From positions 1 through 36,724 of the forward strand of contig JAUVXE010000016.1 in assembly GCA_030603745.1 (NCBI GenBank): a stretch of 36,724 bases of DNA. The letters are read 5' to 3'. A model generated the notes under the pieces. The model saw only the letters and a program-made list of their open reading frames with translations, was not told the origin of the DNA and made no database searches. Shown piece after piece: positions 1 through 36,724 of this stretch (position 1 is the stretch's first letter; each line of letters begins with the position of its first letter). Source of the DNA: Coriobacteriia bacterium (lineage in GTDB: Bacteria > Actinomycetota > Coriobacteriia > Anaerosomatales > SLCP01). A program made the translations under genes and the position numbers.

Positions 1-1637
1 CCCGCGCAGTACTGGTAGGCGCTCTCCTCGCCGTCGTCGCGCGCGGGGTCTTTCGTGAGGAAGCGCATCGTGGCCGGGTCGTAGTGGCGCTGCGAGAGGT
101 AGTAGGTGGCCGAGTGGGCGTCGTAAGCATAGCCCGCGTAGCGCAGCGGCTGGCGGGCGGCGATCTTGGCGGCCACGTCGGACGTGATACCGGTGACTGC
201 GTTCGAGTCCTGCGTGAGCACCGCGCCGTAGGGGTCGTAGGTGTAGCGGGCGAAGGGCGCGCCTGCGGTGTCCGTGAGCGCGACGACGTCGCCTCGGTCG
301 GTCGTGGCGATGAGGAAGGTCACGGGTGAGGCGGTGCCGGCCGTGTACACACCCGCATACGGGCGCCCGTCCTCGTCGTAGAGGTAGGCGACCGCGTAGG
401 TGGTCTCGTCGGAGCGCGCAGCGTCAAGCGAGAGCAGCGTGATGCCGTCGTAGGCGTAGTCGGTCGTCGTGGTGGTGCCGCCTGCGGTCACGGTCGCCGA
501 CGTGCGCTGGCCGTTGCCGTCGTAGGTGTAGGCCGCCGAGTCGGTCCCGCGCTGCCAGCCGGTGAGGCGGCTCGCGTCGTCGTAGGTCCACAACGTCGTG
601 ACCCCCGATGCGGTCTGCGAGGTGCGCCGTCCGAGGTCGGGATCGTGGAAGTAGCTGGTGCTCAGGCCACCGGTCACAGAGGATGTGAGCCGGTCGTTCG
701 CATCGACCACGAACGTGGTCTGCGCGCCGTCCATGGTCAGGAGCTCCAGGTTGCCACGCGCATCGAACGCGTAGGCGCGCTGAGTGGGGCCGGTGGTCGC
801 GCCTTGGAGGCGGCCGGCATCGGTGTAGGCGTAGGATGAGGCCACCGGGGCGCCTGTCGTGATGATGCTCTCAGCCGTCTTTCGCGCGGTCTCGGGATCG
901 TAGGTGTAGGCGGCGTTGATACCGGGCGCGGTCTGCGAGACGAGCTTGCCCGCCGCGTCGTATCCAGCACTCGAAGCAACGTCTCCGATGCTCCAGGCCA
1001 CGCGCCGCCCCTCGGCGTCACGGGCCGTGACGGCACCCGTAAGCGCAACGCCCGCACCCGTCACGGTCCTGGCCGTCTCCCGGCCAAACTCGTCGTAGGT
1101 GATCTGCGTGGTGAGCCCGGCGTGTTCGACGGTGGCCACCGAGACCTTGTTGGCCGCGGTCGCATACGAGAGTGTGCTCGTGACGCCTGCGGGCGACTGC
1201 ACGACCTGCACGGGCCGTGAGAGCGTGTCGTAGGCGGTCTCGGTGCGCTTGACCTCTGCGCCTGCGACCTCGTGGACCTCTGTGGTCATGCGCCCGAAGG
1301 CGCCGTAGGTGTAGCGCACGGTGCGCCCGGCCGCATCGGTGGTGCGCACCGTGCGGCCGAGGCCGTCAAAGGCGGTCGTGGTCGTCTTGCCGCCCACACT
1401 CTCGGCGACCACGCGGCCCGCCTTGTCAAAGACGCGCGTGGTCAAGATGCCGTCGAAGTCGGTCTCGGAAAGCACCTGTGAGAGGGTGTTGTAGGTCTTT
1501 GAGGACGGCTCGCCGAGTGCCGCTGTCTTCTGGCGTCCGAGCAGGTCGTAGGAGAAGCTCGTGGCCGCCTCTTCCGGCGTGCCCGCGGCTTTCACACTCT
1601 CAGTGGTGCGGCCGGCGAGACGAACGTGAGCACACAT
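1..1637 (-). CDS. RHS/YD-repeat protein, 3' end beyond window
   Basis: The minus-strand frame is open from the left edge to an in-frame TAA at 1815-1817, which is the stop of cobC. Its only ATG is at 1637. It encodes about ten YD-type repeats (TYDDASRLTGW, TYDGNGQRTSATV, ITYDEFGRETART, SYDLLGRQ) and then the RHS core signature near residues 495-530: LRYAGYAYDAHS, YYLSQRHYDP, RFLTKDP. RHS proteins build a hollow beta-shell that holds a variable C-terminal effector, and that tip would lie off the left edge. What is odd is the N-terminus: YD repeats begin within about 20 residues of the start, there is no signal peptide, PAAR or other trafficking domain, and there is no Shine-Dalgarno sequence before ATG 1637. 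This is either a headless (truncated or displaced) RHS cassette or a gene disrupted at the C9 tract upstream. The family is certain; an intact gene is not. Confidence 0.85.
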   Translation of the reverse strand, partial: MCAHVRLAGRTTESVKAAGTPEEAATSFSYDLLGRQKTAALGEPSSKTYNTLSQVLSETDFDGILTTRVFDKAGRVVAESVGGKTTTTAFDGLGRTVRTTDAAGRTVRYTYGAFGRMTTEVHEVAGAEVKRTETAYDTLSRPVQVVQSPAGVTSTLSYATAANKVSVATVEHAGLTTQITYDEFGRETARTVTGAGVALTGAVTARDAEGRRVAWSIGDVASSAGYDAAGKLVSQTAPGINAAYTYDPETARKTAESIITTGAPVASSYAYTDAGRLQGATTGPTQRAYAFDARGNLELLTMDGAQTTFVVDANDRLTSSVTGGLSTSYFHDPDLGRRTSQTASGVTTLWTYDDASRLTGWQRGTDSAAYTYDGNGQRTSATVTAGGTTTTTDYAYDGITLLSLDAARSDETTYAVAYLYDEDGRPYAGVYTAGTASPVTFLIATTDRGDVVALTDTAGAPFARYTYDPYGAVLTQDSNAVTGITSDVAAKIAARQPLRYAGYAYDAHSATYYLSQRHYDPATMRFLTKDPARDDGEESAYQYCA

Positions 1638-1814
1638 GAGACCACGCGGCCAAACGACCTGCGAGCCCGGTTCATGAAGCCCCCCCCCGCTTCTTTCGAG
1701 AAGCGAGTCTTCGCCGGGTGGTGGCCCCTCACCGGCCGGCGTGTTCTGTTCTTGGTCGCAGCATACGGCGCGCTTGCCAGGTTCTGCAGCCCCTAGATTC
1801 TTCCCGGGATCGTC
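1638..1814. other. Gap between cobC and the RHS frame, with hairpin and C9 tract
   Basis: This 177-base stretch holds a 7-bp hairpin at 1688-1705 (arms CGCTTCT and AGAAGCG, plus-strand loop TTCG). A run of nine C (1680-1688 on the plus strand) adjoins it, so on the minus strand the hairpin is followed by G rather than T and is not a classic intrinsic terminator. No promoter is visible for the RHS frame. A 25-codon minus-strand frame from ATG 1675 (MNRARRSFGRVV...) overlaps the RHS start in another frame and ends quickly. Confidence 0.5.
1680..1688. repeat. Mononucleotide C9 tract
   Basis: Nine consecutive C on the plus strand (G9 in the sense of the RHS gene) lie about 45 bases upstream of the RHS ATG, next to a hairpin. 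Such tracts are hot spots for slippage and for sequencing or assembly errors. The frame that runs through the tract is the RHS frame itself. Confidence 0.7.
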
Positions 1815-2417
1815 TTACTCGATCGTTCGTGCCTGGCCGAACTCCTCGAGCATCCCGTGGCCCTCGACCACGCGCACCTCGGCCACCGCGGCGTTGCGGA
1901 TGTGAAACGCCCAGATGTCGCTTCGGGAGAGTCCAAGCAGCGCCACGAGCATCGCGCGGAAGACCCCACCATGCGTGCAGACAGCGTGACGCCCCCCGAG
2001 TTCGACGATCTCCTCGGCGATCGCAGCGGAACGGCGCTCGATGGAGGCGCGCGACTCCCCGCCCGGTGCGACCGGTGTCTCGTAGGCGCGATAGTCGAAG
2101 GTAAGGCCGCGCTCGGTGATCTCGTCCCAGGTGAGGCCCTCGGCGTGACCGAAGGCGAGCTCGATGAGCCGCTCGTCGGCTACCGGCCCGATGCCGAGGC
2201 GCGACCCCGCGTGTTCGGCGAGGGTGGCTGCGCGCGGCAGCGGGCTCGTCCACAACCGGTCGGGAGCGAACTCGACGATGCGCTCGGTGAGCAAGTCGAG
2301 CTGGCGTTCGCCCCTCGGCGTGAACGGGGAGTCACCGCGGCCCACGAAGCGCCCGGCCACGTTCGCCTCCGTCTCGGGGTGGCGGAGGATCAGGATCGTT
2401 GTGGCGTTCGCGCTCAT
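1815..2417 (-). CDS. cobC: Histidine phosphatase, probable alpha-ribazole phosphatase (CobC)
   Basis: This is a 200-residue histidine phosphatase (phosphoglycerate mutase superfamily). The phosphate-binding motif near the N-terminus reads LRHPETEAN, where the family usually has RHGxTxxN, so Pro replaces Gly after the catalytic His13. The second His lies in CTHGG, and SPLPRAATLAEHAG matches the SPLxRAxQTA block. In the cobalamin nucleotide-loop pathway CobC removes the phosphate from alpha-ribazole 5'-phosphate or adenosylcobalamin 5'-phosphate. The family alone does not fix the substrate; the call rests on position. Its ATG overlaps the cobS stop (ATGA at 2414-2417), and it is the last gene of cobU-cobT-cobS-cobC. 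Confidence 0.85.
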   Translation of the reverse strand: MSANATTILILRHPETEANVAGRFVGRGDSPFTPRGERQLDLLTERIVEFAPDRLWTSPLPRAATLAEHAGSRLGIGPVADERLIELAFGHAEGLTWDEITERGLTFDYRAYETPVAPGGESRASIERRSAAIAEEIVELGGRHAVCTHGGVFRAMLVALLGLSRSDIWAFHIRNAAVAEVRVVEGHGMLEEFGQARTIE

Positions 2418-3208
2418 GTGAGCACCAGCGAGGCGGCGATGAGCACCGCCGTCTCCGTGAGCAGCACGCTCGCGCCGAGGACGTCACCCGTGATGCCGCG
2501 GACCGGAAGCGAGAGCACGTGCGGCACCACCGGTGCCGCCACGAGCGCGACCGCCGCGAGAACGGCTGCGGAGCCGGGAGGCAGCCACGCGGCACACGCG
2601 CCAACGGCGACCCCGGTCGCGAGGAGCGCCGCGGCGAGCGAAAGCGCTCCCGGACGCCCGGCGACCGCCGCGCCGAGGCCCCCGGGACGAGCCGGCCGCC
2701 CGAGCCACGCGCCGAAGCTCGCGGCCAGTCTGCCCGCCACCAGGGCGAGCACGATCGGGGCGAGGAACGCCTCGGCGAGGAGGGGCGCGAGCGCGGTGAT
2801 CTGCGCGAACGCCACGAGCACCACGGCCGTTGTCCCGAACGCTCCGGTCGCCGAGTCGGCCATGATCTCGAGACGCCGCGCGGGCGAGTTCCCTCCCCAC
2901 ACCGCGTCGGCGACATCAGCGAGGCCATCCCAGTGCAGCATCCGCGTGGTCATCGCCCACGCGGCGACCACGAGCACGGCGATGAGCGCCGAGCGCTCCT
3001 CGAGCATCGTCTCGACCACCGGCACCCGTCCCGCGAGCCAGAGGAGCGCGACCGTCATCCCGCCGAGGACGAGTCCCACGAGCGGGAAGTAGCCGGCCAC
3101 ATCGGGACGCTCGCGGTCAGGCCACTCGGCGCGGAGCGGCAGAGCGGTCAGCAACGAGAAGGCGAGCGCCGCATCGCGCCGCGGACGGGATGTCAACGGC
3201 GAGCTCAT
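2414..3208 (-). CDS. cobS: Adenosylcobinamide-GDP ribazoletransferase (cobalamin synthase)
   Basis: This 264-residue multi-span membrane protein joins adenosylcobinamide-GDP to alpha-ribazole (or its phosphate) in the last assembly stage of vitamin B12. The CobS signature MLHWDGLADVADAVWGG lies near residues 88-105, preceded by AFSLLTALPL and YFPLVGLVLGG, as in known CobS proteins. Further hydrophobic segments run to the C-terminus, consistent with a polytopic inner-membrane enzyme. The frame is open further upstream, but ATG 3208 makes a 4-base ATGA overlap with the cobT stop and gives the usual length. It also overlaps cobC downstream, so translation is probably coupled. Confidence 0.95.
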   Translation of the reverse strand: MSSPLTSRPRRDAALAFSLLTALPLRAEWPDRERPDVAGYFPLVGLVLGGMTVALLWLAGRVPVVETMLEERSALIAVLVVAAWAMTTRMLHWDGLADVADAVWGGNSPARRLEIMADSATGAFGTTAVVLVAFAQITALAPLLAEAFLAPIVLALVAGRLAASFGAWLGRPARPGGLGAAVAGRPGALSLAAALLATGVAVGACAAWLPPGSAAVLAAVALVAAPVVPHVLSLPVRGITGDVLGASVLLTETAVLIAASLVLT

Positions 3209-4308
3209 GCGCGCGCGGGCCCCTCGGCGGGTGTGGGGGCGTCCTCGGCCCCGGCGACCCCTGCCTCGGCGAAGGTGGCCATGCCGGAGAGCATGCGGCA
3301 TGCGGCGTCCATGATGCCCATGGCGAGCGCGGCCCCGGTGCCCTCGCCCAGGCGCATGTCGAGTTCGAGGACCGGTTCCATGCCGAGGTGTTCGAGCACG
3401 CGGGTATGTCCGGGCTCGGCCGAGCGGTGCGAGGGGAACAGGTAGTCGGCCGCGTGGGGGGCGAGCGCGGTGGCCGCGAGCGCGGCGGCGCCGGAGATGA
3501 AGCCGTCGACGACCACGCAGGTGCGTCGCGCCGCACCTGCGAGCATGACGCCGGCGAGCGCGGCGATCTCGAGCCCGCCCACCGCGGCGAGCACGCCGAG
3601 CGGGTCGAGATCCGCGACCCGGTTGACCTCGAGCCCGCGCGCGATCACGGCGGCCTTGTGGTCGAGGGCCTCGGCGGGAAGACCGGTCCCGGGACCGGTC
3701 ACGAGGCGCGGAGCGACGCCGCAGTAGGCGGCGGTCAGTGCAGCGGCGGCGGTGGTGTTGCCGATCCCCATCTCGCCGGTGCCCAGGAGCAGGAAGCCCT
3801 CATCGATCGCCGCATCCGCGGCACTCGCGCCCACGAGCACCGCGCGTGCGGCCTGCTCGCGGGTCATCGCCGGTCCGAGCGAGAGATCGGCGGTTCCCGG
3901 CGCGATCGTGACCTGCGCGACCCCCGGGAACGCCGAGGTGTCCGCGGCGACGCCTACATCGTGCAGGCGGAGCTCCGCCCCGACCGAGGCGGCGAGCTGG
4001 TTGATCCCGGCCCCGCCCGCGGCGAAGTTCGCGACCATCTGCCAGGTGACCTCCTGCGGGAACGGCGAGACGCCCTGCGCGACCACGCCGTGGTCGGCCG
4101 CCATGAGCAGGATCGCCTTGCGCTCGACCGAGGGACGCTCGGTCCCCTGTACGCGCGCGACCCGTGCCGCGAGGTCCTCGAGCCGACCGAGGCTACCCGG
4201 GGGCTTGGTGAGCTGGTCGAGGCGGGCGCGGGCGGCCTCCTCGGCGGATGGGTCCGTGGGGGTGATGCGGTCGATGAGCGCGTCGAGCATGGTCGGATCG
4301 TGGGTCAC
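3205..4308 (-). CDS. cobT: Nicotinate-nucleotide-dimethylbenzimidazole phosphoribosyltransferase
   Basis: This 367-residue CobT activates the lower-ligand base by transferring phosphoribose from nicotinate mononucleotide, giving alpha-ribazole 5'-phosphate. Family landmarks in order are LTKPPGSLGRLEDLA near the N-terminus, ADHGVVAQGVSPFPQEVT, GEMGIGNTTAAAALTAA, VVVDGFISGAAAL, FPSHRSAEPGH and the C-terminal RLGEGTGAALAM, which contains the catalytic glutamate. The frame stays open hundreds of codons upstream through cobU and rluB, but the length and the GTGA overlap (4305-4308) with the cobU stop point to GTG 4308. A second candidate is ATG 4290. The stop overlaps the cobS start. Confidence 0.95.
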   Translation of the reverse strand: MTHDPTMLDALIDRITPTDPSAEEAARARLDQLTKPPGSLGRLEDLAARVARVQGTERPSVERKAILLMAADHGVVAQGVSPFPQEVTWQMVANFAAGGAGINQLAASVGAELRLHDVGVAADTSAFPGVAQVTIAPGTADLSLGPAMTREQAARAVLVGASAADAAIDEGFLLLGTGEMGIGNTTAAAALTAAYCGVAPRLVTGPGTGLPAEALDHKAAVIARGLEVNRVADLDPLGVLAAVGGLEIAALAGVMLAGAARRTCVVVDGFISGAAALAATALAPHAADYLFPSHRSAEPGHTRVLEHLGMEPVLELDMRLGEGTGAALAMGIMDAACRMLSGMATFAEAGVAGAEDAPTPAEGPARA

Positions 4309-4901
4309 GGTCGCGGGTCCTTCCTCGGGGCGGGCCAGTCGGTGTCGGTGGGCGACTCGGTGAGATCGAGCAGGCGTCCGGCGAGCGCGAGGTACGCCGC
4401 GTCCGCACGGCCGATGAGCGCGGCGTTCGCTCGGCCGAGCGCGTCGCGAAAGGCCCGACCACTCGCGTAGGCGGGCACGACCCCTGAGCCGACCTCGTTG
4501 GTGACCACGATGGTGTCGCCATCGCGCTCGGAGAGCCACGCCGTGACCGTCGCGAGTATCTCGTCGAGGTGGTCGGGCGCGATCGGCGCGTCGCCGGCGT
4601 CGGTCGCGGCTCCCATGGCGAGACCGGCGAGCGTGCCGAGACAGTCGAGCAGCAGGATCGAGCCCGAGGGGACCTCGGCGCGCCACGAGAGCGCGGAGGC
4701 GGCTTCGATCGTGGTGAACGCGTCCGGGCGGTCGGAGCGGTGGCGCTCGATACGGGCGGCCATCTCCGGGTCGCCGTCGCCGCTCCCGAAGACCGCGACC
4801 ACCACCGGCGCGCCGGACTCGGCCGAGCGACGAGCGGCGAGGCGCTGCGCCGCGGACGACTTGCCGCTCCGCGCGCCACCGGTGAAGACCACGAGCGCCA
4901 T
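4305..4901 (-). CDS. cobU: Adenosylcobinamide kinase / adenosylcobinamide-phosphate guanylyltransferase
   Basis: This 198-residue bifunctional CobU phosphorylates adenosylcobinamide and then transfers GMP to it, producing the GDP-cobinamide used by CobS. The P-loop GGARSGKS is at residues 8-15. ERHRSDRP, which contains the usual guanylylated-His region, follows, then ILLLDCLGTLAGLAMG and VTNEVGSGVVP, all in CobU order. The protein is of normal length. Its ATG overlaps the rluB stop by one base (TGATG) and its stop overlaps the cobT GTG. Because only the nucleotide-loop genes occur here, the cluster would equally serve corrinoid salvage or complete synthesis with corrin-ring genes located elsewhere. 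Confidence 0.95.
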   Translation of the reverse strand: MALVVFTGGARSGKSSAAQRLAARRSAESGAPVVVAVFGSGDGDPEMAARIERHRSDRPDAFTTIEAASALSWRAEVPSGSILLLDCLGTLAGLAMGAATDAGDAPIAPDHLDEILATVTAWLSERDGDTIVVTNEVGSGVVPAYASGRAFRDALGRANAALIGRADAAYLALAGRLLDLTESPTDTDWPAPRKDPRP

Positions 4902-5674
4902 CAGGGGGCCTCCGTCCCTGACGACCCCGACGATCCGGGCGACCCCGGCGGCTCCGCGGAGACAGCGCGACGCAGCGCGGCGACCTCCTCGGCGGAGAGC
5001 GTACGGTGCTCGCCGGGAGCGAGGCGGCCGAGGCGCAGCGGCCCGAACGACTCGCGGTGCAACGCGAGCACGGGGTGGCCGACCTCGGCGAGCATCCGGC
5101 GGACCTGGCGCTTGCGGCCCTCGCGGATGGTGAGCTCGACGGTCGCGCCGCTGGCGGCGGTCGCCGTGACGCGCGCCCGAGCGGGCGCCGTCGGGCCGTC
5201 GTCGAGCACCACGCCGCGCTCGAGCGCACGGATGGCGGCAGGCGCGGGTACGCCCTCTACCTCGGCGGTGTAGGTCTTCTCGACGTGGTAGCGCGGATGG
5301 AGCAGCCGGTGCGCGAGGTCGCCGTCGGTTGTGAAGAGCAGCAGCCCGGTGGTGTCGCGATCGAGGCGGCCGACCGGGAAGAGGCCGGCCGGCTCGCGCG
5401 GCACGAGGTCGGCGACGGTAGGGCGGCCCTGCGGGTCGCGCATCGTGGTGACGTAGCCGGCCGGCTTGTTGAGCACCACGTAGACCGGCTCGGCGCCGAG
5501 GCTGACGGGTCGCCCGTCGACCGTGACCGTGTCGGTGAGCGGGTCGACCTTGGCGCCGAGCTCGGTCACGACGACCCCGTTGACCGCGACGCGGCCGGCG
5601 GTCATGAGGTCCTCGCTCCCCCGCCTCGACGCCACGCCCGCGCGCGCGAGGAACCGCTGGAGCCGAAGGGGCAC
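4901..5674 (-). CDS. rluB: RsuA/RluB-family rRNA pseudouridine synthase
   Basis: This pseudouridine synthase of about 257 residues has an N-terminal S4 RNA-binding domain (RLQRFLARAGVASRR, GRVAVNGVVV) and a catalytic domain with GRLDRDTTGLLL, whose first Asp is the conserved nucleophile. The C-terminal motifs IREGRKRQVRRMLAEVGH and LHRESFGPLRLG are typical of RluB, which modifies 23S rRNA helix 90 in E. coli; the exact target here is inferred. The frame is open to an ATG at 5707 that lacks a Shine-Dalgarno. GGGGAG at 5681-5686 lies six bases before GTG 5674, and the family N-terminus also begins there, so GTG 5674 is preferred (GTG 5677 is possible). A low-complexity Gly/Ser/Pro tail ends the protein. 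It follows scpB, a common actinobacterial and Firmicute arrangement. Confidence 0.9.
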   Translation of the reverse strand: MPLRLQRFLARAGVASRRGSEDLMTAGRVAVNGVVVTELGAKVDPLTDTVTVDGRPVSLGAEPVYVVLNKPAGYVTTMRDPQGRPTVADLVPREPAGLFPVGRLDRDTTGLLLFTTDGDLAHRLLHPRYHVEKTYTAEVEGVPAPAAIRALERGVVLDDGPTAPARARVTATAASGATVELTIREGRKRQVRRMLAEVGHPVLALHRESFGPLRLGRLAPGEHRTLSAEEVAALRRAVSAEPPGSPGSSGSSGTEAP

Positions 5675-5726
5675 CACGCGCTCCCCGTGCCCGGCCGTCT
5701 CATGCATGTGCGGTCACATCCAGCAC

Positions 5727-6485
5727 CTAGTCGATGGTGGCGACATCGTCGTCGCCCTCGTCGAACACGTGGTGCGCATCACCGGGGTGCGCACCACCGG
5801 AGTCCGCGCGCCCGGCGCCCTCGGCGAGCGTGTCGGTGACGCCGCCGCTCTCGCCCGCGGTGAAGTCGACCTGCCGGTTCCCGCCGAGACGGTCCCGGAT
5901 CGCCTCCTCGGTGCGAGCATCCGGGGCGAACTCCTCGAGCGGAGGTAGCTCGGAGAGGTCCTTCAGCCCGAACTTCTCGAGGAACGCGCGGGTCGTCACG
6001 TAGAGGATGGCGTTGCCGGCGTCACGGTCGCGGCCCGCCTCGCGCACGAGCCCCTTCTCGACGAGCGAGGAGATGACGCCCTCGCTGTTCACGCCTCGCA
6101 CCGCGTTGACCCCTGCACGGGTGACCGGCTGGTGGTACGCGACGACGGCGAGCGCCTCGAGGGCCGCCTGGGAGAGGCGCCGGGTGTCCCACGAAAGCAC
6201 GTACTGCTCGATGCGGTCGTGGTAGGCGGGGTGGGTGTAGAGCCGCCATCCGCCGGCCACGTGGCGGAGCTGGAAGCCCCGCTCGGCGGCCCGGTACTCC
6301 TCGGCGAGGTGTTCGAGGACCTTCTCGACCGCGGACGGGGTGGACTCGAGCACGCCCGCGATGCGCGCGGCGGTGACGGGCTCGTCGGATACGAAGAGCA
6401 TCGCCTCGATGGCACCGCGCAGCGCGGTGTCGGCTCCCGCTCCTTCCGGCGCGGCGGCGGGCGTGGGTTCGGGGGTCTCGCTCAC
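5727..6485 (-). CDS. scpB: Segregation and condensation protein B
   Basis: This 252-residue ScpB is the tandem winged-helix kite subunit that binds ScpA as a dimer in the SMC-ScpAB condensin. Characteristic segments are AIEAMLFVSDEPVTA, YRAAERGFQLRHVAGGWRLYT, LSQAALEALAVVAYHQPVTRA and VRGVNSEGVISSLVEKGLV. The C-terminal 60 residues or so are a low-complexity Asp/Gly-rich tail (GDDDVATID) beyond the conserved fold. The ATG overlaps the scpA stop by four bases (ATGA), so ScpA and ScpB are probably made in a coupled way. SMC itself is not in the window. Confidence 0.95.
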   Translation of the reverse strand: MSETPEPTPAAAPEGAGADTALRGAIEAMLFVSDEPVTAARIAGVLESTPSAVEKVLEHLAEEYRAAERGFQLRHVAGGWRLYTHPAYHDRIEQYVLSWDTRRLSQAALEALAVVAYHQPVTRAGVNAVRGVNSEGVISSLVEKGLVREAGRDRDAGNAILYVTTRAFLEKFGLKDLSELPPLEEFAPDARTEEAIRDRLGGNRQVDFTAGESGGVTDTLAEGAGRADSGGAHPGDAHHVFDEGDDDVATID

Positions 6486-7231
6486 GATGCTTCATCTCCC
6501 TGTCGCGTGGTGACCACGATGTCGTCGAAGACGGCGTCCTGGCGCAGGTCGACCAGGCCGCGCTTGTAGAGCTCGAGGATGGCGAGGAACGTCACGACGA
6601 TGACCTCTGGCGAGGCGTCGCCGCCAAGGATCTCGCTGAAGCGCGCGGTGCCCGTGCGGGCGAGCGTGCGCGAGACGCTCTCCGTGTGCAGCTCGAGGCT
6701 GATGGGGGCCGACGCGATGTGCTCGGCCTGCAGCAGGAAGATCTCGCGCCGGAACTCCAGGTCGGCGCAGATCACGGCCAGGCCGCGCAGGGTGATGCCT
6801 TCGAGGTAGTCGGGCATGAGGCCGAGGAAGCGCTCCTCGAGGCCGGCCTGCCGGGGGTGCATCCGCGCGACCGACTCCATGCGGGCGGAGAGCTCGGCGG
6901 CGATGTTCTTGAACTGCTTGTAGGCGAGCAGCCGCGCGACGAGCAGCTCGCGGGCCTCCTCGGGCGAGAGGTCGTCGAGGTCCTCGCCCACGTAGCCCTC
7001 CTCGGCGGGGAGAAGGCTTGCGGCCTTGATCTCGAGCAAGGTGGCGGCCACCAGCAGGAAATCGCTCGCGACGTCGAGGTCGAGATCGGCCATCCGGTCG
7101 ATCTCGGCGAGGTACTGGTCGGTGACCTCGATGATCGAGATCGCGTTGACGTCGACCTTCTGGCGGGCGACGAGGTGGAGGAGCAGGTCGAACGGCCCCT
7201 CGAACGCGTCGATCTTGACCCGGTACGCCAC
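6482..7231 (-). CDS. scpA: Segregation and condensation protein A
   Basis: This 249-residue ScpA is the kleisin that closes the SMC ring in chromosome condensation. The N-terminal block FEGPFDLLLHLVARQKVDVNAISI and the following DLDVASDFLLVAATLLEIKAASLLP are diagnostic. The C-terminal winged helix contains VVTFLAILELYKRGLVDLRQ, which contacts the SMC head. The frame stays open upstream into trpS, but GTG 7231 lies just after a GGGAGG Shine-Dalgarno and 11 bases past the trpS stop, and the product aligns with the usual N-terminus (VAYRVKIDAFEGPFD). Confidence 0.95.
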   Translation of the reverse strand: MAYRVKIDAFEGPFDLLLHLVARQKVDVNAISIIEVTDQYLAEIDRMADLDLDVASDFLLVAATLLEIKAASLLPAEEGYVGEDLDDLSPEEARELLVARLLAYKQFKNIAAELSARMESVARMHPRQAGLEERFLGLMPDYLEGITLRGLAVICADLEFRREIFLLQAEHIASAPISLELHTESVSRTLARTGTARFSEILGGDASPEVIVVTFLAILELYKRGLVDLRQDAVFDDIVVTTRQGDEAS

Positions 7232-7242
7232 CGGGGCCTCCC

Positions 7243-8244
7243 CTACCGGCCCTCGTCGATACGGACCCGCTCGCGACAGGTGGCGACCACCTCGGCGGTC
7301 ACCGGGCGCGCCTTGGCCGCACCGGCCTCGAGGACCTCCCACGCATACCCTGGCTTCGCGGCGATCTCGGCGCGCCGCGCGCGGAACTCGCCGAGGTAGT
7401 CCACGAGGTCCTCGGCCATCTTGACTTTGTGCGCGACACAGCCGCACTCGGCCGCGCGGCAGCACGCGTCCCACCGGGCGATGTCGTCGGCGTCACGCGA
7501 GACGAGCTTGTGGATCTGGTGGAGCGGGCAGATGTCCGGGTCGCCCGGGTCGGTCTTGAGCTTGCGCGCGGGGTCGGTGATCATCGCGCGCACCTTGGCG
7601 GTGATCTCCTCGGGCGTGTCCGAGATGAAGATCGCGTTGCCGTAGGACTTGCTCATCTTGCGGCCGTCGGTGCCGGGCACGCGCGCGCCCTGCTTGGCGA
7701 TGAGCGCCGCCGGCTCGATGAGGTAGTCGCCGTAGGCGTTGTTGAAGCGGCGCACGATCTCGCGCGTGAGCTCGAGGTGCGGCAGCTGGTCCTCGCCGAC
7801 CGGCACCACGTCGGCGAGCACGATCGTGATGTCGGCCGCCTGGAGCAGCGGATACATGAAGAAGCCGAGGTTGCCGAGGTCCTTGTCGGTGACCTGCTCG
7901 CGCTGTTCCTTGTAGGAGGGCACCCGCTCGAGCCACGACAGCGGCGTGACCATCGAGAAGTAGAGCGCGAGCTCGGCGACCTCGGGTACGTCGGACTGCC
8001 GGTAGATCGTGCAGCGGTCCGGGTCGAGTCCGGCGGCGCACCAGTCGAGCACCATCTCCTCGGTGAACTCGCGGATGCGGCTCGTATCCGCCCAGTCGCT
8101 CGTGAGCGCGTGCCAGTCGGCGATGAAGTAGAACGCGTCGAAATCGTCCTGCATCTCGAGCATGTTCTGCAGGTTGCCGAACCAGTGTCCGAGGTGCAGC
8201 TTGCCCGTGGGGCGGTAGCCGGTCAGCGCGCGCTTACGTGTCAT
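7243..8244 (-). CDS. trpS: Tryptophanyl-tRNA synthetase, iron-sulfur-motif type
   Basis: This 333-residue class I synthetase attaches tryptophan to tRNA-Trp. The HIGH-type motif is PTGKLHLGH (residues 12-20) and the KMSKS loop is at 196-200. The region after KMSKS has cysteines at 239, 261, 262, 267 and 269. Cys239, Cys262 and Cys269 reproduce the spacing C-x22-C-x6-C of the Thermotoga maritima TrpRS [4Fe-4S] motif C-x22-C-x6-C-x2-C. The fourth position is His272 in place of Cys. Whether a cluster forms is inference. ATG 8244 has AGGAG about ten bases upstream. The gene heads scpA-scpB-rluB-cob. Confidence 0.96.
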   Translation of the reverse strand: MTRKRALTGYRPTGKLHLGHWFGNLQNMLEMQDDFDAFYFIADWHALTSDWADTSRIREFTEEMVLDWCAAGLDPDRCTIYRQSDVPEVAELALYFSMVTPLSWLERVPSYKEQREQVTDKDLGNLGFFMYPLLQAADITIVLADVVPVGEDQLPHLELTREIVRRFNNAYGDYLIEPAALIAKQGARVPGTDGRKMSKSYGNAIFISDTPEEITAKVRAMITDPARKLKTDPGDPDICPLHQIHKLVSRDADDIARWDACCRAAECGCVAHKVKMAEDLVDYLGEFRARRAEIAAKPGYAWEVLEAGAAKARPVTAEVVATCRERVRIDEGR

Positions 8245-8294
8245 ACGAGAGGTGCTCCTCGGGTCGCGGGACGGACGTGGCCGAAGCGGTACCG

Positions 8295-8300
8295 ATGATA
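8295..8300 (-). promoter_or_regulatory. Possible -10 element before trpS
   Basis: TATCAT (five of six to TATAAT) is read on the minus strand in the 71-base gap between the M50 protease and trpS, about 50 bases before the ATG. The upstream -35 candidate (TTGTAG, 15-16 base spacer) is weak. It may give trpS and the genes below it their own transcript. Confidence 0.35.
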
Positions 8301-8315
8301 CCGCATCGGGCGGCG

Positions 8316-8945
8316 CTACAACCCCGTGAACAGCCCGAGCAGCGGATAGACGGTCACGTCGAAGTACCACCCGAGCGGGTCGACGCCGAGGAACGACGGA
8401 AGAAGCCAGAGCGCCGCGATGATGATGAGGAAGCCGTACCGCTCGACTTGGTCGTAGATCGCCATCCCGCGGTCGGTCAGGAACAGCGGCAGCACGCGCG
8501 AGCCGTCGAGCGGCGGCAGCGGGATGAGGTTGAAGAACATGAGCACGAGGTTCATGAGCGCGAAGAACAACAGCGCCTGGCCGAGGATCGGCACCCCACC
8601 GTAGAGGCGGAACGCCAGGCCCGAGAACGCGGCGAGCACGAGGTTGGAGATCGGCCCCGCGATCCCGGTGAGGAACATCCCCTGGCGGTAGTTCTTGAAG
8701 CGGTACGGGTTGATGGGCACCGGCTTGGCGTAGCCGAACCCGAACCCGAGCACCGCGACCATGAGTAGCGGCAGTAGCACGGTCCCCCACGGGTCGATGT
8801 GGCGGGCCGGGTTGAGGCTCAGGCGCCCCCGGTCCTTGGCGGTGGTGTCACCGAGCAGGTACGCGGCGTACCCGTGCGCCACCTCGTGGATGACGATGGC
8901 GGGCACGAGCAGGCCGAACCGCCAGAGGATCTGAGTGAGGTCCAC
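8316..8945 (-). CDS. Site-2 protease family (M50) zinc metallopeptidase
   Basis: This 209-residue membrane protease has the zinc motif HEVAH at residues 20-24 inside the first transmembrane segment. The third ligand Asp lies in FNLIPLPPLDG (Asp147), the pattern of compact S2P-like proteins such as YwhC and SpoIVFB relatives. TGIAGPISNLVLA and two more hydrophobic helices complete the fold. The family cleaves substrates within the membrane; the substrate here is unknown. The frame runs on upstream through the tRNA nucleotidyltransferase gene, but GTG 8945 follows AAGGAG with a nine-base spacer, which fixes the start. It lies 23 bases below that gene. Confidence 0.9.
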   Translation of the reverse strand: MDLTQILWRFGLLVPAIVIHEVAHGYAAYLLGDTTAKDRGRLSLNPARHIDPWGTVLLPLLMVAVLGFGFGYAKPVPINPYRFKNYRQGMFLTGIAGPISNLVLAAFSGLAFRLYGGVPILGQALLFFALMNLVLMFFNLIPLPPLDGSRVLPLFLTDRGMAIYDQVERYGFLIIIAALWLLPSFLGVDPLGWYFDVTVYPLLGLFTGL

Positions 8946-8968
8946 CTCGACGTGCTCCTTGCCGCCCG

Positions 8969-11608
8969 CTACGCGGGCCTCCCGGGTCCAAGTCCGGCGC
9001 GCGAGGCGAGCTTGCGCAGGTGCGCGAGCTCCGCGTCCCTCCCGATGACGAGGCCGTCGAGGCGGGCGTCGAGCGCTTGCGCGAGTATAGCGGAGAACGC
9101 GGCGGACGGTTCGAGTCCGAGTGCGATCAGGTCCTCCCCGCTCACCGCCGGTCTCACGCGCGCGAGCACCCGCACGAACCGCTCCACCCGCTCGCGCGTC
9201 AGCGCGTCGCCCGCGCCCCACAGGTAGACGAGCGCCTCGGCGGGCACGGGCTCGAGCAGCCGGTAGAGGCGCGAGTCGCGCATCCGGCGCCGGTCTCGCA
9301 GTCTCCTGCCGAGGAGACCGGACCGCTCGGCGAGCGCGAGGGCCGGCTCGCCGTACTCGCGGCCGAACCGCATGCGCTTGAGCCAGCGCTCGGCGGCGGG
9401 GCGGCCGCACCCGGCCAGCAGCGCGGCCACGAGCGCGACACGGCGCCGCGGCGGGCGGTCGAACGCGTCGGCGAGGGTCCGATAGGCCCGTTCCGTGGCG
9501 AAGAGCGCCTCGACGGCGGCCGCGGGGGTGACCCCCTCGGGGAGCGCCACGTCGAGCACGCCGAGCTCGGCGAGCCGCTCGAAGACCACCGACGGAGCGT
9601 CCTCGTCGATGATATCGAGCATCTCCTCGCGGATGCGCGCTCCGCTGACCTCGTCGATGATCCCCATCTCGACCGCGCGGTGGGCCGCCTCCTCGGTGGC
9701 GCCGTCCATCGCGAAGCCGAATCGCCGCTCGAACCGCGCGGCGCGCAACACCCGCGTGGGGTCCTCGATGAACGAGAGCGAGTGCAGCACCCGCAAGGTC
9801 CCGCGCTCGAGGTCGCGCAACCCACCGAACGGGTCGGCGATCTGGCCGAAGCACTCAGGGTTCACGCACGCCGCCATCGCGTTGACGGTGAAGTCACGTC
9901 GGAACAGGTCCTGGCGCAGCGACGAGCGCTCCACGGTGGGAAGCGCCCCGGGGCGCGTGTAGTACTCGGTCCGCGCGCTCGTGATGTCGAGGTGCAGCGC
10001 CGGGGAGAGCACGAGCACCGCGGTCCCGAACCTGTGGTGGACCTTCACGCGACCGCCGAGCACGCGAGCCGCCTCCTGCGCGAACTCGACCCCGTCGCCC
10101 TCGACCACCACGTCGATGTCGAGGTTGCGCCTGCCGAGCAGCATGTCGCGCACGAACCCGCCCACCGCGTGCGCGCGCAGCCCGCGCTCCTCGGCGAGCC
10201 GTCCGATCTCGTGCAGGGCGCTCGCCGCCTCCGCGGGCAGGAGCGAGTCGACCGAGGCGAGGAAGCGCTCGGTCGAGCGGGCCCGCGCCCTCGGCAGGCG
10301 GCGGTCGAGGTACTCGTCGCCGTGCTCGGCGCGCAGGAGGTCCTTGCGCGACACGATGCCGAGGAGCTCGCCGGCCTCGCCGAGGACCGGCAGCCGGCCC
10401 ACGCCGCGCGTGGCGAGCAGGCGCTCGACCGTGAGCAGGTCGGTGTCCGGACGCACGGTGGTGACATCGCGCGCCATGAAACCGCGGACCGGCGCGTGCG
10501 AGAGCCGGTGCCGGGCGGCCTTGTCCACGTGCTGCCGGGTCACCACGCCCACGACCTCGTCCTCGCCCTCGTCGAGCACGGGCAGGCCGCCGTGCCCCCA
10601 GCGCGACATGAGCTCGCCGGCCTCGGCCATCGTCGCGTCCGGGTCGATGGTGCGCGCGGGTGCCGACATGATGTCGCGGGCGAGCAGCGGGGGCCGGACC
10701 ACGGCCTCGAGCGCCTCGCGCAACCGCTCGCGCGCGGCGGGGATGTCGAGGTCGCGGAAGGCCGCCGAGGCCGCCTGCGCGTGCCCTCCCCCGCCGATGC
10801 GCTCCATCACCGCGCCCACGTCGACCTCGTGCATCCGGCTGCGGGCCACGACCTGCAGCCGGTCGGGCATCCCCACGAGCGCGATCGCGACCCGGTACCC
10901 CATGTCCTCCACGATGTAGTGGGTGAGCACGCTCGCCGAGTCCACGTACTCCTCGGCCTCGGCCACTCCCACCGCCACCTGCTGCCCGTTGACGTCCCAC
11001 ACCTCCAGTCCGCTCACGAGCGCCTCGAGGAGTGCGCGCTGCTCCCGGTCGAGCGTGCGGGTGAGGAACTGGTTGAGCACCTCCATATCGGCGCCGGCGG
11101 CCATGAGGTAGGCCACCGCCTCGGCGTCGTAGGCGGTGGCCCCGGGATAGGTGAGCGATCCGGTGTCCTCATGGATGCCGAGCAGGAAGAGCGAGGCCTC
11201 GAGCGGGGCGAGCGCGATCCCGCGCCGGTGTATCTCGTGCACGAGGATCGAGGTGGTCGCTCCCACGTCGAGCGAACGGTCGTCGACCCCGGCGAGGTCT
11301 CCCTCGGCGGGGGGATGATGGTCGTAGACGACCACCTCCACGTCCGGGCGCATCACGACCTCGCCGAGCTCGCCGATCCTTCCCGCGTCGCGGGTGTCGA
11401 CCATGACCACCCGCGTGATGGCGGCGAGGTCGAGGCCGCGCAGGTCCACGAAGTCGAGGAAGTCCTCGTGCAGGTTGTGGAACGCCCGCACGTTGGCGTT
11501 CTGCGTGCCGAGGAACACGCCTCGGGCGCCGGGGAAGAGCTTGGTCGCCGCGACCGTGGCCGCGTAAGCGTCGAAGTCAGGGTTGGCGTGTCCGACCGCG
11601 ACCTCCAC
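8969..11608 (-). CDS. DHH-CBS-tRNA nucleotidyltransferase fusion (CCA/A-adding enzyme)
   Basis: This 879-residue multidomain protein begins with a DHH phosphoesterase (GHANPDFDAYA near 6-15, YDHH at 95-98) and its DHHA1 part (GGGGH at 272-276). Two CBS domains follow (about 305-365 and 375-430). The remainder is a class II poly(A)-polymerase/CCA-adding enzyme: GGFVRD (483-488), DIDVVV with the metal-binding Asp pair (497-502), RRDFTVNAM (570-578) and EDPTRVLRAARF (615-626). Similar fusions are known, for example in Aquifex, where the enzyme adds A to tRNA ends. Whether this one adds CC, A or CCA cannot be told from sequence. GTG 11608 lies two bases after the preceding stop, with GAGGTG as the Shine-Dalgarno. 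Confidence 0.93.
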   Translation of the reverse strand: MEVAVGHANPDFDAYAATVAATKLFPGARGVFLGTQNANVRAFHNLHEDFLDFVDLRGLDLAAITRVVMVDTRDAGRIGELGEVVMRPDVEVVVYDHHPPAEGDLAGVDDRSLDVGATTSILVHEIHRRGIALAPLEASLFLLGIHEDTGSLTYPGATAYDAEAVAYLMAAGADMEVLNQFLTRTLDREQRALLEALVSGLEVWDVNGQQVAVGVAEAEEYVDSASVLTHYIVEDMGYRVAIALVGMPDRLQVVARSRMHEVDVGAVMERIGGGGHAQAASAAFRDLDIPAARERLREALEAVVRPPLLARDIMSAPARTIDPDATMAEAGELMSRWGHGGLPVLDEGEDEVVGVVTRQHVDKAARHRLSHAPVRGFMARDVTTVRPDTDLLTVERLLATRGVGRLPVLGEAGELLGIVSRKDLLRAEHGDEYLDRRLPRARARSTERFLASVDSLLPAEAASALHEIGRLAEERGLRAHAVGGFVRDMLLGRRNLDIDVVVEGDGVEFAQEAARVLGGRVKVHHRFGTAVLVLSPALHLDITSARTEYYTRPGALPTVERSSLRQDLFRRDFTVNAMAACVNPECFGQIADPFGGLRDLERGTLRVLHSLSFIEDPTRVLRAARFERRFGFAMDGATEEAAHRAVEMGIIDEVSGARIREEMLDIIDEDAPSVVFERLAELGVLDVALPEGVTPAAAVEALFATERAYRTLADAFDRPPRRRVALVAALLAGCGRPAAERWLKRMRFGREYGEPALALAERSGLLGRRLRDRRRMRDSRLYRLLEPVPAEALVYLWGAGDALTRERVERFVRVLARVRPAVSGEDLIALGLEPSAAFSAILAQALDARLDGLVIGRDAELAHLRKLASRAGLGPGRPA

Positions 11609-11610
11609 GG

Positions 11611-12912
11611 CTACACCTCGTGGAAGAGCGGCGGCGGGTCGACCCGCGTCCCGCCGAGGCGGATCGCGGCGCGCAGACGCTCCTCGCCCGCATCGAGGCG
11701 CTCGGACGTGGCGGCGTGCACGGTGGCGAGCAGGTCGCCCTCCGCGACCTCGTCCCCGATCCGGATCGAGAGCACAAGGCCCGCACCTGGGTCGATCACG
11801 TCGTCGGCCCGCTCGCGACCGGCGCCGAGAAGCATCGCCGCACGCCCGATGCCCGCCGCGTCGGTCCCGGTGACGAACCCGGCACCCGTCGCGCGGACCT
11901 CGCGCCTGAGCGCGGCCGCCGGCAGGAGCGAGGGGTCGTCGACCACGCGCGCGTCGCCGCCCTGCGCGGCGATCCAGCGGCGCATGACGTCGAGCGCCGC
12001 GCCCGAGTCGATCGCCGCCGCCGCGCGATCGCGGCCCTCGGCCTCGTCTCGAGCCACGCCGCCGAGCACGAGCATCTTGGCGGCAAGCACCAGGCAGACC
12101 TCCGTGAGCGCCGCCGGCCCGTGCCCGCCGAGCGTCTGGACCGCCTCGGCCACCTCGAGCGCGTTGCCCACCGCCGTTCCGAGCGGCTGGTCCATGTCGC
12201 TCATCACGCACACGACCTCGCGCCCGAGCGCGGCACCGGTGCGCGTGAGCTCGGCGGCGAGGTGGCGCGCCTCGGCCTCGGTCCGCATGAACGCTCCCGA
12301 GCCGACCTTCACGTCGAGCAGGATCGCGTCGGCCCCGCCCGCGACCTTCTTCGAGATGATCGATCCCACGATGAGCGGCACGCTCGGCACGGTCGCGGTG
12401 ACGTCGCGCAGCGCGTAGATCCTCTTGTCCGCCGGGTCGATGTCGGGCGACTGCGCGATCACCGCCACGCCCACCTCGGCGACCTGGCCGAGGAACTCCT
12501 CGGCGGACAGCTCGATGCGCATGCCGGGGATCGACTCGAGCTTGTCGAGCGTGCCACCCGTGTGGCCGAGGCCGCGGCCGCTCATCTTGGCGACCGGGAC
12601 CCCACAGGCCGCCACGACCGGGGCGAGCACGAGCGTGGTGGTGTCGGCGACCCCGCCGGTCGAGTGCTTGTCGACCTTCACGCCCGGGATCGCCGAGAGG
12701 TCGACCACGCGCCCCGAGCGCACCATGGCGTCGGTGAGCCAGACGGTCTCCTCGGCGGAGAGGCCTTGCAGATAGGCGGCCATGAGCCACGCGGACATCT
12801 GGTAGTCCGGCACCTCGCCGGCGGAGAATCCGAGCACGATCCGGTCGATCTCGTCGCGGGTGTGCTCGCGGCCGTCCCGCTTGGCCTCGATGAGCTCCAG
12901 GAACGTCTTCAC
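11611..12912 (-). CDS. Pyrimidine-nucleoside (thymidine) phosphorylase
   Basis: This 433-residue enzyme of the thymidine/pyrimidine-nucleoside phosphorylase family splits thymidine or uridine with phosphate into base and (deoxy)ribose 1-phosphate. Motifs include KVDKHSTGGVAD (residues 79-90, phosphate site), KMSGRGLGHTGGTLDKLES (109-127, the family signature) and a C-terminal PYNP domain (FVTGTDAAGIGRAAMLLGAGR). The length matches Pdp/DeoA. The ATG overlaps the deoB stop (ATGA). The product, (deoxy)ribose 1-phosphate, is the substrate of DeoB next door, so the pair forms a nucleoside salvage and catabolism unit. Confidence 0.95.
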   Translation of the reverse strand: MKTFLELIEAKRDGREHTRDEIDRIVLGFSAGEVPDYQMSAWLMAAYLQGLSAEETVWLTDAMVRSGRVVDLSAIPGVKVDKHSTGGVADTTTLVLAPVVAACGVPVAKMSGRGLGHTGGTLDKLESIPGMRIELSAEEFLGQVAEVGVAVIAQSPDIDPADKRIYALRDVTATVPSVPLIVGSIISKKVAGGADAILLDVKVGSGAFMRTEAEARHLAAELTRTGAALGREVVCVMSDMDQPLGTAVGNALEVAEAVQTLGGHGPAALTEVCLVLAAKMLVLGGVARDEAEGRDRAAAAIDSGAALDVMRRWIAAQGGDARVVDDPSLLPAAALRREVRATGAGFVTGTDAAGIGRAAMLLGAGRERADDVIDPGAGLVLSIRIGDEVAEGDLLATVHAATSERLDAGEERLRAAIRLGGTRVDPPPLFHEV

Positions 12913-14123
12913 GCGCGCTCACCGGCCCGCGTGACCTCGCCGAGGAACGACGTCCCGCGGCCGCACGCTCCGGCACGCCCATAGAAGTCGAGCACCGTCT
13001 CGCCGATGTCGGAGAACGTCTCCCGAACGCCGAGGTCGATGCCCGCGTCGACGCCCTTCACGTAGGCGATGAGCGGCGTGTACTCGCGGGAGTGGTCGGT
13101 CGAGGGCATCGTCGGATCGCAGCCGTGGTCCGCGGTGATGATCAGCAGGTCTCCTTCGATCATCGCGTCGAGCAGTTCGGGCATGCGCGCGTCGACCTCC
13201 TCAAGGCCGCGGGCGTAGCCCTCGGCGTCGTTGCGGTGCCCCCAGATCATGTCGAAGTCCACCAGGTTCGCGAAGACGAACCCGGGCTCGTCGCCGCGCA
13301 CCCGCGCGAGCAGGTTGTCGAAACCGTGCATGTTGTTCTCCGAGTGGGGCGACTCGCAGATGCCCTGCCAGGCGAAGATCTCGCCGATCTTGCCGATGCC
13401 GTAGCTCACGATCCCCGCCTCGCTGAGGCGGTCGAGTACCGTGGGCTCGAACGGCGCGACGGCGAAGTCGCGGCGCCGGTGGGTCCGCACGTAGGCACCG
13501 GACCCGTCGGGGCCTACGAACGGGCGGGCGATGACCCGGCCCACGGCGTGCTCGCCCACGCAGACCCGCTCGCGTGCGACGCGGCAGATCTCGTAGAGGC
13601 GCTCGATGGGCAGGACGTCCTCGTGCGCCGCGATCTGAAAGACGCTGTCGGCGCTCGTGTAGACGATCGGCGCGCCGGTCGCGACGTGCTCGTCGCCGAG
13701 CTCCTGGATGATCACGGTGCCGCTCGCCGGGTGGTTGCCGAGCCAACCGAGGCCGGTCTCGCGCGTGAACGCGTCCATGACCTCGGCGGGAAAGCCCTCG
13801 GGGTAGGTCGGGAAGGGCTGCTCGAGCTTGAGCCCCATCATCTCCCAGTGCCCGGTGGTGGTGTCCTTGCCGGCGCTCGCCTCGGCGTTGCGCCCCCACG
13901 AGGCGCGCGGGCGCTCGACGGGCGGCACGCCCTCGATGCCGGTGATGTTACCGAGGCCCATGGCGCCGAGGTTGGGCATCGAGATCCCCCCGACCGCACG
14001 GGCCGTGTTGCCGAGGGTGTTCGCGCCGGCGTCGCCGTACTCGGCGGCGTCGGGGAGCGCGCCCGCGCCCACCGAGTCCAAGACGAGCACGATCGCCCGC
14101 GCCTGCTCGCGTGACATCCTCAC
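12909..14123 (-). CDS. deoB: Phosphopentomutase
   Basis: This 404-residue DeoB is a metal-dependent alkaline-phosphatase-superfamily enzyme that interconverts (deoxy)ribose 1- and 5-phosphate. The N-terminal metal ligand is in VLDSVGAGALPDAAEYGD, the phospho-acceptor Thr is in GKDTTTGHWEM, and the other metal sites are in DMIWGHRNDAEGYA and ITADHGCDPTMPSTDHSREYTP. The first possible start is GTG 14123, which makes a GTGA overlap with the pilB stop. ATG 14117 is two codons further in, and the choice changes little. It precedes the nucleoside phosphorylase with a 4-base overlap. Confidence 0.95.
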   Translation of the reverse strand: MRMSREQARAIVLVLDSVGAGALPDAAEYGDAGANTLGNTARAVGGISMPNLGAMGLGNITGIEGVPPVERPRASWGRNAEASAGKDTTTGHWEMMGLKLEQPFPTYPEGFPAEVMDAFTRETGLGWLGNHPASGTVIIQELGDEHVATGAPIVYTSADSVFQIAAHEDVLPIERLYEICRVARERVCVGEHAVGRVIARPFVGPDGSGAYVRTHRRRDFAVAPFEPTVLDRLSEAGIVSYGIGKIGEIFAWQGICESPHSENNMHGFDNLLARVRGDEPGFVFANLVDFDMIWGHRNDAEGYARGLEEVDARMPELLDAMIEGDLLIITADHGCDPTMPSTDHSREYTPLIAYVKGVDAGIDLGVRETFSDIGETVLDFYGRAGACGRGTSFLGEVTRAGERA

Positions 14124-15808
14124 ATCACCACCCGGGCGACCTCTTCGAGGCTCGTGAGCCCCTGGGCGACCTTGTCGAGCGCGTCCCGTCGCAGGCTCAC
14201 CATCCCCTTCTCGAGCGCCAGCTCACGAAGCTGGTCCGACGGCGCGCTCGTGAGGAAGAGTCGCGTGATGTCCTCGTCGACCCGCATGACCTCGAACAGG
14301 CCGAGCCGACCCCCGTAGCCGGACCCCGAGCAGCGCTCGCAGCCCACCGGCCCGTGCACTGTCACGTCCTTGGCCTCCGCGGGGGTGTAGCCCGCGGCAG
14401 TGAGCACGGCGTGCGGCACCTTGACCGGCTTGCGACACTCCGGACAGAGCTTGCGAGCGAGTCGCTGGGCGACCACGCCGAGGAGCGAGGAACCGGTGAT
14501 GTAGGGCGGCACACCCATGTCCACGAGCCGGGTCAGCGCCGAGGGCGCGTCGTTGGTGTGGATCGAGGAGAGGACGAGATGCCCGGTGAGCGCGGCCCGC
14601 ACCGCGATCTCGGCGGTCTCCGGGTCGCGGATCTCGCCCACCATGACCACGTCGGGGTCCGAACGCAGGATGGTCCGAAGCCCGGCGGCGAAGGTCAGGC
14701 CGATGCGGGCGTTCACGCCCATCTGCGTGACGTTGCCCATCTGGTACTCGACCGGGTCCTCGATGGTGATGATCTTGACCTCGGGCTTGTTGATCTCCTG
14801 GAGCGCCGCGTAGAGCGTCGTCGACTTGCCGGAACCGGTGGGGCCTGAGATCAGCACCGCGCCGTAGGGCCTGCGCACCATCTCGTTGACGATGGCGAGG
14901 TTGGCCTCGTTCAGGCCGAGGTCGAACAGCGAGTGGAACGTGAAGTCGGCGTTGAGGATCCGGATCACGATGCTCTCGCCGAACGGCGTGGGCAGGCTCG
15001 CGACCCGCAGGTCGACCGGGCGCTCGTCGATGCGCAGCGCGATCTTGCCGTCCTGCGGGCGGCGGCGCTCGGCGATGTCCATCTCGGCCATGATCTTCAC
15101 GCGGCTCGTGACCCCCGCGCGGGCGGCGGCCGGCAGTCGCATGACCTCCTGCAGCACGCCGTCGATGCGGTAGCGCACGACCACGTGATGCTCCGAGGGC
15201 TCGATGTGCACGTCGCTCGCGCGGTCCCTGACCGCCTCGCGCAGGAGCTGGTTCACGAGGCGCACGACGGGGACGTCCTCCCCGCCCATGAGTACGCTGA
15301 CCTGCGACTGGCGCTCCTCCTCGGCCTCCCCCGCGATCTCCTCGCTTGCGTCGACGAGGTCCTGGAACGCGTCGGCCGCCGCGATGTACTTGTCGATGGC
15401 GTGCAGGACCTGCGAGGTCGTGGCGACCACGGGCAGCACCCGCTGCCCTGTGCGCACCTCGACGTCATCGGCCGCCTCCACATCGAGCGGGTCGGCCATG
15501 GCGAGCAAGAGCATGCCGTCCTCGAATCCGAGCGGGATGACGCGGCGCGTATGCGCGAGGCGCGAGGGCAGGAGGCTCGCGGCGTTGCGGTCGATGGGAT
15601 AGACCGTCAGGTCGACGAAGTCATAGCCCTTCTGGTCTGCCAGCACGCGGGCGATCTGCGCCTCGGTGAGCACGCCGGCCCGGACGAGGATCTCGCCAAG
15701 CTTGCCCCCCTCGCGCACCTGGTCCGCGAGCGCCTCGGCGAGCTGGTCTGAGGTGATCAGCTCCTCGGCGACCAGCAGTTCCCCCAGCCGTTCACGCGTG
15801 TACGCCAC
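14120..15808 (-). CDS. pilB: Type II/IV secretion ATPase, PilB/GspE family, with MshEN domain
   Basis: This 562-residue assembly ATPase powers type IV pilus or type II secretion. The N-terminal MshEN domain has two 24-residue motifs separated by five residues, starting RLGELLV and KLGEILV and each ending ADQ. This is the layout known from MshE to bind cyclic di-GMP. The motor domain has GPTGSGKST (Walker A), DPDVVMVGEIRDPETAEIA (Walker B), HTNDAPSA (His box) and the tetracysteine CPEC...CERC zinc element. GAGGGG lies six bases before GTG 15808, preferred over TTG 15814. No pilC, pilT, pilM-Q or pilin gene is near, so its partners must be elsewhere. Confidence 0.93.
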   Translation of the reverse strand: MAYTRERLGELLVAEELITSDQLAEALADQVREGGKLGEILVRAGVLTEAQIARVLADQKGYDFVDLTVYPIDRNAASLLPSRLAHTRRVIPLGFEDGMLLLAMADPLDVEAADDVEVRTGQRVLPVVATTSQVLHAIDKYIAAADAFQDLVDASEEIAGEAEEERQSQVSVLMGGEDVPVVRLVNQLLREAVRDRASDVHIEPSEHHVVVRYRIDGVLQEVMRLPAAARAGVTSRVKIMAEMDIAERRRPQDGKIALRIDERPVDLRVASLPTPFGESIVIRILNADFTFHSLFDLGLNEANLAIVNEMVRRPYGAVLISGPTGSGKSTTLYAALQEINKPEVKIITIEDPVEYQMGNVTQMGVNARIGLTFAAGLRTILRSDPDVVMVGEIRDPETAEIAVRAALTGHLVLSSIHTNDAPSALTRLVDMGVPPYITGSSLLGVVAQRLARKLCPECRKPVKVPHAVLTAAGYTPAEAKDVTVHGPVGCERCSGSGYGGRLGLFEVMRVDEDITRLFLTSAPSDQLRELALEKGMVSLRRDALDKVAQGLTSLEEVARVVM

Positions 15809-15862
15809 CGGCAACCCCTCTCGTCGTCGTGCGAGGCCGCGCGGCGCGACCCCTCCTTGGGT

Positions 15863-16153
15863 CTATCCCCGAGACCGCACCTGCGCGAGCACCCACTCGA
15901 GCACGAGAAGGCCCACGACCACGAGCGCCGCCTCGATGTCGAAGACGCCGCCGTAAGGCGTGCGCACCGGGTCGATCCCGAGGTCGGGAACGAGTACGGC
16001 CGTCAGGTCGAGCAGGGTCCTCCCCGCCGAGGACGACGCGAGTACGCCGAAGAAGTCCACGATGACCCTGAGCGCGACGATGACCGCGACGAAGAACACG
16101 ACGTTCATCACCGCGGTCACGAGCAGTCCGGCACGCCGTCGCGCGTTCATCAT
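15863..16153 (-). CDS. Small membrane protein, YggT-like
   Basis: This 96-residue protein has two hydrophobic helices: AVMNVVFFVAVIVALRVIVD near the N-terminus and AALVVVGLLVLEWVLAQV at the C-terminus. Between them, TLLDLTAVLVPDLGIDPVRT and PYGGVFDIEA recall the T-P-x-R...GG-x-D pattern of one YggT repeat. YggT proteins are small membrane proteins often linked to cell division and osmotic stress. The similarity is only by eye, and a lineage-specific membrane protein is equally possible. AGGGG precedes the double ATG (16153, 16150), and pilB follows after 54 bases. Confidence 0.6.
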   Translation of the reverse strand: MMNARRRAGLLVTAVMNVVFFVAVIVALRVIVDFFGVLASSSAGRTLLDLTAVLVPDLGIDPVRTPYGGVFDIEAALVVVGLLVLEWVLAQVRSRG

Positions 16154-16186
16154 CGGTCCCCTGTCACGTCACGTGCTTCCAGGGCG

Positions 16187-16192
16187 ATTATG
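16187..16192 (-). promoter_or_regulatory. Possible -10 element before the YggT-like gene and pilB
   Basis: CATAAT (five of six to TATAAT) is read on the minus strand, 33 bases before ATG 16153, in the 121-base gap below the FlgM-like gene. No convincing -35 is visible. It could drive the YggT-like gene, pilB and the long string below. Confidence 0.35.
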
Positions 16193-16274
16193 GAACGAAC
16201 GAGAAGTCAGCGCCACCAGGGTCACGCGCGAACGTCACACGGGGCTGATCAGGCGCGGAGGCCCGGACGTCGAC

Positions 16275-16529
16275 CTACCGCAGCGAGTCGGAGATGATGC
16301 GGCCGATCATCTTCTCGGCGATCTCATCGGCCGAGGGAGGCATGGCCGCGAGCCGGTCGCGCGCGTCGACGACGCGCTCCTCACGGCACTCGGGTAGCAA
16401 CGCGAGCGCGTCCTTCACCCGATCGAGGAGTTCCGGGGGAACCTCGCAGGTAAGGGTCGTGTCGCTCGTCACTGATGGCGTCTGCAGGTAGCGCACCGCG
16501 AGGCGGACCTGCTCTTCGGAGATGATCAT
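16275..16529 (-). CDS. Small FlgM-like (anti-sigma-28-type) protein
   Basis: This 84-residue soluble, charged protein starts MIISEEQVRLAVRYLQ. Its C-terminal half (EERVVDARDRLAAMPP, SADEIAEKMIGRIISDSLR) resembles the sigma-binding helices of FlgM, where a K/R-rich helix is followed by an IAxxM helix. FlgM holds the flagellar sigma factor inactive. No flagellar gene or sigma-28 is in the window, so the function is uncertain; a regulator tied to the neighbouring pilB is only a guess. There is no Shine-Dalgarno before ATG 16529. The gene has its own promoter and a long folded leader. Confidence 0.6.
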   Translation of the reverse strand: MIISEEQVRLAVRYLQTPSVTSDTTLTCEVPPELLDRVKDALALLPECREERVVDARDRLAAMPPSADEIAEKMIGRIISDSLR

Positions 16530-16665
16530 CGTAAGGTTGTATCGGCGAGTGTGGCGCGGGACTTGAACCCTGCGCGCCGACGGAGATCGACCCCGAGAAA
16601 TGGGGGAGCCCCAAGGCCGGCACCTTGAGGCTCAGGGGTAAGGGGTTGCATTCGCATGCAACTCG
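16530..16665 (-). ncRNA. Putative structured leader RNA of the FlgM-like gene
   Basis: From the predicted start site near 16665 to the ATG at 16529 the minus-strand transcript can form four hairpins: GTTGCAT/ATGCAAC at 16645-16662; an 11-bp stem with one mismatch at 16606-16633 (loop of six); CCCC/GGGG at 16591-16605; and GGCGCG/CGCGCC at 16553-16578 enclosing GGGTTCAAGTCCC, which looks like a tRNA T-arm. I could not match the whole to a known riboswitch class. A regulatory leader or a decayed RNA gene are both possible. Confidence 0.4.
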
Positions 16666-16671
16666 TGACGA

Positions 16672-16701
16672 ATCTTAGCGCGCCTGAACCTCGGTCGTCA
16701 A
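16672..16701 (-). promoter_or_regulatory. Sigma-70-type promoter for the FlgM-like gene
   Basis: On the minus strand TTGACG (16701-16696, five of six to consensus) and TAAGAT (16677-16672, four of six) are separated by 18 bases. The predicted transcription start is near 16665, about 136 bases before the ATG. It lies between the end of the nuo operon and the FlgM-like gene. Confidence 0.6.
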
Positions 16702-16707
16702 GTGCCT

Positions 16708-16725
16708 TGTGAAAACATTCTCACA
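16708..16725. promoter_or_regulatory. Inverted repeat upstream of the -35, possible operator
   Basis: Arms TGTGAAAA and TTCTCACA (one mismatch) are separated by two bases, giving TGTGA-N8-TCACA. The centre lies about 51 bases upstream of the predicted start, a position typical of an activator site. The sequence resembles CRP/FNR and Rex sites but the spacing fits neither exactly. Confidence 0.4.
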
Positions 16726-16743
16726 CCGGTGCGGAATCTGCGA

Positions 16744-16763
16744 CGCACGCGCGCCGGCGTGCG
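16744..16763 (-). terminator. GC-rich hairpin after nuoN, possible terminator
   Basis: A 7-bp stem (CGCACGC/GCGTGCG) with a six-base loop lies about 30 bases past the nuoN stop. No T run follows on the minus strand, so if it ends the nuo transcript it is not a classic intrinsic terminator. Confidence 0.3.
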
Positions 16764-16793
16764 GTTCCCGGGTCGAGCGACGGGTGGCGGGAC

Positions 16794-18275
16794 TCAGCCG
16801 AACGTGAGGAACCCGAGCACCCGCGAGAGGCCGAAGACGAGCGGCAGCGTCCCGACCGCGAGGAGCACCAGCCCGCCGGCGACCACGGCTCCCTCGGCGA
16901 ACCGGTCTGCTCCAGGCTCCCCCTCCCCGACTGCGGCGGACGCTCCGCCCGGGTGCGGCGATACCGCGCGCGCACCCGGCGGCGGCGCCTCCTCGAAGAA
17001 GAGCGAGCGCAGGACCGCGCCGTAGTAGCCGAACGAGACCACCGAGGCCAGCACGCCGATGAGCGCGAGCCACCAGTACCCGTACGAGATCGCGGCCCCG
17101 AAGACGAGGAACTTGCCCCAGAATCCGGCGGTGAGCGGCATGCCGATGAGCGAGAAGAGCGCCACGCCAAGGGCGACCGAGAGGAGGCGCCGCTCCCGTC
17201 CGAGGCCCGCGAGCCCCTCGATGGAGCCGTCCCATCCGGGGCGCGCGACACGGTAGGCGGCCGTGGCGAGGAAGGCGACCGACCCCGCGACCGTGTAGGC
17301 GGCGACCAGCAACGCGGCGGGCATCATCCCGGCGGCTCCCACGGCGACGGCTACGAGCGCGTAGCCGATCTGGGCGACGCCCGAGTAGGCGAGCATCCGA
17401 GTGTAGGAGCCCTGCGCGAGGCCGCCGAGGGCGCCGAACGCCATCGACGCCACAGCGATGAAGGCGAACACCCACACCTGGTACTCGTCGGGCACCCCGG
17501 CGAAGACCGAGCGCGAGAAGAGCACCATGACCGCGACCACGGTCGCCAGCTTGGGAACGCCGGCGAGAAGCGACGACGCGTACGGGGGCGCATGCTCGAA
17601 CGCGTCGAGCGCCCAGGAGTGGAACGGGAACGCGCCAAGCTTGTAGGCGAGCGCGACCGCGAGCAGGACGAACGCGGTGGTCACCGGCGGACCGGCCTCG
17701 GACCCCATCACCCCGCGGATCCAGACGTAGGAGGTCGAGCCGCCGTAGAGGCCGAACAGGATCGACAGGCCGAGCACGAAGAGCCCGGTGGCGACCGCGC
17801 CCTGCACGAAGTACTTCACCGAGGCCTCGACCGCACCCGCGGTCCTCCCCGACCACACGAGCGCGTAGGCGCAGAGCGCCATGGTCTCGAGCGCCAGCAG
17901 GAGCACGAGGATGTCGGCCGCGGCCGCGGCCACACCTGCCGCGGCGACCACCACCGCACAGAGGGCGGCCAGTCCCCCGCCGTGCGAGGCGGCGGTCAGC
18001 TGACGATACGATCCGGCGATCACGAGGGCGCCGATGAGGCAGATGAGCGCCACCGCGCCGGAGAAGCCGACACCGGAGAGCGCGACGTCGCCGATGAGCG
18101 CGGGCGGGTCGCCGGCCGCGACGGTCGCGAGCACGCCGCCGGCGGTGGTGGCCACGACGACCGAGGCGACGGCCGCGGCGCGCTTGCCGAAGGCGTCGAG
18201 CGCGACCGCGACCCCCGCGCCGGCGACGCAGGCGATCTGCGGTGCGAAGGAGTTCAGGAGCGTGACCTCGGCCAT
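16794..18275 (-). CDS. nuoN: NADH-quinone oxidoreductase subunit N
   Basis: This 493-residue Mrp-antiporter-type membrane subunit is one of three proton-pumping subunits of complex I. It has about 14 hydrophobic helices. Diagnostic segments include LLALETMALCAYALVWSG, AVEASVKYFVQGAVATGLF, AYKLGAFPFHSWALDAFEHAP and RMLAYSGVAQIGYALVA, with the conserved Lys and Glu of the proton channel. ATG 18275 lies two bases after the nuoM stop behind a purine-rich GGAGGGGG stretch, although the frame is open further upstream. A charged, low-complexity loop (PPPGARAVSPHPGGASAAVG) precedes the last helix. It is the last gene of the nuo operon. Confidence 0.95.
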   Translation of the reverse strand: MAEVTLLNSFAPQIACVAGAGVAVALDAFGKRAAAVASVVVATTAGGVLATVAAGDPPALIGDVALSGVGFSGAVALICLIGALVIAGSYRQLTAASHGGGLAALCAVVVAAAGVAAAAADILVLLLALETMALCAYALVWSGRTAGAVEASVKYFVQGAVATGLFVLGLSILFGLYGGSTSYVWIRGVMGSEAGPPVTTAFVLLAVALAYKLGAFPFHSWALDAFEHAPPYASSLLAGVPKLATVVAVMVLFSRSVFAGVPDEYQVWVFAFIAVASMAFGALGGLAQGSYTRMLAYSGVAQIGYALVAVAVGAAGMMPAALLVAAYTVAGSVAFLATAAYRVARPGWDGSIEGLAGLGRERRLLSVALGVALFSLIGMPLTAGFWGKFLVFGAAISYGYWWLALIGVLASVVSFGYYGAVLRSLFFEEAPPPGARAVSPHPGGASAAVGEGEPGADRFAEGAVVAGGLVLLAVGTLPLVFGLSRVLGFLTFG

Positions 18276-18277
18276 GG

Positions 18278-19725
18278 CTACATCCCCCTCCCCGCGAACG
18301 TCGCCAGGAGGTCGAGGTATCCACCGCTCATCCCGAGTACCAGCTGCGGCCACACGCCGAGCGCGACGATCGCGACAGCGAGCGCGAACACGGGAGCCAG
18401 GTCGGCGGAGCGCAGGTCCGGGATGCCGCGCCACTCCTCGGCGACCTCACCGTGGACGACCGCACGCACCGCCCGCAGGTTGTATGCGGCGGCGAGGACC
18501 ACGCCCACGGTCGCGGGGACGACCCACCACTCCCACGCGCCGAACGCCTCGAGGACCGCCAGGAACTCGCCGGGGAAGCCGGAGAGACCGGGCAGGCCGA
18601 GGCTCGCGAGCGCGCCGAACGTGAGCGCCGTCCCCCACCTCGGCGTGAGCGCGCCGAGCCCGCCGAAGCGCGGGATGTCGCGCGTATGGGTGCGCTCGTA
18701 GAGTTGTCCCACGAGCAGGAAGAGCAGCGGCGCGATCACGCCGTGGCTCACCATGACGAGCATGGCGGCGCCGTAGCCGCTCGCGGTGCCCGCGGAGAGA
18801 GCGAGCAGCACGAAGCCCATGTGCGAGACGCTCGAGAGCGCGACGAGGCGCTTGAGGTCGTTCTGGACGAGCGCGACCGCGGCGCCGTAGATGACGCCCA
18901 CGATGCCGAGGAGCGCGAAGATCCAGCGCGCGTCGTCGAACACGCCGGGCGCGACCGGGATGGCGAGACGGAGCAGGCCGTACCCGCCCATCTTGAGCAG
19001 CACGCCGGCGAGCAGGATCGAGCCGGCGGTGGGGGCCTCGACGTGCGCGTCGGGAAGCCAGGTGTGGACCGGGACGGCCGGGAGCTTGACGAGCATCCCG
19101 ATGGCGATGAGCCAGAAGACGAGCGCCGGTTGGCCGAGCGCGACCCGTCCCGCGGAGAGCGAGGCGATGTCGGTGCTCCCGATCGTGAAGACCGCCATGA
19201 GGATGCCCACGAGCATCAGGGCGCTCCCGGCGAACGTGTAGATGAAGAACTTCATGGCGGCGTGTCGCCGGTCGGCGTGGCCCCAGACGCCGATGAGGAA
19301 GTACATCGGGATGAGGACCGCCTCCCAAAAGACGTAGAGCAGCACGACGTCGGCGGCGAGGAAGACGCCCGACACGGCGGCGAGCAGGCCGAGGAGGAGC
19401 GCGTGGTGGACCGCGGGACGGTCCGCCTCCTTCCATGAGGCGAGGACCGCGACCGGGCCGAGGAGGACGGTGAGCGCCACGAGCGGCGCTGAGAGCCCGT
19501 CGAGGCGCAGGTCCCAGAAGGGCACGAGCTCGCGCGCGAGCCGGGCGCCCTCGATGGTGGCCCCCTCGGCGAGTCCGTGCGGCAGCAGGCCGACGACCAC
19601 GCCGGCGGACACGATCGTGATCAGCAGCGCGACGACGCGCGGCAGGGCGTCGGAGACGCGGCCGGCGAGCAGACAGAGCGCGACTCCGGCGAGCGGTACG
19701 ACGACGAGCAGGTCGACGAGGATCA

Positions 19726-19726
<1 letters not shown>
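18278..19726 (-). CDS. nuoM: NADH-quinone oxidoreductase subunit M
   Basis: This 482-residue antiporter-type proton-pumping subunit contains the NuoM signatures LLYVFWEAVLIPMYFLIGVWG, AMKFFIYTFAGSALMLVGI, LPAVPVHTWLPDAHVEAPT, LLKMGGYGLLRL and LVALSSVSHMGFVLLAL. The Glu of FWE and the Lys of MLVKLPAVP are the conserved channel residues. ATG 19726 shares one base with the nuoL stop (TGATG), so translation is probably coupled. Upstream in-frame extension into nuoL is not supported. Length and order (L-M-N) are as in other nuo operons. Confidence 0.96.
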
Positions 19727-21549
<1,823 letters not shown>

Positions 21550-21855
21550 CTAGCCCTTCACCTCCGCGAGGTCGTCGACCCGGGTCGTCTTGAAGCGCTT
21601 CGCAACGGAGATGACGAGGGCCAGCCCGATGGCGGCCTCGGCGGCCGCGAGTACGATGATCATCACGCCGGTGGCCTCGACCGCGCCCTCGGAGGGGCCC
21701 GCCGGGGTCCCCGCGGCCGCGAGCCCGACCAGGAGCAGCGTCGCGGCGCCGAGCATGACCTCGATGCTCGCGAGGACCGCGACGAGGTCGCGGCGGGTGA
21801 GCACCCCGTAGAGGCCGAGCGAGAAGAGCCCCATCGTGAGCACGAGCAGGCTCAT
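21550..21855 (-). CDS. nuoK: NADH-quinone oxidoreductase subunit K
   Basis: This 101-residue NuoK has three transmembrane helices. The two buried glutamates important for proton transfer lie in ASIEVMLGAATLLLV and AAAEAAIGLALVISV, the standard NuoK pattern. The ATG overlaps the nuoJ stop (ATGA at 21852-21855) and the stop abuts nuoL. The length is normal. Confidence 0.95.
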   Translation of the reverse strand: MSLLVLTMGLFSLGLYGVLTRRDLVAVLASIEVMLGAATLLLVGLAAAGTPAGPSEGAVEATGVMIIVLAAAEAAIGLALVISVAKRFKTTRVDDLAEVKG

Positions 21856-22346
21856 CGCTCCTCACCTCCCACGATGACGACCACCGCGACCAGGACCGCG
21901 AGCAGCAGCACGCCGCCGATCTCGAAGTGCGTGAGCATCGGGCCGAGGAACGCCTCGGCGAGCTCCTGCGGACCCGAGGAGATCCCCTGGTCCACGGAGG
22001 CGGGCACGTCGTCGCGCAGCGCCATGACCACCATGATGAACAGGCCGCCGGCGACCGCGAGGGCGGACACGTCGTGGCGCGTCTCGAGATGGGGCGAACC
22101 CTCGGGGTTGCGGTGGACGAGCATGATCGCGAAGAGCACGAGGACGAGTACGCCGCCCACGTAGACGAAGAGCTGCGCAACGCCGAGGAAGGTCGCGCCC
22201 CAGTAGACGAAGAACCCGGCCACGGCCACGAGGAACGTGCCGAGGCCGATCGCCATGCGGGTGACGTCCCGCGCGAACACGGTCATGACGGCGCCGATCG
22301 TGGCGACGGCGCCGAGCAGGATGAAGATCAGGCTGGCGACCGTCAT
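21852..22346 (-). CDS. nuoJ: NADH-quinone oxidoreductase subunit J
   Basis: This 164-residue NuoJ has five hydrophobic helices. The signature AQLFVYVGGVLVLVLFAIMLVHR matches the conserved third helix whose pi-bulge couples quinone chemistry to pumping. FARDVTRMAIGLGTFLVAVAGFF precedes it. ATG 22346 overlaps the stop of the NuoI fusion gene by four bases. In-frame extension upstream would run into that gene and is not supported. Confidence 0.95.
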   Translation of the reverse strand: MTVASLIFILLGAVATIGAVMTVFARDVTRMAIGLGTFLVAVAGFFVYWGATFLGVAQLFVYVGGVLVLVLFAIMLVHRNPEGSPHLETRHDVSALAVAGGLFIMVVMALRDDVPASVDQGISSGPQELAEAFLGPMLTHFEIGGVLLLAVLVAVVVIVGGEER

Positions 22347-24457
22347 CGGCCCTCCCCTCCCGACGGCGCGTCGGCGTGCGCGGCGTCGCGGCCGGTGGCG
22401 CGGGTCCCCTCGGCGGGCCTGAGCATCTCGTGACGGTCGAAGATCGCGAGGTCGCGATGGAAGAAGCTGAGCTCGTACTGGCCGGTGTGGCAGAGCGCGT
22501 CGGTGGGACACTGCTCGGCGCACAGGCCGCAGAAGCAGCACTTGGTGAGGTCGAGCTCGTAGTGGGTGACCGTGCGGGCGCCCGGGTCGTCGATGCGCTC
22601 GACCTCGATGGCGTAGTCCGGACAGGTCCGCGCACAGAAGGTGCAGCCCACGCAGACCTCGGACTGGCAGCGCAGGCAGCGGGCGGCCTCGTCGAGCGCC
22701 TCGAGGTGCGTATAGCCGAGCTCGACCTGGCGGAAGTCCTTCGCCCGGTCCTCGGGGCGCGCCATCGGCATCCCGATGCGGCGCCGCTGGTCCTCCACGC
22801 CTTCAAGGGTGGCCGGCTGGTACTTGGCGTAGACCGGCACGGGGCGTGCGACGCGGTCTGCGGCGACATCCTCACCGCGCAGGTAGCGGTGGATCGAGAT
22901 GGCCGCCTCGTGTCCGGTCGCGATCGACGCGATCGCGCTACCCGGACCTGTCACGACCTCGCCGGAGGCGAAGACGCCCTCCTGCGCGGTGGTGAACAGC
23001 GTGCCGTCGACCGGCAGCAGACCGCGCTCGGTGAGGGAGATGTCGGAGCCGGCGACCACGTCGGCGAGCACCGGGGCCTGGCCCACCGAGAAGACGACCA
23101 TGTCCACGTCGATCTCGGTGTAGTTCTCGCCGAACTGCGGGGCGAAGCGGCCGGCCTCATCGAAGACCGAGATGCACTCGCGCATCCGCATGCCGCGGAC
23201 CGAGCCGGCCTCGTCGACGAGGACCTCCTCGGGCCCGAGGGAACACATCGCGATCACGCCCTCGTCGAGCGCCTCCTCGATCTCCCACGGGTGACACGGC
23301 ATCTCCTCCTCGCCCTCGAGACACGCGAGGCGCACCTCGCTCGCCCCCGTGCGCAGCGCGCAGCGCGCGACGTCGACTGCGACGTTGCCACCGCCGATCA
23401 CGAGCACGCGCTTGCCCTTCACGCCCGCGTCGCCCTTCCAGTTGGCGTCGCGCAGGAACGGGAGAGCGCCGGTCACGCCCTCGGCGTCGTGCCCGGGTAC
23501 CGGCAGGATGCGGCTCTCCTGGAGACCGACCGCGATCAGCACGGCGTCGTACTCGCCGAGGAGGTAGTCGATCGGCACGTCCGTGCCCACCTCGACGCCG
23601 AGCTTGAGCTCGAGGCCGAGGGCCACGAGGTTGTCGATCTCGTCGTGCAGGACCTCGCGCGGCAGCCGGTAGCTCGGCACGCCGGAGTAGAGGGCGCCGC
23701 CGGGCTTGGTCTCCTTCTCGTAGCAGCTCACCCGGTAGCCGAGCTGCAGCAGGTCGAACGCGGCCGCGAGCCCGCTCGGCCCCGAGCCGATCACGGCGAT
23801 CCGCTCCTCGCGGGTGACCGGGAACGGTGCGAGGCGCTCCTTCGCCACTTTCGCGTACTCCTCGTAGGCGTAGCGGTGGAGCGGACGGATCGCCACCGGC
23901 TCGTCGTAGTAGTTGCGGCGGCACGCCGTCTCGCACGGATGGTGGCAGATCCGCCCGAGCACGCCCGGCAGTATGTTGCGCTCCCGTACGAGCTCGTAGG
24001 CCTCGGGCGCCTTACCCTCGCCGAGGAAGTATCCCTGGCCGCGCGCATCGACGTTCGCGGGACAGTTCCCCACGCACGGCGGGAGCCGGTCGTCCCGGTA
24101 GAGGCCCTCGATGAGCGCGTTGTAGCCGGTGGGGGGCCCGCTCACGATCGGGATATCGTCGCGGCCGAGGACGCCGCGGAGCCTGAGCGCGCCGCGCCAC
24201 CTCGGCGAGAGCGTGACCTTCTCGCGCGGATAGCGCACCGTGGTCGCCGGGCCGAGCGCGCGCCTGCCCGTGATGCCGAGACCGGTGAGCAGCGAGCGCC
24301 ACCGCTCGAAGAAGCCGCCAACGCCGCCCGCGAAGTCGTTGCTCACGTCGATGGTGATCGGCACGACGTGCGGGGTGCGCTCCGGGGCTCCGACCTCGTG
24401 GTGGCGCGGCTCCACGCCGGTGGCGCGGGCCTCGCCGCCGTTCCCGTTGCGCTTCAC
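22343..24457 (-). CDS. nuoI: NuoI with an inserted GltD-type FAD/NAD(P) oxidoreductase module
   Basis: This is a single 704-residue frame. Residues 55-95 read like the start of NuoI (GITGRRALGPATTVRYP, PRWRGALRLRG). A full GltD/NfnB-like module follows: N-terminal cysteines 128, 132, 171, 175 and 179, the FAD motif GSGPSG (224-229), the nucleotide motif GGGNVAVDVAR (355-365) and FAD-binding GVFASGEVV near 494-502. NuoI then resumes: two canonical C-x2-C-x2-C-x3-CP clusters at 602-612 and 640-650, and the typical NuoI end YELSFFHRDLAIFDR. NuoI carries clusters N6a/N6b that feed the quinone site. The inserted flavoprotein may oxidise NAD(P)H or exchange electrons with ferredoxin; that is inference. 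CLEGEEEMP, where GltD has Arg-rich NADPH contacts, hints at NADH. GTG 24457 makes a GTGA overlap with nuoH; GTG 24463 is the alternative. Confidence 0.93.
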   Translation of the reverse strand: MKRNGNGGEARATGVEPRHHEVGAPERTPHVVPITIDVSNDFAGGVGGFFERWRSLLTGLGITGRRALGPATTVRYPREKVTLSPRWRGALRLRGVLGRDDIPIVSGPPTGYNALIEGLYRDDRLPPCVGNCPANVDARGQGYFLGEGKAPEAYELVRERNILPGVLGRICHHPCETACRRNYYDEPVAIRPLHRYAYEEYAKVAKERLAPFPVTREERIAVIGSGPSGLAAAFDLLQLGYRVSCYEKETKPGGALYSGVPSYRLPREVLHDEIDNLVALGLELKLGVEVGTDVPIDYLLGEYDAVLIAVGLQESRILPVPGHDAEGVTGALPFLRDANWKGDAGVKGKRVLVIGGGNVAVDVARCALRTGASEVRLACLEGEEEMPCHPWEIEEALDEGVIAMCSLGPEEVLVDEAGSVRGMRMRECISVFDEAGRFAPQFGENYTEIDVDMVVFSVGQAPVLADVVAGSDISLTERGLLPVDGTLFTTAQEGVFASGEVVTGPGSAIASIATGHEAAISIHRYLRGEDVAADRVARPVPVYAKYQPATLEGVEDQRRRIGMPMARPEDRAKDFRQVELGYTHLEALDEAARCLRCQSEVCVGCTFCARTCPDYAIEVERIDDPGARTVTHYELDLTKCCFCGLCAEQCPTDALCHTGQYELSFFHRDLAIFDRHEMLRPAEGTRATGRDAAHADAPSGGEGR

Positions 24458-25404
24458 AGCCACGGGATCACCGCCCCCACGATCACGAGCTGGACGAGCG
24501 CCATAGGCGTGAGCACCTTCCACGCGGTCTTCATCAGCTGGTCGGGACGCATGCGGGGGAAGGTCCACTTCACCCAGATCATCAGCACCACGATGGCGGT
24601 GGCCTTGAGGATGAGCGCGATCGGGCCGAGTACCCCGGGCAGCCCGAGATACCCGCCGAAGAAGAACGCCGCGGCGAAGAGGGCGGCCACCACCATGCCG
24701 CCGTACTCGGCCATCATGAAGATCGCCCACCGGATGCCCGAGTAGTCCGCGAAGTAGCCGGCCACGAGCTCCGACTCAGCCTCGGGAAGGTCGAACGGCC
24801 CTCGGTTCACCTCGGCGATGGAGGAGATGAGGTAGACCACGAACCCGATCGCGGTAAGCGGGATCCACCACCAGCGCCACGCGTCCATGACCTCGAGCGG
24901 GCGCATGGAGCCCGCGAGCAGCACGAACGGCAGGATGGAGAGCGTGCGGGAGAGCTCGTAGGAGATCATCTGGGCCGCGGCGCGCAGGCCGCCGATGGTC
25001 GCGTAGGTGTTGCGCGAGGACCACCCGGCAAGCAGGACGCCGATGACCGAGATCGCCGGCACCGCCATGAAGAAGAGCAGGCCCACGCTCGTGTTGAGCG
25101 GCACGAACCCGGCGGCATACGGCACCACGGCGAACGACATGGCGATCGGGGCGAACACGATGAGCGGCGCGGCGCGGAACACGCGGACGTCGGCCGCGCG
25201 CGGCGTGATGTCCTCCTTGAGCACGAGCTTCACGGTGTCGGAGAGCGTCTGCAGCAGTCCGAAGGGCCCGAGCTCCTGCGGTCCGATCCGCATCTGGATG
25301 CGGCCTGCGACCTTGCGCTCGCCCCACACGCCGATGAGCGCGGCGAGCGCGATCACGAGTCCGGCCGCCAGCCCCCACACCGCTCCCCAGGCCAGCGCGC
25401 TCAT
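24454..25404 (-). CDS. nuoH: NADH-quinone oxidoreductase subunit H
   Basis: This 316-residue NuoH has about eight helices and helps form the quinone chamber at the join of the peripheral and membrane arms. Conserved blocks are GERKVAGRIQMRIGPQELGP, LQTLSDTVKLVLKEDI, AEVNRGPFDLPEAESELVAG followed by SGIRWAIFMMAEYGGM, and the C-terminal RMRPDQLMKTAWKVLTP. The acidic loop residues of the quinone tunnel are present. The ATG overlaps the nuoD stop (ATGA). The stop overlaps the GTG of the NuoI fusion. Confidence 0.96.
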   Translation of the reverse strand: MSALAWGAVWGLAAGLVIALAALIGVWGERKVAGRIQMRIGPQELGPFGLLQTLSDTVKLVLKEDITPRAADVRVFRAAPLIVFAPIAMSFAVVPYAAGFVPLNTSVGLLFFMAVPAISVIGVLLAGWSSRNTYATIGGLRAAAQMISYELSRTLSILPFVLLAGSMRPLEVMDAWRWWWIPLTAIGFVVYLISSIAEVNRGPFDLPEAESELVAGYFADYSGIRWAIFMMAEYGGMVVAALFAAAFFFGGYLGLPGVLGPIALILKATAIVVLMIWVKWTFPRMRPDQLMKTAWKVLTPMALVQLVIVGAVIPWL

Positions 25405-26546
25405 CGGTCGACCTCCCCGAACACGGGGTCGAGACTGCCGAGGATGACCACGAGATCCGAGAGCATGTGGCCCTCGGCGAGCATCGGGAGCAGGGCGAGG
25501 TTGCAGAACGCGGGCGAGCGCACCTTCATGCGGTACGGACGCGGGGTGCCGTCAGCCACGAGATACACGCCGAGGGAACCGCGCGCGGATTCGATATGGT
25601 CGTAGGCGTCGCCGGGACGCGGGGCGAGCAGACGCGGCAGCCCCTCGGTGCGGAAGGGTCCGGGCTCCATCTGGGCGATCGCCTGCTCGAGGATGCGGCA
25701 CGACTCGTAGCACTCGAAGAGCCGCACCCGCGCGCGATCGTAGCAGTCGCCGTTGCTGCCCGTAGGCACGTCGAAGTCGAACCGCGGATAGACCGAGTAC
25801 GGGTCGTGCTTGCGCAGGTCGAAGTTCACGCCCGAGCCGCGCGCAACGGGACCCGAAGCGCCCCAGGCGACCGCGTCGGCCGCGGAGAGCACTCCCACGC
25901 CCTTCAGGCGGTCGCGGGCGATCACGTTGCCGAAGTAGAGCCGGTCCATCTCGGTGAGCGCCGCGCGGTGCGTACGGCAGAACGCGAGCGCGGTCTCGAC
26001 CCATCCCTCGGGGACGTCGAAGCTCACGCCACCGGGGCGCACGTAGTTGTAGGTCAGACGGGCGCCGCAGAGCTCCTCGAACAGCTCGATGATCCGCTCG
26101 CGCTGGTCGAACGCGTAGATGAACATCGTCGCGGCGCCCGAGTCGGCGGCGGCCGAGCCGAGTGACATCATGTGGCTCGCGATGCGCTGCATCTCGCAGA
26201 CGATCACGCGGAGGTACTCGGCACGCTCCGGCACGCGGATCCCGGCGAGCCGCTCGAGCGCGCGGCAGTACGCCCAGTTCGCGTACATCGAGCCCACGTA
26301 GTCGAGCCGGTCGGTAAGGGGGACGACCTGTAGGTAGGTGCGGTTCTCGGCCATCTTCTCGATACCGCGGTGGAGGTAGCCGATCACAGGCTCCGCCTTG
26401 GTGACCACCTCGCCGTCGAGGTGGACGATCACCCGGCACACCCCGTGGGTGGAGGGGTGCGACGGGCCGACGTTGACCACGAGCTGCTCGACCACGCCAC
26501 CGTCACCGCGGACGACGCACTCCCTGCTCTCGATCTCGACACTCAC
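25401..26546 (-). CDS. nuoD: NADH-quinone oxidoreductase subunit D
   Basis: This 381-residue NuoD is the 49-kDa subunit, related to the large subunit of NiFe hydrogenases, and lines the quinone site. The quinone-loop motif GPSHPSTHGV is at 27-36. YLHRGIEKMAENRTYLQVVPLTDRLDYV, LMSLGS-like SHMMSLGSAAADSGA, RPGGVSFDVPEGW and DPVFGEVDR at the C-terminus are all characteristic. GTG 26546 follows a GAGAGGGGG stretch and lies 14 bases past the nuoC stop. The frame is open further upstream but lacks similarity there. NuoC and NuoD are separate, not fused. Confidence 0.96.
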   Translation of the reverse strand: MSVEIESRECVVRGDGGVVEQLVVNVGPSHPSTHGVCRVIVHLDGEVVTKAEPVIGYLHRGIEKMAENRTYLQVVPLTDRLDYVGSMYANWAYCRALERLAGIRVPERAEYLRVIVCEMQRIASHMMSLGSAAADSGAATMFIYAFDQRERIIELFEELCGARLTYNYVRPGGVSFDVPEGWVETALAFCRTHRAALTEMDRLYFGNVIARDRLKGVGVLSAADAVAWGASGPVARGSGVNFDLRKHDPYSVYPRFDFDVPTGSNGDCYDRARVRLFECYESCRILEQAIAQMEPGPFRTEGLPRLLAPRPGDAYDHIESARGSLGVYLVADGTPRPYRMKVRSPAFCNLALLPMLAEGHMLSDLVVILGSLDPVFGEVDR

Positions 26547-26560
26547 CGGCCCACCCCCTC

Positions 26561-27022
26561 TCAGATGTAGTCGGGACGCCGCACGACGCGGTCGTCGCAG
26601 TAGTCCTTGCGAAGCGGGAAGCCTTCCCACCCCTCGGGCAGGAGGATCCTGCGCAGGTCGGGATGGCCCTCGAACTCGATGCCGAACATGTCGTAGGCCT
26701 CTCGCTCCTGCCACAGCGCCGCCGGCCACAGGTCGACGAGCGAGCGCACGCGGGGCTCGTCACGCGAGACGCCGCACTTGAGGAAGATGGCGGCGGACAT
26801 CGACCGCGAGTGGAGCCGGTAGACCATCTCGAACTCGGTACCGTGATCGACCGCGGTCACCATGCCGAGGCGATCGAACCCGAGCTCACGCAGGTCGGCG
26901 GCGGCATCGTAGAGCTTCTCGCACGGCACGGAGAGCACGCCGTCACCGAACTCGATGGAGAAGAGCGGACAGAGGTCCGGGTGGATCGCGCAGAGATGGT
27001 CGCGAAGCTCGGGTATGTTCAC
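26561..27022 (-). CDS. nuoC: NADH-quinone oxidoreductase subunit C
   Basis: This 153-residue NuoC is the 30-kDa peripheral subunit. The signature [19 protein letters not shown] followed by [18 protein letters not shown] is diagnostic and lies in the last 50 residues. GTG 27022 makes a GTGA overlap with the nuoB stop, so the long upstream extension of this frame is discarded. Size and position between B and D are standard. Confidence 0.95.
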
Positions 27023-27603
27023 CGCGCCTCGCCCTCCCCCGGACGCTTGCCGAAGGAGACCGCGCCCGACGAGGGCAGCGTGAGGACCGCCTCCCGCACC
27101 CGGTCCGGCGAGATCGACCCGGTGGCGATGATCTCGCGCAGGCGCAGCACGCCGTCCTGGAGCGACTCGGGTCGCGGCGGGCAGCCGGCGATATAGACGT
27201 CGACCGGCAGGAACTCGTCCACGCCCCGGACCACCGAGTAGGTGTCGTAGTAGAAGATGCCGCCGGAGATCGCGCAGTTGCCCATGGCGATGACCCACTT
27301 GGGATCGGCCATCTGCTCGTAGAGGCGCTTGACCGCGGGCGCCATCTTGCGGGTGATCGTGCCGGCCACCACCATGACGTCGGTGTGGCGCGGATCAGGG
27401 CGCGGGAACGTGCCGTGCCGGTCGAAGTCGAACTTGTTGAACGACGCCGCGATCAGCTCCATCGCGCAACACGCGGTCCCCATCGGCATCGCCCAGAGCG
27501 ACTTGCCGCGCGACCAGTTGGCGAGCGCGTCGACGCTCGTGAGGATGATCCCTCCGCCGGAGCCGCTGTCGAGCGTCTGGCCGAGGCGGTCGACTAGCGC
27601 CAT
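27019..27603 (-). CDS. nuoB: NADH-quinone oxidoreductase subunit B
   Basis: This 194-residue NuoB (PSST) holds the terminal [4Fe-4S] cluster N2 that reduces quinone. All four ligands are seen: the adjacent pair Cys45-Cys46 in [11 protein letters not shown], Cys110 in MGNCAISGG and Cys141 in [17 protein letters not shown] 27603 overlaps the end of nuoA by ten bases and has AAGGGGG about eight bases upstream. Its stop overlaps the nuoC GTG. Confidence 0.97.
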
Positions 27604-27959
27604 TCGAGGACCCCCTTGCGCCACGCGTAGAGCAGGCCGAGGGTGAGCAGGCCGACGAAGATTCCGACGGCGATGACGCCGCTCGCTGAGCCGCGCAGGC
27701 CCGTCGCCACCGCGAAGAGCATCGCCGCCTCGGCGTCGAAGATCACGAGCAGGAGCGCGATGGCGGTGAAGCGGAGTCGCACCGGCGCCCAAGGCAGCCC
27801 CGCGGGCGGCATGCCGCACTCGTAGGGCTCGATCTTCTCAGGGGTGGGGTTTCGGGGAGAGAGCAACGCGTTCGCGAGGAACACGACCATGATGAAGGCC
27901 ACGGCGGCAGCCGCCAGCCCGATGACGAACAGTACGCTCTCGGCGTACGCGCCTTCCAT
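27594..27959 (-). CDS. nuoA: NADH-quinone oxidoreductase subunit A
   Basis: This 121-residue NuoA is a three-helix membrane subunit. The family motif PEKIEPYECGMPPAG contains the conserved Cys whose loop responds to quinone-site state, and RFTAIALLLVIFDAEAAMLF is the second signature. It is the first gene of the nuo operon: a GGGGGA Shine-Dalgarno precedes ATG 27959 and a predicted leader of about 122 bases lies upstream. The stop lies inside nuoB. Confidence 0.96.
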   Translation of the reverse strand: MEGAYAESVLFVIGLAAAAVAFIMVVFLANALLSPRNPTPEKIEPYECGMPPAGLPWAPVRLRFTAIALLLVIFDAEAAMLFAVATGLRGSASGVIAVGIFVGLLTLGLLYAWRKGVLEWR

Positions 27960-28088
27960 GCGTTCCCCCTGCCGTGGCGTCTCGTCCCGGCGGGCGCCCT
28001 GGCGGCGCCGAGGCCCGGACGGCCGGTAGACGTCCCTGCAGCTCTCCTTCGGCCATGCCCGATGCGCGATAGCGGCCGACGTTGGGTG

Positions 28089-28117
28089 ATTCTTGCATGA
28101 ATCCGCGACTTTGTAAA
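28089..28117 (-). promoter_or_regulatory. Predicted nuo operon promoter
   Basis: On the minus strand TTTACA (28117-28112, five of six to TTGACA) and AAGAAT (28094-28089, four of six) are spaced by 17 bases. The start would be near 28082, leaving a leader of about 122 bases that contains a GGCGCC/GGCGCC hairpin (27993-28009). The -35 lies inside the inverted repeat at 28107-28132. Confidence 0.55.
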
Positions 28118-28132
28118 CATTGTTACAAAGTC
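28107..28132. promoter_or_regulatory. Perfect inverted repeat, Rex-like operator over the nuo promoter
   Basis: Arms GACTTTGTAA and TTACAAAGTC match perfectly over ten bases with a six-base spacer. The core TTGTAA-N6-TTACAA has the geometry of the Rex consensus TTGTGA-N6-TCACAA and differs by one symmetrical base. Rex senses the NADH/NAD ratio and is known to control nuo in Streptomyces. Overlap with the -35 suggests repression. Five further bases (GAATC/GATTC) also pair at the outer edges. Confidence 0.6.
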
Positions 28133-28164
28133 AGATTCGTTCAGGGTATGGGCAGGTGAGACGC

Positions 28165-30219
<2,055 letters not shown>

Positions 30220-30225
30220 CGTGTC

Positions 30226-30231
30226 AGTCTA
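30226..30231 (-). promoter_or_regulatory. Possible -10 for a leaderless ABC-F transcript
   Basis: TAGACT on the minus strand fits the actinobacterial TANNNT -10 pattern. Six bases separate it from ATG 30219, so transcription would begin at the A of the start codon. No clear -35 is visible. The element falls in the short gap between divergent genes. Confidence 0.4.
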
Positions 30232-30249
30232 GCAGGGAGGATGGATGCC

Positions 30250-31599
30250 GTGAGTGCGCCTGGCCGAGCTGTCGTGATCGGAACGGGTGCGGCCGGGACG
30301 GCGGCCGCGCGAACCCTCGCCCTGCACGGCTGGGAGGTGACCGCGATCGACCGCGGTCGCGTGGGGGGCACGTGCCTCTGGTACGGATGCATGCCCAAGA
30401 AGGCCCTCTACCACTCCGCCCGGCTCCTCCGCACCGCCGTGCGCGGCGAGATGGCGGGGCTCACCGGCTCCCCCGGTATCGACTGGCAGACGGCGCTCGC
30501 CTGGAAGTGGCACTCGCAGGAGACGTACGCGGGCGACCAGGAGGCCACCTTCACCGACCGAGGCATCCGGCTCGTCTCCGGTGACGCGCGGTTCGTCGCT
30601 CCCGACCGCATCGAGGTCGACGGCGAGGCGCTCGCCTTCGACCACGCCGTCGTCGCCACCGGCTCGGCCCCGGTGATGCCGGAGCTGCCGGGCATCGGGC
30701 TCGCCGACACGAGCGTGGACGCCCTCGGCTATCCGGAGATCCCCGCCACGCTGCTCGTGGTTGGCGGCGGTTTCGTCGGCATCGAGCTCGCGACGGTGTT
30801 CGCCTCCCTCGGCACCAAGGTCACCGTGCTCACGGCCGCCACCCGGATGCTCGAGATGCTCGACGAGGAGGTGGCGGCGGTCCCGTTGCGCCGCCTTGAG
30901 CGGATGGGGGTCGCGCTCCACACGGGATGCCGCCTCAAGGCGCTCTCGGGCGAGCGCGGGCGGATCGAGGCGCGCGTGACCGACGCCGACTCGGGCGAGA
31001 GCACCGGCGTCTGGGAGCGCGTGCTGATGGCGGTGGGCCGGGCGCCCGCGCTCGATGGCCTCGCCCTCGATTCCGCCGGGGTCGGCGAGGACGGTACCGG
31101 ACGACCGGTTCTCGACGAGGCGTGGTGCAGCACCAACCCCCGCGTCTGGTTCGCCGGGGACGCCGCGGGCCGGGTGATGCAGACGCCCGCCGCCAACTAC
31201 CTCGGCCGGACCGTCGCGGGCTCGATCGCGTCCGGCCGGCCTGAACCGGTCGACACCGCGCTCGTGCCGTCGTGCCTGTTCACGACGCCGCAGGTGGCCC
31301 AGGTGGGACTCTCAGAGCTCGAGGCCCACGCGCTCGGGATCGAGACCGAGGTCTCCCGCGTGGGATTCGAGTACTCCGGCGCCGCCGTGATCGAGGACGA
31401 GCGCGACGGGATGGTGAAGCTCGTGTTCCGCGCCGAGGACGACCGGCTGATCGGCGCCCACATCGCGGCTCCCACCGCGAGCGACCTGATCTACGCGATG
31501 GCGCTTGCGATGCGCCACGACGCCACCCGCACCTCGCTGCGGCAGGTGGTCGGGATCCATCCGGCCTACTGCGAGATGCTGCATCGCGCGAGCTTCTGA
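30250..31599 (+). CDS. Class I pyridine nucleotide-disulfide oxidoreductase (MerA/Lpd-like)
   Basis: This 449-residue flavoprotein of the dihydrolipoamide dehydrogenase/glutathione reductase/mercuric reductase family has the FAD motif GTGAAG (11-16), redox pair Cys42-Cys47 in GGTCLWYGCMPKK, NAD(P) motif VGGGFVGIEL (171-180), FAD-binding VWFAGDAAG (299-307) and the C-terminal HPAYCE (His437, Glu442), the His-Glu acid-base pair. There is no N-terminal heavy-metal domain and no C-terminal Cys pair, so mercuric reductase is unlikely. VTVLTAATRML has Thr where NAD enzymes usually have Glu, so the cofactor preference is unclear. AGGGAGG (30234-30240) abuts ATG 30241 but lies nine bases before GTG 30250, so GTG is preferred. 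It is divergent from the ABC-F gene and followed after ten bases by a UroD-like gene. Confidence 0.9.
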   Translation: MSAPGRAVVIGTGAAGTAAARTLALHGWEVTAIDRGRVGGTCLWYGCMPKKALYHSARLLRTAVRGEMAGLTGSPGIDWQTALAWKWHSQETYAGDQEATFTDRGIRLVSGDARFVAPDRIEVDGEALAFDHAVVATGSAPVMPELPGIGLADTSVDALGYPEIPATLLVVGGGFVGIELATVFASLGTKVTVLTAATRMLEMLDEEVAAVPLRRLERMGVALHTGCRLKALSGERGRIEARVTDADSGESTGVWERVLMAVGRAPALDGLALDSAGVGEDGTGRPVLDEAWCSTNPRVWFAGDAAGRVMQTPAANYLGRTVAGSIASGRPEPVDTALVPSCLFTTPQVAQVGLSELEAHALGIETEVSRVGFEYSGAAVIEDERDGMVKLVFRAEDDRLIGAHIAAPTASDLIYAMALAMRHDATRTSLRQVVGIHPAYCEMLHRASF

Positions 31600-31609
31600 G
31601 CGCGGCGCC

Positions 31610-32506
31610 GTGACGGTCCCCCTCCTCGATCTCGCGGTCAAGGCGCCGGGCAGGCCCGTCTTCGTGACCGGCGGCCCGCCGCGCACGCCGTTCGCGGGGC
31701 AGGGCCGCGCGCGCTGGGACAACCCCGCGTTCTCGCTCCACCACGCGAAGTCCTGGGGGTCCGCGTTCGTCCTCGGCCCGATGGCTCCGCTCGCACCCGC
31801 AGCATTGCCCGGGGAACCTGCCGGCGAGCGCTTCCTGGGGCGGCAAGCCGCGACCGCGGCGGAGCTCGGACGTTCGGGGCTCCCCTTCGTCGCGCAGATC
31901 TGGGGCCCGTTGACGCTCGCCTCGACCCGCGTCGGGCTGACCGGCTTCCTCGAGGGCCTCGCCTTCCCTGACTCCGCCGCTCTCGGTGATATGGCCACAG
32001 AGGGCCTGACCGCAGGCACCGATGCGGCCATCGCCGCCGCCCGGGCGGTCCTGGGCACGGCACCCGCGATCCTGTGGGTGGCCGAGCCGCTCGCGGTCCT
32101 CCTCGGGCAGGAGATGCTCGAGCGCGTGTGGGTGGCGCCGATGCGGCGGCTCGTGGCCGAGGCCCGGGCCGCGGGAGTCCACCCCGTCATCCACATGAGC
32201 GGCGCGGCAACGCACGTGCTTCCGCTCATCGACCGGATCGGCGCGTCGGGTGTCTCGCTCACCGCGGACACCCCGCTGGCTGCGGCGAGGGAGGCGCTGG
32301 CCTCCCACACGGTGGTGTTCGGCAACCTCGACTCGATGCGGCTGCTCGACCGCGACGCGGAGTGGCTCGCGGCCGCGGCTCGCGAGATGGTCGCCGTGAT
32401 GCGCGGACGTCCCTTCGTGGCCACCCCGGGATCGGCCCTCCCCGACCACCTCGAGGTCGACCGGCTCGCGGCCTTCGTCGACGCCGCGCGCGACGCGGGC
32501 GAGTAA
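31610..32506 (+). CDS. Uroporphyrinogen decarboxylase / corrinoid methyltransferase (MtaA/MtbA)-like protein
   Basis: This 298-residue TIM-barrel protein resembles the UroD superfamily branch that includes MtaA/MtbA/CmuA methyltransferases. Seen are PFVAQIWGPLTLAS (95-105), HPVIHMSGAATHVLPLI (191-207), VVFGNLDSMRLL (235-246) and VATPGSALPDHLEVD (270-284). In MtaA/MtbA the zinc is bound by HxC and a later Cys; here these positions are His195-Met-Ser197 and Ser275, so both Cys are Ser. Zinc and thiol activation would be altered, and the substrate is unknown. GTG 31610 was chosen because similarity begins there. The preceding gene ends ten bases before, so the two form one transcript. It faces the histidine kinase gene tail to tail. 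Confidence 0.8.
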   Translation: MTVPLLDLAVKAPGRPVFVTGGPPRTPFAGQGRARWDNPAFSLHHAKSWGSAFVLGPMAPLAPAALPGEPAGERFLGRQAATAAELGRSGLPFVAQIWGPLTLASTRVGLTGFLEGLAFPDSAALGDMATEGLTAGTDAAIAAARAVLGTAPAILWVAEPLAVLLGQEMLERVWVAPMRRLVAEARAAGVHPVIHMSGAATHVLPLIDRIGASGVSLTADTPLAAAREALASHTVVFGNLDSMRLLDRDAEWLAAAAREMVAVMRGRPFVATPGSALPDHLEVDRLAAFVDAARDAGE

Positions 32507-32592
32507 GGGGCGCACGCGGTCCGGCTCGCCGCGCCTCGGCAGCACGCGCGCTCCCGGTCCGGCCCCGGACGCACGGCGTGGTCTCCTCGGCG

Positions 32593-34920
32593 TCAGACGC
32601 CCTGCGCGGGCAGCGTGAGCGTGAAGGTGGAGCCCACTCCGGGCTGGCTGCGGACCGTGATGTCGCCGCCGAGGAGGCGCGCGTACTCCTGGGAGAGCGG
32701 GAGCCCGAGCCCGGTGCCCTTGGGCTTGACCTCTCCGGGCGTCTCCACCTGGTAGAACGGGTCGAAGATGTGGGACAAGGAGGCACGGGGGATCCCTCGG
32801 CCGGTGTCTGAGACGCGAATCCTGAGCGGCCCGGACGCCGGCGGCTCGACCGTCACCGACACCGATCCGCCCTCGGTGAACTTGAGGGCGTTCGAGACGA
32901 GGTTCAGCAGGATCTGCCGCAGCTTCCCGGGGTCGGTGCACACCTCGAGCGCGGCGAGCGTGTCCGGTCGCGTCTCGAGGGCGAGCCCGCGCTCCTCGGC
33001 AAGGGGGCGCACGGTGTCGAGCACCTCGCGGACGACGGCGATCACGTCGACCTGCTCCAGATGCGTGTGGACCGTCCCCGCCTCGACCTTGGCGAGGTCG
33101 AGGATGTCGTCGATGAGCGAGAGCAGGTGCTTGCCGGAGGTGTTGATCATCGAGACCTGGGTGAGCTGCTCGTCGTTCAGTGGACCGCCCATGCCCTGGC
33201 TCAGGATCCCCGAGAATCCGATGATCGAGTTCAGCGGCGTGCGCAGCTCGTGGCTCATGTTCGCGAGGAAGGTGCTCTTGGCGTCGTTCGCTTTCGCGAG
33301 CTCCTCGTTCGCCTGGGCCAGGTCGCTCGTGGTCGATTCGAGCTCGACGTTGGTCACCTGCAGCTCCTCGTTGGAGGCCTCGAGCTCCTCGTTCAAGCAC
33401 TGCAGTTCCTCGTTCATGCACTGCAGCTCCTCGTTCGCCGACTGCAGCTCCTCGTTCGTTGCGTCGAGCTCGCGGTTGGTGAGCGCGAGCTCCTCGGTGC
33501 GCTCCTCGACCAGCCGCTCGAGGTGGTCGCGGTACTCGGCGAGCGCCTCCTCGGCCCGCCTGCGCTCGGTGATGTCGGTCGCGATAGCGAGGAACCGCGG
33601 GCCCTGGTCGGTCTCGGAGTGGTGGAGCCGCACCTCGACCGGGTACTCCGATCCGTCCTTTCGGCGGTGGACGGACTCGAACACGACCACCTCTTCGGCT
33701 CCCGACCTGAGCGTGTCGAGCATGGCGCGGAACTCACGCTCAGGGAAGGACGGCTTGATTGCGAGCACCGGCACGCCGAGGAGCTCCTCGGGCTCGTATC
33801 CGAGATGGCGGGTCATCCCCTGGTTCACGAAGGTGAGCCTCAGGCTCTCGGGGTCGTAGGCATAGACCTCGTCGGTGCTCTGCTCGATCACCTCGCGCAG
33901 CCACAGGCGTGCCTTGAGCTCGCGTGTGCTCCGCGAGCGCCACCAGAGCAGCGCCCCGCCCGCGGCCGAGAGCACGATCGCACAGATCGCGACGATGATC
34001 GCTGCGAGCCGGTCGCGCACCTGGGCGTACGCCTCGGCGGTGTCGATCTTGGTCACGAGTATCCACCCGGTCTGGGAGATCCGATGGACGGTGGAGACGA
34101 CGGGCTCGCCCCGGTAGTCGATGCCCTCTGCGGGACCGACCTCGCCGAGCACGCCCCGGACCGCGGGGAGCTGCGTCTCGCTGAGCGGCACCCGGAACTC
34201 GAGCTCAGCGTCCTCGCGGAAACGGAGCGGGCTCAGGAAGAGCGCGTGGTCGCCGTCGCGGCGCACGAGGAGCGACTCGCCGGATCCGGTCGGGACCGGC
34301 CACGCGGTGAGGAACGGGTAGAGGTACTGGTCCGGGTCGATCGTGACGACCAGCGCACCCACCACGCGGCCGCCCGCGGCGGGAGGATCCAGCAGCGGGG
34401 CGACGAGCGTGAGGTGCGGGGCGCCGTCGTGCGGGTCGCGGTGCAGGTCGATCCAGGTCACCGACCGCTCCTCCAGCAGCTCGCGCGTGGCCTCCTCGAC
34501 GTGGGCCTCGTCCGTCAGCACGCCGCCGACGATGTCGGTCACGTCGCCTGCGGGATCGAGGATGTAGACCCCGTCGTAGGCAGGATTGGCCTGCAGGTTC
34601 GCGAGCCACTGACGGAGCTCACGCCGCGTGTCCGCATCGGTCGGTTCGGCGATCGCGCGATCCACGAGCCGGACGAAGGGCTCACTGTTGTGGAAGACCT
34701 CGATCTCGGCGGTGCGGGCGCTCAGCCACTCGTCGAGCTCGGCGGCCCTCAGCTCGCCGATCGCCTCGACGTTGCCCTGCGCCTCCCTGCGAAGAAGACG
34801 CGACTGGTCGGCATAGAACCACCCACCCACGAAGAGGATGAGCACGAGCGCGAGAAGGAACAGGGCGGGAACATGCCGGGCTCCAAGTCGTTCATCACGT
34901 TCGGTCCGCCCTGATCCCAC
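32593..34920 (-). CDS. Membrane sensor histidine kinase with dCache-like sensor, PAS and coiled coil
   Basis: This 775-residue kinase starts with a transmembrane helix (about 18-35). An extracytoplasmic dCache-like domain follows (about 40-300; VYILDPAGDVTDIVGG, VVGALVVTIDPD) and then a second helix (about 305-327). A PAS domain (about 345-455; FVNQGMTRHLGYEPEEL, RRKDGSEYPVEVRLHH) leads to a long signalling coiled coil with NEEL heptads (480-545). The kinase core has MSHELRTPLNS (His557), NLVSNALKF, DTGRGIP and GTGLGLPLS. It ends without a receiver domain. GTG 34920 has AGAGGGAAC upstream and follows the second kinase after two bases. The ligand and the cognate regulator are unknown. Confidence 0.93.
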   Translation of the reverse strand: MGSGRTERDERLGARHVPALFLLALVLILFVGGWFYADQSRLLRREAQGNVEAIGELRAAELDEWLSARTAEIEVFHNSEPFVRLVDRAIAEPTDADTRRELRQWLANLQANPAYDGVYILDPAGDVTDIVGGVLTDEAHVEEATRELLEERSVTWIDLHRDPHDGAPHLTLVAPLLDPPAAGGRVVGALVVTIDPDQYLYPFLTAWPVPTGSGESLLVRRDGDHALFLSPLRFREDAELEFRVPLSETQLPAVRGVLGEVGPAEGIDYRGEPVVSTVHRISQTGWILVTKIDTAEAYAQVRDRLAAIIVAICAIVLSAAGGALLWWRSRSTRELKARLWLREVIEQSTDEVYAYDPESLRLTFVNQGMTRHLGYEPEELLGVPVLAIKPSFPEREFRAMLDTLRSGAEEVVVFESVHRRKDGSEYPVEVRLHHSETDQGPRFLAIATDITERRRAEEALAEYRDHLERLVEERTEELALTNRELDATNEELQSANEELQCMNEELQCLNEELEASNEELQVTNVELESTTSDLAQANEELAKANDAKSTFLANMSHELRTPLNSIIGFSGILSQGMGGPLNDEQLTQVSMINTSGKHLLSLIDDILDLAKVEAGTVHTHLEQVDVIAVVREVLDTVRPLAEERGLALETRPDTLAALEVCTDPGKLRQILLNLVSNALKFTEGGSVSVTVEPPASGPLRIRVSDTGRGIPRASLSHIFDPFYQVETPGEVKPKGTGLGLPLSQEYARLLGGDITVRSQPGVGSTFTLTLPAQGV
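33331..33459 (-). repeat. 21-bp tandem repeats encoding NEEL heptads
   Basis: Six imperfect 21-base units encode consecutive heptads of the type xxNEELQ within the first histidine kinase: TNEELQS, ANEELQC, MNEELQC, LNEELEA, SNEELQV, TNVELES. On the plus strand they appear as repeats of CTGCAGCTCCTCGTT. In-frame gain or loss of a unit would lengthen or shorten the signalling helix by about one nanometre. Confidence 0.85.
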
Positions 34921-34922
34921 GT

Positions 34923-36449
34923 CTACGTTCCCTCTCGCTCGGTCATGCCGTGCCCGGGAAGCTCTACCGTGAATGTCGACCCCTCGCCCGGCCGACTTGA
35001 GACGGTGATGTCGCCTCCCATCAACCGGGCGAGCTGCCGTGAGATCGGCAGGCCGAGGCCGCTCCCTGCCGGTTTGGCCTCACCGGGATGCTCCACCTGC
35101 TCGAACTCGCCGAATATGCGGTCGAGGTCCTCGGCGGGAATGCCCCGACCCGTGTCGGCGACGCTGACTCGGGCTCCGCCCGCGCCATCGCACGCCACGG
35201 CCACGGCGACCTCTCCCTGCGAGGTGTACTTGACCGCGTTGCTGAGCAGGTTCAAGAGGATCTGCTGGAGCTTCTCGCGATCGACGACGAACGCCGAGCA
35301 CCGGTGGGGATCGCCCTCATGCGGGATGAAGCGAAGACGGATGCCGGCGCCGTCAGCCTCCGGGCGTACGAACTCGAGGGCTTCGGCGGCCACCCCGTTG
35401 AGGTCGGCCGGAGACAGGTCGAGCCTGACGGCTCCCGCGTCGATCTTGGAGAGGTCGAGGATGTCGTTCACGAGTGCGAGCAGCCGCTTGCCCGAGGCGC
35501 GCACCATGGCGAGCTGGCGCGACTGCTCGGCGTTGAGCGGGCCCGCCGCGCCGCTGAGCAACACGCCGGAGAAGCCGATCACCGAGTTGAGCGGCGTGCG
35601 CAGCTCGTGGCTCATCGCCGCGAGGAAGCGGCTCTTGACGTCGTTGGACTCGCGAAGCTCGGTGTTGGCCCGCTCGAGTTCCTCCGTCCGCTCACGCACC
35701 AGGGCCTCGAGCGACTCGTTGTGGGCCTGTTCCTCGGTGCGGTCCCGGAGGATGCCGACTCCGACTTCGGAGTCGAGCAAGTAGAACGAGCACCCGAGCC
35801 ACCGTCCGCGCGACCGTAGGGACAGGTGGGTCTCGCGCCCTCCGGTGCGGTCTGAGAGCATCCGGCCGATGCCGGCGGTCAACCTCGCCTCGTCGTCCTC
35901 GGAGAGGTCGAGGGCCGAGGAGAGCGTCCGGGCGCCGGCGGGCGATGGCCCGGCGGTGGTGGGGTGCACGTCTCCGGTCGAGGTCTCGGACAGAGACTCG
36001 AACGCCGGGTTGGCCTCGAGGATCTCGAAGGGTGCGGCCCGGACTGCCCCGGCCGCTCGAGCGGGCGCGGGCGCGGGAAGACGGAACTGGACCACCGCGT
36101 CCGACATCAGCGAGGAGAGCGCACCCATGCGATGGTGCAAGGTATCCGCACGGAGACGTGTGGCGATCGCCTCCTCGAAGACGGGCTTGAGGTAGTACAT
36201 GCCGAGGACCATGAGAATCGATATCGCCAGGGCGATGGATTCTGCGCCGAGGTCGAGAGGCCGCACGCTCTCGCCGGTGACCGAGGCGTAGAACGAGAAC
36301 GCCCTCCGCACGCCCATGAGCGTCACGGCGGCGGCGACGAACAGCCATGCCCTACGCCGCCCGGTGACGCCGATCATCCGGATGGCGAGCGCGGCCGCGA
36401 CGAACTGAAGGACGATCGATACCAGGACGATCCCCTCGGCCAGACCCAT
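34923..36449 (-). CDS. Membrane sensor histidine kinase, paralog of the downstream kinase
   Basis: This 508-residue kinase has three predicted N-terminal helices (about 6-26, 34-54, 70-88) with almost no outside loop. A divergent PAS-like region follows (about 105-240; FEILEANPAFESLSE), then a short coiled coil (VRERTEELERANTELRESND) and the catalytic core: MSHELRTPLNS (His281), LLNLLSNAVKYTS, DTGRGIP, GSGLGLPIS. The core is close to that of the next kinase (for example GFSGVLLSGAAGPLNAEQ versus GFSGILSQGMGGPLNDEQ), so they arose by duplication. GGGGGG precedes ATG 36449. Both lack a receiver domain. The intramembrane sensor suggests detection of a membrane or redox state, which is inference. 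Confidence 0.92.
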   Translation of the reverse strand: MGLAEGIVLVSIVLQFVAAALAIRMIGVTGRRRAWLFVAAAVTLMGVRRAFSFYASVTGESVRPLDLGAESIALAISILMVLGMYYLKPVFEEAIATRLRADTLHHRMGALSSLMSDAVVQFRLPAPAPARAAGAVRAAPFEILEANPAFESLSETSTGDVHPTTAGPSPAGARTLSSALDLSEDDEARLTAGIGRMLSDRTGGRETHLSLRSRGRWLGCSFYLLDSEVGVGILRDRTEEQAHNESLEALVRERTEELERANTELRESNDVKSRFLAAMSHELRTPLNSVIGFSGVLLSGAAGPLNAEQSRQLAMVRASGKRLLALVNDILDLSKIDAGAVRLDLSPADLNGVAAEALEFVRPEADGAGIRLRFIPHEGDPHRCSAFVVDREKLQQILLNLLSNAVKYTSQGEVAVAVACDGAGGARVSVADTGRGIPAEDLDRIFGEFEQVEHPGEAKPAGSGLGLPISRQLARLMGGDITVSSRPGEGSTFTVELPGHGMTEREGT

Positions 36450-36520
36450 GAAGACCCCCCGTCTCGTCTGCGTCCTCTGTCATTGTAGCCGAGGGGCAGG
36501 CTCGGTGACCGGAGATGCGC

Positions 36521-36548
36521 GAAGCCCCGGCCAGCTGACCGGGGCTTC
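36521..36548. terminator. Strong hairpin between tRNA-Val and the kinases
   Basis: A perfect 10-bp stem (GAAGCCCCGG/CCGGGGCTTC) with an eight-base loop lies ten bases beyond the tRNA 3' end. It likely ends the tRNA transcript, but no T run follows on the minus strand. Confidence 0.6.
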
Positions 36549-36557
36549 GTTCGTTGC

Positions 36558-36632
36558 TGGTGGGCGATAGAGGATTTGAACCTCTGACTTCTTCCGTGTG
36601 AAGGAAGCGCTCTCCCCCTGAGCTAATCGCCC
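36558..36632 (-). tRNA. tRNA-Val (anticodon CAC), CCA encoded
   Basis: The 75-nt minus-strand gene has a 7-bp acceptor stem (GGGCGAT/ATCGCCC), the D-arm TAGCTCAG...GAGAGC, the anticodon stem CTTCC/GGAAG enclosing TTCACAC (anticodon CAC), and a T-arm containing GGTTCAAATCC. Discriminator A is followed by a genome-encoded CCA. It reads GUG codons, which are frequent in this GC-rich genome. Confidence 0.97.
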
Positions 36633-36674
36633 GTGTGGCCTGTCGGGACCAGGGTGGTGCCGACGGCGAGGGAT

Positions 36675-36702
36675 AGTGTACCACTTGCACGGCATGGGTG
36701 AA
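36675..36702 (-). promoter_or_regulatory. Predicted promoter of tRNA-Val
   Basis: On the minus strand TTCACC (36702-36697) and TACACT (36680-36675) are separated by 16 bases, each matching four of six consensus positions. The start would be near 36668, about 35 bases before the mature tRNA 5' end. Nothing else is recognised up to the window edge. Confidence 0.45.
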
Positions 36703-36724
36703 GGGGGGAATCAGGCGGGGTGCG

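What the first reader, a model, noticed from the sequence alone, without database searches (positions are those of the whole stretch)
1..1688. Headless RHS core next to a C9 tract
The YD repeats begin almost at the only ATG (1637). There is no signal peptide, trafficking domain or Shine-Dalgarno, and a nine-base C run with a hairpin lies about 45 bases upstream. The frame is continuous through the tract up to the cobC stop. It could be a displaced RHS cassette that recombines with a full-length rhs gene elsewhere, a slippage-controlled gene or an assembly join.
Basis: partly seen in the sequence, partly recalled or inferred. Interest (0 to 1): 0.5.

Follow-up and report, generated by a model that had tools for sequence, protein, structure and literature searches.

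The report
Broken rhs toxin-delivery gene remnant
The headless stretch is most likely the wreck of an ordinary bacterial toxin-delivery (rhs) gene that lost its middle and keeps only a scrap of its export signal, rather than a switch or a new kind of system.

Summary
The RHS core, lone ATG 1637 and C9 tract are real, but "no signal peptide" is wrong. In another frame, just after the tract, ATG 1675 opens a 27-codon frame whose first 20 residues match one relative's rhs signal peptide (best of 568 ATG-started 20-mers). RHS homology starts at core residue 7 in 9 of 11 relatives compared. The two pieces meet near 1619, out of frame; about 1,409 codons of the G039 homologue are missing. I count three rhs loci in the held genome (98.5% complete); no rhs N-terminal delivery region was found in it, so no full-length partner is held.

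In 16 of 18 relatives' loci with cobC, hisC follows within 141 bp. Here hisC lies 2.3 kb from the end of contig C2, which opens with a 126-base repeated stretch (IS-like by recall only) and two small ORFs without family. I read this as a decayed rhs island between cobC and hisC; the C21-C2 link is inferred from gene order.

The C9 tract sits in Shine-Dalgarno position before ATG 1675. Slippage matters to the frame only from a GTG at 1732. An assembly error at the junction is not excluded. Low interest.

The parts
3..1619 (-). RHS/YD core fragment (core residues 7-545), up to the 'QYCA' core end at the contig edge; toxin tip not in the window
   Evidence: RHS_repeat and Rhs_assc_core matches; blastp homology begins at residue 7 in 9 of 11 relatives' rhs proteins
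1613..1625 (-). junction zone where the signal-peptide remnant and the core meet out of frame
   Evidence: signal-peptide alignment runs to about residue 19-20 and core alignment starts at residue 7; the exact base is unknown because no parent gene is held
1592..1675 (-). 27-codon frame MNRARRSFGRVVSCVLTFVSPAAPLRV*, of which about 19 codons are the rhs signal-peptide remnant
   Evidence: best of 568 ATG 20-mers against 7 relatives' N-termini, 1 of 5000 shuffles as good against G039
1680..1688 (-). C9 on + / G9 on -, in Shine-Dalgarno position, ending 4 bases before ATG 1675
   Evidence: the G039 homologue has GGGAGAGGGG before its ATG
1676..1708 (-). 9-bp hairpin that includes part of the G run
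   Evidence: z -1.83, 10 of 200 shuffles fold as well
1730..1732 (-). GTG in frame with ATG 1675, upstream of the tract; use as a start not tested
1815..2417 (-). cobC-like histidine phosphatase gene, 5' neighbour; in relatives hisC follows it
   Evidence: PF00300; hisC follows in 16 of 18 relatives' loci with cobC

Best explanation
It is a decayed rhs (polymorphic-toxin) gene. A signal-peptide-bearing rhs gene of roughly 2,000 codons stood between cobC and hisC. An internal deletion removed everything from inside the signal peptide to the middle of the YD core and left the two ends out of frame; a mobile element may have broken it further near its tip. Shown: the core, a signal-peptide-like frame that matches a relative's rhs signal peptide, the frame offset, no rhs N-terminal region found in the held genome, conserved cobC-hisC order in relatives, and hisC 2.3 kb from a contig end that opens with a repeated 126-base stretch. 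Inferred: that one deletion made the junction, that C21 and C2 are neighbours, that the repeat is an insertion sequence, that the 104-aa and 129-aa ORFs on C2 are tip and immunity gene, and that the core is not translated.
For: The signal-peptide remnant is the best of 568 ATG 20-mers and closest to G039, whose core is also a homologue (57%). 9 of 11 relatives' rhs proteins align to the core by blastp from residue 7, the other two from 21 and 24. L064 frame residues 44-1452 (its M is residue 24) lie between the two aligned parts. N-terminal profile A1 finds nothing in G000 (best E 0.825); the first 676 residues of the L064 protein find nothing at E 0.001. cobC-hisC gap 90-141 bp in 16 of 18 relatives' loci with cobC, no rhs core between. 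hisC at C2:2297; first 126 bases of C10 recur at the C2 end. Pieces of rhs core without a head are also seen in a one-contig genome, G019: ten core segments beside one full-length gene.
Against: No reads or second strain are held, so the junction is unverified. The core has no stop and GC3 of 0.87, so it shows no decay of its own; the deletion would have to be recent. The signal-peptide match is strong to one of seven N-termini only (26 to 3432 of 5000 shuffles do as well against the others), and the nearest core relative, G013, was not among them. The tip candidate on C2 has no match in 40 relatives; neither it nor the 129-aa ORF nor the IS-like peptide has a convincing family. C21 and C2 share no end sequence.
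Confidence: 0.7

Rival explanations
1. Assembly artefact: the organism has an intact rhs gene here and the short-read assembly skipped about 4.2 kb and ended at the shared core end.
For: Four contig ends (C21, C28, C14, C26) lie inside rhs genes; the two other rhs loci also look headless, which a systematic assembly fault could cause.
Against: No N-terminal region was found on any contig of the held genome; the later part of the missing stretch matches only C28 at 33% and, weakly, C14, which are other genes. The aligned pieces abut without a long shared stretch, whereas C14 and C26 meet in a 98-base overlap; but the parent gene is not held, so this is not a test. Headless core pieces also occur in a one-contig genome.
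Confidence: 0.2
2. Orphan rhs module kept as a reservoir: a headless core (and tip and immunity gene) that can be loaded onto a full-length rhs by recombination, as reported for Salmonella.
For: Several rhs core pieces stand beside a full-length gene in the same order (G019); pieces of core end with tips in G008:C45; orphan modules are described in PMC3967940 and PMC3150448 (passages seen).
Against: Signal-peptide-like remnant at its 5' end; no full-length partner or N-terminal region found in the genome; other cores 35-42% identical.
Confidence: 0.07
3. Slippage-controlled gene: C9 length changes switch translation on or off or choose the frame.
For: The tract lies in Shine-Dalgarno position; a GTG at 1732, in frame with ATG 1675, lies upstream of it.
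Against: For the better-placed start, ATG 1675, the tract is upstream and cannot alter the frame offset; runs of this length are expected by chance (0.63 per window); either way what could be read is a cut signal peptide or a headless core.
Confidence: 0.03

Closest known systems
Orphan rhs-CT/rhsI modules (PMC3150448, PMC3967940; passages seen)
   Same: RHS fragment without its own start and export signals; mobile elements near some; fragments of varying length
   Different: Here a signal-peptide-like remnant precedes the core and no main rhs gene was found in the genome; the core piece (539 aa, contig-cut) is longer than any of the ten G019 segments (18-370 residues)
Sec-exported rhs/WapA-type genes (WapA as described in a passage of PMC3967940)
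   Same: The likely parent type among relatives: signal peptide (L064 and others), DUF6531 and YD repeats (L064), a C-terminal extension after the core end (L062)
   Different: The window copy lacks everything between signal peptide and core and is out of frame; its own tip is not seen
G013:C72 and G013:C53 rhs genes
   Same: Core 69% and 61% identical
   Different: Reading frames of 1897 and 2198 aa; the first is cut by its contig end

Membership tests
rhs polymorphic toxin gene | YD/RHS repeats and Rhs_assc_core | tested here: met
   PF05593 1.1e-22; TIGR03696 1.1e-14, above cut-off. The full-length model NF041261 matches only in part, far below its cut-off (94.7 of 2000 bits)
rhs polymorphic toxin gene | N-terminal export and delivery region in frame | tested here: not met
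   Only a cut signal peptide in another frame; no N-terminal region found in the genome
rhs polymorphic toxin gene | Variable toxin tip followed by an immunity gene | tested here: inconclusive
   Contig ends at the core end; candidates on C2 have no convincing family and the tip candidate no match in 40 relatives
orphan rhs module | Lacks start and export signals | tested here: inconclusive
   The core frame has no start before ATG 1637, but a signal-peptide-like remnant precedes it
orphan rhs module | A main rhs gene with near-identical core in the same genome | tested here: not met
   Other cores 35-42% identical and headless as far as held
phase-variable gene | Tract length sets the reading frame or expression | tested here: inconclusive
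   Tract is upstream of ATG 1675 and ATG 1637, downstream of GTG 1732; which start is used, and any effect on Shine-Dalgarno spacing, could not be tested

The most novel reading that the evidence does not exclude
This lineage has lost the rhs delivery head at all three of its rhs loci while keeping long open cores and, perhaps, immunity genes at junctions between housekeeping genes (cobC-hisC, rng-rplU), so that it no longer attacks but stays immune.
Probability: 0.15. Interest if true: 0.4.

Novelty: new member of a known kind. Interest (0 to 1): 0.18.

Why it matters
It explains a puzzling start without a switch or new mechanism, and warns that an absent signal peptide should be looked for in the other frames. 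If the loss of all three heads is real, the genome would be a case of an rhs arsenal decaying to leftover cores and possible immunity genes.

Tried and rejected
Frame continuity to the cobC stop: true but 46% likely by chance and not coding-like. Hairpin: not strong; no promoter-like or terminator-like consensus site in 1580-1830. Same-genus comparison: only G000 itself is held. G037:C114 looked like a second break near the same residue, but RHS sequence continues upstream in another frame. G008:C45 core start: a YD repeat continues upstream, so not the same junction. Tip homologues: none in 40 relatives. IS identity of the C2 end: no family match for its 21 readable residues, so 'IS-like' is recall. 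The named-genome scan gave 29 loci: the six best from Coriobacteriia or Actinobacteria MAGs, the rest distant; none is this locus, and records of this genome may be left out there. A first signal-peptide test read the wrong frame and is discarded; one search replaces it. The first cobC-hisC count used 15 loci; one search used all 19 relatives' loci that one search returned (26 relatives had a match), of which one (L024) is an rhs locus without cobC.

Full report
What is there. The window is the whole of contig C21 of a 28-contig, 2.14-Mb genome, 98.47% complete. Its left edge is a contig end. On the minus strand a 545-aa RHS/YD frame runs from ATG 1637 to the edge, with RHS_repeat and Rhs_assc_core matches. 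C9 is at 1680-1688.

The frames around the tract were read. One, starting at ATG 1675-1673, reads MNRARRSFGRVVSCVLTFVSPAAPLRV and stops at 1594-1592. Its first 20 residues scored 37 against the signal peptide of the G039:C63 rhs protein, the highest of all 568 ATG-started 20-mers in the window (next 33); 1 of 5000 shuffles did as well. Against the six other N-termini, 26 to 3432 of 5000 shuffles did as well, so the match is to the G039 type; G013, the nearest core relative, was not among the seven. By a simple charge and hydrophobicity measure it is among the top 3 of 568. The G run ends 4 bases before this ATG; G039 has GGGAGAGGGG before its own. A GTG in the same frame stands upstream of the tract at 1732; the core frame has no start before 1637.

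Where the break is. By blastp, core homology starts at residue 7 (window about 1619) in 9 of 11 relatives' rhs proteins and at 21 and 24 in the other two; by tblastn one distant match begins at residue 3, and some genome matches at 6. In L064 (G039) the frame residues between the two aligned parts are 44-1452, about 1,409 codons. So the window holds what look like both ends of such a gene, out of frame, without its middle.

Is there a full-length copy? Protein search of the genome finds three other rhs places: C28 (39%), C26 (42%) and C14 (35%). C14 and C26 share an exact 98-base end, so I read them as one gene: two other loci, three with the window. C28's RHS homology begins at residue 24-39 of its frame (at 3 in one of the 11 comparisons), which is residue 733-955 in the eight relatives' frames that are not cut at their start. 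C14's frame begins inside YD repeats after rng. An N-terminal profile from five relatives (A1) found nothing (best E 0.825). The L064 protein from its M to the junction found nothing in its first 676 residues; its later part matches C28 at 33% and, weakly, C14. No delivery head was found in this genome.

The other side of the gene. One search returned 19 relatives' loci; 18 hold cobC, and 16 of these have hisC 90-141 bp behind it with no rhs core match; in the other two hisC was not found. In G000 hisC is at C2:2297-3394, near C2's left end. Those first 2.3 kb hold, in order, a stretch that recurs as the first 126 bases of C10 and reads like the start of an IS transposase (recalled; no family match for its 21 residues), a 104-aa ORF, a 129-aa ORF that looks like a membrane protein by eye, both without a convincing family, and a nucleotidyltransferase (PF12281). 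I infer that C21 and C2 flank one rhs island, with the two ORFs as candidate tip and immunity gene. C21 and C2 share no end sequence, and the tip candidate has no match in 40 relatives, so this rests on gene order alone.

Artefact or real? No reads are held. For a real deletion: no head was found anywhere in the bin; the aligned pieces abut without an evident long repeat (not a test, as the parent is not held); and core pieces without a head occur in G019, a one-contig genome, as ten segments of 18-370 residues beside one full-length gene (they were not examined one by one). For an artefact: four contig ends lie in rhs genes and the other two loci are headless too. I give 0.7 against 0.2.

Function. 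The core has no start upstream of ATG 1637, and the signal-peptide frame ends after 27 codons. The simplest reading is that no Rhs protein is made. The stop-free core with GC3 0.87 suggests the break is recent.

Known or new. Start-less rhs fragments are described as orphan modules in PMC3150448 and PMC3967940 (passages seen; one literature search). This case differs by its signal-peptide remnant and the lack of a main gene in the held genome. It is a decayed member of a known kind.

Noticed in passing
L072 7745-9580 (G000:C14) and L027 8538-9737 (G000:C26): Another headless rhs lies between rng and rplU; its two contig ends share exactly 98 bases. Behind it are a 246-aa ORF without family and a transposase-like fragment (IS481 and IS3 models, below their cut-offs). 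rng is within 200 bp of rplU in 22 of 24 relatives' loci.
   Followed up: partly
L052 and L141 (G003:C28, about 141501-142509): A relative of another genus has a 35-45-residue scrap of an rhs core end just before rplU, with an rng-like end upstream (by eye); it is closer to the window's core (89%) than to the C26 rhs (50%).
   Followed up: partly
L026 7451-11530 (G000:C28): A third rhs locus, 1360 aa to the contig end, with DUF6531 but no N-terminal region found; the DNA before it reads like a gene on the other strand (by eye).
   Followed up: partly
L126 1-127 (G000:C2) and L131 1-126 (G000:C10): Two contigs start with the same 126-base stretch, IS-like by recall, so this element is repeated in the genome.
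   Followed up: partly
L132 and L066 (G019:C1, 768650-786615): In a one-contig relative a full-length rhs stands beside ten core segments on the same strand within about 18 kb, probably an orphan array.
   Followed up: partly
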